Assembly: GCA_029556545.1 (NCBI GenBank)
Contig: JAKQEQ010000029.1
Coordinates: 79,084-143,083, forward strand
DNA length: 64,000 nucleotides
DNA from: Candidatus Hydrogenedentota bacterium
Lineage (GTDB): Bacteria; Hydrogenedentota; Hydrogenedentia; Hydrogenedentales; JAGMZX01
Direction of reading: 5' to 3'
The position numbers and the translations under genes were made by a program. This document shows, piece after piece, positions 1 through 64,000 of the stretch; the stretch's first letter is position 1; each line of letters begins with the position of its first letter. Below the pieces are notes generated by a model. The model had not been told where the DNA came from and did not search any database. It saw only the letters and a program-made list of their open reading frames with translations.

Positions 1-2020
1 CGTCGCGATTGAAACCGAACGTGAGATTGCGCGTTGTCGGATCCACTTCGAAGGCCACTGCGCGGCTGCTGAGCGGTGGAATATCGCGCAACGCGGGTTC
101 TGTGGCCGCGCTGACGACGACCATGTCCTCGCCCTCGGCGAATGCGGCCTCGACCACGTGGCCTTCCGCGAAGCGGTCCTCCTGGAGCGTGAACGGAAGA
201 CGCGCCGCGTCACTGGGTCGGAGTTGGTTGGCCGCGCCGCCTTCCACGGCCCGCTCCCGCGCGAAGAACCAATACAGGGACGGCAGCGACTGACCGAAGA
301 AGGCGCTCAGTGCGTCGTCCGCCGCGAGGCGCAGTTCATATTGCGCGCCGCTGAAGGTCATGGCGCCCATAAAAGACGCAAGCGCCACGCGAACACGCTC
401 GAGGACTCCGGGACTCACAGGATTCGACGCGAACAGGTGCACGAGCGGGTCCACGTCGAACGCATTGGCCAAGAAGAGGAAGAAGTCTTGTGCCGCCGTC
501 GCATAGCCGGGCGCGCTCGCGGAAAACGCCGAGAAAAGCGGATCGGACAAATTAGCCGTATCGCCCACCTCGAACGAGCGGGCCGTGGCGAAGTCATCGA
601 GGAGTTGGCCCACGTATGCGCCGACGCCGTCGAGAAGCGGTCGCGTGAATGAAACTTCAAGCGGGTTGCCCGCGGCGTCCACGTCGCTCGGGCTTGCCGC
701 CGCGACGACCGGATAGTCATAGCCGTCGAAGGACGCCCGGTACAACGCCTCGGCAAAGGCGCTCTCGAAGCTCAGTTCCTGCGCGCCGTCCGCGTTTTCG
801 TCAACGTCCTCCGCGTTGTGCAGCGAGACGTTGAGCAACTGGCGCGGGTCCAGCGCAAGGGCGCCGTAGGCGTGCAAGGCCGGGGTGAGTCCGGCGTACC
901 GTTCGTAGTCCGTACTGTACGCGCCCATGAGGTTGTAGAAGACCACTTCATACGCGCCGTTCCGCGCAACCAGCATCGGACTCCGCAAGCCGGCGGTCTC
1001 GAAGCGCCCCGTCGTTTCCTCGAGGCGTTCCTCGATGGCGGCGAGCGTGACATCGAGTTGCGCCTGCGAGAAATCGCGGCGGCTGTACGGGGCCGTGTCG
1101 TCGATGTCGCCGATGCGCAACGCGGTCAACTGTTGGAGCATGAGCGGGCTCAGACGCAGCCGCCACTGGCGCTGCCACGTCAGGCTGCTCAGGAGCTTCC
1201 CCTGCGAGAAATCCAGGGTCTTGCTGTAGCTGTCCGCGCGGTATACGACGCCAAAGACGGCCCGGCTCGGCAGACTCGCTACCGGCACGGTGATCCGGCC
1301 CCCGGCCACGTCGCCGAAAAGCGGCAGGGACATGCCGTCCTCCAATTGCATGAGGACGTGAATCTTCTCGCCGGTGCGGTTTGCCTCGGGCACGCCGCTC
1401 GCGATAAACGGCAGCGTAATCGTCGTCGGGGCCAGCGTCTCATCGGGATTCTGCGCCACGAATCCGAGGTCTTCGCCGTCATGCGCAATCCGAATCGCAT
1501 CGGAAAGCACAAGCACCGACTCGGGAGGCTCCACGACCAGGAAGGGCGCCTCGAGGAGTTCGATACCCACGGCGGTCTCCGAAGCGCGCGCATTCGCCGG
1601 AACCGTCACCGTGGCGTCGCCCAACGCGACCGCGCCGCCCTCCGGGCCAATGTACCCGACCGCGCTCACGGGATTAACCGTGATCAGGTTCTCCCGGACA
1701 ACCGTATCGCTGCCATAGGCGGTCTGGACCGAAAGCCGCACCGTGTACACGCCCGCGGCGGTGTATTGGTGCCGCGGGTTGGGCGTGTTCGCCAGGTTCC
1801 CGTCGCCGAAATCCCAGGACCAGGCGAAAATCGTGCCCGAGCCCCGCAGCGACGTGTCCGTGAACTGGACCGTGAGCGGGACCCACCCCCGCGTGGGCGC
1901 CGCCCGGAAATTGGCCTCCGGCTTATCGGGGTCGACGGTAAAGAAGGGACAACCGGTCAGTCCCAATATCGTAATACCGGCCAGAAGCGTCCACAGGATG
2001 CGAGATGAAGCGCGCAACAT
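1..2020 (-). CDS. PKD-domain lipoprotein, C-terminus cut by window edge
   Basis: The minus frame starting at ATG 2020 stays open to the left edge, giving about 673 visible residues. A Shine-Dalgarno AAGGA lies about nine bases before the ATG. The N-terminus is a lipoprotein signal with lipobox LTGC, so Cys24 of the precursor should be lipidated. A PKD domain follows at about residues 35-85 (core WSWDFGDG, end HQYTAAGVYTVRLSV). After it comes a stretch starting IGPEGGAVALGDATVTVPA that resembles ZU5-like surface domains, then about 450 residues I do not recognise, rich in acidic and aromatic residues. PKD domains are usually interaction modules on exported proteins, so this is probably an envelope lipoprotein; its substrate is unknown. 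Plus-strand open frames here are shadows of it. Confidence 0.8.
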   Translation of the reverse strand, partial: MLRASSRILWTLLAGITILGLTGCPFFTVDPDKPEANFRAAPTRGWVPLTVQFTDTSLRGSGTIFAWSWDFGDGNLANTPNPRHQYTAAGVYTVRLSVQTAYGSDTVVRENLITVNPVSAVGYIGPEGGAVALGDATVTVPANARASETAVGIELLEAPFLVVEPPESVLVLSDAIRIAHDGEDLGFVAQNPDETLAPTTITLPFIASGVPEANRTGEKIHVLMQLEDGMSLPLFGDVAGGRITVPVASLPSRAVFGVVYRADSYSKTLDFSQGKLLSSLTWQRQWRLRLSPLMLQQLTALRIGDIDDTAPYSRRDFSQAQLDVTLAAIEERLEETTGRFETAGLRSPMLVARNGAYEVVFYNLMGAYSTDYERYAGLTPALHAYGALALDPRQLLNVSLHNAEDVDENADGAQELSFESAFAEALYRASFDGYDYPVVAAASPSDVDAAGNPLEVSFTRPLLDGVGAYVGQLLDDFATARSFEVGDTANLSDPLFSAFSASAPGYATAAQDFFLFLANAFDVDPLVHLFASNPVSPGVLERVRVALASFMGAMTFSGAQYELRLAADDALSAFFGQSLPSLYWFFARERAVEGGAANQLRPSDAARLPFTLQEDRFAEGHVVEAAFAEGEDMVVVSAATEPALRDIPPLSSRAVAFEVDPTTRNLTFGFNRD

Positions 2021-2211
2021 AGAAGCGGTCCTTCCCTCCGTGCACGGGCACATGGTCACGGCGTTCCGTCACGGTCCGCGAAATCGCGGCGCGCGTAACG
2101 CCATGAGGCATAACCCTAATTTAGGCTCAAGTTTGCGGGATACGGCGGAAAAAGTCAACTGTTGAAAATCCCCGTCTGAGAAAACGCCGCCGCCCAGACC
2201 CTGGTCTCGGC

Positions 2212-5200
2212 TCACGTGTTCCTTCGATACTGGCCGCCGACGGCGAAGAGCGCCTGCGTGATCTGACCGAGCGAGCAATACCGCACGGTGTCCATCAGTT
2301 CGGCAAATATGTTGCCGCCGCCGAGGCAGGTTTGTTGCAGCGTATCGAGCGCTTCGGGCGCGTGCGCGGCGTTGCGCTCGTGGAAGGCGAGCAGGCGCGC
2401 GAGCTGGCGCTGCTTCTCCTCCTCGGTGCCGCGCCGAAGTTCGAGGCGGTTGATGGCCTCCTCGTGGTCCGCGTGCGGGTTCAAGAACGTATTGACGCCG
2501 ACAATCGGATGGACGCCAGTCGATTTCAGGTGCTCATAGTGCAGGCTTTCGTCCTGAATGCGGGCGCGCTGGTGGCCGCGCTCCATCGCGCCGAGCACGC
2601 CGCCGCGCTCGCTGATCCGCTCGAACTCGCACAACACCGCCTCCTCGACGAGGTCGGTGAGTTCGTCAATGATGAACGACCCTTGAAGCGGGTTCTCGTT
2701 GAAGGCGAGACCGTGCTCCTGGTTGATGATGTGCTGGATGGCCATGGCCCGTCGTGCGGATTCCTCGGTGGGCGTCGTAATCGCCTCGTCGTAGGCGTTC
2801 GTGTGCAGCGAATTGCACTGGTCGTAGATGGCCGTGAGCGCCTGGAGCGTCGTGCGGACGTCGTTGAACTGGACCTCCTGGGCGTGGAGCGACCGTCCGC
2901 TGGTCTGGATATGCGCCTTGAGCTTCTGCGCGCGTTCGTCCGCGCCGTACCGGTCGCGCATGGCCACGGCCCAGATGCGCCGCGCGACGCGGTTGATCAC
3001 GGCGTACTCCGGGTCCATGCCGCACGAGAAGAAGAACGCGAGATTCGGCGCGAATTCGTTGATGTCCATGCCGCGCGCGAGGTAGTACTCGACATAGGTG
3101 AACCCGTTCGCGAGCGTGAACGCCAGTTGCGTGATCGGGTTCGCGCCCGCCTCGGCGATGTGGTACCCCGAGATCGAGACTGAATAGAAATTGCGCACGT
3201 CGTTGTTGATGAAGAATTCCTGCACGTCCCCCATCATCTTGAGCGCGAAGTCGATGGCGAATATGCAGGTATTCTGCCCCTGGTCCTCCTTGAGGATGTC
3301 CGCCTGCACCGTACCGCGGACGCGGCGCAACACGTCCGCGCGGAGGCGGCGCATCTCGTCGTCAGACGGCGCGCGACCGTGCGCGCTTACGAACTTGTCG
3401 GCCTGTTGGTCGACAGCCGCGTTCAGGAACATGGCCAGAATGATCGGCGCGGGGCCGTTGATCGTCATCGAGACCGACGTGTTCGGCGCGCACAGGTCGA
3501 ACCCGTCGAAAAGTTCGCGCATGTCGTCGAGGGTGCAAATGGCGACGCCCGACGATCCGATCTTGCCGTAGATATCCGGCCGTTCGTCGGGGTCGAAACC
3601 GTACAGCGTGACCGAATCGAAGGCGGTCGAAAGCCGATTTGCGGGCGCGTCCTTCGACAGGTACTTGAACCGCGCGTTCGTCCGCCGCGCGTCGCCCTCG
3701 CCCGCGAACATGCGCGTCGGGTCCTCATCGCCGCGCTTGAGCGGGAAACAGCCCGCCGTGAACGGGAATGCTCCAGGCACGTTCTCGAACAGCAGCCAGC
3801 GCAGCAGCTCGCCGTCGTTCTCGAATCGCGGCAGCGCCACGCGCGGAATGCGACTGCCCGCGAGGCTCTCCTTGTACAGCAACGCGCGCACCTCGCGCCC
3901 GCGCACCTCGTAAGCGAGTTCCTCTTGCGCGTAGCGCTCGCGCAGGCCGGGAAATTCCTCGATCAGCGCGGCGCAGCGCGCGTCCAACTCGCCGGCGAGC
4001 GCGGCGCGCCTCTCGAACAACGCCTCGCGCAGGGACGCCTTCTCGACGAGGTCCGCGGCCCCCGCAAGTTGCCAGCGGTCGCGCGCGACGCGCGCCTGTT
4101 GTTCGACCCAGGCGCGATATGCGCGCACGGTCCGGGCAATCTCGGCGAGATACCGCACGCGCTCGTGGGGCACAATGACGGCGGTGTCGGTCGAGCACTT
4201 CGAGGCCGGCGGCGGGAGCGTGGACCGCAGTTCAAGACCGCGTTTCCGGTTCAGCGTCTCGAGCAGCGCCTGATAGAACGCCGTGACCCCGTCGTCGTTG
4301 AACCGCGAAGAGATCGCGCCGAAGACGGGCATGTCCTCGATCGGACGCTCGAAAAGATGGTGGTTGCGCTGGTACTGCTTACGCACGTCGCGCAGGGCGT
4401 CGAGTGCGCCGGGGCGATCGAACTTGTTGACGACCACGAGGTCCGCGTAGTCAAGCATGCCGATTTTTTCGAGCTGTGACGCCGCACCGTACTCAGGCGT
4501 CATCACGTAGACCGCCGCATCCACCAACGGCACGATGGCCGCGTCGCTCTGTCCAACCCCGGCCGTCTCCGCGATCACGAGGTCGTACCCCGCCGCGCTG
4601 ACCGCGAAGATCGCCTCGCGCAGCGCCTCGGAAATTTCCCCGGCGCGCGCGCGTGTCGCCAAGGACCGCATGTAGACGCGCGGGTCGCCGGCGCTATTGA
4701 TACGAATGCGGTCGCCGAGCAGCGCGCCGCCGGTGCGCTTGCGCGTCGGGTCCGTCGAGAGGATCGCCACGCGCTTGTCCTGGAAGTCGTGAAGGAAGCG
4801 CGTGACGAGTTCATCGATGAGCGACGACTTGCCCGCGCCGCCTGTTCCGGTGATGCCCACGACCGCCCCACGTGGCATGGGCATCTTGCCCATGGCTTCC
4901 ATCACGGGCGAGACGCCCGTGCCACAAACGGCCTCAAGCACCGTAATGTGGCGGGCCAGTTCGCGCGGGTCACCAAGATTATACGCGCGTGCGGGTTCGA
5001 GCGGTTGGCGGTTCGCCAACGTCCGCGCGATCAGGTCGTCGATCATGCCGCGCAGGCCGAGCAAGCGTCCGTCTTCCGGCGAATAGATTTTCGCGACGCC
5101 TTGGGCCTCGAGTTCCCGGATTTCGCGTGGCACGATAACGCCGCCGCCGCCGCCGAAGACCTTGATGTGCCCCGCGCCGCTCGCGCGCAGCAACTCCAGA

Positions 5201-5472
5201 ATATACGGGAAGAACTCCATGTGCCCGCCTTGGTACGAACTCACCGCGATGGCGTCCGCGTCTTCCTGGATGGCCGCCTGCACAATCTCCCGCGCCGCGC
5301 GGTTGTGCCCGAGGTGGATGACCTCCGCGCCCGCCTCGAGCAGGATGCGGCGCATGATGTTGATCGCCGCGTCATGCCCGTCGAACAGCGACGTCGCCGT
5401 GACGACCCGTACCGGCCGCGAAGGCGCCTCGTCAAGCGTGGTTGCGGGCTGCAATACCGTTTTGAGACTCAT
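2212..5472 (-). CDS. icmF: Fused isobutyryl-CoA mutase IcmF (B12 domain, G-protein chaperone, mutase)
   Basis: The 1086-residue protein has the IcmF order. An N-terminal cobalamin-binding domain (about 25-160; DGHDAAIN with the cobalt-ligand His, then SSYQGGH) is followed by a MeaI-type P-loop GTPase (GITGTGGAGKSS near 206-217) and a C-terminal TIM-barrel mutase. IcmF interconverts isobutyryl-CoA and n-butyryl-CoA with adenosylcobalamin, and the GTPase part loads and protects the cofactor. Two residues that separate IcmF from methylmalonyl-CoA mutase are present: Phe589 (RMFAGEG, where MCM has Tyr) and Gln733 (GQNTCIF, where MCM has Arg). Both are nine positions before the Phe598/Gln742 I recall for the Cupriavidus enzyme. 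A palindromic repeat is inserted in frame at about residues 183-201, between the first two domains. The neighbouring acyl-CoA dehydrogenase suggests a role in branched or short acyl-CoA breakdown. Confidence 0.95.
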   Translation of the reverse strand: MSLKTVLQPATTLDEAPSRPVRVVTATSLFDGHDAAINIMRRILLEAGAEVIHLGHNRAAREIVQAAIQEDADAIAVSSYQGGHMEFFPYILELLRASGAGHIKVFGGGGGVIVPREIRELEAQGVAKIYSPEDGRLLGLRGMIDDLIARTLANRQPLEPARAYNLGDPRELARHITVLEAVCGTGVSPVMEAMGKMPMPRGAVVGITGTGGAGKSSLIDELVTRFLHDFQDKRVAILSTDPTRKRTGGALLGDRIRINSAGDPRVYMRSLATRARAGEISEALREAIFAVSAAGYDLVIAETAGVGQSDAAIVPLVDAAVYVMTPEYGAASQLEKIGMLDYADLVVVNKFDRPGALDALRDVRKQYQRNHHLFERPIEDMPVFGAISSRFNDDGVTAFYQALLETLNRKRGLELRSTLPPPASKCSTDTAVIVPHERVRYLAEIARTVRAYRAWVEQQARVARDRWQLAGAADLVEKASLREALFERRAALAGELDARCAALIEEFPGLRERYAQEELAYEVRGREVRALLYKESLAGSRIPRVALPRFENDGELLRWLLFENVPGAFPFTAGCFPLKRGDEDPTRMFAGEGDARRTNARFKYLSKDAPANRLSTAFDSVTLYGFDPDERPDIYGKIGSSGVAICTLDDMRELFDGFDLCAPNTSVSMTINGPAPIILAMFLNAAVDQQADKFVSAHGRAPSDDEMRRLRADVLRRVRGTVQADILKEDQGQNTCIFAIDFALKMMGDVQEFFINNDVRNFYSVSISGYHIAEAGANPITQLAFTLANGFTYVEYYLARGMDINEFAPNLAFFFSCGMDPEYAVINRVARRIWAVAMRDRYGADERAQKLKAHIQTSGRSLHAQEVQFNDVRTTLQALTAIYDQCNSLHTNAYDEAITTPTEESARRAMAIQHIINQEHGLAFNENPLQGSFIIDELTDLVEEAVLCEFERISERGGVLGAMERGHQRARIQDESLHYEHLKSTGVHPIVGVNTFLNPHADHEEAINRLELRRGTEEEKQRQLARLLAFHERNAAHAPEALDTLQQTCLGGGNIFAELMDTVRYCSLGQITQALFAVGGQYRRNT
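4872..4925. repeat. 54-bp double-palindrome repeat inside icmF (copy A)
   Basis: Terminal inverted repeats GTGGCA and TGCCAC enclose two perfect hairpins, CATGGGC/GCCCATG and CACGGGC/GCCCGTG, a shape that could form a three-way junction. The element is translated in frame within IcmF (GTGVSPVMEAMGKMPMPRG). A closely related 55-bp copy sits in the heparinase-like gene at 46472-46526. Confidence 0.85.
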
Positions 5473-5549
5473 GATTCACGAATTCCCACCAAGGTGTGTA
5501 TGTCGTATCTGATTCGCTCGTTGTCCAGCGCGAGCCCAGCACGTTACCA

Positions 5550-5572
5550 CAGCGGCTTACAAGAGGCCGCTG
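5550..5572. other. Hairpin between the sulfatase-like gene and icmF
   Basis: CAGCGGC (5550-5556) and GCCGCTG (5566-5572) form a perfect 7-bp stem with a 9-nt loop. It lies 3' of the sulfatase-like gene and 5' of icmF, both on the minus strand. There is no T-tract, so it may be a Rho-independent-like end or a leader structure for icmF. I see nothing else in the 205-bp gap. Confidence 0.35.
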
Positions 5573-5677
5573 CAGGCTTGCCATCGGTTTACCGAACGCC
5601 GCTGTCTCCGACGTCATCACGCTAGACCTGACACACAATTCGAGTGTTCGCGTACTACGGTAAGGGCGCGCCACCCG

Positions 5678-7216
5678 TCACAAATAACCAATTGCCTCTA
5701 ACACATCTACGGTTTCTTTACTGATGGATACCCACTCGGGCTCGCCGAATGCTTTTGCCAGAGCGACGTTTTCCGCTTTCTTTTGCTTAAGCAGGGTCTT
5801 CATATGTCGAATCCCTGAGTCGCTGGAACAAGGCCTTTTCGCATCCTCATCCTTGTCATCATGGACGCATGGTGCGCCGAGCGCTTGAAACTCATTGACT
5901 TTCGTGTCCGCCTGAATAACCGTTACATCCCATTCGCGAGGTTTAAGTCTTCGCATGTCCGCCTCAGCCATAACAATTCTATCGCCCGAGACACTCAGTT
6001 GCCCGGTCGGGGAAAATAGCGTTTGTGCCTGAACGTAGTCTGGTATGGACCCGCGCGCCAGCGTCAGAAGCGTCGGGAACACGTCATAGGTCGATACGGG
6101 GTGCGTAACGGTCGTCGGCGCGCTTTGTCCAGGCAAGTGGATTAGAAGCGGCACATGAATCTGATGATAAAAGGGACTGTGCCCATGATAGAATACCCCA
6201 TGATCACTGAACGATTGCCCATGGTCCGACAGGACGATCACTAGGGTTCGGTCCAGAACGCGGGTGCTTTTCAGACGTGCAAGAATGCGCCCAAACCGCT
6301 CATCAACGGATCGTATTTCAGCATCATACAGCTTCTGGACAACGGAAAGCCCCTGCTTGCTAAGCTGCGCTAGTTCCAGCGGATTTCCGTATTTATCCTT
6401 TGACTCCTTATGGGCTTCCAGATACAAGCGTAAGATTGTCTTATCAGGCTGAGGCAATCCGTCTATCAGTTCAAAGACGTCTTCACCAAAGAGATCGCCA
6501 AAGCACTTTCCCGTCGCCGAGTATGGGAAATGTTCCAGGTACGGGAAATGCGGATCATAGACATGAATAAACGTAAAGAATGGCTCCTGTGCCGATTCTG
6601 AAAGCCACCTGTCCACTTCTTCCATTTGCTCTAGTTTTCGTTCCGGACCCGTAGTGATTACCGTGTCAAAACCGCGTTCAAAGGTGGGCGCGTCATTCAC
6701 CACGGGATTGGCGGATATCCACGAAGTGTGGTACCCGCAAGACGAAAGACACTCGGCGAGCGTCTTGAATTGGCTCCGTATTGTCTGAGTACGCGTCGTA
6801 AAATCCGCTTGCTCATCGGAGTCTATTGACACTGTATAGGTATTGGGCTGTAGCCCAGCCAAGTGTACGCTCGGCATCACCCCCGTAAATAGAGACGCTA
6901 CTGATTGCTTGGTAGCCGTTGATTGGCTGTAGGCGTTCCTAAAATAGTAACAGGAAGTCGAGGCGAACGTGTCTATCTCAGGGCAGACCGGCCTTCCATA
7001 TCCACGAACGCCGACGTGGTCTCCTCTCCACGAATCGGGCATAAAGACCAGGATATTGGGGAGGATGTCTTTCTCGTAGTTACAGACCAGGATATTGAAG
7101 CTTGATAGTGACGCCGCCATGCCTGCCGCGAGAAAACGCCTTCTTGTGATTTGGATATCTTCGTCTTTATGCGACACGGACGGCTTCCTCACGGATGCGG
7201 GCGCGTAGCGCAGCAT
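5678..7216 (-). CDS. Tat-exported sulfatase-superfamily hydrolase lacking the formylglycine motif
   Basis: This 512-residue protein has the alkaline phosphatase/sulfatase fold. It shows an N-terminal metal motif (NILVFMPDSWRGDHVG), the SDHGQSFSDHG motif and a HGHSPFYHQIHVPLLIH segment. At the nucleophile position, where sulfatases have C/S-x-P-x-R, it reads TKQSVASLFTG, so a Thr replaces Cys/Ser and the Arg is missing. It should therefore not be formylglycine-dependent and could be a phosphodiesterase or phosphotransferase. A twin-arginine signal (TRRRFLAAG) points to export by Tat. The ATG at 7216 overlaps the upstream gene by 50 bp; a GTG at 7177 with AGGAAG six bases upstream would cut the overlap to 11 bp and is a good alternative. 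It is the last gene of the TetR-MNT operon. Confidence 0.75.
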   Translation of the reverse strand: MLRYAPASVRKPSVSHKDEDIQITRRRFLAAGMAASLSSFNILVCNYEKDILPNILVFMPDSWRGDHVGVRGYGRPVCPEIDTFASTSCYYFRNAYSQSTATKQSVASLFTGVMPSVHLAGLQPNTYTVSIDSDEQADFTTRTQTIRSQFKTLAECLSSCGYHTSWISANPVVNDAPTFERGFDTVITTGPERKLEQMEEVDRWLSESAQEPFFTFIHVYDPHFPYLEHFPYSATGKCFGDLFGEDVFELIDGLPQPDKTILRLYLEAHKESKDKYGNPLELAQLSKQGLSVVQKLYDAEIRSVDERFGRILARLKSTRVLDRTLVIVLSDHGQSFSDHGVFYHGHSPFYHQIHVPLLIHLPGQSAPTTVTHPVSTYDVFPTLLTLARGSIPDYVQAQTLFSPTGQLSVSGDRIVMAEADMRRLKPREWDVTVIQADTKVNEFQALGAPCVHDDKDEDAKRPCSSDSGIRHMKTLLKQKKAENVALAKAFGEPEWVSISKETVDVLEAIGYL

Positions 7217-7460
7217 GCTCAGCGCCCTTCTCGATGAGATCGACTTTCTTCACACCGAGGATTTCCTCGATCCGGTGCTGTACATGAAAAAAATGAAAGA
7301 GACCAACGGGGCGGCTGAATTCCACGAGGAAATCAAGATCGCTTTCCGGTCCCGCCTCGCCTCGCGCGACGGACCCGAATAGTTCAAGAGACTTGACGCC
7401 CATCTCGTCGAGCTCCGTCAGATAGGAGGCCAATTGCCGTTGTACTGATTCTCTGTTCAT
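7167..7460 (-). CDS. MNT-type minimal nucleotidyltransferase
   Basis: This 97-residue protein has the Pol-beta superfamily signature GSVARG followed by ESDLDFLVEF, with the two metal-binding Asp residues intact. Proteins of this size (MNT domain) usually pair with a HEPN protein in toxin-antitoxin modules, where MNT enzymes such as MntA AMPylate the HEPN toxin. No HEPN gene is adjacent here. Its ATG overlaps the stop of the TetR gene by four bases (ATGA), implying translational coupling, and the sulfatase-like gene follows. It could be an orphan antitoxin or a nucleotidyl-transferring partner of its operon neighbours. Confidence 0.85.
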   Translation of the reverse strand: MNRESVQRQLASYLTELDEMGVKSLELFGSVARGEAGPESDLDFLVEFSRPVGLFHFFHVQHRIEEILGVKKVDLIEKGAEHAALRARIREEAVRVA

Positions 7461-8128
7461 AGCGTACCTCGCATTCCCGAGAGGTCATTCGTAAGCTCTC
7501 GCAACAGAAGGGAAGTCTGAACACGAGTATACTCCTCCAAGGGAAACTCCCGCGCCAGGAACCACCGGCGGAACGCCCACATGTGCCCCAGCACAACGAT
7601 GTTGTGGGCCATGAGCCGCAGCGCCTTGTCGTCGCGCAGGCGTAGCGTGCCGTCCTCGAGTCCCCGGCGCAGAATCTCCTCGAAGATTCGTGTAATCCGC
7701 TCTTCGTTGCGCAATACATAGCGACGCAATGTCCCGTTGAGAGCGCTCGTTTCCCGGTAGATGAGCAAGATCGCGTCCTGCATCCGGTCGCATACCCGCA
7801 TGTACTCCGCGATTGCGGCCTCAAGCGTGGCGCGGCCCGTGGCCTCCGCCCCGATCCGTTCCCGAAGCGCACGCTCCATGTCGCCGTGAATCGCCTCGCA
7901 CACGAGGTACAACACGTCTTCTTTCGTTTTCACGTATTCGTACAGCAGCCCGACCGACCAGCCCGCCGCTTCGGCCAACTCGCGCGTCGTGGTCCGGTGG
8001 AACCCCTTGCGGATGAAAAGCCCCACTGCGGCATCGACTAAATCGCGCCGTTTCTTCTCGACAAGGTCGTGATTCTTCACCCGCGCCGGGATGACTTTGC
8101 GGCCATGCGCGGCCTGTGTCGCAGCCAT
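7457..8128 (-). CDS. TetR/AcrR family transcriptional regulator
   Basis: The 223-residue protein has a typical N-terminal TetR helix-turn-helix at about residues 28-75 (AAVGLFIRKGFHRTTTRELAE, then GLLYEYVKTKEDVLY) and a variable helical ligand-binding C-terminus. The ATG at 8128 is preceded by AGGAGAG. A strong promoter and a TGAGCG-CT-CGCTCA dyad lie directly upstream, which fits autorepression. The gene diverges from an acyl-CoA dehydrogenase, and TetR regulators in that position often sense acyl-CoA or fatty acids. That role is inferred from context only. Confidence 0.9.
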   Translation of the reverse strand: MAATQAAHGRKVIPARVKNHDLVEKKRRDLVDAAVGLFIRKGFHRTTTRELAEAAGWSVGLLYEYVKTKEDVLYLVCEAIHGDMERALRERIGAEATGRATLEAAIAEYMRVCDRMQDAILLIYRETSALNGTLRRYVLRNEERITRIFEEILRRGLEDGTLRLRDDKALRLMAHNIVVLGHMWAFRRWFLAREFPLEEYTRVQTSLLLRELTNDLSGMRGTL

Positions 8129-8143
8129 AACATCTCTCCTGAT

Positions 8144-8188
8144 TGAGCGCTCGCTCAGAATTCTAACAAGAGCGCGCCGCTATGTCAA
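8144..8188 (-). promoter_or_regulatory. TetR gene promoter with operator over the start site
   Basis: On the minus strand, a -35 TTGACA (8188-8183) and a -10 TAGAAT (8165-8160) are 17 bp apart, with an extended -10 TG. The 14-bp dyad at 8144-8157 (half-sites TGAGCG/CGCTCA) begins two bases after the -10 and covers the predicted +1 near 8153. This is the expected arrangement for autorepression. Confidence 0.75.
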
Positions 8189-8246
8189 GAGGGGAGCGAA
8201 CGCCTGTACGTGATCCCGCTCACAGGACTTTCGACGTATCCGCCCT

Positions 8247-8309
8247 GTCAGACTCGTCAGACTCGTCCGACTGGTTTGACACTTCTGACCGGTCTGAGCA
8301 GTCCAATGG
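8247..8309. repeat. Degenerate 9-bp tandem repeat (GTCnGACnn)
   Basis: Seven consecutive 9-mers are recognisable, beginning GTCAGACTC, GTCAGACTC, GTCCGACTG and decaying toward the right. A plus-strand frame through it reads as low-complexity Ser/Asp and is not convincing as a gene. A related 9-bp array occurs at 50423-50467. Confidence 0.7.
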
Positions 8310-8383
8310 ATCAGGCATGGACGATTCTGAATTGTGGACCGGGTTGGCGTGGTCGCGTACTGCGGCGCAAGTGAAAATAGTAC

Positions 8384-8461
8384 TTGACCGAAGGGTGTCA
8401 TTCGTGGTCTAATACCTACCGGTCGTTAGGTTCCGAGTGAAGTTACCTACCGTTCGTTAAA
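8384..8461 (+). promoter_or_regulatory. Acyl-CoA dehydrogenase promoter with two operator-like dyads
   Basis: A -35 TTGACC (8384-8389) and a -10 TCTAAT (8408-8413) are separated by 18 bp. The dyad CCTACCGGTCGTTAGG (8415-8430, pattern CCTAnCG-nn-CGnTAGG) covers the predicted +1. A second, less symmetric copy lies at 8446-8461; the repeated TACCTACCG starts at 8413 and 8444, exactly 31 bp or about three helical turns apart. The sequence differs from the TetR gene's own dyad, so the binding protein may be another regulator. Confidence 0.7.
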
Positions 8462-8504
8462 CAACAGGGCGCAAGCGCGCGAACGAAAAGGAAGGGCAAT
8501 CGCT

Positions 8505-10460
8505 ATGGCAAGCGGTGAAGACAAACGGGCAAAAGACGCTGCAATGGAACTGGCGGAAGCGGCGCGGGAAACCGAGTGGCAATTCCCGAGCTTCACCGCC
8601 GAAATGTTCAAGGGCAATTTCCGGTGGGACCTCATGTATCCCTACCCGGAACAAGACCCTGAAGACAAGAAGATCGGCGACGAACTCCAGGCGAAAGTGA
8701 AGGAGGTTCTGGAGAAGTACGTTGATCCTATCGAGATTGATCGCACGGGTGAATATCCGAAGGAAGCCATCAAGGCGTTGTCGGACCTCGGAATCTTCAG
8801 CATGAAGATTTCCAAGGAATACGGCGGCCTCGGCCTTTCGCAGATAAACTACGCGCGGATGCTCAGTTACATCGCGAGCTACTGCCAGAGCACGGTTACC
8901 TGGGTCTCCGCGCACCAGTCCATCGGCGTGCCGCAACCGCTGAAGGACTTCGGCACCCCCGAGCAGAAGAAGAAATTCCTGCCAAAGATTTGCGCGGGCG
9001 CCATCTCGGCATTCGCCTTGACCGAGCCGGACGTCGGCTCGGACCCGGCGAAGATGAGCACGACGGCCACGCCGTCCGAGGACGGTTCGTATTACCTGCT
9101 CAACGGAGACAAGCTGTGGACCACGAACGGGCCGGACGCCGACATTATTGTCGTTATGGCGAAGACGCCGCCAAAGATCAAGAACGGGCGCGAAATCCCG
9201 CAGATTTCGGCGTTTGTCTTTGAGACAAAGGACGAGAACGGCAACTACGTGCCGGGTTTCGAGGTGGTTCACCGCTGCAAGTTCATGGGCCTGAAAGGGC
9301 TATCGAACGGCCTGCTGCGCTTCAACAACGCGCGGGTTCCCGCCGAGAACATCATCGGCAAGCCGGGCATGGGCCTCAAGATCGCGCTGACGACATTGAA
9401 TACCGGCCGTCTGGGCGTGCCTGCAGCGGGCGCGGGCGCGTGCAAGAGCTTCCTCGATGATGCGGCATGGTGGTCGGCCAACCGCGTACAGTGGGGCCAG
9501 GCCGTCGGCAAGCACCAGGCCATCTCGAAGAAGCTGGCCAACTTCGCCGCCACGACCTTCGCCATGCAGGCTATGGTCCAACTGACCTGCGCCTTCGCCG
9601 ACAAGAAAAACGCGGACATCCGCCTCGAGGCCGCTGCCGCCAAGTACTTCTGCACCGAGCAGACCTGGGCCATCTGCGACGACCTGCTCCAAGTCATGGG
9701 TGGACGCGGCTATGAAATGGCGACTTCGCTCTACAACCGCGGCGACAAGCCGTTCACGGTCGAGCGCGCGATGCGCGACATGCGCGTGGGTCGCATCTTC
9801 GAGGGGTCGTCCGAGGTCATGCACCTGATCATGGCGCGCGAGGCCATGGACACCCACTTCAAGCTCGCGATGCCCATCATCCAGCCGAAGCCCGGCCAGA
9901 AGGAAGGCAAGCTTTCGCTGATCCTGAAGGCCATGAAATTCTACGCGGGCTGGTACCCGAAGACCTGGATGCCCGCGCAGAAGAATTTCGGCGTGAAGCA
10001 CCTTAGCGCCGCCAGCCGCGGCCACCTCAAGTTTGCCGCGAAGACCTGCAAGAAACTCGCGCGGCGCCTCTTCCACACCATGGCCAAGTACGGCCCGAAG
10101 CTCGAGTACGAGCAGGTCATCCTCGGCAACTTCGTCGAGATCGGCGTCGACCTGTTCGTCATGGCCGCAAGTCTCGCCTACGCCGATCACTTGCTGGCGA
10201 AGAACCCGAGCGACCGCACGCCCGAGGAACTGGCCGACCTGTTCTGCTCCGCCGCGCGCCGCCGTATCGCCGCCAACTTCGACGCCGTCAGCAACCAGTT
10301 TAACCGAAAGTACAAGAAGGTCGCCGTCAACCTCATGGACGGCAAGTACCGCTGGCTGATCCAGGATGTCTACAATGACCTGCCGCCGCAGTACCGCGAC
10401 TACGCCAAGAACGCGCCCAAGTCCGTCGGCGCGGAAGACATGATGACCGCGCGGAAGTAA
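8505..10460 (+). CDS. Acyl-CoA dehydrogenase with long C-terminal extension
   Basis: The 651-residue flavoprotein carries the acyl-CoA dehydrogenase core from about 60 to 470. Visible motifs are FALTEPDVGSD (FAD/substrate binding), MGGRGYE and the region with the predicted catalytic Glu, RIFEGSSEVMHLIMARE. It should form a 2,3-double bond in an acyl-CoA and pass electrons to ETF. At 651 residues it is much longer than the roughly 380-residue short and medium-chain enzymes; the extra helical C-terminus resembles VLCAD or FadE-type enzymes, so a long-chain substrate is plausible. Promoter and operators lie directly upstream and an intrinsic terminator directly downstream, so it looks monocistronic. 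IcmF nearby may share acyl-CoA intermediates. Confidence 0.92.
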   Translation: MASGEDKRAKDAAMELAEAARETEWQFPSFTAEMFKGNFRWDLMYPYPEQDPEDKKIGDELQAKVKEVLEKYVDPIEIDRTGEYPKEAIKALSDLGIFSMKISKEYGGLGLSQINYARMLSYIASYCQSTVTWVSAHQSIGVPQPLKDFGTPEQKKKFLPKICAGAISAFALTEPDVGSDPAKMSTTATPSEDGSYYLLNGDKLWTTNGPDADIIVVMAKTPPKIKNGREIPQISAFVFETKDENGNYVPGFEVVHRCKFMGLKGLSNGLLRFNNARVPAENIIGKPGMGLKIALTTLNTGRLGVPAAGAGACKSFLDDAAWWSANRVQWGQAVGKHQAISKKLANFAATTFAMQAMVQLTCAFADKKNADIRLEAAAAKYFCTEQTWAICDDLLQVMGGRGYEMATSLYNRGDKPFTVERAMRDMRVGRIFEGSSEVMHLIMAREAMDTHFKLAMPIIQPKPGQKEGKLSLILKAMKFYAGWYPKTWMPAQKNFGVKHLSAASRGHLKFAAKTCKKLARRLFHTMAKYGPKLEYEQVILGNFVEIGVDLFVMAASLAYADHLLAKNPSDRTPEELADLFCSAARRRIAANFDAVSNQFNRKYKKVAVNLMDGKYRWLIQDVYNDLPPQYRDYAKNAPKSVGAEDMMTARK

Positions 10461-10486
10461 CCGCCCGACCCAAACCAACTACACGA

Positions 10487-10518
10487 GAGGCTTCCTCCGG
10501 GAAGCCTCCTTCTCTTTA
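10487..10518 (+). terminator. Intrinsic terminator of the acyl-CoA dehydrogenase gene
   Basis: GAGGCTTCC (10487-10495) and GGAAGCCTC (10500-10508) form a perfect 9-bp stem with a TCCG loop. A pyrimidine-rich tail (CTTCTCTTTA) follows, and the element begins 27 bp after the stop codon. Confidence 0.8.
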
Positions 10519-10578
10519 CATGCCCTTCGCCCGATGGGTGTGTGCCCCGTCTCTTGCCCTATTCCGTTGGGTGTCTTC

Positions 10579-10607
10579 TTGACAAGAACAGAAATCAACG
10601 ATACAAT
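10579..10607 (+). promoter_or_regulatory. Sigma70-type promoter of the tail-tube-like secreted protein gene
   Basis: Consensus -35 TTGACA (10579-10584), a 17-bp spacer and -10 TACAAT (10602-10607). Predicted transcription start is near 10614, about 60 bases before the ATG. Confidence 0.8.
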
Positions 10608-10674
10608 TATAACCGTGTAGGTCGGGATTGTAACGTTTGCTTGGGTGTCAACGTCCATTGAAGGAGATAAGATT

Positions 10675-11652
10675 ATGTACGGCAATAGGATAGCGCAGAC
10701 TGTCGCGATGCTCTGCTGGGTTGGAGCGGTGCTTGCCCCGCAGGCGCACGCGCAGCCGGGCTCGTTCCTGGTCGAGATCGGCGATCCGGGGACGGAACCC
10801 CGGGTGCTCAAGGAGGTGCTTGAGGTCGGTATCGACGATATCGTCGTGGACTACCGGACGATACCGCTTGCGCCGGCGGATTTCCCGGCGGACGTCTCCG
10901 CGGCGCGTCAGGGCAGCTACCGGTTGTACGGCCCGGGCGCCGCGCACTGGGGCAGTGCGCGGCTGAGCGCGGCGTTGGGCGGCGCCGATTCGCGGGAATT
11001 GTATCAGTGGTGGCTGGATTGCTCACAAGGGAAAAACATCCGCAAGAGCATCAGCGTGATTGCGCTCAAGCGGGACGGGAGCGAGGCGCGGCGTTACAAC
11101 CTGCTTGACTGTTTTCCGACGCGGTGGGACCCGGGCGAGTACTCGCCGTCGTTGAAGACGCAAACGGAAACCCTGACCGTGAGCGTTGGCCGGATAGAAT
11201 TGACGACGCGAGCCAGCGACGGTTCCGATGACGAATCCGGGAACGTACTGCTGGATATCGACGCGGCGGAGACGGGGGGCGATGTGGACGGCGCATGGGA
11301 AACGTGGTCCGGCGGCGAGCCGATGCTGATCCCGCGGCTGACCATGCCCGGCGCCAAATATCACACATCGACACCGGGCCACAAGTCCGTGGGCGAAGTC
11401 ACGTTGCGGGGCCCGCTCACTTCCGGGCGCAAAGCGCTGTGTCAATGGATTACCGAAACGGTGCAGGGCAAGCCCTGGAAACGCACCGTGACCGTCAAAG
11501 AAATCACGAAGGACGGCGGGGCCGGCAAGATGAGTTACAATTATTTCGACTGCTTTCCCACTCGTTATGTGTTTCCGGCGTTCTCCGCCTCAGGCACGGG
11601 GAACCTCTACGAGGAAGTCCATATCAAGCCGATTCGTTTGGAACTGCAATAA
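10675..11652 (+). CDS. Secreted protein with two phage tail-tube (gp19)-like repeats
   Basis: The ATG at 10675 has AAGGAGAT six bases upstream. The 325-residue product begins with a signal peptide (cleavage near AHA-QP). Two similar halves follow. The first (about 30-165) runs FLVEIGDPG, LYQWWLDCSQGKNIRKSIS, YNLLDCFPTRW; the second (about 205-325) runs LCQWITETVQGKPWKRTVT, YNYFDCFPTRYV. The order of an FLVEI strand, a Y-x-W helix, an R-rich strand and a DxFPTRW motif is what I expect of the T4 gp19/Hcp-like tail-tube family. That family is normally cytoplasmic, single-domain and encoded with sheath and baseplate genes, none of which are here. A tandem, exported version is unusual. The family call is by pattern and not confirmed. 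Confidence 0.6.
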   Translation: MYGNRIAQTVAMLCWVGAVLAPQAHAQPGSFLVEIGDPGTEPRVLKEVLEVGIDDIVVDYRTIPLAPADFPADVSAARQGSYRLYGPGAAHWGSARLSAALGGADSRELYQWWLDCSQGKNIRKSISVIALKRDGSEARRYNLLDCFPTRWDPGEYSPSLKTQTETLTVSVGRIELTTRASDGSDDESGNVLLDIDAAETGGDVDGAWETWSGGEPMLIPRLTMPGAKYHTSTPGHKSVGEVTLRGPLTSGRKALCQWITETVQGKPWKRTVTVKEITKDGGAGKMSYNYFDCFPTRYVFPAFSASGTGNLYEEVHIKPIRLELQ

Positions 11653-11905
11653 CGGCGGCGCGCACCCTCGAAGGGCCGGGCGCCGGTGACACACGCCGGT
11701 CGAGGTAGAAGACGTAGTCGACCGGCTCGCGCAGGACGCGTGCGATGCGGAGGCTGAGCGCCACAGACGGGTTGAGACGCCCTTTCTCGATGGCGAGAAT
11801 GGTCTGGCGCGTCACTTCGACCTCCGCGGCGAGGTCCGCCTGACGCATGTCCAAGCGAGCGCGGAGTTCTTTGACGCGGTTCTTAAGCTCATACTCCGAC
11901 TTCAT
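11624..11905 (-). CDS. XRE-family HTH regulator, probable leaderless mRNA
   Basis: The protein has 93 residues when started at ATG 11905. An XRE helix-turn-helix occupies about residues 8-65 (MRQADLAAEVEVTRQTILAIEKGRLNPSVALSLRIA), of the small YozG-like type. Longer upstream starts exist in frame, but the -10 box at 11918-11913 leaves only seven bases before ATG 11905, so upstream starts would fall at or before the transcription start. The 3' end overlaps the convergent secreted-protein gene by 29 bp. It diverges from the Hsp70-like gene and may regulate it or itself. Confidence 0.85.
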   Translation of the reverse strand: MKSEYELKNRVKELRARLDMRQADLAAEVEVTRQTILAIEKGRLNPSVALSLRIARVLREPVDYVFYLDRRVSPAPGPSRVRAAVIAVPNESA

Positions 11906-11912
11906 ACCGTAC

Positions 11913-11941
11913 ATTCTAATGAAACCCAAGTATTTTGTCAA
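11913..11941 (-). promoter_or_regulatory. Near-consensus promoter of the XRE gene, start codon at about +1
   Basis: On the minus strand, TTGACA (11941-11936), a 17-bp spacer and TAGAAT (11918-11913) are followed by exactly seven bases and then ATG. No Shine-Dalgarno can fit, so translation is probably leaderless. Confidence 0.75.
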
Positions 11942-11997
11942 GTAATAACTCGTAGATTTCGATGTCACGTAAATAAACTACCCACGCGCGAGAGCGG

Positions 11998-12090
11998 TTG
12001 CATATGGAAAGGCGCCTTGATATACTGCGAATTTACGCCGGAAACGGCGTGTTACGTTACCTATGATAAACGGCTTGTCGGGTGACAAGC
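11998..12090 (+). promoter_or_regulatory. Promoter and structured leader of the Hsp70-like gene
   Basis: A possible promoter has a weak -35 TTGCAT (11998-12003), a 17-bp spacer and -10 TATACT (12021-12026). Two hairpins follow in the leader. ACGCCG-GAAA-CGGCGT (12035-12050) has a GNRA tetraloop, and GCTTGTC-GGGT-GACAAGC (12073-12090) is a perfect 7-bp stem. The coding start is at 12127. A leader structure on a chaperone-family gene could be regulatory, but this is inference. Confidence 0.5.
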
Positions 12091-12126
12091 GGGGGCGAAA
12101 GCGGGTTCTGGACAAATCGGAAGATC

Positions 12127-13539
12127 ATGGCTAAGTTCCATTGCGGCATAGACTTCGGCACAACGAACTCGAGCGCCGCGCTGTCCTGTGACGGCGCGGT
12201 GCGCGTGCTCGAACTCGACCCGCTGAACGACAATCCCGCCTCGCTGCCTTCACTCCTGTATATCACAAACGAGGGCGAGCAGATCGTCGGGCGCGCGGCG
12301 GCGGATGCGTTCATCGACCGCAACGTTGACCGGGAGGTTCAACTCAAGCAGGTGGACTTGGGTGTGGCTATCGAGGCCTACGTGGGCGGCGAACCGGATA
12401 AGAGCGAGACGTACCGGCCTGCGGCGGCGCCCACAGACGTGCGCGAAGGGGTGCGCGCCCGGGCCACCATCGAGGTCAATTCTCCGGGCCGCCTGTTCCA
12501 GTCGCTGAAGACGCAACTGCGCCACACGGCCTTTCGCGGCACGGAGGTCTTCGGAACGCTGTACCAAATCGAGGAACTAGTGGCGTGCATACTGCGCCGT
12601 GTCAAGGCGGCCGTCGAGGAAGCGGCCGGCGCGCCGGTGGAGCGCGTCGTGTTCGGTCGTCCGGTGCGTTTCTCGACTCATGACGCGGAAAATGACGTGG
12701 CGCAACGGCGGCTTGAGACGGCCGCCCGCCTCGCGGGCTTCAGCGAAGTCACCTTCTTCTACGAGCCGGTGGGCGCGTGCGTCGAATACGCGCTAGGCAT
12801 CGAGCAGCGCCAGCGGCTGATGGTGGTGGACATCGGCGGGGGCACATGCGACGTCTGCGTGATGGAATTCGGCGGCGCGCGCGGCGCGGCGGCGCGCCTG
12901 GCCGAAAGCCGGATACTGGGCATCTCGGGCGTGCCCGTTGCGGGCGACGCCATCGACCGCGAGATCATCAAGTCGAAGTTGTTCCCCGTCTTCGGCAGCC
13001 GCGTGCGTTACGGTCCGTCCAGGCTGCGGATACCGCAGTACATCTTCAACGAAATCCTGGACTGGCAGAACCTATACAAACTCAACACGGAGGAGATAGT
13101 CCACTGGTTCCTCGCGATGGAGGCGGACTGCACCGCGCCGGGGTCCGTCCGGGCGTTGCGCATGCTGATCCAGCGGAACTACGGCTATCCCGTGGCGCGC
13201 GAGGTCGAGTCGGCCAAGAAGCGGTTGTCCTGGGAAGACGAGGCAGAAATCCGGCTCCACATGGACACGGTGGACATTCAGGAGCGCCTCGAGCGCGAGG
13301 AATTCACGCATATCATCGAGTACAACCTCGAACGCATGATGCGCAGCATCGAGGAAGCCGAGGCGGCGGCGCAGGTGCGACCGAAAGACATCGACCTCGT
13401 CTTGACCACCGGCGGCACAAGCCTCATCCCCGCCATTCGCCACATGCTCGCCGAACGTTTCGGAGCGGACCGGCTCCTGCCGCGCGACACGTTCACCAGC
13501 GTCGCCACGGGCCTGGCGACCGTCGCGCAATACTGCTGA
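12127..13539 (+). CDS. Hsp70/DnaK-family ATPase without a substrate-binding domain (YegD-like)
   Basis: Started at ATG 12127 the product has 470 residues. It contains the actin/Hsp70 nucleotide-binding fold: phosphate-1 loop IDFGTTNSSAA near residue 8, phosphate-2 loop VVDIGGGTCDVCVME near 235, and adenosine motif LVLTTGGTSLIPAIR near 425. DnaK itself is about 640 residues and ends in a peptide-binding domain that is missing here, so this belongs with the YegD-like ATPases, whose clients are poorly known. The first two thirds match well; residues about 300-400 replace subdomain IIB with an unusual helical insert. It is flanked by the divergent XRE regulator and a small membrane protein gene in convergent orientation. 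Confidence 0.88.
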   Translation: MAKFHCGIDFGTTNSSAALSCDGAVRVLELDPLNDNPASLPSLLYITNEGEQIVGRAAADAFIDRNVDREVQLKQVDLGVAIEAYVGGEPDKSETYRPAAAPTDVREGVRARATIEVNSPGRLFQSLKTQLRHTAFRGTEVFGTLYQIEELVACILRRVKAAVEEAAGAPVERVVFGRPVRFSTHDAENDVAQRRLETAARLAGFSEVTFFYEPVGACVEYALGIEQRQRLMVVDIGGGTCDVCVMEFGGARGAAARLAESRILGISGVPVAGDAIDREIIKSKLFPVFGSRVRYGPSRLRIPQYIFNEILDWQNLYKLNTEEIVHWFLAMEADCTAPGSVRALRMLIQRNYGYPVAREVESAKKRLSWEDEAEIRLHMDTVDIQERLEREEFTHIIEYNLERMMRSIEEAEAAAQVRPKDIDLVLTTGGTSLIPAIRHMLAERFGADRLLPRDTFTSVATGLATVAQYC

Positions 13540-13565
13540 CCGCGTGCCGCCCTGAGCCCACGCGG
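13540..13565. terminator. Hairpin between convergent genes
   Basis: CCGCGTG (13540-13546) and CACGCGG (13559-13565) form a 7-bp GC-rich stem starting one base after the Hsp70-like stop codon. There is no T-tract on either strand, so its function as a terminator is uncertain. Confidence 0.35.
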
Positions 13566-13569
13566 GAGA

Positions 13570-13731
13570 TCAGGCTTCCGTGTTGTCGGTCAGGCGTTCC
13601 ACGAGGGAGATGATATTGTTGACAATCAAGATCACCCCGCTGATGACGCCGATAAGCCCGAGCAGAAAGTCGAAGACATCGTTCACGTCATACGCCGGAG
13701 ACGGGGCGCGACGCAACATACGCATTCTCAT
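13570..13731 (-). CDS. Small single-pass membrane protein, 53 residues
   Basis: From ATG 13731 (SD AAGGAG about nine bases upstream) the product is 53 residues: a basic N-terminus (MRMRMLRRAP), a short linker with DVNDVFDF, one hydrophobic helix (FLLGLIGVISGVILIVNNII) and an acidic end. I do not recognise the family. The positive-inside pattern predicts a cytoplasmic N-terminus. The 298 bp between it and the next gene hold no further gene that I can see. Confidence 0.6.
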   Translation of the reverse strand: MRMRMLRRAPSPAYDVNDVFDFLLGLIGVISGVILIVNNIISLVERLTDNTEA

Positions 13732-14029
13732 GGACAGGCACTCCTTCTCCGCTTCGTTTCGCACACATTACGGCTGGGGGCGTGGCCGCGGCGCCGTCCG
13801 CCCCGGCCGCTATGATATCGCGTATGGCGGAATGCGTCAAACCAGCGCCCCGAGGCTTCGCTTGGGGATGATCATCGGGCGTGCCATCTGATAGGCCGCA
13901 TTCCTCGACGGCGGCGAGTCGCGTCTTCGAGACAGCGCGAGTATGATCGTCTCAGGCGACTCTCTTCTTCCCTTGACCGAAGGGTGGAGCGGGTGCGCCG
14001 GCGTTAAGCGGCGGCGGAAGGAAGGCCTT

Positions 14030-15373
14030 ATGTGGGATCGGGCAGAACAGGAACTCTTCGAGGCCCTTGCGGAAACGCCCGTCATCGACGTGCATACGCA
14101 CTTGGTGGACGGTCATCTCGGCGCGCGCGGCCTCCACGAAATCCTGCTGTATCACATGGTCGTCAGCGACCTTTATGCCGCCGGATGCCCCTCTGGATCG
14201 CGGTTGACGGAGTATCCCGGCTGGCCTTCGCCGCAAGAGGCTCAGCGCCGCGTCGAGGAGGCGCTGCCTTACCTCGAACTCGCGAGGAGTACCAGCACTG
14301 CCTGGGCCGTTCGCATGATCCTTGCGGACCTCTACGACTGGCATCAACCGGTCCATGCGCGAAACTGGCGAGACCTCCATGCGCTCATTCAGGCACGCGA
14401 ATGGGACGGCGACTGGCACCGGCAGGTACTGCGGCGCGCCAACATCAAGCGCGTCGGCACGGAATGGGCGCGCCGGCAGACGGGCCGTGACGACGACATC
14501 CTCGAGTACGCGCTCGAATGGGGATTCTTCACGCGCTGCCGCTGGGGCGAATACGACACGGCGCTGTGCGAGTTGGAGGCATGTTGGGGCCGCCCTCCCG
14601 GAACCGCGACGCCCATCGCGGCGGGGAAGCGGCCTCCCGCGGAGCGTCCCATCCGCACGCTCGAAGACGTACACGAGGCCGTGGCGGACTACGTCGCGGC
14701 CTTTCCCAAGGACCGCATGCGTGCCGCCGCGACGCATATCTCGACGGACCTGGACCTGCGGCCCGTTACGGATGACGAGATGGCGATCGCGCTGGCCCGC
14801 CGCGACCACGCCGGAGAACACGAGCGCAGCGTCTGCGCCTCGTACATCAATGAGCGGTATCTGCGCGAATTGGAGCGGCAAGCGCCGCACGTCGTGTTCC
14901 AGTTCAGCCTGGGCGCGGAGCCGCTGCCTTTCGAGACCGGCAGCCGTCTGTCCCAGCGAACGATTGCTCAGATCGGGGAACTGTGCAGCCGCCATCCCGC
15001 CGTCCGCTTCATGTGCTTTCTGGCGAGTCGTCACGGAAACCAGGGGCTGTGCACGCTGTGTCGCGAATTGCCGAACCTGTCGCTCGCGGGATACTGGTGG
15101 CACAACTTTTTCCCGGACGCCATGCGGCAGGTGATGGAGGAGCGGCTGGACATGCTGCCGCTCAACAAGCAAATCGGCTTCTTTTCCGACGCCTATTGCG
15201 TCGAATGGACGTACGGCAAGATGCAGATGATGCGCCGCTGCCTGGCCGAGGCGCTCGGGCGTCGGGTACGCATCGGCCAATACACCAAGGACGATGCACT
15301 CGCCGTCGCGCGGCACATCCTGCACGAATCGCCCCGGCAACTATTGGGATTCGAGCCGTCCGCGGCGCTATGA
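14030..15373 (+). CDS. Uronate isomerase-like amidohydrolase-fold protein
   Basis: ATG 14030 follows a strong AAGGAAGG, giving 447 residues, close to the roughly 470 of UxaC. The metal-binding HxH lies at His22-x-His24 (VIDVHTHL). The later FFSDAYCVEWTYGK and the general layout agree with the glucuronate isomerase branch of the amidohydrolase superfamily. UxaC converts glucuronate or galacturonate to the keto sugar, but many homologues in environmental bacteria act on other sugars. It is followed after 54 bp by a DhnA-type aldolase gene, which suggests a small sugar-acid pathway with isomerisation then aldol cleavage. Substrate unknown. Confidence 0.72.
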   Translation: MWDRAEQELFEALAETPVIDVHTHLVDGHLGARGLHEILLYHMVVSDLYAAGCPSGSRLTEYPGWPSPQEAQRRVEEALPYLELARSTSTAWAVRMILADLYDWHQPVHARNWRDLHALIQAREWDGDWHRQVLRRANIKRVGTEWARRQTGRDDDILEYALEWGFFTRCRWGEYDTALCELEACWGRPPGTATPIAAGKRPPAERPIRTLEDVHEAVADYVAAFPKDRMRAAATHISTDLDLRPVTDDEMAIALARRDHAGEHERSVCASYINERYLRELERQAPHVVFQFSLGAEPLPFETGSRLSQRTIAQIGELCSRHPAVRFMCFLASRHGNQGLCTLCRELPNLSLAGYWWHNFFPDAMRQVMEERLDMLPLNKQIGFFSDAYCVEWTYGKMQMMRRCLAEALGRRVRIGQYTKDDALAVARHILHESPRQLLGFEPSAAL

Positions 15374-15427
15374 TCCGCGCGCCGCACCGTCGTCCCGTAG
15401 CCGGCCCGCACAGGAGGAGAGTACTCT

Positions 15428-16198
15428 TTGAGTGACCTGGGCAAACGCATACGCCTGAACCGGATCTTCAGCCACCCGTCGGGGCGCATACTCTCCGTCG
15501 CGGTGGACCATCTCATCAACTATCCCACCGGCCTGCCGCAAGGGCTGCGCACGATGGATCACACCTTGCGCGAGATCGTCCGCGGACGGCCGAGCGCGCT
15601 TACCATGAACAAGGGAATCGCCACGCGCTACGGCGGGCTCTTCGCGGGCATCACGCCATTGATCGTGCAGAGTATGGCCCTGCGGCCGGAAGAGCCGGAC
15701 TTCGCCGACACCGCGACCGTCGAGGAAGTCGTGGCGCTCGGGGCGGACGCCATCGCCGTATCCATGTTTGTTCATGGCCCCTTCGAGATTCGGTATCTGC
15801 GCCACCTCAGCGCCGTGGTGCGGGAAGCCGAGCGTTACGGCATGCCCGTCATCCCGCATATCTACCCGCTAACCAGCGGCGACGAGCGACATGCCGTCGC
15901 GCACGACGCCGAGGCCGTCTTCTACGCGGTGCGCGCCGGGCTCGAAATGGGCGTCGACGTCATCAAGGTCCCCTATACCGGCGATCCGGCCTCGTTTCGC
16001 GACATCACCGCCGTTACGCCTGTGCCCGTCGTCTGTGCGGGCGGTCCCCGCTGCGACACGCTGGACGAGGCCGATCGCATGGTGCGCGCGGTGGTAGCGG
16101 CCGGCGCCGCCGGCGCGACCGTGGGCCGCAATGTCTGGGGATTCGCGGATATCCCCGCGGCCATCGCGCGGCTGAAGGCCGCGGCGCAGGGCGGTTAA
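15428..16198 (+). CDS. Class I aldolase, DhnA/DeoC-LacD type
   Basis: The 256-residue TIM-barrel protein starts at TTG 15428, about ten bases after AGGAGGAGAG. It has RILSVAVDHLINYPTG near the N-terminus, a predicted Schiff-base Lys in VDVIKVPYTG, and a phosphate-binding end AAGAAGATVGRNVWG typical of DhnA-type fructose-bisphosphate or related aldolases. It sits 54 bp downstream of the uronate isomerase-like gene and is probably co-transcribed with it. The actual aldol substrate cannot be told from sequence. Its 3' end overlaps the convergent DUF72 gene by four bases. Confidence 0.82.
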   Translation: MSDLGKRIRLNRIFSHPSGRILSVAVDHLINYPTGLPQGLRTMDHTLREIVRGRPSALTMNKGIATRYGGLFAGITPLIVQSMALRPEEPDFADTATVEEVVALGADAIAVSMFVHGPFEIRYLRHLSAVVREAERYGMPVIPHIYPLTSGDERHAVAHDAEAVFYAVRAGLEMGVDVIKVPYTGDPASFRDITAVTPVPVVCAGGPRCDTLDEADRMVRAVVAAGAAGATVGRNVWGFADIPAAIARLKAAAQGG

Positions 16199-17019
16199 TC
16201 TGTCGCCGCGTGGGGCGCGAGCGCGCGCAGCAGCCCGTCCACGTCGTGCGGCGCATACCCCGAGTAGTGATTGTTCACGTACCCGTAGACGCGCACCTTT
16301 CTTTCCAAGAGGGCTTTGATGGGCGGAAGCCATTCTTCGATGTCCCGCGCGCGGTCGACGATGGTCTCCCGCCATACGGTGGTAAGCTGCTCGATGCCTT
16401 TCCGGTCGCCCAGCCAGCGGATATAGGTGAAATCCGCCGTCACCGGGGCGGCCTGCGCGAACAGGGCTCCAGGCCGGGGCATCCAGGGATGATCGATTAG
16501 CGCCAGCGCGACGCCGTGGCTGCGGAGGAGGTCGAACAACGGGGGCCGCAACCAGGTCTTGTTGCGGACCTCGACCGCGAACTGCGGCCCGTCTTGCGGC
16601 AGGGTGTCGAGAAACGGCCCAAGCCGGTCGAGGAACATCGGCAGGTCAACGCCTCGCGCCTTCGCGAAATAGGGGAATTGAAGGAGTACGGGACCCAACT
16701 TGTTTTCCAAGAGCCTGAGCGTATCGAGAAACGCCGCCATGTCCGCCTCGCAGTTCTCAAGTAAACGGTCGTGCGTGATGGTCTGGGGCGTTTTCGCGGC
16801 GAACACAAAGTCGTCCGGCGTCTCATCGCGCCAGCGTTTCACCGTGTCGCGCCGGGGCATGCCATAGAAGGTCGCGTCGATCTCGACGGTGTTGTACCGC
16901 CGGGAATACTCGCGCAGATATTCCGCGGGGCGCGCGCCCGGACTATAGAACGCCTGTTCCCACCCCTTCGCGGTCAAACTGCTCGTTCCGAGTCGCAACA
17001 GGGGCCCAAACATGCTCAT
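16195..17019 (-). CDS. DUF72 (YecE-like) TIM-barrel protein
   Basis: With ATG 17019 (AAGGAG five bases upstream) the product has 274 residues, typical of DUF72. Characteristic strings are LGTSSLTAKGWEQAFYSPG, NTVEIDATFYGMP and FVFAAKTPQTITHDRLL, with VYGYVNNHYSGYAPHD at the end. The family is a metal-associated barrel of unproven biochemical role. An upstream in-frame start at 17076 is less likely because the Shine-Dalgarno favours 17019. Confidence 0.9.
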   Translation of the reverse strand: MSMFGPLLRLGTSSLTAKGWEQAFYSPGARPAEYLREYSRRYNTVEIDATFYGMPRRDTVKRWRDETPDDFVFAAKTPQTITHDRLLENCEADMAAFLDTLRLLENKLGPVLLQFPYFAKARGVDLPMFLDRLGPFLDTLPQDGPQFAVEVRNKTWLRPPLFDLLRSHGVALALIDHPWMPRPGALFAQAAPVTADFTYIRWLGDRKGIEQLTTVWRETIVDRARDIEEWLPPIKALLERKVRVYGYVNNHYSGYAPHDVDGLLRALAPHAATD

Positions 17020-17153
17020 ATCGGCTCCTTCCACGTGCCTCCGTACCAGTGCTAACACGTTGCCGCGCAAAGACATTCATCGCAGACGCGCTTGCCGGGG
17101 AGAATCCTGTCTTGAGCGACATTCCGAGACCCATTTCGGCCACAGCTGGATAT

Positions 17154-17183
17154 TTGACTTTATGGAATTTCATGCGGTATAAT
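17154..17183 (+). promoter_or_regulatory. Strong sigma70 promoter with no protein gene behind it
   Basis: TTGACT (17154-17159), an 18-bp spacer and a perfect TATAAT (17178-17183) on the plus strand. Both neighbouring genes are on the minus strand, so the promoter must serve the intergenic transcript described next. Confidence 0.75.
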
Positions 17184-17189
17184 CCCAGT

Positions 17190-17336
17190 GGACTTGAAAA
17201 ACAACCCTTGGAGACGATGACAAGAACATAGCCCGGTAATTACGCCGGTAGTGGGAATACACAGTCGGCCTCTTCCCTTTCCTCCCCTCATTCCCCGCGC
17301 CGAGTGACCGCCCGGTTGCTCGGCGCCCTTAATTTT
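17190..17336 (+). ncRNA. Candidate small RNA with a C/U-rich tract before its terminator
   Basis: A promoter at 17154-17183 and an intrinsic terminator at 17297-17336 define a transcript of about 145 bases with no substantial frame. Only a four-codon ATG ACA AGA ACA TAG occurs, at 17216. The 5' half can form a small CCGG/CCGG stem. The stretch 17269-17296 is almost pure pyrimidine and contains CCTCCCC, complementary to Shine-Dalgarno sequences. This resembles the unpaired C-rich segments by which several trans-acting sRNAs block translation. I could not match it to 6S, SRP, tmRNA or RNase P RNA. Confidence 0.5.
17297..17336 (+). terminator. Intrinsic terminator of the candidate small RNA
   Basis: GCGCCGAG (17297-17304) pairs with CTCGGCGC (17319-17326), with an inner ACCG/CGGT stem, followed by CCTTAATTTT. 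The T-rich tail is on the plus strand only, so it ends a plus-strand transcript. Confidence 0.7.
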
Positions 17337-17362
17337 CGGAGATCCTACATCTGACAGCGTGG

Positions 17363-18517
17363 TCACAGTCGGGATTGAATCACGATGTCCTGCTCTTCCT
17401 GAAGGTCAATCGTAATCGGCGAGATTGCGTTGCCCGTCCCGTCGCGCAGGAGCATGATCACGGGCAGGTCGAGATGCGCGGGGTTTATCTCGATGACCAC
17501 CCCGCGGTAGCGGTAATACTTCTCGCCGCGAACAATCACCTCCGAGCCCTTGGGATAGACCGGCGCGACCCGCAACAGCGCCGTCACCAGTTCCCGGTTG
17601 AAGGCGGTTCCCGCCCCGGCGCGCAGCGCGCGGAGCGCTTCGTCCGGCGGCAGGCCCGGCGTCTTCCCGTCGCCGGAGAGCAGATGATCGTAGGCGTTCG
17701 CGACCGCGGCGATCTCGCCGAGGACGGTCGGGATGGGCGGTTGTTGCGTGCGGTCCCGCTGGACGCGGTTGCCGGCCTGGATGCCGCGCGGCAGGCCCGT
17801 GCCGTCGGGACGTTCGTGGTGCTCGAAGGCCACGTGCGGCGTGAGAATGTCCCGTTGTTCGCTGGCGCGCAGCAATTCGTAGCCGAGGCGCGTGTGCTGG
17901 GCGATCGCGCGGTCCCCCGTAATCGACGGGTCGAGGAACAGCTTGCCGATGTCGTGCAGGAGGCTTCCCGCGGCTATCTGGCGGAGCCAATCCGAAGAGA
18001 GGCCGACGGTGTGCGCGATCATGACCGACACGACGCACACGTCCAACGAGTGATCGAAGAGGTATGAATCCGCCGTCTTGATCGAGGTGAGGCCCGCGAG
18101 CACGCTGTGCGACAGCACGCTGTCGATTATCTGCGAAACGACCTCGATAACCTGGGTCAGCGGGCCGTTGCGGCCCATGAGCGCGGACACCCGATCCGAC
18201 TCGAAGGTCTTGGCGACTTCGCGCGCGGACTCGGCGCGGATCGGGCCGATTTCCCGCGCGATCCGATCGAAGGCGTTGCGCAACGCGACTTGGGCCCGCA
18301 CGCGCACCAGCGGGCTCAAGTCTTCCTCAAGCTCGACCCCCGCCGGCTCGTCCGGCTCCTTGACATAGATGCGCGTGAACCCCTTGCTCTCCAGCGCGCG
18401 GATATACTCGTGCGTCAGCGGCACGTTCTTGTGGAGCAGCACCTGCCCCCGGTCGTCGATGACATCTTGCGCCACCAACATGCCGGGCCATATCTCGCTC
18501 ACGGGGACTAGACGCAC
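17363..18517 (-). CDS. HD-GYP domain protein (probable c-di-GMP phosphodiesterase), GLP variant
   Basis: The 384-residue protein starts at GTG 18517, eight bases after GGAGGT. An N-terminal DUF3391-like segment (about 1-70) precedes an HD-GYP domain from about 130. The metal motif HDIGK is present, as is HHERPDGTGLPRG, which corresponds to HHExxDGxGYP with the Tyr of GYP replaced by Leu. HD-GYP enzymes hydrolyse c-di-GMP to GMP; the GYP motif helps interactions with GGDEF proteins and is variable, so activity is likely but not certain. There is no transmembrane segment. A C-terminal PilZ-like region (GEKYYRYRGVVIEINP) may sense or position the domain. Confidence 0.85.
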   Translation of the reverse strand: MRLVPVSEIWPGMLVAQDVIDDRGQVLLHKNVPLTHEYIRALESKGFTRIYVKEPDEPAGVELEEDLSPLVRVRAQVALRNAFDRIAREIGPIRAESAREVAKTFESDRVSALMGRNGPLTQVIEVVSQIIDSVLSHSVLAGLTSIKTADSYLFDHSLDVCVVSVMIAHTVGLSSDWLRQIAAGSLLHDIGKLFLDPSITGDRAIAQHTRLGYELLRASEQRDILTPHVAFEHHERPDGTGLPRGIQAGNRVQRDRTQQPPIPTVLGEIAAVANAYDHLLSGDGKTPGLPPDEALRALRAGAGTAFNRELVTALLRVAPVYPKGSEVIVRGEKYYRYRGVVIEINPAHLDLPVIMLLRDGTGNAISPITIDLQEEQDIVIQSRL

Positions 18518-18602
18518 CGCCGCCGACCTCCATGATTACACGGCCACGCCCCTCGCCCACATGGCCGCCGGCGCGACGTCCGCGCCCCCATCATGCGGGA
18601 AC

Positions 18603-21266
18603 TCAGGGAAGACCGGGGCAGAAGCCGTCTTCCGTGTTCTCTTCCGGACAGTGATTATACCCGCCCGAGTTGTAGAACTGAATCAGCCGCAGCAGTTCCG
18701 TGAGGTTGATGCGCCAATCCGGTCCGTCGGGATGATAATCGCTGTCGTGGGGACAACACACGGTGTTCGCGCCGGGGCCTGGCACGTATCCATCCTCGGT
18801 GGATGCCGGTTCGTCGGCGCAGTGGAGGCCGTTCGAGTTGTAGAACTGAATCAGCCGCAGCAGTTCCGTCAGCACAATCTGGTTATTCTGGTCCTGGTCC
18901 GCGCAGTGCCATTCGCTGACGCATGGATCGCCTTCGCCTTCACCTTCACCTTCGCCCTCGCCTTCGCCCTCGCCTTCGCCCTCGCCCTCGCCCTCGCCTT
19001 CGCCTTCGCCTTCCCCCTCGCCACAAGGTGGGGCAATCTCGACCGTGCGGGTCACCGTCACCTCCGGCCCCCCGGTTTCCGAGGCGGTAATGAACACCGT
19101 GTAGATGCCCGCCAAGTTCACGTTCACGCCGCTCGCGTCTATTTCGAGGGTCGGCTCGGGCGGGCAGTGATCCTCCGCAATGGCGCCGGGATCGACATAA
19201 GGCACGCCGCACGGCCATGACAGCGGGTTTGCGCCCACCAGCGCGATCTCGATCGTGTCATAGACGATCACCACGCGCGTTACTGGCGTCGCCGGTTCGC
19301 CCATGGAATTGCTTACGTTGTATTCGAGCGCATATTCGCCCGGTGTGTCCGTGTCCAAATCGCCCGTAACCACCACTTGGTCCGAGATATCGCCGTCGAG
19401 GCAGTCCGTGGCGACGACGCCCGGCAATTCGTACGCGCCGCGGCCGCATTCGAGATGGAGCGGGTTGTCCCCGAGCAACGTGATGGTCGGCGCCTGCCGC
19501 GCAATGACATACGTGGCCGCCTCGGTGAAGTCGCCGTTGCGCAGACCCGGCCCGCCCAAGGGGATTCCGCCGCCGCTCAGGATCGAGTCGTCGTCCACCA
19601 AGTCAAGACGCAGGGTGCCGCAGCCGTTCCCCGTATTGACCGTAACGGTGTAGTTCGCGCCGCCGCCGAAGACGCTCGCCACGCTTTCCCCGGCGAGGTT
19701 GTGCGCGTCGAGCACGAAATCCATGACGTCCACGCCCGTCACAATTTCGCTGAACACGACGTTGTACGTGACCGTGGCCGCGTTCGTCGGGCTCGGGCTC
19801 GTCGGTGTGATGCTCTCCACGAACGGCGGCACAAACCGCGCGAACAACAGGTCCGGGTCCGTGCCGATGGAGGGGGTCAGCGTGCCCTCGAACGCGTTGG
19901 TGCTCGTCCACGCGCCAATCCACCGGCCCCGATTATCCACGGCGACGACCGGTGCGTAATCGTGGTCTATGGGCGTGTCCGTGTATGCGGATGTGTGTAA
20001 CGGTCGCGCCGCCGTCCAGGATAGGCCACCGTTGGTTGACGACGTCATCAATACGTCCGGGTCGTCCAGTATCTGGCCGCCTAACGTCGCGGTCGACGAC
20101 CACACCGCCACCCAGGCGCTCGCGCGGTCCGCGGCTAATCGGACCGACACGTCATAGGCGGACCCGTCCGTGGTGGCCGTGCTGTTCAAGATGACCTGCG
20201 AGGTCCACGTGGCCCCATGGTCCGTCGAGCGCGCGAAGAAGATGTCCATATCCGTTCCCGCGCCGCCCATGTCCTCCTGCGATTGCCATGCCGCGATCAA
20301 TCGCCCGTAACCGTCCACGGCGATGTCGGGGCTGAGGTCATCACCGGTATCGGACGCGGCAAGAGAATTGAGGGGCGTCTGCGCGATCCAGGAAATGGCC
20401 CAGAACAAGGGGTTGGCGTTCGACGAGCGCGCGACCAGAATATCCGTGTCCTCGTCCAGTTCAAGCGTTCCCGGAAACGTCTCATACGATTCCCACGCGA
20501 CCACCCAGTCCGTTCCACTGAAGGCGATGGCCGGCCGCTGATCGAAACCCGTATCCGTCGTCGCGCTCATATTGACCTTGCGCGCCGTTGACCAGGTGTT
20601 TCCATTATCCGTCGAGCGGGACGCCAATATGTCGGCGTCCGGCCCCACGTTCTCGCCGTCGACCAACGGCACGGTCGACGACCAGACGCAAACCCAGCGC
20701 CCCTGCTTGTCCGTTACGATGCGCGGGTACTCATCCGGCGCGGCGTCCGAGGTCGCATGGCTGTTCAATGCCGTCGGGGCCGACCAGTTCTGGCCGGCAT
20801 TCGTTGAATGGGCGACCAGGATATCCGTGTCCGTGCCGATACCGCCCATATTTGCGTTCGACTGCCACACGCAGACCCAATTATTGCCCCCGTCATTGGC
20901 GAGCCATGGATGGCCATCCGCCGCGTTATCCGTCTGCGCGTAGCTGTGGATCGGCGCGGGCGCCGACCACGTGGCCCCGCTGTCGCTCGAATAGGCGTAC
21001 AGGATGTCCGTGTCCGTGCCGATAGTGGCCCCGAGCGAGTTGTCCGACACCCACACCGCCACCCACTGTCCCATGTCGTTACCGAGAATGTGACAGGACG
21101 TGTCCGTTGCAGTTCCGTCCGAGGCGGCCGTTTCATTCAGCGGCAGCGGCGCTGAGAATACAATATCGGCAAGGCCCCGTCCCGGCGTAATCACGCCCAG
21201 CAGCAACAGCGCCGTGCCCAACCGCCACACCGCCGACCTTTCGTGACAATGCCTATGACTCGCCAT
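18603..21266 (-). CDS. Secreted BNR/sialidase-fold protein with (GE)n linker and EF-hand-like C-terminal module
   Basis: ATG 21266 follows GGGGAGG by six bases; the product has 887 residues and a signal peptide. Residues about 35-470 hold repeated BNR/Asp-box blades of the form HSTNAGQNWSAPT and TDILVARSS, as in exo-sialidase-like beta-propellers. Next come an Ig-like segment (SPSPTNAATVTYNVVFSE) and two DUF5011/HYR-like domains (ITLLGDNPLHLECGRG; ALVGANPLSWPCGVPY). A (Gly-Glu)n linker at about 748-775 leads to a roughly 108-residue module with two copies of an EF-hand-like loop plus helix ([20 protein letters not shown]). Propeller catalytic residues were not verified, so it may be a binding protein. 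Promoter with three phased dyads upstream. Confidence 0.8.
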   Translation of the reverse strand: MASHRHCHERSAVWRLGTALLLLGVITPGRGLADIVFSAPLPLNETAASDGTATDTSCHILGNDMGQWVAVWVSDNSLGATIGTDTDILYAYSSDSGATWSAPAPIHSYAQTDNAADGHPWLANDGGNNWVCVWQSNANMGGIGTDTDILVAHSTNAGQNWSAPTALNSHATSDAAPDEYPRIVTDKQGRWVCVWSSTVPLVDGENVGPDADILASRSTDNGNTWSTARKVNMSATTDTGFDQRPAIAFSGTDWVVAWESYETFPGTLELDEDTDILVARSSNANPLFWAISWIAQTPLNSLAASDTGDDLSPDIAVDGYGRLIAAWQSQEDMGGAGTDMDIFFARSTDHGATWTSQVILNSTATTDGSAYDVSVRLAADRASAWVAVWSSTATLGGQILDDPDVLMTSSTNGGLSWTAARPLHTSAYTDTPIDHDYAPVVAVDNRGRWIGAWTSTNAFEGTLTPSIGTDPDLLFARFVPPFVESITPTSPSPTNAATVTYNVVFSEIVTGVDVMDFVLDAHNLAGESVASVFGGGANYTVTVNTGNGCGTLRLDLVDDDSILSGGGIPLGGPGLRNGDFTEAATYVIARQAPTITLLGDNPLHLECGRGAYELPGVVATDCLDGDISDQVVVTGDLDTDTPGEYALEYNVSNSMGEPATPVTRVVIVYDTIEIALVGANPLSWPCGVPYVDPGAIAEDHCPPEPTLEIDASGVNVNLAGIYTVFITASETGGPEVTVTRTVEIAPPCGEGEGEGEGEGEGEGEGEGEGEGEGEGEGEGDPCVSEWHCADQDQNNQIVLTELLRLIQFYNSNGLHCADEPASTEDGYVPGPGANTVCCPHDSDYHPDGPDWRINLTELLRLIQFYNSGGYNHCPEENTEDGFCPGLP

Positions 21267-21390
21267 GGCTTGCCTCCCCACGCACGCCCATTTCCGGGCC
21301 CCATCTTCCAGAGGACATTCCCAGCGTCACACCGATATTGCAGCATGGACACATCGCCATTGCTGCACCCATCCACCCGATGTTAGACCT

Positions 21391-21440
21391 ATTGTACACA
21401 ATTTTCCGCAGTTGTCGACACTTTATTTTGTTTGTCCACA
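21391..21440 (-). promoter_or_regulatory. Promoter covered by three phased TTGTnnACA dyads
   Basis: Three dyads, TTGTACACA (21392), TTGTCGACA (21412) and TTGTCCACA (21432), start exactly 20 bp apart. On the minus strand a -35 TCGACA (21418-21413) and a -10 TACAAT (21396-21391) with a 16-bp spacer lie within the middle and first dyads, so a bound dimer array would occlude the promoter of the BNR protein gene. The string ATTGTACACA recurs upstream of another secreted-protein gene at 62274-62283. Confidence 0.6.
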
Positions 21441-21568
21441 ATACACCGGACCGCGGAGCGATTGCACCCCGACATCCCCAACCACCCGCATCAGGGCAAT
21501 CGCATTAAAATCCGCACATTATCCCGACTACGGGATCCGCGCGGTTTGCGCGATTTGGCGAAGGGCAC

Positions 21569-21779
21569 GGCCCTGAAAGGGCCGGACAAGACAGCCCAGG
21601 GCAACGCCCTGGGAAGCGGGATGGCCGATATAAAGAGAAGCCCTGAAAGGGCGAAACACGATGGCAAGACTCCACGCGGGCAGCCCTTTGGCTGTTACGC
21701 CCTTGCAGGGCTTCACATTGAGGCGCGCACATTTTCCCAGGGCGTTGCCCTGGGCTACTATGTCATGGGCCTTCGGCCC
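21569..21779. repeat. Cluster of seven short palindromes (REP-like)
   Basis: Within 211 bp lie seven perfect hairpins: 21569-21583 and 21640-21652 (CCCTGAAAGGG type), 21595-21613 and 21736-21754 (CCCAGGGC-nnn-GCCCTGGG), 21681-21694, 21699-21711 and 21767-21779. Such short palindromes recur in intergenic DNA of PVC and related phyla. The rest of the 21441-21815 gap holds no gene that I can support. Confidence 0.8.
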
Positions 21780-21815
21780 TAAATGCGGGAACTGGAAGCC
21801 GAGGGGAGTAATCCG

Positions 21816-21932
21816 ATGACAACGTGCCTCAATTGCGGGCATGCGCTCACGGACGCGGAGGAAACGGAAGGCTTCTGTCCGGCCTGCGGTTGCGTCGTGG
21901 GCGACGTGGGTGCGGACGAAGAACTCTACTAG
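21816..21932 (+). CDS. 38-residue zinc-ribbon miniprotein
   Basis: ATG 21816 follows GAGGGGAG at good spacing. The product is 38 residues with two CxxC knuckles, CLNC and CPAC (the latter followed by GC), spaced as in a zinc ribbon, and an acidic tail ending DEELY. The family is unknown to me. The tight Shine-Dalgarno, the paired knuckles and the absence of other genes in the gap support a real gene. It is convergent with the DHOD-like gene. Confidence 0.6.
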   Translation: MTTCLNCGHALTDAEETEGFCPACGCVVGDVGADEELY

Positions 21933-22008
21933 CCCGGTCCATGACCGTGTCGTGCGGTACAACCTGAGGCGGCCGTTCCCGAAGAGGCGCAAATCGTAAC
22001 GGACGCGG

Positions 22009-23010
22009 TCACCCGCCCGGCGTGTACGAGGTTATCACGCGCATGTAGTTCGCGCGCTCGAACGCCGCCGGGTCGGGCACCGATCGCTGACTCATGCTGC
22101 CCTGCATCATCTCGATCGAGTCATATTCCCTCTCGCCCATCCAGCGGATAAGGTCGTCGCGTACTCTCGTGAGGTGGCCGATGCCGTTGCGAAGCAGCGC
22201 GGAGGTCATCATGGCGACTTGCGCGCCGGCCATCATGGCCTTGATTACGTCTTCGTGCGTGTGGACGCCGCCGGTGATTGCGAGGTCGACCGGCACATTG
22301 CCGTAGAGGATGGCGACCCAGCGCAGGCGCAGGCGCAGCGTGCTCGAACCGCTGAGCACCGCGTCCGGCTTTACCTCGAGGGCGTCGAGATCGAAGTCCG
22401 GCTGGTAGAACCGGTTGAAGAGCACGAGCGCGTCCGCGCCGGCGTCGGCCAGGCGTTTCGCGGCGTAGGGGAGCGCCGTGAAGAAGGGGGCGATCTTGAC
22501 CGCGACGGGAATCGCCACATTGGCCTTCACGCTGCGCACCAAGTCCTCGTATATGGCCTGCACCTGCCCGTCGCTCATATCGGGCGAGGTGGGCAGGAAG
22601 TATTCGTTCAACTCGATGGCGTCCGCGCCGGCCTCCTCCATGAGCCGCGCGTACTCGGTCCAGCCGCCCTCGGACACGCCGTTGAGACTGCCGATAATCG
22701 GAATATCGACGGTCTCCTTCGCGCGACGAATGAGTTCGAGGTAATTGTCCGGGCCGAGCCGGTACTCGGAAAGATCGGGGAAATAACTCAAGGATTCGGC
22801 GAAGGCGTCCGTGCCCTGCAGCAAATTCTCGTTCAAGTGATTGCTCTCCTGCCGGAGTTGCTCCTCGAACAGCGAGTGCAGCACCACCGCGGCGGCGCCC
22901 GCGTCTTCCATGCGCCGGATGTTGTCGACACTCGTGCACAGGGGCGAAGGCGAGACCACCAACGGGTTCCTGAGTTTCATCCCGAGGTACATCGTGGTTA
23001 GGTTCTGCAT
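22009..23010 (-). CDS. Dihydroorotate dehydrogenase-like flavoprotein linked to nifJ
   Basis: The 333-residue FMN-binding TIM barrel has the class 1 DHOD features: LRNPLVVSPSPL at the N-terminus, VAVKIAPFF and DLAITGGVHTHEDVIKAMMAGAQ near the C-terminus. AAGGAG precedes the ATG. DHOD-like proteins of this kind often sit beside nifJ in other bacteria, as here (57 bp downstream), and are annotated as DHOD-like because no other pyrimidine genes are nearby. The electron acceptor and substrate are unknown; a link to ferredoxin metabolism is inferred from the operon. Confidence 0.85.
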   Translation of the reverse strand: MQNLTTMYLGMKLRNPLVVSPSPLCTSVDNIRRMEDAGAAAVVLHSLFEEQLRQESNHLNENLLQGTDAFAESLSYFPDLSEYRLGPDNYLELIRRAKETVDIPIIGSLNGVSEGGWTEYARLMEEAGADAIELNEYFLPTSPDMSDGQVQAIYEDLVRSVKANVAIPVAVKIAPFFTALPYAAKRLADAGADALVLFNRFYQPDFDLDALEVKPDAVLSGSSTLRLRLRWVAILYGNVPVDLAITGGVHTHEDVIKAMMAGAQVAMMTSALLRNGIGHLTRVRDDLIRWMGEREYDSIEMMQGSMSQRSVPDPAAFERANYMRVITSYTPGG

Positions 23011-23067
23011 GGCTTCTTCTCCTTGCGGCGACGCCGCGCCGATAATGACTCGTGGGACACCACCGTG

Positions 23068-26664
<3,597 letters not shown>

Positions 26665-26842
26665 GATGCCTGTCTCCAATCATCGTTCGTGCGGCGCACA
26701 TCACGCCGTCATGTTTCCCGACTCCCTCTGACGGGGTGATCCCGAGACGCCCCGCGCGACAAGAATCCCCCAACGCGATCTGAAGAATACGTGGTTTCAG
26801 ACCCACGGAGCATGCTTACGCGGCGCCCTTTTTGGGGAGCCC

Positions 26843-26887
26843 GCCGCAAGCGGAATGCGCTCCGGCAATGCCGGCCGTACTTGCGGC
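26843..26887. repeat. Nested palindrome upstream of nifJ
   Basis: GCCGCAAG (26843-26850) pairs with CTTGCGGC (26880-26887), enclosing CCGGC-AAT-GCCGG (26862-26874). It lies between nifJ and the UDP-glucose dehydrogenase gene, both on the minus strand, without a T-tract. I see nothing else in the 359-bp gap. Confidence 0.5.
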
Positions 26888-27023
26888 ACTTTCCCATATA
26901 CTACCACAATTTGCGGGGCGATTTCATGGCTTTATGGTAAATCGGGATTCGGCGTACGACATGCCGACATCCTCTCCCGGTTGCGTCGTTTCCCCGCGAA
27001 ACAAGGGTGTGCCCGGCCGTGCT

Positions 27024-28370
27024 CTACCGTCCGTCGCGGGCGAGCACCGGCGCGCGGCCAATCGAGAAGTAGTCGAACCCGAGCTTGCGCATCTTCTCGG
27101 GCCGGTACACGTTGCGCCCGTCGAACACCACCGGGTGCCTAAGCAGTTGCTTCACCCGTTCGAGGTCAGCGTTGCGAAAGAAGGACCACTCGGTGCAGAG
27201 CACGAGGGCGTCGCAGCCCTCGGCGCAGTCGTAGTAGCGGTCGAGGAACTCGAGGCGTTCATGCGTGCCGAGGGCGCGCGTGGCGGTCGCCGCGGCTTTC
27301 GGATCATAGGCGCGCACGTGCGCGCCGCCCTCGAGCAGCGCGCGCACGATGACCAGCGACGGCGCGTCGCGCACGTCGTCCGTCTCGGGCTTAAAGGCCA
27401 ACCCCCATACCGCGAAGCGCCGGCCTTCGATGTTGTCGCCGTAGTACGCGCGGATTTTCTGGAGCAGGCTCCGTTTCTGCGCCTCGTTGATTTCATCCAC
27501 CGCGCGCAACAGCGCGGCCTCGCGGCCGGCCTCGCGTGCCGTGTGAATGAGCGCCTTGATATCCTTCGGGAAACACGAGCCGCCGTAGCCGATGCCGGGA
27601 AAGATGAAGCGGTAGCCGATGCGCTGGTCCGAGCCGATGCCGTTGCGCACGTCGTCCACGTTCGCGCCCACCTCCTCGCACAGGTTCGCGATCTCGTTCA
27701 TGAACGAAATCTTCGTGGCGAGCATGGCGTTCGCCGCGTATTTCGTCATCTCGGCGGACTCGGGCGACATGCACAGGATGGGCCGGGCGTTGCGCGCGAA
27801 GTGCGAGTACAACTCCTCCATGAGTACCTGGACTTGCACGTTGTCGCAGCCGATCACGACCCGGTCCGGGTTCATGAAATCCTCGATGGCCGCGCCCTCC
27901 TTCAGGAACTCGGGATTCGACACCACGTCGAACTCGAAGTCCTCGCCGCGACGTTCGAGTTCCTCCCGGATCGCCGCCGCCACCTTGCGCGACGTACCCA
28001 CCGGCACCGTCGACTTGTCCACGATGACGCGATAGCCGTCCATGTGCCGCGCGATGCCGCGCGCCGCCTCGAACACCTGGCTCAAGTCCGCGGTGCCGTC
28101 CGGCAGCGACGGCGTGCCCACGGCGATGAAAATCATGACGGACCGCTTCACCGCCTCCTCGAGGTCCGTCGTAAAGGCGAGGCGATTGTCCTCGACGTTG
28201 ATCTTGACCAGTTCCTCGATGCCCGGCTCGAAAATCGGGATATGGCCCGCCCGCAACGCCTCGACCTTCGCCGCGTCCACGTCCACGCACCACACGTCGT
28301 GGCCCAACTCGGCGAAGCACGCGCCGCTCACCAGGCCCACATAGCCCGTTCCCACAATTGCGATCCGCAT
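27024..28370 (-). CDS. ugd: UDP-glucose 6-dehydrogenase
   Basis: From ATG 28370 (GGAGG ten bases upstream) the product is 448 residues. The N-terminal NAD-binding Rossmann motif is IAIVGTGYVGLVSG; the catalytic Cys lies in GYGGSCFPKDI near residue 270; the C-terminal UDP-binding domain has GLAFKPETDDVRDAP. It oxidises UDP-glucose to UDP-glucuronate with two NAD+, feeding exopolysaccharide or envelope glycan synthesis. It stands alone, with no glycosyltransferase gene beside it. Confidence 0.95.
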   Translation of the reverse strand: MRIAIVGTGYVGLVSGACFAELGHDVWCVDVDAAKVEALRAGHIPIFEPGIEELVKINVEDNRLAFTTDLEEAVKRSVMIFIAVGTPSLPDGTADLSQVFEAARGIARHMDGYRVIVDKSTVPVGTSRKVAAAIREELERRGEDFEFDVVSNPEFLKEGAAIEDFMNPDRVVIGCDNVQVQVLMEELYSHFARNARPILCMSPESAEMTKYAANAMLATKISFMNEIANLCEEVGANVDDVRNGIGSDQRIGYRFIFPGIGYGGSCFPKDIKALIHTAREAGREAALLRAVDEINEAQKRSLLQKIRAYYGDNIEGRRFAVWGLAFKPETDDVRDAPSLVIVRALLEGGAHVRAYDPKAAATATRALGTHERLEFLDRYYDCAEGCDALVLCTEWSFFRNADLERVKQLLRHPVVFDGRNVYRPEKMRKLGFDYFSIGRAPVLARDGR

Positions 28371-28695
28371 CGAATCAGGACCCTCCATTGCATGCCCGGG
28401 ATGCACCCGGCCCGACGCGAAAGTCTACCACATGCGGGACGACATGTTACCGCCACAGATAAGAGTACATAGCAGCGTGGCCGACAGCGTGGCCGACCCG
28501 AAGATTCGCCACAGGCGGTCCGCCCCCGAAATGACAATCAAATTGCGGGATCGGACGTCCCCCACTCGTCCTCGTTTTGCTCCGAGAATCGACCCGGGCG
28601 TGCCTCGCAGCCCGTTTCAGCGCCGCTTGTACTATCGCTTCGGTACATACCTACGTCCTTCGCGCGAAAAACCGTGGGCTTCATGGCAATCCGTA

Positions 28696-28733
28696 CCCTA
28701 AGCCCTAAGCCCTAAACCCTAAACCCTAAACCC
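28696..28733. repeat. Heptanucleotide tandem repeat CCCTAAR
   Basis: Five consecutive 7-mers (two CCCTAAG, then three CCCTAAA) plus a partial copy, identical in form to plant-type telomere repeats but short and intergenic. The 28371-28802 gap also has a doubled AGCGTGGCCGAC near 28473 and no gene. Confidence 0.85.
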
Positions 28734-28802
28734 TTCCATTCGTTGCACCGGTTGCGCAACTCTTTCTAGAATGCCGCACGGGTCTGCATGCAAGGATGAT
28801 CG

Positions 28803-30059
28803 ATGGCGAAGCGAAAACAGAACGGCGCGGCGGATATCGACGCTGTGGACGCGGTGGCGGGCGAACTCGAGTCGCCGGGCCAGGACGCGCCGGAGGATCG
28901 GGATCGGTTGCTGTACGCGCTGCACGAGCGCAACCGGAAACTGGCGTGTCTGTACGCTGTGGGCGAGGCGCTGCGCGCGCGGGACCTGGACCGCGCGACG
29001 TTCCAGCGCATCGCGCGACTGGTCAAGAAGGCCGCGTGGCACCCGGAAGCGGCGCGGGTGCGCATCGTAATCGACGGTGCGACGCATGCGGCGGAAACAT
29101 TTGACGAGGCCGCGCCGCGGGTGATGATCGAACTGGTGGTGGCGGGCCGGAAGCGCGGGATGCTCGAGGTATGCCACACGGATGCGTCCGGGGTCGCTGC
29201 CGCAGCCACGCCGTTTCCGCCCGAGGAGCGGGAATTGATCGAAGCGGTGGCGCGGCAGATCACGGACGCGCTCGAGCGGGGGGAGTCGGAGGCGCGGCTC
29301 CTGCAAGCGTCCAAACTGGCCTCGATCGGCGAATTGGCCGCGGGGATCAGCCACGAAATCTGCAACCCGATCAACGGGATTATCAATTGCGCGGACATCC
29401 TGATACAGAACCTCGAGGCGGGCTCGGACAACCGGACGTACGCCGAGTTAATCCGCGCGGAGGCGGACCGGGTCGCGCAGATCGCGCGAAATCTGCTGCG
29501 CTTCTCGCGGCACGATCTCGAAAAGCACAGCCGGGAGCGTCCCACGGCACTGGTCCGGGATGTGCTGGCGCTGTGCGCGAAAAAGATCGCACGCAGCCGC
29601 ATCGATGCGCGCGTGGAAGCGCCGGAAAGCCTCCCGGAATTGCTGTGTCATAAGGAAGAATTGCTTCAGGTGTTGATGAACCTCATCCTGAACGGCATTC
29701 ATGCCCTGGACGAGCGGTATCCCGAGGCGGACCCGGACAAGGTGCTCTCGATCCGGGTTCGCGCGGGGACGTGCGGCGGGCGGCGGCTCTTGCGGTTCGT
29801 GGTCGAGGACCACGGCACGGGCATCGCGCCCGCGCACATGGACCGCCTCTTTGACCCGTTCTTCACCACGAAGGGCCGCGACAAGGGGACCGGGCTGGGC
29901 CTTTCGGTGTCAGACGGGATAGTGAAGGCGCACGGCGGCGTATTCTCGGTGGAGAGCGAGTACGGCCGTTTCGCGCGGTTCCAGTTCGACTTGCCGCTGG
30001 ACCATGACTGGACGCTCGACGTGCCCGCAGGCCCCGAGACGGTGTGGGAGGACGGATGA
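28803..30059 (+). CDS. Soluble NtrB-like sensor histidine kinase
   Basis: The 418-residue protein has no membrane segment. A GAF-like region at about 50-160 precedes the H-box ISHEICNPINGI, with the phosphorylated His near residue 184. The ATPase part has LMNLILNGIHAL (N box), VVEDHGTGIAP (G1) and GTGLGLSVSDGIVKAHGG (G2). The stop codon overlaps the next gene's ATG by four bases (ATGA), so kinase and response regulator are translationally coupled partners. The signal is unknown; the GAF-like region may bind a small cytoplasmic ligand. Confidence 0.92.
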   Translation: MAKRKQNGAADIDAVDAVAGELESPGQDAPEDRDRLLYALHERNRKLACLYAVGEALRARDLDRATFQRIARLVKKAAWHPEAARVRIVIDGATHAAETFDEAAPRVMIELVVAGRKRGMLEVCHTDASGVAAAATPFPPEERELIEAVARQITDALERGESEARLLQASKLASIGELAAGISHEICNPINGIINCADILIQNLEAGSDNRTYAELIRAEADRVAQIARNLLRFSRHDLEKHSRERPTALVRDVLALCAKKIARSRIDARVEAPESLPELLCHKEELLQVLMNLILNGIHALDERYPEADPDKVLSIRVRAGTCGGRRLLRFVVEDHGTGIAPAHMDRLFDPFFTTKGRDKGTGLGLSVSDGIVKAHGGVFSVESEYGRFARFQFDLPLDHDWTLDVPAGPETVWEDG

Positions 30060-31837
30060 TGGTGCGGGTCCTCGTGGTCGAAGACGAAGGTGTGTTGCGC
30101 CTGACCTTCAAGCAGTTCCTGCGCAACGAAGGTTTCGAGGTGTACACCGCCGAGAACTATGAGCAGGCCGTCGCGCACCTCGATGCGGAAGCCATCGACG
30201 TGGTCGTCACCGACATCCTGCTCGAGGGCGAGAGCGGCGTCGATCTGCTGCGGACCATCAAGGAGCGGGAACTCGGCGCGAGCGTCGTGATGATCACCGG
30301 CGAGCCGAACGTCGAGACGGCCTCGGAAGCGGTACGGCTCGGGGCCTTCGATTACCTTGCGAAACCGGTCACGGGCCGCGACCTCGTGCGGGTCGTGCGC
30401 ATGGCGCTGGACCGGCGCCGGCTCGAAGAGGAGCGCAATGCTTACGCCGAGCGCGTCGAGTCGTATCGCCGCCATCTCCAGGCGATTTTCAACAGCGTGA
30501 ACGAGGGCGTGGTCACCGTGGACGCCGAACTGCGGATCGTGGAGATGAACGAGGCGTTCCGGCGCACGATCGGCCTCTCGGACCGCGACCTGCGCGGCGC
30601 TGCTTTCGCCGAGACGGTCCCGCCGGGCCTCATGCCCGCCCGCGCCGCCCTCGAGCGCACGATCGCCACGCGCACGCCCGTCGCGGACGTTCGCGTCGAA
30701 ACGTGGATACAGGGTCTGGGCGAGAAGGTGCTGATGGTCGGCGCGACGCCGCTCGTGCGTGAAGACGGGGCGCAGTCGGGCGCGGTGTTGGTCGTGCGCG
30801 ACGTGACGCGGCTCACTATGCTGGAGAAGGAATTGGAGGACCATCAGCCGTTTCGCGACATCATCGCGAAGACCCGAGCCATGCGCGATATATTCGCGCT
30901 CGTGCGCAACGTCGCCCCGACCGATGCGACGGTGCTCATCTGCGGCGAGAGCGGCACGGGCAAGGAACTCGTGGCCGAGGCGATCCATCACGCGAGCAAC
31001 CGCCGCGACGGGCCGTTGGTGAAGGTGAACTGCGCGGCCCTGTCCGAGGAACTGCTCGAGAGCGAGTTGTTCGGCCACGTGAAGGGCGCGTTCACGACCG
31101 CGCTCTATGATCGCGTCGGTCGTTTCGAGGCGGCGGACGGCGGCACGATCCTGCTCGACGAGATCGGCGACATTACGCAGCGGCTGCAACTGCGGCTCCT
31201 GCGGGTGCTCCAGGCCCGCGAGTTCGAGCGCGTCGGCGACTCGTTCCCCATGCACACGGACGTGCGGGTCATCGCCTCGACCAATCAGGACCTCGCTGAG
31301 AAGATTCGCACGGGAGCGTTCCGCGAGGACCTGTATTTCCGGTTGAATGTCGTCCGTCTCGACATCCCGCCGTTGCGCGACCGCCGCGAGGACATCCCCC
31401 TCCTCGTCGATCACTTCTGTCGCCGGTTCAACGCCAAATTCAAGCGGGAAGTCACGGGGGTCGCGCCTGAGACCATGGACGTGTTCATGCGGTACGCCTG
31501 GTGGGGCAACGTGCGCGAACTCGAGAACTGTCTCGAACGCGCGTTCATCGTTTGCCACGACACGACTATCCTGCCGCGGCACCTGCCGCGTGAAATCCTT
31601 GATGCCGAACCCGCGCGCGCCCGGACCTACGCGGACCAACCGGGGCCGCCACGAACAGGCGCGGTTCGGATGGAGGCGCCGGTCCGCGCGCGTGCGCTTG
31701 ACATCGAGCGGCTGCGCACGACGCTCGAGAAGACCGACTGGAACGTGGCGAAGGCCGCGCGCCTGCTCGGCGTGGCGCGCAACACGCTTTACAACAAGCT
31801 GCGCGCATTCGACCTGATCCGCCCCGAAGAACCGTGA
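30056..31837 (+). CDS. NtrC-family sigma54-dependent response regulator with PAS domain
   Basis: From ATG 30056 (GGGAGG upstream, coupled to the kinase gene) the product has 593 residues: receiver domain (about 1-120, phospho-acceptor Asp near 55 in VVVTDILLEG), PAS domain (about 140-255), AAA+ domain (Walker A GESGTGKE near 298; ILLDEIGDI Walker B) and a Fis-type HTH at the end. The sigma54-contacting loop reads GAFTTA instead of GAFTGA. The window's visible -24/-12 promoter lies elsewhere, so its targets are not evident here. Confidence 0.92.
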   Translation: MMVRVLVVEDEGVLRLTFKQFLRNEGFEVYTAENYEQAVAHLDAEAIDVVVTDILLEGESGVDLLRTIKERELGASVVMITGEPNVETASEAVRLGAFDYLAKPVTGRDLVRVVRMALDRRRLEEERNAYAERVESYRRHLQAIFNSVNEGVVTVDAELRIVEMNEAFRRTIGLSDRDLRGAAFAETVPPGLMPARAALERTIATRTPVADVRVETWIQGLGEKVLMVGATPLVREDGAQSGAVLVVRDVTRLTMLEKELEDHQPFRDIIAKTRAMRDIFALVRNVAPTDATVLICGESGTGKELVAEAIHHASNRRDGPLVKVNCAALSEELLESELFGHVKGAFTTALYDRVGRFEAADGGTILLDEIGDITQRLQLRLLRVLQAREFERVGDSFPMHTDVRVIASTNQDLAEKIRTGAFREDLYFRLNVVRLDIPPLRDRREDIPLLVDHFCRRFNAKFKREVTGVAPETMDVFMRYAWWGNVRELENCLERAFIVCHDTTILPRHLPREILDAEPARARTYADQPGPPRTGAVRMEAPVRARALDIERLRTTLEKTDWNVAKAARLLGVARNTLYNKLRAFDLIRPEEP

Positions 31838-31858
31838 GCTCGGCCGCGGACGGGTTCG

Positions 31859-34800
31859 TCAGCCGCCGATGTCGGCGTGGTATTCCTGGAGCGACTTGAC
31901 CTGCTGCTGCCCTTCCTTACGCGCCGCGATGCCCCGCGCGGCCGCCTGCGCGGCGGCCAGCGTTGTGATATAGGGGATTCGGTACTTGATGGCGGCCTTG
32001 CGGATGTAAGAATCGTCGTGCGTGCCGAGTTTGCCGCCCGGCGTGTTGATGACGAGCTGGATTTCGCCGTTCTTCATGGCGTCGACAATGTGGGGTCGGC
32101 CCTCGCGCATCTTGAGAATGCGGTCCGTGACGATGCTCTGCTCCGCGAGGAAAGCGTGCGTACCTTCGGTCGTACGCAACTGGAAGCCGAGTTCGACAAG
32201 CTGCCGGGCAATTTCGATTACGCCCGCTTTGTCCCGGTCTGATACCGTCACGAGCACGGCGCCCTCGAGGGGCAGGCGCGATTGCGCCGCCTCCTCGGCC
32301 TTGAAGAAGGCCATGCCGAACCCGTCGGCCATGCCGAGCACTTCGCCGGTCGAGCGCATCTCGGGCCCGAGCAGGGGATCGACTTCGGGAAACATATTGA
32401 AGGGGAATACGGCCTCCTTCACGCCGTAATGCGGGATGGGGCGGTGCTTGAGCCCGAGGTCGGCCAGCTTCGCGCCAAGCATGACCTGCGTGGCTACCTT
32501 GGCCATGGGGATGTTGCAGACCTTGGACACGAGCGGCACGGTGCGCGACGCGCGCGGGTTGGCCTCGAGGATGTACACCACGTCGTTGTGAATGGCGTAT
32601 TGGATGTTCATCAGGCCGACCACGTTCAGTTCGGTGGCGATGCGCCGCGTGTATTCGTTGATCGTGTCGAGGTGCTTCGCCGGGATGCTGATCGGCGGGA
32701 TCACGCACGCGCTGTCGCCCGAGTGAATGCCCGCCAACTCGATGTGCTCCATGACGGCCGGCACAAAGGCGTCCGTCCCGTCGGCGATCGCATCCGCCTC
32801 GCATTCGATGGCGTTCTCGAGATACTTGTCGATCAGAATGGGCCGCTCCGGGGTCACGTCCACCGCCGCCGCCACGTACTGCCGCAGCATGGCCTCGTCG
32901 TATACGACCTCCATGCCGCGCCCGCCGAGAACGTACGACGGGCGCACCATGAGCGGATATCCGATCTCGGCGGCGATGGCCAGCGCCTCGTCAATCGTCG
33001 CGGCCATGCCCGAGTCGGGCTGCGGGATGCCCAGGCGCTTCATGACCTTGCGGAACCGATCGCGGTCCTCGGCGAGGTCGATCGTCTCCGGCGTTGTCCC
33101 GAGGATGGGCACACCCGCTTCGGCGAGTTCGCGCGCAATATTCAGCGGCGTCTGGCCGCCGAACTGCACAATGGCGCCTTCCGGGCGCTCCTTCTCGTAA
33201 ATGCTGAGCACGTCCTCGACCGTCAACGGCTCGAAATACAGCTTGTTCGACGTGTCGTAGTCCGTCGAGACGGTCTCAGGGTTGCAGTTGACCATGATCG
33301 ACTCGACGCCGAGGTCGCGCAAGGCGAAGGCCGCATGGACGCAGCAGTAATCGAATTCGATACCCTGCCCAATGCGATTCGGGCCGCCGCCGAGCACCAT
33401 GACCTTGCGCGCGGAGGAAACCGAGACCGCATCCGGCGCGTTGTACGTCGAGAAGTAATACGCCGCATCCTCGACGCCGCTGACGGGCACCGGCTCCCAC
33501 GCCTCGACGACGCCGAGCGCGACGCGGCGCGCGCGAAGCGCGGTCTCGGGAACGCCAAGCAGTTTCGCGAGGTACCTGTCGGCGAAGCCGTCCTTCTTGG
33601 CCTGAACCAGGAGCGCGTCCGGCAGTTCGCGGCCCTTGAAACGCAGCACCTCCTCCTCGAGGTCCACGAGTTCCTTCATCTGTTCGAGGAACCACGGCTT
33701 GATGTGCGTCTTACGGTAAAGTTCCTGGAGATCGGCCCCTTTGCGGATGGCCTCGTACAAGATGAACTGGCGTTCGCTCGTGGCGTAGACGAGCATCTTC
33801 ATCAATTGTTCAAGCGACTTGTTATGGAAATCCTTGGCGAAGCCGAGGCCGTATCGGCCGATTTCGAGCGAGCGGATCGCCTTCTGGAACGCCTCCTTGT
33901 AGTTCTTGCCGATGCTCATGACCTCGCCGACCGCGCGCATCTGCGTGCCGAGCCGGTCCTCGATGCCCCGGAACTTCTCGAAGGCCCAACGGCAGAACTT
34001 GACGACAACGTAGTCGCCGGACGGCGTGTACTTCTCGAGCGTGCCGTCGCGCCAGTAGGGGATTTCGTCGAGGGTCAGGCCGCCCGCCAACATGGACGAA
34101 ACCAGCGCGATCGGGAACCCCGTCGCCTTCGACGCCAGCGCCGACGACCGCGACGTGCGCGGGTTGATCTCGATGACGACGACCCGGCCCGTCTTCGGGT
34201 CGTGTGCGAACTGGATGTTTGTGCCTCCGATGACCTGGATCGCCTCGACAATCGCGTAAGAGTACTGCTGCAACCGCGCCTGGAGTTCGGGCGCGATGGT
34301 CAGCATCGGCGCGGTGCAATACGAATCCCCCGTGTGGACGCCCATCGCGTCCACATTCTCGATGAAGCACACGGTGATCATCTGGTTCTTCGCGTCGCGC
34401 ACCACTTCGAGTTCGAGTTCTTCCCACCCCAGTACGGACTCCTCGACCAGCACCTGCCCCACCATGCTCGCCGCGAGACCCCGCGCCGCCACCGTGCGCA
34501 ATTCCTCGACGTTGTATACGAGGCCGCCGCCGGTCCCGCCCATGGTGTAGGCGGGCCGAATCACCACGGGATAGCCGAGCCGGTCCGCGATACGCTCGGC
34601 CTCCTCGACGGTATAGGCCAAGTCGCTCTTCGGCATCTCGATGCCAAGCCGGTTCATCGTGTCCTTGAAGGCCTGCCGGTCCTCACCGCGCTCGATGGCG
34701 TCCACCTGCACGCCGATGACCTGCACCCCGTACTGCTGGAGCACGCCGTGCCGGTGCAGTGCCGAAGTCAGGTTAAGCCCGGATTGTCCGCCCAGGTTCG

Positions 34801-35062
34801 GCAAAATGGCGTCAGGCCGCTCCTTCGCGACGATATCCGCCATCGCCTCGACCGTCAGCGGCTCGATGTATGTGAAATCGGCCATGCCGGGGTCCGTCAT
34901 GATCGTCGCTGGATTCGAGTTCGCCAGGACGACTTCGTAACCGAGCTTCCGAAGCGCCTTGCAGGCCTGCGTGCCCGAGTAGTCGAATTCGCAGGCCTGG
35001 CCGATCACGATGGGACCGGAACCGATGATCATGACTTTGCGGATGTCGTCGCGACGCGGCAT
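31859..35062 (-). CDS. carB: Carbamoyl-phosphate synthase large subunit
   Basis: At 1067 residues this is full length for CarB. It begins PRRDDIRKVMIIGSGPIVIGQ and has two ATP-grasp halves: VIRPAYTMGGTGGG with INPRTSRSSALASKATG, and MVRPSYVLGGRGMEVVY with NPRASRTVPLVSK. An oligomerisation region lies between them, and a C-terminal MGS-like allosteric domain (VNTPGGK) closes the chain. It makes carbamoyl phosphate from glutamine-derived ammonia, bicarbonate and two ATP for pyrimidines and arginine. The carA partner is not in the window. The 256-bp upstream gap holds a small TCCCTTCGAGGGA hairpin near 35140 but no gene. Confidence 0.97.
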   Translation of the reverse strand: MPRRDDIRKVMIIGSGPIVIGQACEFDYSGTQACKALRKLGYEVVLANSNPATIMTDPGMADFTYIEPLTVEAMADIVAKERPDAILPNLGGQSGLNLTSALHRHGVLQQYGVQVIGVQVDAIERGEDRQAFKDTMNRLGIEMPKSDLAYTVEEAERIADRLGYPVVIRPAYTMGGTGGGLVYNVEELRTVAARGLAASMVGQVLVEESVLGWEELELEVVRDAKNQMITVCFIENVDAMGVHTGDSYCTAPMLTIAPELQARLQQYSYAIVEAIQVIGGTNIQFAHDPKTGRVVVIEINPRTSRSSALASKATGFPIALVSSMLAGGLTLDEIPYWRDGTLEKYTPSGDYVVVKFCRWAFEKFRGIEDRLGTQMRAVGEVMSIGKNYKEAFQKAIRSLEIGRYGLGFAKDFHNKSLEQLMKMLVYATSERQFILYEAIRKGADLQELYRKTHIKPWFLEQMKELVDLEEEVLRFKGRELPDALLVQAKKDGFADRYLAKLLGVPETALRARRVALGVVEAWEPVPVSGVEDAAYYFSTYNAPDAVSVSSARKVMVLGGGPNRIGQGIEFDYCCVHAAFALRDLGVESIMVNCNPETVSTDYDTSNKLYFEPLTVEDVLSIYEKERPEGAIVQFGGQTPLNIARELAEAGVPILGTTPETIDLAEDRDRFRKVMKRLGIPQPDSGMAATIDEALAIAAEIGYPLMVRPSYVLGGRGMEVVYDEAMLRQYVAAAVDVTPERPILIDKYLENAIECEADAIADGTDAFVPAVMEHIELAGIHSGDSACVIPPISIPAKHLDTINEYTRRIATELNVVGLMNIQYAIHNDVVYILEANPRASRTVPLVSKVCNIPMAKVATQVMLGAKLADLGLKHRPIPHYGVKEAVFPFNMFPEVDPLLGPEMRSTGEVLGMADGFGMAFFKAEEAAQSRLPLEGAVLVTVSDRDKAGVIEIARQLVELGFQLRTTEGTHAFLAEQSIVTDRILKMREGRPHIVDAMKNGEIQLVINTPGGKLGTHDDSYIRKAAIKYRIPYITTLAAAQAAARGIAARKEGQQQVKSLQEYHADIGG

Positions 35063-35318
35063 AAGCGTACCTACCTCTCGACCGTATGGAATGCGCCGGT
35101 CCCCCGCCGCGCGCCGGATACACTACGCTCCCGGTCCCTTCGAGGGATGCCCGGAGCGACGCCCGCGCGCGGCGAAGACCGTCGATTCCGCCCGTTGCCC
35201 ATTGGGGAGTGTATGATCGGCCCGCCGCAAGCATAGGCGATGGGCCGTCCTCCCCCTTGCCCGCGGGAAATGTACTGGAAATCCGGTGCGGAAGACAAGT
35301 CGATCCGAGACAGTCGCG

Positions 35319-36767
35319 CTACTCGCCTTCATCCACATTATCGTGTGCGTCGCCGGGATGGAGGGCGCGGTGGAGCACGCGGTCGGCGGGAAGCACGGCG
35401 GGCCGTTCCTCGAGGGTGGCCTTGATGCTCGGGAACACGGCGACGGGGACGCGGCGCTGGTCGTAACGGCTGATCAGGTGCAAGGTGAGCAGGAGCCTGC
35501 TGACGCGGTACTGGCGTGGGCCGCGATAGTAAATGCGCAGGCCGTTTTCGCAAGCGTGGGCGAACTTGTCGGCGCAGGCGCCGGGGCGCGCGGCATCCTG
35601 TTCGGACCACGCAAAGAGATCGAGGTCCTGCGCGACGGGTTGGGTGCGGCGCGCACGGGCATCGAAATCGATGGCGAGGCGTTCGTATAGCGCCACAACC
35701 TTGTCGAACCAATAGAAGATGGCGCGGTAGCCTTCCTCCGAGAGGTCGAGGTCGATGCGGGCGGTGTCCACGGTGGCGATGGTCTGTTTGGCCAGGTAGC
35801 TTTCGCGGTCCTCGTTTACGTCGGGCACCATCCGCACGCGCATCTTCTCGCGCGGGTCGCCGTGGTTGAAGCTCTCGAGAATGGTCGCGATGCTGAATCT
35901 GCCGCGCGACAGCAGCACGAATTCGGCGAGCATGCTTCCCACAAGCCCGTCGTCGCCGAGGGCGTCGTCCAGTGCCGGGGCCGGCTCAAAGAGGTCGATT
36001 TGCCAGTCGAACCACATGTCGTGGAAGAGGTGGATCAGGTCGCGGCTGAGGCCGCGCGTGTCGGCTTCGGCGGCGCGATCGGTCAGGCGCGTGAACCGCT
36101 GTTCGAGGCGCCACTTGGTGCGGCGCAGGATGTTGTGCGCGAAGAGATAGCGCACCACGAGGAGTCGATCGATGGCGAGGCACGCGACGTCCTGGCTGAT
36201 GCGGCCGCGCGTCGCGATCAAGGCGGTCCAGCGTTCGCACCACTCGCGCAGGCTCCGGGCCGCCGCGCTGCGCGGTTCGCGGCGCACTTCCTCGAGGGCG
36301 CCGCGTTCGATATTTGCCCGCGCCAGCGCTTCCGCCATTTCACGGTCGAAGGTGTCCGGTTCGTCGGCGTGCAGTAGGAGTTCGTCGGTTCGTACGTCAT
36401 ACAGGTAAGAGCGGTACAGGTCCGTAATGAGCGCATACGCGACATCCACATCGCGCGCCTCATCCGTGAGCTTGCGAGTCGCGTGGCAGAAGTCCAAGCC
36501 GTGCTCGACCACGTTCGACGGCGGTTCGAGCGTGCCCGGCAGGACGAAATAGGCGGCGAGCGTCGTCTGGCCGGAGGCGCGCAACAGGTAGGGCCGCGCC
36601 GACAGCGCGGCGGACGCCTCTTTCGGCGTGAGGAGCACAGGCTGGTTCCAGCCCAGCAATCGCAGCAGTTCCTCCGCGTACCGGTGTTGCTCGGACTTCG
36701 TCGAGTCCGTCAACGTGTCCCGCCAGGACGCGCACAGACGGGCGATCTTGCCGGCGTCTTCTCTCAT
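35319..36767 (-). CDS. Unknown 482-residue protein, possible remnant of a restriction-modification-type N-terminal region
   Basis: I do not recognise the family with confidence. The start EELLRLLGWNQPVLLTPKE, the ALITDLYRSYLYDVRTDELLL strand pattern and the LREWCERWTALIATRG to DRLLVVRYLFAHNILRR helices recall the N-terminal nuclease/helical part of Eco57I- or PglX-type enzymes. No methyltransferase motif such as NPPY is present and the protein ends where that domain would begin. It overlaps the upstream winged-helix gene by four bases (ATGA), so the two are co-translated and probably act together. No signal peptide or membrane segment is visible. Confidence 0.55.
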   Translation of the reverse strand: MREDAGKIARLCASWRDTLTDSTKSEQHRYAEELLRLLGWNQPVLLTPKEASAALSARPYLLRASGQTTLAAYFVLPGTLEPPSNVVEHGLDFCHATRKLTDEARDVDVAYALITDLYRSYLYDVRTDELLLHADEPDTFDREMAEALARANIERGALEEVRREPRSAAARSLREWCERWTALIATRGRISQDVACLAIDRLLVVRYLFAHNILRRTKWRLEQRFTRLTDRAAEADTRGLSRDLIHLFHDMWFDWQIDLFEPAPALDDALGDDGLVGSMLAEFVLLSRGRFSIATILESFNHGDPREKMRVRMVPDVNEDRESYLAKQTIATVDTARIDLDLSEEGYRAIFYWFDKVVALYERLAIDFDARARRTQPVAQDLDLFAWSEQDAARPGACADKFAHACENGLRIYYRGPRQYRVSRLLLTLHLISRYDQRRVPVAVFPSIKATLEERPAVLPADRVLHRALHPGDAHDNVDEGE

Positions 36768-37378
36768 GGAACGCCCTCTCCTTTTCGCACGGTGTACCCT
36801 GCTTCCTCGATACGCCGCCAGATGACGTCCTCCCGGCGGCCCAGGAGGTCACAGCCGTCGCGCACATACGGGTCAAGCGCCGCGCGATTCATACGCAGCG
36901 CCTCGATAAACTCGTCGCTTGTGAGCATTTCGATTTCGATTCCGGGAAGAGCATCGAGCGCAGGTCGCGCCGCGCCCCCTAAAACCACCAGGGCGCGCGC
37001 GCCGTCCGCGGACAGGAAACAGAGCCGCACTGCCGCGTTGCTCGCGGCGATGCCGCGGAGGCGTTCGCGCGACGAGGCCGTCTTCAGCATCAAGGCGCGC
37101 AATTCGGCGTACAGCGGGAAGTCCGGGTCGATCTGGTAGTAGGCGCGGTTGCCCTCGTCGCGGCGGTAGAGGAGTCCCGCCGCCATGAGCCGGTCCAGTT
37201 CCCGTTGGACTGCCCGGAGGGGGTGGCCGGAAGCCGCCTCGATCTGGCGCTGGTAGTAGGCGCGCGTCGGGTCGAGTAGGAACACGCGGAGAACCGCCAC
37301 ACGTGCGGTCGACGTGAAAATCGCCGCCAATGCGGATTCGGGCGTCTTGCGACGTATTTCCGGTGCTACTGTTGACAT
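36764..37378 (-). CDS. Winged-helix protein with degenerate nucleotidyltransferase-like C-terminus
   Basis: From ATG 37378 the product has 204 residues. Residues about 15-90 form an ArsR-like winged helix (STARVAVLRVFLLDPTRAYYQRQIEAASGHPLRAVQRELDRL split across two helices, then AGLLYRRDEGNRAYYQ). This head is commonly joined to a Pol-beta nucleotidyltransferase domain. Here the C-terminal half keeps the size, but the GS-x-x-R and D-x-D signatures are absent, so it is likely inactive. A TATAGA lies seven bases before the ATG with no Shine-Dalgarno, the same geometry as the XRE gene. First gene of a two-gene operon. Confidence 0.65.
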   Translation of the reverse strand: MSTVAPEIRRKTPESALAAIFTSTARVAVLRVFLLDPTRAYYQRQIEAASGHPLRAVQRELDRLMAAGLLYRRDEGNRAYYQIDPDFPLYAELRALMLKTASSRERLRGIAASNAAVRLCFLSADGARALVVLGGAARPALDALPGIEIEMLTSDEFIEALRMNRAALDPYVRDGCDLLGRREDVIWRRIEEAGYTVRKGEGVP

Positions 37379-37653
37379 CAATGGATCTATAAAACCCGGC
37401 GCTGTGCTAAATCGATGCCAGAAACTCCACCTTCCTGTCCCGAAGATGCGCGACTATTGCATATAATGAACCAGAAGTCAAGTATTATCCTCTGTTCGAC
37501 CTTTGTTTGTAGTCAGTGTGTTACACTTTCGGATGCTTTGACGTAATGGCCAGTCGCGTTGTCCCGTCGAAGTCGGGCGAATCTCCCGTCTCGCCGGTTG
37601 TGTCCGCCGGGGAGGGGCCGGTATCATCAGTCGTCCTTCATGGGGTATGGAAA

Positions 37654-37713
37654 CGGGCTGAAGCCCGCACTCCGAACATGTTGCTTCGTATGGCGGGCTG
37701 AAGCCCGCACTCC
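37654..37713. repeat. Two copies of a CGGGC-TGAA-GCCCG palindrome repeat
   Basis: The 20-bp string starting CGGGCTGAAGCCCG and ending CACTCC occurs at 37654 and 37694, 40 bp apart. The hairpins themselves are at 37654-37667 and 37693-37708. They lie just before the GPH transporter gene. The rest of the 37379-37732 gap shows no gene. Confidence 0.8.
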
Positions 37714-37732
37714 AAACACGGGAGGGGACGTT

Positions 37733-39352
37733 GTGAACGAATCGCGCGGGTCGGAGTACACGTGGGTCGAGGGTCTGGCCATCTGCCTGAGCATGATAGG
37801 CGTGCAACAGGCCACGCAGATCATCGCGCAATGGGGGCCGTTCTTCTATTCGCCCTCGGAGGACGTGGGCCGCACGGTCTATGTCACCACCATGATGGTG
37901 ACGGTCATCTTCGTGCTGGGCACGGTCTGGGACGCCATTACGGACCCGCTAATCGGGGCGTGGTCCGATCGGACGCGAACGCGGCCCGGCTGGGCGCGGA
38001 TCGTGCCGTTGCGCGGCCGGCGCCGCCCGTTTATCTTCTGGGGTTCGATATTCCTGACGTTCACGTCCATATTCTTCTGGTTTCCGCCGATTGCCGGCAC
38101 CTCACACGTGAATTTCGGCTACGGTGTGGCGTTGCTGTGCCTGCACTGGTTCGTTTTCACGATCACCGTCGTGCCGCTCACGTCGCTCGGCCCGGAGATC
38201 GCCCGCACGGAGCGGGCGCGGGTGAGCCTGGGCATCTGGACGGCCGTTGGGATGATCGTGGGGCTGGCGCTGGCCATCGTGCTGCCGGGGGTGTTGATCG
38301 CGAAGCTGGACCCGGCCCGCATCGAGGATAGGCTCATCGTCACGCTGCCGGAACAGGACGTTCTCGCCTTGGCCGCGCTGTCACCGGAGGCCACCGACCC
38401 GGCGCATATGACGCGGCGGGACGGCGCGATCACGTCGGTTATCACGGGGGAGTTGTTGGGGACCATCAACGGAGAGGACGCCGCGCTATTTCTGCGCGAG
38501 CGCATTCCCGAAGCACGTCGCGACCGCGTCTCCGTAGTTCTCGAAGAAGGCTCCTTTTCACCCACCGGCTACCGTCGCGTCGCCACGATGTTCGCGCTGA
38601 TTTCGCTTGTGCTCCTGCAACTTCCGGTATGGCTGGTCCGCGAGCGCTTTGACTCCGCGACCCGCGCGCACGCTGAGGTTCCCTGGCTGCAAGGCGTTCG
38701 CGAGGCCTTCGGCAATCGTCCCTTCGTCGTGTATTGCGTCGCGTTTTTTCTCTTCAACATCGGGCTGATCGCTGTTCAGAACGCGCTGCCATATTGGGCC
38801 GAACTCGGCCTCGGCGGTGACGAGAGCACGGTGACGGTCCTTATGATCCCGTTCGTCGTCACGTGCATCGTGTTCTACGTGGCCGTGCCGTCGCTGACGA
38901 AGCGGCTGCATACCAAGTGGATGACCTTCCTCTCGTTTCTCATCATCACGACCGGTTTGCCCTGGATGTATTTCATTCCGAGAATGGAAATCGCCGTCGA
39001 GACGAAGTTCATGCTCGGCGGCGCCCTGTTCGGGTACTGCGGCATTGGTCAGTCGATTATCTACGCCATGATGACTCCGATACTCGGCGAGATCATCGAC
39101 TACGACGAGTTGCGGAGCGGCCAGCGACGCGAGGCGCTCTATAACGGCCTGCACAGCTTCGTGACCAAGCTCGCGATTGCGTGCGCCATCGCCATCGCCA
39201 TGACCTCGATGCGGCTGTGGGGCAAGTCCGCTGAAGCGTACACGGGCGTCTTGCTCGTGGGCCCGATCGCGGCCTGCTTCGGGTTCCTGGGCATGATCGC
39301 GATCCTCTTCTACCCGGTGCTGTGCGTCACGCCCGATCGCGGAAACGCCTGA
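37733..39352 (+). CDS. GPH-family (MelB-like) cation:sugar symporter
   Basis: The start is GTG 37733, four bases after GGGAGGGGA; longer upstream frames run through palindromic repeats and are unlikely. The 539-residue product is a 12-helix MFS-type protein. The GPH signature is clear: DAITDPLIGAWSDRTRTRPG followed by RRRPFIF. A hydrophilic insert of about 85 residues at about 180-265 (LDPARIEDRLIVTLPEQD to VLEEGSFSPTGYRR) interrupts the middle of the protein and is unusual for MelB-like carriers. It probably imports a glycoside or uronide with Na+ or H+. Confidence 0.85.
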   Translation: MNESRGSEYTWVEGLAICLSMIGVQQATQIIAQWGPFFYSPSEDVGRTVYVTTMMVTVIFVLGTVWDAITDPLIGAWSDRTRTRPGWARIVPLRGRRRPFIFWGSIFLTFTSIFFWFPPIAGTSHVNFGYGVALLCLHWFVFTITVVPLTSLGPEIARTERARVSLGIWTAVGMIVGLALAIVLPGVLIAKLDPARIEDRLIVTLPEQDVLALAALSPEATDPAHMTRRDGAITSVITGELLGTINGEDAALFLRERIPEARRDRVSVVLEEGSFSPTGYRRVATMFALISLVLLQLPVWLVRERFDSATRAHAEVPWLQGVREAFGNRPFVVYCVAFFLFNIGLIAVQNALPYWAELGLGGDESTVTVLMIPFVVTCIVFYVAVPSLTKRLHTKWMTFLSFLIITTGLPWMYFIPRMEIAVETKFMLGGALFGYCGIGQSIIYAMMTPILGEIIDYDELRSGQRREALYNGLHSFVTKLAIACAIAIAMTSMRLWGKSAEAYTGVLLVGPIAACFGFLGMIAILFYPVLCVTPDRGNA

Positions 39353-39477
39353 CCGCGCCGCGCGAGGTTTTCATACCCCACGTGTTTGTGTCATGATCCT
39401 TGGAACACGGCGCGTTATAAGAGGAGCCCCCGCGCCACGTCGGGGCGCGCGCCAAGGAATACACTGGTCCGCACGCC

Positions 39478-40374
39478 ATGAGTTGCCCGCAAATCTTCGG
39501 AGCCTTGCACGCCTCGCGTGCGCGCCGATGCGTGTGCGCTGTCGGTGTGCTGTTCCTCGCGTCCTTTGGGGGCGCGCAGGAGCCGCCCGCCCGCGCCCCC
39601 GTGCCCTGGCTGGACTGGGTCGCCGAAGGCATGGCCTTTGCCCTGGCGGAAGCCGCGCCCACGGAGGAGGCTCTCGATGAGGCGCCGCCGCCCGCGGGCG
39701 ACGCGGCGACGGAACTGACCCGTATCCGCCACGAACTGCGCGAGGTCCGCTCGGAACTTCGGTATCTGCGCTCGACGCTCGATTACTACATCGAGGACGT
39801 CGTCTCGAAGCTTCAAGACGAGAACGCCCAGCTTCGCGCCGAGTTGCAGCGCATCTACGCCCTGCGCGGCGCGGCGCCGGATGCCGTGTTTCCCGCAGTG
39901 CCGCGGCCGAGCGACGATCTCGTGGCCGATGTGTTGAGCGAAACCATCGAGCGCATGCTGGATCGGCCCGGCTCGCGTCCCGAAACGGCGTCGCCGGACG
40001 AAACCGCCGCGCCGTCCGCCTCTTTTTCCTACACCGTGATCGCGGAGTGGGGGCGCGAGCCGGACGAAGACGCGGTTGCACGAGGGGAAGCCTCGTCACT
40101 GAAGGGCATGGTCTGTCTCGTACCGCGTCGCAGCCGCCGCGACGACGTGATCGCGCTCGGTCGCGAATTGCGGCGGCAATTCGACGGCTTTGACAACATC
40201 AACATCGAGGTTTTCGACGAGGAACACGCCGCGCGCACGTTCGCCGAGACCAGCGTATCGTCCGGCCCGGAGCACCGCGTGCTCAGCATATCGAAACACC
40301 GGGCGAGCGGCCGGGACACGATTGTGTATTTCGAGGACGGCGTCGCCAAGGAGATTCCCCTGGAAACCCCGTAA
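39478..40374 (+). CDS. Secreted coiled-coil protein of unknown function
   Basis: The 298-residue protein has an N-terminal signal-like segment ending near FGGAQEPP. A coiled coil follows at about 80-125 (ELTRIRHELREVRSELRYLR, then KLQDENAQLRAELQRI), then a Pro/Ala-rich linker and a mixed alpha/beta C-terminal part of about 110 residues (VIAEWGREPDEDA to TIVYFEDGVAKEIPLE). I recognise no family. It is followed by three genes in the same direction, two of them with zinc ribbons. Confidence 0.65.
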   Translation: MSCPQIFGALHASRARRCVCAVGVLFLASFGGAQEPPARAPVPWLDWVAEGMAFALAEAAPTEEALDEAPPPAGDAATELTRIRHELREVRSELRYLRSTLDYYIEDVVSKLQDENAQLRAELQRIYALRGAAPDAVFPAVPRPSDDLVADVLSETIERMLDRPGSRPETASPDETAAPSASFSYTVIAEWGREPDEDAVARGEASSLKGMVCLVPRRSRRDDVIALGRELRRQFDGFDNINIEVFDEEHAARTFAETSVSSGPEHRVLSISKHRASGRDTIVYFEDGVAKEIPLETP

Positions 40375-40401
40375 CGCTCGGAGCTGCCCCGAAGGCGGCA
40401 G

Positions 40402-40430
40402 TTTCCAATCCGCGCACGGGTGTGTATAAT
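40402..40430 (+). promoter_or_regulatory. Probable promoter of the zinc-ribbon/TPR gene run
   Basis: -35-like TTTCCA (40402-40407), a 17-bp spacer and a perfect TATAAT (40425-40430). It lies between the coiled-coil protein gene and the small zinc-ribbon gene. Confidence 0.6.
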
Positions 40431-40482
40431 CGAGCCGGTGGTTTGGAGAGGGCGTTATGCCGCACCGGGAAAGCGAAGTTGC

Positions 40483-40656
40483 GTGTCCCCGACCGTCTAT
40501 CTCATTATCATGCTGAGCGTCATCCTGGGGATAACGGCGATAGCCGTCCCCTCACTGATGTGGAAGCGATGCCCAAGATGCGGGCGGCGCAACGCCCTCG
40601 AGGAAGCGACCTGTCGCGGGTGCGGCGCGGCGTTTCCCGATGACGAAGTCGAGTAG
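40483..40656 (+). CDS. Small membrane-anchored zinc-ribbon protein
   Basis: With GTG 40483 the product has 57 residues: one N-terminal transmembrane helix (TVYLIIMLSVILGITAIAV) then CPRC and CRGC knuckles of a zinc ribbon and an acidic tail. The start is uncertain because no good Shine-Dalgarno precedes this GTG. The best one (GGAGAGG at about 40446) leads to ATG 40457 in another frame, encoding a 19-residue peptide that overlaps this gene and could be a leader. The topology puts the zinc ribbon in the cytoplasm or periplasm depending on orientation. Confidence 0.55.
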   Translation: MSPTVYLIIMLSVILGITAIAVPSLMWKRCPRCGRRNALEEATCRGCGAAFPDDEVE

Positions 40657-40709
40657 GCGCGACACCGTCGCGATGACGGCGCCGAGGCCGTGAAAAGGGA
40701 GAGCGGCAC

Positions 40710-42281
40710 GTGGCAGCCATGATTAATTGCCCGTATTGCGGGAAACTTACCGACCCGAAGCTCGCGAACTGTCCTCATTGCGGCGGCCCTATGCACGCGA
40801 AGGCGCCGTCCGCGCCGCGCGGGGCCGGCGCGAAACCGCAGCAGCATTGTCCGAGCTGCGGGGCCGCTGTGCACGACGGCATGATTATTTGCGTTCAGTG
40901 CGGGACGAACCTGCTGACGGGGCACAAGATCGCGGAGGAACGGAAAGCCCCGCCCGTGCGTGAGCGCCGCCGCTGGCCGCTTTTCGTGGGCTTTGCGGTG
41001 GTGGTGGTGGCGTTGGGTGTGCTCGTGTCCCAACTCCCGGCGTTTCTCAAGGGTCCGGTGGACCGAGCGCGCGAACTCGTCCGGGAGGGGAAGGACATCG
41101 AGGCGACGAACGTCTTGCGTCAGCACCTCTCCGCGCACGCTGATGATCCAGCGGCCCAGTTCCTTTTCGGCCAGTTGCGTTGGAGTAAGCAAGATTACAC
41201 CGAGGCGGCTCAGGCCTTTCAGGAAGCCTTTCGCCTCGACCCGGCGAACGAGAATGCCGCTTGGGGCGCGTTGCTGGCCATGCAGCGCCAACAGGGCGCA
41301 GCCTCCCTGGATCGGCAGCGCGCGCTATTGCAGCAACTGGCGGAACGCGACCCTGAAAACGCTCAGGCCTGGTACGTGCTCGGCCTGGTCCGCGCCGAGG
41401 CCGGCGACCTCGAGGGCGAGTTGCAGGCCCTGCGCAAGGCTGTCGCCCTCAACCCCGTCGACGCGCGGGTGAAGTTCCAACTCGGCATCGCCCTCGCGCG
41501 GCGAGGCGAGTATGCCGCGGCCCGAGAGGCGCTCGACGGCGCGGCTGGACAGAAGACCGATACGGAAATGCAAATGGCACTGGCGGCCGTCGAGAGCCTG
41601 AGCGGCGCATCCGAGGAGGCCGCCGCACGCATGGCCGCGCTGGGCGGCGAGCTCGCCGATGACGCCGCGCGGGTCCGTGTTGCCTTGGGGCATATCGGCA
41701 GGGGCGAATTCGCCCAGGGCGAGGAAATCCTGGGGCCCCTGACGCAGGACGTGCGCCGGGAGAACGCGCTGGCGGCGTTCTACCACGCCGTGTGTTTGCA
41801 GGCGCGGGGACAGAAGATTGAAGCCGCCGCCAAGTATATGCGCGTCGTGGACCTGAATGTGCCCCAGGCCGCCGAGGCCGCGACGCTGGCCGCCGCGCTG
41901 TTCCTCGAACAGGAGGATATCACGCGGGCGCGCCAAGTGATGGATAGCGCCATGAGCTTGCAGCGCGTCGGTGCGGACCAACGGCGGATCACGGCCATGA
42001 TGTACACGGTGCAGGGCCGCATTTTCATGGCTGAAGGCCAGCCCGAAAGTGCGCTCGCCGCCTTTCAACGGGCCGCGGAGGCCGATCCGCAGTATCCCGG
42101 CGCGGCACTCGAAAACGGCCTCTACTATATTCAGACCGGTATGGTTTCCCAGGGATTGGCCGAGTTGCGGCGCTATCTCCAACTCGTTGGCGAACAGACG
42201 GACACGGAGGTTACCGAGATCGCGCTGCTCGTCGAGCAGTTGCAGGAATCCGAGCGCGTTACGGTTCCCCCCGGCTCGTGA
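40710..42281 (+). CDS. Double zinc-ribbon, transmembrane, TPR protein
   Basis: The 523-residue protein starts at GTG 40710 (GGGAGAG six bases upstream). Two zinc ribbons (CPYC/CPHC and CPSC/CVQC, residues about 7-65) are followed by a transmembrane helix (WPLFVGFAVVVVALGVLV) near 90-107. About 400 residues of TPR-like repeats follow (AAQAFQEAFRLDPANENAAW; LQALRKAVALNPVDARVKFQ). The layout suggests a scaffold with cytoplasmic zinc ribbons and exported TPRs. The next gene, 22 bp downstream, also has TPRs and is probably co-transcribed. Confidence 0.8.
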   Translation: MAAMINCPYCGKLTDPKLANCPHCGGPMHAKAPSAPRGAGAKPQQHCPSCGAAVHDGMIICVQCGTNLLTGHKIAEERKAPPVRERRRWPLFVGFAVVVVALGVLVSQLPAFLKGPVDRARELVREGKDIEATNVLRQHLSAHADDPAAQFLFGQLRWSKQDYTEAAQAFQEAFRLDPANENAAWGALLAMQRQQGAASLDRQRALLQQLAERDPENAQAWYVLGLVRAEAGDLEGELQALRKAVALNPVDARVKFQLGIALARRGEYAAAREALDGAAGQKTDTEMQMALAAVESLSGASEEAAARMAALGGELADDAARVRVALGHIGRGEFAQGEEILGPLTQDVRRENALAAFYHAVCLQARGQKIEAAAKYMRVVDLNVPQAAEAATLAAALFLEQEDITRARQVMDSAMSLQRVGADQRRITAMMYTVQGRIFMAEGQPESALAAFQRAAEADPQYPGAALENGLYYIQTGMVSQGLAELRRYLQLVGEQTDTEVTEIALLVEQLQESERVTVPPGS

Positions 42282-42303
42282 AGAAACGACAAAGGAAGAA
42301 GCG

Positions 42304-43749
42304 ATGGCACGATACGTCAAGTTCGCGGTGATCGCCGTGCTGGCCGCGGCAACGGTGCGGCCAGCCGCCGCGTGGAGTCCGAGAACGCAGCTCAGTCTCG
42401 TGGATTTCGCGCTGAATCTGCTCTCGGAGCAACGGAACCTTCCGCTGAGAGAACGGCAACGCGAGATTCGCGAGGGCGCGATGATCAGTGAGGACCGCCT
42501 GCGCGAGGAATACCCCGACCTCGAGACGGAACCGGTACGCACCATCGAGTCGGAGATGTACCTGCTGCAGACGGCGGGCCGCAACGGATTCGACACGTAC
42601 TATGCGTATCGACTCGGCGTGATCGGCAAATTGGTCGCCTCGATTGCCACGCCGCTCCGCGAGGCGCCGCCCATGTTCCGCCAGCGCTATTATGCCGACG
42701 TCGAAGCGCATATCGATCGACTGGCGATAAAGACGGGCCGGCGCGTGCAGGTCGAGCCGCGCTCCTATTACACCGAACTGCTCATGCGCAGTTCCGCGCG
42801 AGACGAGATGATCCTCAAGGATTACCAGGAAGGCGTGGGTTTCGACGGCGTGGCCAAGACCGCCCTCCTCGGCGACACGGGCAGAACGGTGGATGCCATC
42901 GCCGATGCGTGGTTCACGCTCCTGACCGGCGGTAACGTGGTGGCGACGGTTTCGGACGAGCAGTTGCGGCGCTACGCTTTGGGCGCGTATGCATTCTACA
43001 TCCAGAGAGGCAACCTGGCCGAGATCGAAGCCGCTGCCGAACGCCTCGCCAAGCTGACGACGCCGACTCCGGATATGCAGGTGAAGATCGGCGACTACTT
43101 CTACGAAGCCGGCCTGCGGGAACGCGCCATGCGGGAGTACCGAGCCGTGCTTGCCGTGCAGCCGGACCGGCGCGAGGTGGTCCAGAAGATAGGCGCCTAC
43201 TACTTTGAGCAGGGCGAGAGCGCGCTCGAGGACGGCCAACTCGAAAAAGCGCTCGAGTCCTTCCGCACCGCCCTCGATGCCGATCCGCTGCATCCTCAGG
43301 CGGAAGGCAGACGCCTCGACACCGAGCGGCGCATTCAGGAACGGGACCGCCGCCGCGAGGAACAATTGAGCGCGCTCAACATGGCCGCCGGACTCGAGGC
43401 GCAGGCCGCGCAGCACGCCTTGGGCGGTTACTACGCCGCCGCCATCGCCCAGTTGCTCGAGGCCAATCGCGCGTACGAAGCCGTGACCTCCGAGTTCCCC
43501 GACGCCTACGCGAAAGCGAGTCGCGGATTGCGCGACAACGCGAACAAGATTCAGGAAATGCGGCAGGGGCTTATGGCGAACGCGCAGCAACTCAGCGGCG
43601 CCGGCTTCGCGCTGGATGCCCGGGCGCTCGCGGTCATGCGCGCGAGCGACCTCGATCAGCAGACTCTGCGGGGCCTCGCTGAAAAAGCCTTGCGGCAGGC
43701 CTTCATCGACGTCGAGGCGGAGAAAAGGCAGGCGCTGATCCCGCAGTGA
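42304..43749 (+). CDS. Secreted TPR-containing protein, unknown function
   Basis: ATG 42304 has AAGGAAG upstream; the product has 481 residues with a signal peptide cleaved near AAA-WSP. A mature N-terminal Trp and the following helix (TQLSLVDFALNLL) faintly recall zinc-dependent phospholipase C-like proteins, but the His ligands are not evident, so I do not assign that function. The C-terminal half has TPR-like helices (MREYRAVLAVQPDRREVVQK; ALESFRTALDADPLHPQ) and a coiled, Arg/Glu-rich linker. It probably works with the upstream membrane TPR protein. Confidence 0.65.
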   Translation: MARYVKFAVIAVLAAATVRPAAAWSPRTQLSLVDFALNLLSEQRNLPLRERQREIREGAMISEDRLREEYPDLETEPVRTIESEMYLLQTAGRNGFDTYYAYRLGVIGKLVASIATPLREAPPMFRQRYYADVEAHIDRLAIKTGRRVQVEPRSYYTELLMRSSARDEMILKDYQEGVGFDGVAKTALLGDTGRTVDAIADAWFTLLTGGNVVATVSDEQLRRYALGAYAFYIQRGNLAEIEAAAERLAKLTTPTPDMQVKIGDYFYEAGLRERAMREYRAVLAVQPDRREVVQKIGAYYFEQGESALEDGQLEKALESFRTALDADPLHPQAEGRRLDTERRIQERDRRREEQLSALNMAAGLEAQAAQHALGGYYAAAIAQLLEANRAYEAVTSEFPDAYAKASRGLRDNANKIQEMRQGLMANAQQLSGAGFALDARALAVMRASDLDQQTLRGLAEKALRQAFIDVEAEKRQALIPQ

Positions 43750-43758
43750 CGCCGCGCG

Positions 43759-43884
43759 CTACTTGGGCCGCGATCGCTTCTTCGTGAAGATTCGGTAGAA
43801 GCAGTACACATTGAGCAGGATGATCGCGCCCCACACCGCGAGCATGTACGCCCAGGACCATGCCGTCATGCCGTCGCTGCTCAT
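43759..43884 (-). CDS. MetS-like small subunit of the NSS transporter
   Basis: This 41-residue membrane protein starts at ATG 43884, which overlaps the transporter stop by four bases (ATGA); GAGGAGGAG lies upstream. It has one helix (AYMLAVWGAIILLNVYCFY) and a basic tail (KKRSRPK). In Corynebacterium glutamicum the NSS transporter MetP needs a similar small subunit MetS encoded directly after it. Size, position and coupling match that arrangement, so I call it MetS-like; sequence identity was not tested. Confidence 0.8.
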   Translation of the reverse strand: MSSDGMTAWSWAYMLAVWGAIILLNVYCFYRIFTKKRSRPK

Positions 43885-45455
43885 GGCGTCGTCTCCTCCT
43901 CGCGTTCCACCTCGTCGAAGAACCTCGGGTGGGTCTGCCAGGCGTACCACACGCCCCAGATAATGAACGCCGCCATCATGAGGATCATCACCCGCCCCAC
44001 CCAAAGGTAGGGCACGGCCTCGGGTTTCACCCCGGTCATCGTCAGCTTGTCGATCAGTCCGTCGTAGGCGAACCAGACGACCAGGCCGACGGCGAAAGTC
44101 GGCGTGACAAACTTCATGATGTAGTAGAAGATCCGCGGCACACGCAGGTCCGCGCCCAGGTGCATTTCCTCCCACCCCTTCTTCATGCCGAATATCCACG
44201 CGAACAGCACCGACTCGATGGCGACGAAGAGCACCAGGCCGAAGGTGCCCATCCAGTAGTCGATTTCGTCCAGGACGTTGTAGTGATTGAAAAGTATCAC
44301 CGGCTGCATCATCAGGAAGACGCCGAACCCGATCAGGATAACGCCGATACGGCGGTCAACGCGCAATTCGTCCTCGATGAACACGAGCAGCGGCGTAAAC
44401 ATGGCCATCGACGACGTTAGCCCGGCGAGAAAGAGCAGCACGAACCACAGCGTGCCGAAGAACTGGCCTCCGGGCATCTGCTGGAAGATGCAGGGGAGCG
44501 CGAAGAAGCCGATGGCGAAGGTGCCGTCGGTATTCACGATATCGCGCGCCTGCACGACGCCGAAGAACAGGACCGCCGCCGGAATTGCGATGGTGCCGCC
44601 GAGAATTACCTCGACGAACTCGTTCGTGCCGCCCGCGGCCAGGCTGCTCAGGGTGATGTCTTCCTTCTTCTTCAGATAGCTCGCGTAGGTGTGCACCATG
44701 CCCAGGCCGACCGACAGCGTGAAGAAAATCTGGCCCGTCGCCGCGATCCATACGTTCGGCTTCGCCAGCACGCCCCAATCCGTCACACGCCAGATTTGCG
44801 CCAGGCCCTGTCCAATCGTGCGGTCTTCCATCGGCGGTAGCGTAATCACCCGGACCGCGAGGATGGTCCCCAACACGAACAACAGCGGCATGCAGTACTT
44901 TGCGACCACCTCGATGCCGCGCGAAATCCCCCGCGCGAACACCACGATGTTGATGACGAACGTAATCAGGAAGAACGTGTAAGCCTGCGAACTGAACGAG
45001 ACCAGGTTCGCCCCCTTCGTGCCCGTATACGTCCCGAAAAGGGACTTCATCTCGTCGTAGCTTTCCTGGCCCCAATAGGTTCCCGTCAGCGTCTGCCACG
45101 CATAACCCAGCGCCCAGGACTCGATGTAGACGTAGTACACCCCAACCATCGCCGGCAGCAGCACGCCGAATATTCCAAGATATTTCGAGATCGGATGCCG
45201 CCACAGCCGGTGGAACATCCCCGGCGCGGTCCCGTGCCCGAAACCGCCCCCGTGGCGGCCGATGGTCCACTCCATCCACATCAGCGGGACGCCCAGCAGG
45301 ACCAGCGCCAGAAAATAGGGGATCATGAATGCGCCGCCGTATGGCATCGCCTGGCCCGGAAATCGCAGGAAATTTCCCAATCCGACGGCGTTTCCGGCCA
45401 TCGCCATGATCAGCCCGAACCGGGTCGCCCAACCGTCTTTGACCAACTTCGCCAT
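43881..45455 (-). CDS. Sodium:neurotransmitter symporter family (NSS) transporter, MetP-like
   Basis: ATG 45455 follows GGAAGGGG, giving 524 residues and about 12 helices. The family signature GNAVGLGNFLRFPG, containing the Na+ and substrate-site residues of TM1, is at the N-terminus. Bacterial NSS carriers such as LeuT, TnaT and MetP import amino acids with Na+. The small coupled membrane gene directly behind supports the two-component MetP/MetS type, so methionine or alanine are possible substrates, by analogy only. Confidence 0.9.
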   Translation of the reverse strand: MAKLVKDGWATRFGLIMAMAGNAVGLGNFLRFPGQAMPYGGAFMIPYFLALVLLGVPLMWMEWTIGRHGGGFGHGTAPGMFHRLWRHPISKYLGIFGVLLPAMVGVYYVYIESWALGYAWQTLTGTYWGQESYDEMKSLFGTYTGTKGANLVSFSSQAYTFFLITFVINIVVFARGISRGIEVVAKYCMPLLFVLGTILAVRVITLPPMEDRTIGQGLAQIWRVTDWGVLAKPNVWIAATGQIFFTLSVGLGMVHTYASYLKKKEDITLSSLAAGGTNEFVEVILGGTIAIPAAVLFFGVVQARDIVNTDGTFAIGFFALPCIFQQMPGGQFFGTLWFVLLFLAGLTSSMAMFTPLLVFIEDELRVDRRIGVILIGFGVFLMMQPVILFNHYNVLDEIDYWMGTFGLVLFVAIESVLFAWIFGMKKGWEEMHLGADLRVPRIFYYIMKFVTPTFAVGLVVWFAYDGLIDKLTMTGVKPEAVPYLWVGRVMILMMAAFIIWGVWYAWQTHPRFFDEVEREEETTP

Positions 45456-45597
45456 GCCTTGAACCCCTTCCCGGACACGAGCGGCGATTATAGGGCCGCC
45501 GTGCCGCAACGTCAACAGCGTAATCCGCTCAGGGCATGACTCGTAGCGGGATTACGCCCCCGCATTCCGCGGTCTCCGCGGCTCGTTGCGAGCGCGC

Positions 45598-47949
45598 TCA
45601 GTCTTCAAATCCGCAGGCGACGCCGTCCCCGGCGACGTCGAAGCGGTCCCGGGCGAGGCGGACGGTTGCCGCGCCCCAAGGCAGGGCGAGTCGCACCTCG
45701 CGGACATCGGCGGTTTCCGCGAGTGCGGCGGTCGCGTCGGCGTCGTTGATGACGAGCCAGGTGAGGAATTCCTGTTGCGCGGTCTCTTCACTTGTGGCGG
45801 CGGTGAGGTGCCACTCGTGGAGGGTGAAGCCGGCCCAGGGCGCGGGCGGGGTATCGAACCGGTCGGTCTGCGTGAGTGCGAGCCCTTGCGGGTGAAGGAA
45901 ACGCACGGCGACGCGCCCCGGGTCGCCGCGCCAGTCGACGGCGTTGTCGCCCAGCTCGAAGGGGCCGGGCGCGTGGAGCAGCCATTGGTAGGTGGACGGC
46001 TCGGGCGCTTCGAGGAAGTCGTGGATGAGCACGGCGTAGGGCTTGAAGAAGAGGATGCGGCGGGTCCAGCGGTCGAGGCGCTTATACGAGTTGCCGGCTT
46101 CGCCCGCGACCACGTCGAGGCGGTCGGAGGTGTGGAAGTGGGCGATCGCGCCGACGGCCAAGGGCGAATGCACGAGTTGTCCCTCGCCGTTGACGAGGAG
46201 GGCGTTGTCAGATTTCGTTTCCCACATCCACTCGCGGTGGTGGGGGCTGCCGTGGATGTCGCGGCGACCGGAGGCGATGAATACGGGCCGCCCGCCGAGG
46301 TGGAGCAGGAAGGCGTTGTTGGCGTTGTAGCCGTGGCTCACGCGGCCATAGGGGCTGCTCTTGAAGAGGACCTGAATGTTTTCGCGGCCATCGAGGAGGG
46401 TCGTGTTGAGGGCCGCGAGGCCGACGTCGCGGAACGCGCGAGACTGGGGCAGGTCCGCTGGGGCTTTGGCTGTGGCATGGGCATCCTGCCCATGATCTTC
46501 CGTCACGGGCGGGACGCCCGTGCCACGGGCGTCTGCGGCGTAGAGGAAGCCGAGGTAGCCGTCGGGGAAGGGGCTGCCGTGTTCGTCCGCGTACCACTGC
46601 CAGTAGGGGTTGCGTCCGGCGGCGGCGAGCAACGCCATGAGCCGGGCGGAGCGCGCGGAGTTTGTCGTCGAGCCCATGTCGGCAAAGCCGCCGGTGGCCG
46701 AACCGGGCGGGGTCACGTAGAGGGCGTAGTAGCCCGCCTCGCGGAAGTAGGGCTTCTGGAGCGGGTCGACGCCGTAGGCCGCGCGCGCGACGTGGACCCA
46801 GTAGAAGAAGCGTTCGAGATAGCTCGCCCAATAGCCCACGCCCTCATGCCAGCCGCCGTCCGCGCCGCCCCAGACGGGGTAAGTGGTGTACGAGATGGTC
46901 ATGGCATACTCGATCCAGTCGTCCGCCTCGGGGAACTCGCCCTGGAACGCCGTGGCCAGTTCGCCCAGGAAATGCCACGCGCGGTTCCGGTGGCTTTCGT
47001 AGGGAAACCAGAGGTGCTGCCGCAGGTGCTCGAAGGCCTGGCGGCCCCGGACACGCATCATGGCGCTGATACGCGCGCGCTCGCCGTCGTCGAGCGTGTC
47101 GTATATCCAACTGAACGCGCGCGGCGGTATTTTCAGGAGCGGCATCGCGGCTTCGTCATTGTAGCGGTATTGTGTTGAACCTTCCGGGTCCCAGTCGCAC
47201 AAGGCCAGGAGCAAGTCGCGCGCCGCGCGGGCGTAGCGTTCCTCGCCCGTCATCTGATACACGAAACCGAGCAGCGCCGCGCCGTCCGCCACGGCTATCG
47301 CGCGCAGCCGGTTGCCCCACCAGATTTTCCGCCATTCCGCGCCCTTGAACACCGTGCCCTTCGGATACAGCGGCGGCTCGGAGGTGTCCGGCGGGTTCTC
47401 GAGCAGCTTGTCCGCCTGCGCGCGGACCGCGGCAAACCGCTCCGCGAGCGGGCCCGCGGCGAGTTCACGCAGCCGCGGCGCATCCTCGGGGCGGAAATAC
47501 AGGCGCGAGTGCTGGTCCGGCAGGCGGCGCAGCAGTTCCTCGCGGTCCGGTTGCGGGAAAGGGACCGCGTCCGCCGGAAGGGCGAAGCGGCGCGCCTGGC
47601 TCCAGGCGGTCCGCGCGCCCGACTCGTCGATTGCGGCGTACCGCCAGAGATACTCGCCCGGCGGCAGGACCGTCGCCGGGCAATAGGCGCTCCAGCGGAT
47701 GCCCGCGCGCTCGAGGACCGGCGCGTCGAACGCGGCGTCCGACGCGACTTGCAGCGTGTACGTGCAGGGGAACGCCTGGGGCCGCCACGTGAACGCGGGC
47801 GGATTCGTCGTCGAGGCCGCGCCGTCGCCGGGGCGGTATCCCCACGTCCCCGGTTCCGCGGGCCGCTCATCGAGGTCGATGGCGACGGCAAGGCCGGCTA
47901 CGAGCAAGGCGAAAAGAAGACACACGGCGATACGACTGTTGCGAAACAT
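45598..47949 (-). CDS. Secreted heparinase II/III-like polysaccharide lyase (DUF4962 plus lyase domain)
   Basis: The 783-residue protein has a signal peptide (CLLFALLVAGLAVAI). A DUF4962-like N-terminal beta domain (PAFTWRPQAFPCTYTLQVA) leads into an alpha/alpha toroid with HRNRAWHFLGELATA and DGGWHEGVGYWASY, and a C-terminal beta-sandwich (SHGYNANNAFLLHLGGRPVF, RRDIHGSPHHREW) as in heparinase II/III and alginate lyase families. It likely cleaves uronic-acid-containing polysaccharides outside the cytoplasm, which fits the nearby uronate isomerase-like and GPH genes. A 55-bp palindromic repeat is inserted in frame near residues 475-492 (GTGVPPVTEDHGQDAHATA). Confidence 0.82.
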   Translation of the reverse strand: MFRNSRIAVCLLFALLVAGLAVAIDLDERPAEPGTWGYRPGDGAASTTNPPAFTWRPQAFPCTYTLQVASDAAFDAPVLERAGIRWSAYCPATVLPPGEYLWRYAAIDESGARTAWSQARRFALPADAVPFPQPDREELLRRLPDQHSRLYFRPEDAPRLRELAAGPLAERFAAVRAQADKLLENPPDTSEPPLYPKGTVFKGAEWRKIWWGNRLRAIAVADGAALLGFVYQMTGEERYARAARDLLLALCDWDPEGSTQYRYNDEAAMPLLKIPPRAFSWIYDTLDDGERARISAMMRVRGRQAFEHLRQHLWFPYESHRNRAWHFLGELATAFQGEFPEADDWIEYAMTISYTTYPVWGGADGGWHEGVGYWASYLERFFYWVHVARAAYGVDPLQKPYFREAGYYALYVTPPGSATGGFADMGSTTNSARSARLMALLAAAGRNPYWQWYADEHGSPFPDGYLGFLYAADARGTGVPPVTEDHGQDAHATAKAPADLPQSRAFRDVGLAALNTTLLDGRENIQVLFKSSPYGRVSHGYNANNAFLLHLGGRPVFIASGRRDIHGSPHHREWMWETKSDNALLVNGEGQLVHSPLAVGAIAHFHTSDRLDVVAGEAGNSYKRLDRWTRRILFFKPYAVLIHDFLEAPEPSTYQWLLHAPGPFELGDNAVDWRGDPGRVAVRFLHPQGLALTQTDRFDTPPAPWAGFTLHEWHLTAATSEETAQQEFLTWLVINDADATAALAETADVREVRLALPWGAATVRLARDRFDVAGDGVACGFED
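46472..46526. repeat. 55-bp double-palindrome repeat inside the heparinase-like gene (copy B)
   Basis: The element has the same terminal GTGGCA/TGCCAC and the same two inner hairpins as copy A at 4872-4925. It is one base longer in the centre, so its second half is translated in another frame (GQDAHATA instead of GKMPMPRG) while staying open. Confidence 0.85.
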
Positions 47950-48076
47950 GACCCACTCCCGGTTGCATTGTGCCGCCCCAAGCGGGGCCTTCGGATGCTA
48001 CTACGATGGGACCGCCCGTCGCGAGCGCGTGTTTCACGCCGATCACCCGCGTCTGCCGCAAGAACGAGGGCGCGTG

Positions 48077-49330
48077 TCAGATGCGCGCCCAGGCGGCTTC
48101 GAGGAGCGCGAAGGCTTCGTCGAGTTCGGGCTCGGTGATGACGAGCGGGGGGCTGACGCGCAGGACTTTTTGCGCGAGGGGCCCGAGGAAGTGGACGCCG
48201 GCGGTGCCGTCGCCGCAGTAGGCTTCGAGGACGCAGCGGTTCGCGGTGTCGGCGTCGCTGATTTCGACGCCGTAGACGAGTCCCTCGCCGCGCACGGCGC
48301 GGACGAAGGGGAATCGGTCCATCAACCCGCGCAGGCGTTGCGCCATGATCGGGGCCATGGCGCGGCAGTGATCGACGATGCGTTCCTCCGCGAAGACGTC
48401 GAGCACGGCGCAGACGGCGGCGCAGGTGTCGGGATTCGCGCTGTAGGTGTCGGAGGCTTCGCCGTAATCGAGGGTGTCGATGAGGTCGGCGCGGCCCACG
48501 ACGGCGGCGGCGGGCACGCCGTTGGCGAGGCCCTTGCCGAGGACGACGAGGTCGGGTTCGACTTCGTAGCTTTGGAAGGCGTAGAGGTTGCCGGTGCGCC
48601 CGTGGCAGGACTGGACCTCGTCGAAGATGAAGGCGACGTCGCGCGCCTCGCACCAGTGTTGCACCAGTTTGTGGTACCACTTCGGCGGATGGTACGACCC
48701 TTTCGCGCCGAGATACGGCTCGGTGATGAACAAGGCGACCCGGTCGGGGAATTCGGCGTCGATGGCGGCCAGTTCCCGTTCGACGTCGGCGGGGGACAGC
48801 TCGTTGTCGAGGGGGAACGAGACTAAGCGGACGTTCGGGTTCGGGCTCTGCTCGCCGGTGACGTCGCCCGCGAGCCCTTTCTTGCCGTGGAAGCCGCCGC
48901 GCGTCGCCAGCATGATCGGGCGTTCGGGCCAGCGGTGCAGGGCGCACCACATGGCCTTCTGGATGCCCTCCGAGCCGCTTGCCGCCCAGAGCAGCTTTTG
49001 CGCCTTGGCGGTCGCGAAACTGGCAATCAGCCTGCGCGACGCCTCGACCAACGGCCGCGTGGTGAGGTTGTACGCATTGTGCGGCAGGCCCTTGCGGTAG
49101 GCCTCGAAGCGCGCCTCGAAACCGGGGTGTCCGTGTCCGAGATTGGCCACGAGCACGCCGGACGCGAAATCGATGAGGCGGCGGCCATCGATGGTCCACA
49201 GGCGGCAGCCGGAAGCGCGGTCGACGACGACTTGCGTGGGCGTGTAGGTGTTCTGGCCGCGCCCGAGGAGGGCGTCCAATTCCGCGCGCAGGCGGTTCCC
49301 TTCCGATTCGTTCGGATGCGCGATACTCAT
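48077..49330 (-). CDS. Class III PLP-dependent aminotransferase
   Basis: From ATG 49330 (AAAGGA five bases upstream) the product has 417 residues. Class III features are FASGVLVANLGHGHPGF, the cofactor Asp in VAFIFDEVQSCHGRTG, the PLP Lys in LVVLGKGLANGVPAA, and SDTYSANPDTCAAV. The group includes acetylornithine, 4-aminobutyrate and beta-alanine aminotransferases; the exact substrate is not clear. An in-frame extension to 49504 lacks a Shine-Dalgarno and overlaps the Rrf2 gene, so it is unlikely. Confidence 0.9.
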   Translation of the reverse strand: MSIAHPNESEGNRLRAELDALLGRGQNTYTPTQVVVDRASGCRLWTIDGRRLIDFASGVLVANLGHGHPGFEARFEAYRKGLPHNAYNLTTRPLVEASRRLIASFATAKAQKLLWAASGSEGIQKAMWCALHRWPERPIMLATRGGFHGKKGLAGDVTGEQSPNPNVRLVSFPLDNELSPADVERELAAIDAEFPDRVALFITEPYLGAKGSYHPPKWYHKLVQHWCEARDVAFIFDEVQSCHGRTGNLYAFQSYEVEPDLVVLGKGLANGVPAAAVVGRADLIDTLDYGEASDTYSANPDTCAAVCAVLDVFAEERIVDHCRAMAPIMAQRLRGLMDRFPFVRAVRGEGLVYGVEISDADTANRCVLEAYCGDGTAGVHFLGPLAQKVLRVSPPLVITEPELDEAFALLEAAWARI

Positions 49331-49404
49331 GGCGGTCCTTTCATTGACGCGGTGGACACGGCTTCCCCCGTAAGATAGCGATTTCGCGGCGAAGACCACA
49401 AGGA

Positions 49405-49818
49405 TTAGATGAAGTACATCTCGGTGGCGCCCGCGGCGTCGGCGATCTCGCGCACGGTAATCGCCGCAAGCGATTCCTCGATGCCGCGCGCTACTTTGCG
49501 CCACGTAGGCCGCAACTCATCCGACTGGTCGTCGTCCACAGGCAACGGATCGAGTACGGGCCCGTCAATCGCTTGCACGATGTCCAGCAGGGAGATGTCT
49601 TCGGCGGGCCGGCTCAGCATGTAGCCGCCCTGGGCCCCGCGGACACTGCGCACAATGCCGGCGCGCTTGAGCTGCAGAAGGATATGCACCAGGTATTTCT
49701 CGGGAATGTGGCGCTTCTCGGCAATAGTCACCGAGGTGATGGTTTCCTGGGCTTCCTGATGCACCGCGAGTTCAATCACCGCCCGGCAGGCATATTCGCA
49801 ACGTGATGAGATATTCAT
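49405..49818 (-). CDS. Rrf2-family regulator without an iron-sulfur cysteine cluster
   Basis: The 137-residue protein starts at ATG 49818. It has the Rrf2 winged helix (CEYACRAVIELAVHQ, then IPEKYLVHILLQLKRAGIV and VRGAQGGYMLSRPAEDISLL). The Cys triad of IscR/NsrR is missing, so it resembles the cluster-free CymR type, which responds to metabolite or protein partners. It lies 74 bp upstream of the aminotransferase gene in the same direction and may control it. Confidence 0.88.
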   Translation of the reverse strand: MNISSRCEYACRAVIELAVHQEAQETITSVTIAEKRHIPEKYLVHILLQLKRAGIVRSVRGAQGGYMLSRPAEDISLLDIVQAIDGPVLDPLPVDDDQSDELRPTWRKVARGIEESLAAITVREIADAAGATEMYFI

Positions 49819-49846
49819 GACGCATCCAATGACCCGTGTCACGATA

Positions 49847-49876
49847 ATTATTAGGAAATGAGTGATGAATTGTCAA
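49847..49876 (-). promoter_or_regulatory. Promoter of the Rrf2 gene
   Basis: On the minus strand, TTGACA (49876-49871), an 18-bp spacer and AATAAT (49852-49847). The AT-rich TAATAATTA around the -10 could be an autoregulatory site. Confidence 0.6.
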
Positions 49877-49925
49877 CAACGGGGACAAGGCCGAATTCGG
49901 ACCGGAATGACGGCCCAAAAAGCGA

Positions 49926-49980
49926 GGAGCCATGACAGCGGAGGGAGAGGGGAGGAAGTGAGGGTGCCTGTCATGGCTCC
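49926..49980. repeat. Long hairpin with purine loop, copy 1
   Basis: GGAGCCATGACAG (49926-49938) and CTGTCATGGCTCC (49968-49980) form a perfect 13-bp stem around a 29-nt loop made almost only of A and G (containing GGAGGAAGTG). A second copy of identical length follows 85 bp downstream. Confidence 0.8.
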
Positions 49981-50010
49981 ATCGCGTTTCTGGGCAAGAG
50001 GGAATGAGGC

Positions 50011-50065
50011 GGAGCCGTGTCAGGGGAAGGGGAGGGGGGAGGAAGTGGGGACCTGCCACGGCTCC
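50011..50065. repeat. Long hairpin with purine loop, copy 2
   Basis: GGAGCCGTGTCAG (50011-50023) and CTGCCACGGCTCC (50053-50065) pair with one mismatch around a 29-nt purine loop. Relative to copy 1, stem pair 7 changes from A-T to G-C on both arms, a compensatory change that supports selection for pairing or spread as a unit. The interval 50066-50422 holds no gene that I can support. Confidence 0.8.
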
Positions 50066-50422
50066 GCATACATTGTTAAGGGCGTCGAATAAGTCCTCAA
50101 TTCGCCACCGCTTGCCGCATAAACGCCGCCGATCAGCCGGCCCGCTTCGCGAACCGGGACCGAACGCGAATCTTCAACTTTGTGTACCTTGCGCCGCCCG
50201 AGCGGCGCGACCACCGCAGCCTTGCCTCATCCGCTTCTATTATACCTTATCATGCAGACTCTTGGGGGCCTTCAGTGGCCTTCGTCCAAAGAAACAAGGA
50301 ACTCGGGGTTTTCATTCCATGATTTGACGGGCGCACAGGGCGAGGTTTTCATATCAAGAGCGCTAAACTTATATTTAGTATTTCGGCAGAGGGCCAATCG
50401 GGCGAGCGCGGGGATGGGAGGA

Positions 50423-50467
50423 GATCGGACGGATCGGACGGATCGGACGGATCGGACGGATCGGACG
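50423..50467. repeat. Five perfect 9-bp tandem repeats GATCGGACG
   Basis: Five identical 9-mers follow each other, each containing a GATC site. The overlapping plus-strand frame reads DRT repeats and does not look like a gene. The unit is related to the degenerate array at 8247-8309. The rest of 50468-50593 shows no gene. Confidence 0.9.
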
Positions 50468-50593
50468 GAGCCGAGTCGGGGAAGAGAGGGGGCACTGCCA
50501 AGGCTGGGCGACCAGAAGCGGGAAGCGGGGCGGAAACGCGACAGCCATTCGGTGCGATCTACGGGTCGCCGGGTTTCCTCGTAAGGCTGCGCC

Positions 50594-50628
50594 GGGAGAG
50601 AGGCGGTCTTGTTCGTCGCCTCTCTCCC
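50594..50628 (-). terminator. Strong hairpin ending the sigma54 operon
   Basis: GGGAGAGAGGCG (50594-50605) and CGCCTCTCTCCC (50617-50628) form a perfect 12-bp stem with an 11-nt loop, 70 bp after the last stop codon of the operon. A T-tract is lacking, so termination efficiency is uncertain. A smaller hairpin CCGGAG-ATA-CTCCGG lies at 50652-50666. Confidence 0.5.
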
Positions 50629-50697
50629 ATACTCGAAGCGGGTCGCACCTCCCGGAGATACTCCGGCTTATGTCTGCCGCCCCCCGGCAAAGACTCC

Positions 50698-50847
50698 CTA
50701 CATCCGAGCGAACAGGCTAATCAGCAAGACGCTGGCGGCCAGCACGATCATCACAAACAAGGCGACGGCTTCCAGCAGCGCGCGAGCCCGCCGCTCCGAC
50801 GGCTCGACCTCGATTTCCTCGGTTATGGCACCACGTTGTTCGGGCAT
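50698..50847 (-). CDS. 49-residue single-pass membrane protein in the sigma54 operon
   Basis: ATG 50847 has AGAGG nine bases upstream. The product has an acidic N-terminus (MPEQRGAITEEIEVEPSE), a basic RRARA, then one hydrophobic helix (AVALFVMIVLAASVLLISLF). The C-terminus ends directly after the helix, so this is a tail-anchored small protein. It lies 51 bp after the receiver gene and is probably its partner at the membrane. Family unknown. Confidence 0.65.
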   Translation of the reverse strand: MPEQRGAITEEIEVEPSERRARALLEAVALFVMIVLAASVLLISLFARM

Positions 50848-50898
50848 TCCCTGCAACCTCTCTTCCGTTTGTTTGGCGACCGGCGCGGCATCGCGTCG

Positions 50899-51294
50899 TT
50901 ACCCGACACTTTGCGCGGTCGCGTAACGCGCGCGCACGTGATCGCAGGCTTGCCGGACCTCCTCTTCGAGCTGGTGCAGGGGAACCGGCTTTACCAAGGC
51001 TCTGGTTGCGCCGCAGATAAGGGCTGAAAACCGCTCCTCCACACTGGTCAGCAAGGCGATAATGGCCCGGTCCCGTCCTTGTGCGCGCAGAAACAACACC
51101 GTCTCGTAGGACTGCATATCGTCCATGTCGAAGTCCACGATGACCGCGTCGAACCCGTTGCGCTCGCAACACGCCGCCGCCGCCGTGCTGTCCGGCGCGG
51201 CGGCGACGTGAAAGGCGCGGCGTTCAAACCACGCGCACGTCATGTGCCGCAGTAACGGGTCATCCGAGACTATCAATATCCGCAAGTCGCCCAT
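50899..51294 (-). CDS. Stand-alone receiver-domain protein
   Basis: With ATG 51294 the product has 131 residues and consists only of a receiver domain: LRILIVSDD (acidic pocket), phospho-acceptor Asp in AVIVDFDMDD, the switch Ser/Thr in LLTSVEER and the conserved Lys in ALVKPVPL. There is no output domain, so it should act by protein contact, as CheY does. An ATG at 51324, three bases after the stop of the upstream small gene, is an alternative start that would imply translational coupling. No partner kinase is adjacent. Confidence 0.85.
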   Translation of the reverse strand: MGDLRILIVSDDPLLRHMTCAWFERRAFHVAAAPDSTAAAACCERNGFDAVIVDFDMDDMQSYETVLFLRAQGRDRAIIALLTSVEERFSALICGATRALVKPVPLHQLEEEVRQACDHVRARYATAQSVG

Positions 51295-51327
51295 GCCGTC
51301 ACCTGTTCGGTCGACGCCGACCATAAT

Positions 51328-51492
51328 TCACAGTCCCAGTCGCCAGTGCGACACGTACCGAATACCGCCTATGACAGTCTTGCGCGGCTCTTCCGCCCAG
51401 CCGTGCACCCGGTATCCCATCATGTGGACCAGCCACCACTTGCGTAATCGCGAAGCGGTCCACACCTGCCGCGCCTTCCTACAGCTTCCCAT
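51328..51492 (-). CDS. 54-residue basic protein, first gene of the sigma54 operon
   Basis: ATG 51492 directly follows a strong purine run (GAGGAGAGAGGAAG). The product is 54 residues, strongly basic and Trp-rich (ASRLRKWWLVHMMGYRVHGW, then EEPRKTVIGGIRYVSHWRLG). I know no relative. It starts about 108 bases after the predicted sigma54 transcription start, and its stop lies three bases before the first ATG of the receiver gene. The spacing and ribosome-binding site support it; sequence alone cannot prove that it is translated. Confidence 0.5.
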   Translation of the reverse strand: MGSCRKARQVWTASRLRKWWLVHMMGYRVHGWAEEPRKTVIGGIRYVSHWRLGL

Positions 51493-51610
51493 CTTCCTCT
51501 CTCCTCAGCGTGTACCATCCTTGCCGTCCAGACTCCCACCCGCCCGTGGTGCGTCTGTCCGGTGGCCGACGCGACTTACGCCGCCTTTATCGGCGCACGC
51601 AAAGAGGGGA

Positions 51611-51626
51611 AGCAATTACGATGCCA
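51611..51626 (-). promoter_or_regulatory. Sigma54 (-24/-12) promoter
   Basis: On the minus strand the sequence reads TGGCATCGTAATTGCT, matching the consensus TGGCAC-N5-TTGCW with the invariant GG and GC exactly ten bases apart. Predicted start is near 51600, pointing into the small-protein/receiver operon. Confidence 0.75.
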
Positions 51627-51724
51627 ACATGGGCTCTCCGTCGAGAAATCTTCACAATATGTTGAACGGCAATTACTTGTGGCAACAGGACGTGGGGGAC
51701 GGGACGCGCCGCGTGACACCGTTC

Positions 51725-51760
51725 TCCAGAATCTGGACGCGAATCCGTCCAGATTCTGGA
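51725..51760 (-). promoter_or_regulatory. Tandem TCCAGA-n-TCTGGA dyads, probable enhancer for the sigma54 promoter
   Basis: Two 13-bp dyads, TCCAGAATCTGGA (51725-51737) and TCCAGATTCTGGA (51748-51760), have centres 23 bp apart. They lie at about -131 and -154 from the predicted sigma54 start, the usual place for an NtrC-type activator. Together they also form a 15-bp stem-loop just 3' of the activator gene, so a role in ending that transcript is an alternative. Confidence 0.65.
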
Positions 51761-51812
51761 TTCAGTGCGAAAAACGGGTTCGCACTCGTCGATCCGGGCG
51801 ACCGGGTCGGCG

Positions 51813-53642
51813 CTACTTGAGGTCGTACTCGGCGATCTTGGCGTACAGGGTGCTTCGGGCCAACCGCAACACCTTGGCCGCCTCCTTGATGTTGCCGCCG
51901 CATTGGGCCAGGACGGCGGCGATATGGCGTCTTTCCATTTCCGCCAGGCTCACCGCGGGCAATGGCGCGTGGACGTCCAGGGCCGTTTCAGGCAGTTGCT
52001 CGATGGAAATGTCTGGGTGAATCCATTCACTTGTCGCGAGCGCGACGGCACGCAAGACCCAATTGCGGAGTTCGCGAACGTTTCCTCGCCAGGGCCGATT
52101 CTGGAGATAAACGAGCGTTTCCGGCGCAAAACCGCTAAGCGGGCGCTTGGCCTGGTTCTTGGCCATGGAGAAGAAATGCTCGGCGAGCAGCGGGATGTCT
52201 GAAATCCGCTCGCTGAGGGGGGGGATGTGAATCTCGAACCCGTTTAAGCGGTGAAACAGATCGTTTCGGAACTGTCCCAGCGCGAGCGCGCGCCGCAGAT
52301 CCTTGTTCGTGGCGGCAATGATCCGCACGCGGACCCGTTCTTCCTCGTTGCCGCCGACCCGGCGGAACTTTCCCTCTTCGACGGCGCGCAGGATGCGGGC
52401 CTGGTTCTCGAGGCTGAGTTCTCCAATCTCATCCAGGAACAGCGTGCCGCCGTGGGCCTGCACGAGAAGGCCGTCGAAACGACGCTGGGCGCCCGTGAAC
52501 GCGCCGCGCTCGTAGCCGAAGAACTCGCTCTCGAAGAGGTCGCGCGGAATGGCGGCGCAATTGACGACCACGAAGGGTCCCGACCGCAGCGCGGACTCGG
52601 TATGCACGAGTCGAGCGACCAGTTCCTTTCCGGTGCCGGTCTCACCGGTGATCAGGACATTCAGGTTGGATGGGGCGGACTGAGCGATTCGCGTGCGGAC
52701 GTCGCGAATAAGCGTGCCGCGGCCGATTAGTTCGAGGGATTCGCCCGCGCGGGCGCGAAGCCGTTCGTTGTCGCGACGCAGTTGCTCCAGGCTCTCGACG
52801 GCGCACACGGCGGGGGCCAGCGACTGGCATAAGAGCACCAGCAGGCGGAGGTCTGCTTCGTCGTAAACGGCGCGCGGCGTTTCCGTGCGCAAGGCGACGA
52901 CACCGAGGTCTTGCTCCCCTACGGAAATGGGGGCCGCCATGGTGAACGTGCGCACCTTGCGGTTGCCGCGATAGGCCTTGCCCGGCGCCAGCATGCCGCG
53001 TCGCTCCTTGAGGCAGGTGAGCAGCAACGCGAGCGGCGGTGTTTCCCGTGATTCTTCCGGCACGGATACCAGCCCGCCGCGGCCATGTGCCAGCATGGTC
53101 CACAGCGTGATGGGATCAAAGCGTTCCGTCATACGATGTCGGAGCGTCTGGAACAGCCCGACGATGTCCGGACAAAGGCCCAGTTCCCGCGTGATGTCGA
53201 ACAGGAACGCCAGGTCCTGCACAGTGCCGGGCCGCGCCTGAATGCCATCGCGGGCCGAGTCAAGTTCCAATGAAAGAGGCGTGGACTCGGACCAGGAAAG
53301 CGTGTCGTCGCCGTGGTCGTCTTTCTCGGATGCGGTTTCGGCGGCAAGGCCTTCGCAGACCAGCAGGAATTGATGGGAACCGATCGAGAGTTCGTCGCCG
53401 GGGCGCACTGTGCCGCGCCGCATGGGCACGCCGTTCACCAGCGCCGGGTTCCGGCTGCCGAGGTCTTCAAGGTGAAGGCCCTCCGGAGTCGAGGAAAGGC
53501 GGCAGTGTTGACGCGATACGCTCGCCTCCGGCAAGGTCACGTCACAGTCCGCTCCCCGGCCGATAAGCAGCCCTCTCTCCGGGGCAATGTTCCAGCATCC
53601 CCCTCGGCATCGGCCCGCTGTACTGACAAGCCTGGCATCCAT
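51813..53642 (-). CDS. FHA-GAF-AAA-Fis sigma54-dependent activator
   Basis: The likely start is ATG 53642 (609 residues), because a TATAAT at 53751-53746 lies inside the longer frame. An FHA domain occupies about 1-100 (LLIGRGADCDV, SVSRQHCRL, LGSRNPALVNG). A GAF domain follows at about 145-305, then an AAA+ domain with Walker A GETGTGKE near 334, GAFTGA near 380 and LFLDEIGEL, and a Fis-type HTH at the C-terminus (IKEAAKVLRLARSTLYAKI). FHA domains bind phosphothreonine, so activity is probably tuned by Ser/Thr kinases instead of a receiver. Its likely target is the adjacent -24/-12 promoter. Confidence 0.92.
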   Translation of the reverse strand: MDARLVSTAGRCRGGCWNIAPERGLLIGRGADCDVTLPEASVSRQHCRLSSTPEGLHLEDLGSRNPALVNGVPMRRGTVRPGDELSIGSHQFLLVCEGLAAETASEKDDHGDDTLSWSESTPLSLELDSARDGIQARPGTVQDLAFLFDITRELGLCPDIVGLFQTLRHRMTERFDPITLWTMLAHGRGGLVSVPEESRETPPLALLLTCLKERRGMLAPGKAYRGNRKVRTFTMAAPISVGEQDLGVVALRTETPRAVYDEADLRLLVLLCQSLAPAVCAVESLEQLRRDNERLRARAGESLELIGRGTLIRDVRTRIAQSAPSNLNVLITGETGTGKELVARLVHTESALRSGPFVVVNCAAIPRDLFESEFFGYERGAFTGAQRRFDGLLVQAHGGTLFLDEIGELSLENQARILRAVEEGKFRRVGGNEEERVRVRIIAATNKDLRRALALGQFRNDLFHRLNGFEIHIPPLSERISDIPLLAEHFFSMAKNQAKRPLSGFAPETLVYLQNRPWRGNVRELRNWVLRAVALATSEWIHPDISIEQLPETALDVHAPLPAVSLAEMERRHIAAVLAQCGGNIKEAAKVLRLARSTLYAKIAEYDLK

Positions 53643-53745
53643 TCGCTGCGACGTGTCCTCTTCTGTGGTTCCGCGCACAAAAATATCGGTCGGGGAAACG
53701 AACTCAATCGAACCCCTGAGGCGCGGCCCCCATAACTGGAAACCC

Positions 53746-53754
53746 ATTATAGCA
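53746..53754 (-). promoter_or_regulatory. Extended -10 promoter of the FHA activator gene
   Basis: On the minus strand the sequence TGCTATAAT forms an extended -10; the TATAAT spans 53751-53746. No good -35 is seen. It predicts a start near 53739, a leader of about 97 bases, and rules out the upstream in-frame starts. The remaining gap to 53979 shows no gene. Confidence 0.55.
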
Positions 53755-53979
53755 CAAGCGCCCGCAAAGCGCGTAGTCCGTGCAGAATCGTCTCGCCAAC
53801 TCCGCCAAAGAATAAGCCAACCACGCCCATCCAGGTCTGCTGTCCGAGAACGACGCAAGGAGCACGTTCCATGACGTCGCGGTAGCGAGCCGCCGGCGCG
53901 GCAAACAGGGAGCACACACCGCGGAACGGGCGCGATGATGCCCCGCCCGCTTCATTATGTGAGTCGTGCGTCAGTCAGC

Positions 53980-58503
<4,524 letters not shown>

Positions 58504-58891
58504 AATTCACGCCTTTCCTGTTGGGATTACGTACAGACACACCACGGGCGGGCATAATGGAATCAGTCTCGCCACTCCCCTCGCCCCCCGCTTCCACCGC
58601 CAGTCACTACCTATGCGCATACTTCGCGCCCCCGGTACTTCCCAGGCAGTATAGCCGAAGTCTACTCTCCCATCAACACATGCGTTGCCCGGATCCCTGT
58701 CGTCAGATGCCCGGCACGACAAGTGAACGCAGGACCCCCTCCCGCCGCTCGCCCTCGCCAACGAGAAGCATTTCGGCTGACCCGCAACGAAACCCGCGCG
58801 CGGCCTGAAAACGGCGCTTACTTAAGGTCGTACTCTCGGTCGAGCACCACGAGGCAGGTCACCGGCTGCGTTTGTACTCGGTCAGTTCAAC
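58504..58891. other. Intergenic gap without recognisable gene
   Basis: I find no convincing frame or RNA gene in these 388 bp between two minus-strand secreted-protein genes. A promoter for the beta-helix gene should lie near 58520-58600 but no clear -35/-10 pair is visible. Confidence 0.5.
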
Positions 58892-61800
58892 CTAACCCAA
58901 CCCCGGGCAAAAACCGTCCTCCGTGCCATTCACCGGGCAGTAGTGGTAGCCGTCGGAGTTGTAGAACTGGATTAGGCGCAGCAACTCGGTAAGAACGATC
59001 TGCCAGTCCGGCCCACTCGGCGCGTAGTCGCTGTCGTGCGGACAACAGGTCTGGTCCGCGCCCGTGCCGGGCACGAACCCGTCTTCCGTATCGCCGGGAT
59101 TCGCCGCGCAATGGAAGGCGCCCGAGTTGTAGAACTGGATCACCCGCAGCAACTCGGACAGGCCGATCAGGTTGTTCCGGTTCTGGTCCGCCGTGTGGTA
59201 TTCGCTCGCGCATGGGTTGCCTTCGCCTTCGCCCTCGCCTCCGCCCTCGCCTTCGCCCTCGCCTCCGCCCTCACCTTCGCCTTCGCCTTCGCCTTCGCCT
59301 TCACCTTCGCCTTCACCTTCACCTTCACCTTCACCTTCGCCTTCACCTTCACCTTCACCTTCACCTTCTCCTTCACCTTCTCCGATGCTTATCTGCGGAT
59401 CCAGATTATTTGTATGCGTACGGTCAGCCAGTTCACATGCTGCTGCACCTACGCCACGAATAGACAGGAGTGCAGCAGGCTCCAGACTCGACCGAATGCT
59501 CGAATGGTCGTACACCGTGAATGCATCATTGTCCACGGCATCAGGCACACTTTCCCCAAACATATACTCGATATAGCTACGGTCGGGGTTCAGTCGCACA
59601 AAACGAACGCCAGCCTGGCGCATACCCTCATATTGAATAAGCACGTGCGGGTGGTCCAGCGCGGACTGCACATGGTCCTGCTCGCCCGCCTCGACGATGA
59701 ACATGAGGTCAGGCAGCTTGGCGGCAACGTCATCAAACCAGTGTTCCGCGTTCCGGCTCAACCAGAAATCTTCCGTTTCCGCCACGCCGGGCAAGTGAGA
59801 GGGAATGGGATCGGTATAGAGGCCGGCTGCAGCGGCTTCCTGGGTAATTCGGTTCGAGTAATAGGCCTTTATGCCTCCGCCCAAATCAAAAGCGTAGGGG
59901 TTGACCAAAAAGTCGGCGCCGCTTTCGAAGGCCTCGCTTCCGTTGAGATCGAAAAATAACCCTCCTAACAGCACCACCGCCGGGCTTGACTCAATATCAA
60001 CGTCCGGCGCGTAACGCAGCGTCGACAGGTCCCATGTGCCCGTATCGGGATCATAAGCGGTATTCGTTTCAGGATTGCCGTTCGCGGGATTTCGCGCGCC
60101 CGCTTCAGCAGTGGGCATGCCGTCTCCGACCGGCGATTCCCAGTTCACAATCCACGAGAGGCCCGGGATGCTGTCACCGTACATTCCCGCGACGCAGAGC
60201 GTGGCATTGCCGCCGTTCGACAAGCCGATCATGCCCACATTGCCGTGGTTGGGAGTTGTACCAGGCGTCAGTTCGCTCAGCGCGTAGCCGTCCATGTCCG
60301 TTATCTCGCCCAGAGCAAAGCGGAGCACATCCCGCAGCGCCTTCAAGGAATCGGGGCCGCGCACGTCATACGTGCCACCACTCAGTTCGTCGCCCGCGCC
60401 GCTTCCGGGGAAGTTGAAGAAGACTTCTATGAAACCCTTCCCATCCAGATGCGCGCTCGTTCCATACAAGCCGGCCCCAACCGTGCCGCCCGGCACATAC
60501 ACCACAACAGGCGCCCCCGCCGCATCAAACCGGGCATCGGGCGGAACGACAATACGCGCGACTAGGCCTTCTGCGCCGGCCGATTCCGAAGGGATGCGTA
60601 CAACAACTTCCGTGCCCCGGCACGCGTCCTCCCACGCAGTGAAGGCTTCTCCCATCTCCGGGATAGTTGACCACTGAAGATATCCAGCCGAGACAAGCGG
60701 ATCGACCACCGTCCCGAGCAGTTCATCCCAGTAGCTGAGGTGTTCGAGAAACTCATCGGAATATGTGACGGCGTTCGTAACTGGATCCACCACCACATAC
60801 TCTTCGTAAGGCAGTCCTTCCTTCGATATAAAACTATCTACGTGGAAGATCAGGTTCAGTGTATTGATTCGGCTTGCATCCGAAAAACGAATGAACTGAC
60901 TGATCATCCGGGAAACAGCCAGCGGAACCTTGTCGTGGCTCTTCGTAATGCTGGTGCCGACGCCCGGGATATACACAAGCGGCACGTCCACATCATGGGT
61001 GAGGAAGGCCTCTGTATCGACCAGGGCGTCAACATTGCCGGGCCGCCACGGGTTATTGATGAGGTAGTCGTACGAGCGCTGCAAACCCGGATTCTTGAAG
61101 CACGTGAGGGTCCCTATCCCGATATCCGCAAGGGGATTCTTGATCACCAGATCGAAATTTCCATTCAGGTCCGTTACCGGGGTTCCTGACATGTCCTCAT
61201 ACGTTGTTACGCGCTCCTCGATGTAGTCGACCACATCCTCCGGGGTGATTTCCCTGGTCCAGGCCGGATGGCGCCCGCACTCTTCCGCACCTATTGGCGT
61301 TCCCGTTTCGTCCTTGCAGATAGGTCCATGCGTATGAACGGAGTAGTACACTCCATAGTCAGCGCTCAGATTCCACAGGGTGTCCGGCTGAAACAATTGC
61401 GCGCCGAGCGCCCACTGTAATTCCGCCTGAATGTTCAGCTGCCCGCCATAACTCTGGAATAATGCCGCCAGCTGCTCGAATATGGCCGTCTTCCTGCGGA
61501 AGAAACCCTCATCCTCGACGAGCGCCGCCGGATCCTCCAAATGAATACTGAAGGCAAGCATGACCGGCGCCGCCGGAACTTCCGGAACTGGGATAGTGCC
61601 CACCGTCACCGAAGGCCCGGCGACCTCAGCCAGTTTCCAGATAGGTGGTTGTACCGAGAAATCATCCACATACAGCGTCGTCTCTGGCCCGACAGTCACG
61701 CCAACCCACATCTCGTGGAAGTTCTCTTTCGTGTACGCAACATAGGTCAGTTCCGTCCATGCGTCCGTGACCGTAACGACCGGGCTGAAAAACGGGCCGT

Positions 61801-62227
61801 CCACAAGCCTGTCCGTATCCTCGAAGTGCACGACGAGCCGTGCTTCGGCGGTCCCACCCGGACAACGGGCCCATGCGGAAACCTGGATTTCCTCCGCCTT
61901 GTCCGCGTAGGCCTTTGTCGCCAATTCGCCTGCCTGGTCTGCTGCCGCCTGTATCTGATAACCCCAGTTGCCCGTACGCGCAGCCGCTTCCTGCCGGCTT
62001 GCCACCGGGAGCTCAAACGGTAAAGAGACGAAGGGCGAACCTGTTCTGACTGCCGCAGCTCCTGATTCAAACCCTCCATCGGACAGCACTTCGTATGGTT
62101 CGAGTAGCTCCGTGGATACGCGAGCGCGCTTGGGGTTCGGAAGCTCACAAGGGGTTTGCGCCGTGGTCCAAGTCTCGACCACAAGAAGGCACACCCCTGC
62201 CAGAAGACAGATCCGTCCATGTATCAT
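58892..62227 (-). CDS. Secreted multidomain alpha/beta hydrolase with (GE)n linker and EF-hand-like module
   Basis: ATG 62227 (AGGAAGG upstream) gives 1111 residues with a signal peptide ([18 protein letters not shown]). Residues about 45-190 look like a carbohydrate-binding jelly roll ([21 protein letters not shown]). Residues about 215-530 have features of a sugar-deacetylase-like barrel ([21 protein letters not shown]). An alpha/beta hydrolase domain follows from about 545, with the nucleophile elbow GLSNGGN near 668 and an oxyanion-side [12 protein letters not shown] long (GE)n linker (about 946-1003) joins the C-terminal module. The hydrolase may be an esterase on a glycan or lipid; the exact substrate is unknown. 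Confidence 0.75.
59217..59390. repeat. Hexamer-type (GE)n coding repeat in the hydrolase gene
   Basis: About 29 hexamers encode Gly-Glu pairs with a few GGGE interruptions. Length changes by whole hexamers keep the frame, so linker length can vary without inactivating the gene. Confidence 0.85.
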
Positions 62228-62273
62228 TACCCGTTTCCTTCCTGAAACAGACTCTTCCCACAGTTCGCCTCTA

Positions 62274-62283
62274 TTGTACACAT
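62274..62283 (-). promoter_or_regulatory. ATTGTACACA element upstream of the hydrolase gene
   Basis: The ten bases are identical to 21391-21400, where they form the -10 and first dyad of the BNR gene promoter. On the minus strand they give a TACAAT -10 about 47 bases before ATG 62227. No good -35 is visible at the right distance. Confidence 0.4.
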
Positions 62284-62506
62284 CCCGATACTACCAAGGA
62301 CATCCGTCAAGACGCACAAACAGGTCAATTCAGATTCCAAGGATCCGATAGGTACAATTGATTCGGTTCACTCTGCCGCTGAACCGTCACACGGCACCTC
62401 GGCACTACACACCTCGGCACTACTCTTCCCCCACGCCATCGGGTAATATTACAAAGGGGACCGTGTTTTTCTTGCTCAGCCGGTCCGCTTTCCCGCCATA
62501 CACCGT

Positions 62507-64000
<1,494 letters not shown>

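Follow-up and report, generated by a model that had tools for sequence, protein, structure and literature searches.

The window, that is, the whole 64,000-nucleotide stretch of Candidatus Hydrogenedentota DNA that was analysed, carries on its minus strand a compact group of genes and regulatory sites, listed here from the activator gene onward. G000 denotes the genome bin to which the window belongs (6.1 Mb, encoding RpoN) and G001 a sister species, the sole genome of the same genus that was compared; numbers prefixed with C are contigs.

51813..53642, minus strand: enhancer-binding protein of 609 amino acids, FHA-GAF-like-AAA+(sigma54)-HTH_8, assigned from Pfam, motifs and the G001 ortholog
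51747..51761, minus strand: distal candidate enhancer dyad ATCCAGAATCTGGAC, centred 128 bp 5' of the sigma54 site
51724..51738, minus strand: proximal candidate enhancer dyad GTCCAGATTCTGGAG, centred 105 bp 5' of the sigma54 site
51611..51626, minus strand: sigma54 (-24/-12) promoter TGGCATCGTAATTGCT, a pattern match with TGGCACGAAACTTGCT at the same place in G001
51328..51492, minus strand: miniprotein of 54 amino acids, of a new Hydrogenedentota family, assigned from family profile, pN/pS and predicted fold
50899..51294, minus strand: receiver-only protein of 131 amino acids (PF00072, 2.7e-14; the longest ORF extends to 51324)
50698..50847, minus strand: ORF of 49 amino acids with a hydrophobic tail (52 with a TTG start), a doubtful gene
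50594..50628, minus strand: 12-bp stem at the operon end, a possible terminator (-26.8 kcal/mol with flanks)

The activator gene most likely starts at the ATG at 53642, giving the 609-residue protein. Its Pfam matches are strong for FHA (PF00498, 6.6e-16), Sigma54_activat (PF00158, 4.6e-64) and HTH_8 (PF02954, 2.4e-12). The Walker A motif (residue 333) and the GAFTGA loop (residue 380) of the AAA+ domain are both intact and, together with the C-terminal Fis-type HTH, give the protein the make-up of an enhancer-binding protein, while the N-terminal FHA domain places it with the FHA-headed activators of the Myxococcus type. The FHA core (GR, SRxH, NG) is likewise intact, reading GRGADCD...SRQH...SRNPALVNG. 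The initial annotation had described an FHA-headed sigma54 activator adjacent to dyads and promoter, and domains and core residues bear it out. The G001 ortholog is 67% identical (pN/pS 0.32), and the nearest named match beyond the protein's own bin, from a Candidatus Hydrogenedentota MAG, is 48% identical. There are three close FHA activator paralogs in G000; all three adjoin a sigma54 promoter with a dyad pair, which makes these proteins the likeliest dyad binders.

A sigma54 promoter is taken here to be TGGCAY-N5-WTGCW, with GG and GC 10 bp apart, kept between species; the window site has this form on the minus strand, as first annotated, and is conserved in G001. A lone match of this kind was nevertheless given no weight as evidence: the window's own genome contains 27 of them, against 19 for the backward control. 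The two 13-bp dyads TCCAGAWTCTGGA occupy 51725-51737 and 51748-51760; their annotated positions of about -131 and -154 agree with the distances of 105 and 128 bp given above, which are measured from dyad centre to the first T of the promoter. Dyads with one mismatch are not enriched genome-wide (53 versus 47; 78 versus 94), and the informative signals are only the perfect dyads and the paired layout. In G001 a 6.2-kb contig carries the same order of activator, two dyads (24 bp apart), TGGCACGAAACTTGCT, miniprotein homolog and receiver, and both species place the proximal dyad 105 bp from the promoter despite the diverged DNA that lies between. This identical spacing, and recurrence elsewhere in both genomes, put the combination of promoter and dyads beyond chance. 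The proposed conservation in relatives stands for the promoter, the dyads and the 54-residue miniprotein; the 49-residue membrane ORF is not kept.

Whole-genome pattern searches combined with reading of individual stretches provide the motif counts in G000. Perfect dyads, GTCCAGNNNCTGGAC, number seven in each of the two genomes, and the full layout of dyad pair and sigma54 site is found at six loci in G000, at five in G001 and at G024:C7, in another family, making 12 promoters. What these share is two GTCCAGAWTCTGGAC dyads at a spacing of 22-24 bp (in one promoter 33 bp) and a proximal dyad whose centre precedes the sigma54 site by 102-105 or 114-117 bp, two classes that differ by about one helical turn. 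With orthologs merged, Rayleigh tests of these distances give p values of 0.002-0.01; the tests are post hoc and therefore supportive, not proof. The second dyad is degenerate in some promoters; those of G000:C58 and G001:C13 have five or six mismatches in it.

The genes behind these promoters are diverse. The layout precedes miniprotein and receiver in the window and at G001:C230. At G000:C61 and G001:C47 it lies upstream of a gene for a Ser/Thr kinase-WD40 protein (Pkinase, 2e-34) that diverges from another FHA activator gene; at G000:C134 and G001:C90 it precedes a pair of genes, one for a receiver-PAS-histidine kinase and one for a response regulator. Giant secreted proteins with SBBP-type beta-propellers follow it at G000:C58 and G001:C13, and short transcripts at G000:C179 and a second site on G001:C47. 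At G000:C139 it stands 3' of the third FHA activator, and the genes that follow encode a Fis-like miniprotein and an NHL-propeller protein; at G024:C7 it is again 3' of that genome's FHA activator, with a spacing of 23 and a distance of 103.

Taken as one, the two window dyads make up a perfect inverted repeat of 15 bp, and the stem that they would make in RNA (-28.3 kcal/mol) lies just 3' of the activator stop codon, with about 52 bp between the end of that gene and the dyads. They might therefore be read as a terminator or processing signal of that gene and not as enhancers, all the more as dyads also lie 3' of activators in loci L002, L042 and L265. Elsewhere, however, the pair precedes a sigma54 promoter with no tie to an activator 3' end, at G000:C61, C134, C58 and C179 and likewise at G001:C47a, C90 and C13. 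The 12 promoters have, moreover, 24 dyads with 25 deviating stem positions, of which 17 are unpaired, while the distance to the promoter is kept. Since so many deviations cost pairing, a conserved RNA hairpin is the weaker explanation; the terminator reading is mostly rejected on these two grounds, and we consider it very improbable.

The same recurrence bears on the proposal, made initially, that activator, promoter, two miniproteins and bare receiver constitute one self-contained switch. The compact gene order speaks for it, as does the retention of activator, promoter, miniprotein and receiver in the sister species. Against it, the promoter type is common to at least five other loci of the same genome (at least six in all; a two-component operon and a Ser/Thr kinase gene are among the targets), conservation of the third ORF is lacking, the receiver is specific to the genus in this position and the miniprotein recurs without it. 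A stand-alone system is thus scarcely probable and this part of the initial proposal falls. With the layout at five or more further G000 loci, the module in the window is best read as a single branch of a dispersed regulon that connects kinase, FHA activator and sigma54.

The 54-residue ORF was verified, and its protein belongs to a family conserved across the phylum. The family motif is T-x-S-R-x-R-x-W-W-L-x-x-F-x-G-Y-x-V ... P ... G-x-x-x-Y-x-x-x-W, and members are present in 43 of the 68 Hydrogenedentota genomes searched (phylum set and order set being identical). Between window and G001 its pN/pS is 0.49, and an AlphaFold2 model gives a confident beta-alpha-beta-beta fold (pLDDT 83). The window protein has no family match in Pfam, NCBIfam or PHROGs, single family members having weak or isolated ones, and structure comparison gives no clear counterpart among solved proteins (lowest Foldseek E-value 0.22; VIA Z no higher than 5.2). 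Sequence and fold searches of the PDB, added to those of the three family collections, offered no convincing known family; candidates such as the GNAT C-terminal or Alba-like folds match at the level of a common alpha/beta arrangement only.

Copies of the miniprotein are associated with sigma54 sites and with FHA activators across the phylum. The 50 copies with enough upstream DNA were scanned over at most 400 bp on the coding strand, allowing one mismatch with GG and GC fixed: a sigma54 site precedes 17 of them, and three controls (reversed motif, opposite strand, downstream 400 bp) each yield 0 of 50. For a background of 0.014 per 400 bp the binomial p is about 2e-19, a value that overstates independence, because some copies share one genus, although several families contribute. 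Two thirds of the copies are without a near-consensus sigma54 site in the tested 400 bp. Eleven of 54 miniprotein matches have an FHA activator nearby, and at about ten loci a Ser/Thr kinase is close; in four or more families copies adjoin FHA activators, and copies also adjoin Ser/Thr kinases. Seven FHA activators, that of the window included, have a copy within 800 bp downstream, for which chance would by our own estimate provide well under one (at about two copies per 5-Mb genome). The suggested co-occurrence of FHA activator and 54-residue miniprotein is in this way upheld. In G053:C329 (L094) the gene order is FHA activator, Fis-like protein, miniprotein, Ser/Thr kinase, and a Fis-like miniprotein with a weak HTH_8 match precedes the miniprotein in G008, G018 and G053; the DNA-binding domains of such Fis-like proteins resemble the activator's own HTH. 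FHA activator, enhancer, sigma54 promoter and miniprotein appear, as read from sequence, to be the constant core, and the miniprotein family is a predicted hallmark output of sigma54 in the phylum.

The receiver probably starts at 51294, by homology with G001, and consists of PF00072 with no output domain (131-141 residues). Single-domain response regulators of the CheY and Spo0F kind consist of a bare receiver; the window protein is like them in that respect and in having, by inspection, the acidic pair, phospho-Asp, Thr and Lys positions, and unlike them in its predicted control by sigma54 and FHA and in its pairing with a miniprotein not described before. Its syntenic G001 ortholog is 67% identical (pN/pS 0.33). 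Within the genus it is intact and conserved at this locus; other lineages have a Fis-like small protein in its place or nothing, and the co-occurrence with a receiver, suggested as a check, is not borne out beyond the genus, the miniprotein recurring without one.

Our preferred interpretation, to which we assign a probability of about four in five, is a dispersed sigma54 regulon in which FHA activators bind dyad pairs, kinase phosphorylation is read by the FHA domain, and miniprotein and receiver form the output in the window. FHA-headed activators would bind pairs of GTCCAGAWTCTGGAC dyads two helical turns apart, about 130-145 bp ahead of the transcription start; the bound activator would loop to sigma54-RNA polymerase, its GAFTGA/AAA+ domain opening the promoter. 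The FHA domain most likely reads Ser/Thr phosphorylation by kinases that are encoded beside and under these promoters, which would close a feed-forward loop running from kinase to FHA activator to sigma54 and back to kinase. The window's own output would be a short operon for the conserved beta-alpha-beta-beta miniprotein, probably a small regulator or adaptor within the kinase/FHA pathway, and a phosphorylatable receiver-only protein. The sequence itself shows dyads and promoter, kept between species and recurring, and a miniprotein family linked to sigma54 sites and kinases; activator binding, phosphorylation control, feedback and the role of the miniprotein are what we infer. Of the composition first proposed, FHA activator, phased dyads and a -24/-12 promoter leading to miniprotein and receiver stand; the second, membrane miniprotein does not.

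The link to kinases is genomic. A kinase gene abuts or diverges from an FHA activator gene at G001:C26, G000:C61 and G001:C47, with a kinase near the activator at further loci, and the kinase gene in C61/C47 carries the regulon's own dyad-pair promoter. The FHA ligand could be other than a kinase-phosphorylated partner: there may be a sigma54 regulon of the kind described in which FHA serves self-assembly or contacts a non-phosphorylated protein, the linkage of kinases reflecting shared targets. That kinases are tied to FHA activators by adjacency only is consistent with this, but the FHA core residues are intact, kinase and activator genes abut or diverge at the three places just named, and the regulon promoter stands before the kinase gene at two of them; we regard this alternative as unlikely. 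It is possible, though we advance it tentatively, that the dispersed regulon is part of a phylum-wide circuit from Ser/Thr kinase through FHA activator to sigma54, in which the beta-alpha-beta-beta and Fis-like 'decoy' miniproteins tune kinase or activator directly. If so, these proteins would be a new class of sigma54 feedback regulators.

An activator of this kind is not new. In Myxococcus xanthus an FHA head is reportedly joined to a sigma54 AAA+ activator with a Fis-type HTH, and a link to Ser/Thr kinases is said to have been inferred there, all of which the present protein shares. What sets the present system apart is its host, the stereotyped pairs of GTCCAGAWTCTGGAC candidate enhancers, and an output of Fis-like miniproteins and a phylum-wide miniprotein family. 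The FHA-domain enhancer-binding proteins of M. xanthus and its sigma54 regulon are credited to Jelsbak et al. 2005, cited in PMC6971385. A looser relative is found in type VI secretion, whose clusters have the sigma54 activators Sfa2 and VasH, Sfa2 acting also on unlinked loci (PMC10482370). Like Sfa2, the activators described here have putative unlinked targets; in type VI secretion, however, the FHA domain resides in a protein of its own, Fha1, on which the kinase PpkA acts (PMC10482370), whereas here it is fused to the activator, and no secretion cluster is recognised beside the gene. A literature search found no work on such regulation in Hydrogenedentota. New, then, are the regulon, the enhancer geometry and the miniprotein family. 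The regulon is open to experiment through its DNA motif, promoter geometry, activators, kinases and outputs, and an undescribed small-protein family can be named as a repeated putative sigma54 output. It also makes testable a wiring of eukaryote-like Ser/Thr signalling to sigma54 outside Myxococcus, with possible miniprotein feedback.

Two elements at the operon's far end complete the description. The 49-residue ORF, first taken to encode a tail-anchored protein, has no homolog at E<=10 in 20 relatives, G001 included, in either its 49- or its 52-residue form, and its pN/pS of 0.66 comes from a poor alignment; on both counts a third gene is unsupported and the claim is dropped. The 12-bp stem said to close the operon lacks a U-tract and is not flagged as an intrinsic terminator, and the G001 contig stops inside its first arm; in the window the stem itself is confirmed, at the position and with the folding energy listed above.

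At four loci (L037, L041, L042 and L139) the first gene after FHA-activator or dyad-type sigma54 promoters encodes a tiny Fis-like protein. The match to HTH_8 is weak, and there is a likeness to the FHA activator's own DNA-binding domain; these small proteins are possibly decoys or cofactors.

Fis-like small protein genes, each with a weak HTH_8 match
L037:6072-6359
L041:4630-4836
L042:5168-5443
L139:5249-5473, (-) strand

An additional dyad, perfect or near-perfect, lies approximately 285 bp 3' of the sigma54 site at two of these loci (L042:5401 and L037:6328), close to the end of the Fis-like gene.

Two further dyad-pair/sigma54 promoters precede short transcripts, in the window's own genome bin and in its same-genus relative, respectively. 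ORFs of 65 and 101 aa and strong terminal stems are found in them, and the predicted products are small proteins or small RNAs.

Dyad-pair/sigma54 promoters with short transcripts
L051:3596-4050 (G000:C179)
L140:13373-13990 (G001:C47)

In the window, the gene directly upstream of the activator gene encodes a secreted-type protein with P-domains, a beta-helix stretch and (EG)n linkers.

53980-58503, (-) strand, secreted-type protein, 1507 aa

Just past the operon end is a 9-bp tandem repeat, GATCGGACG, in five perfect copies (50423-50469); an intergenic 16-bp inverted repeat (50009-50067; 94% complementary, 27-nt loop) adjoins a 21-nt direct repeat beside an Rrf2-type regulator. More distant FHA activators, from other families of the phylum, have a Ser/Thr kinase domain upstream on the same strand (L254, L256, L258, L259 and L260).
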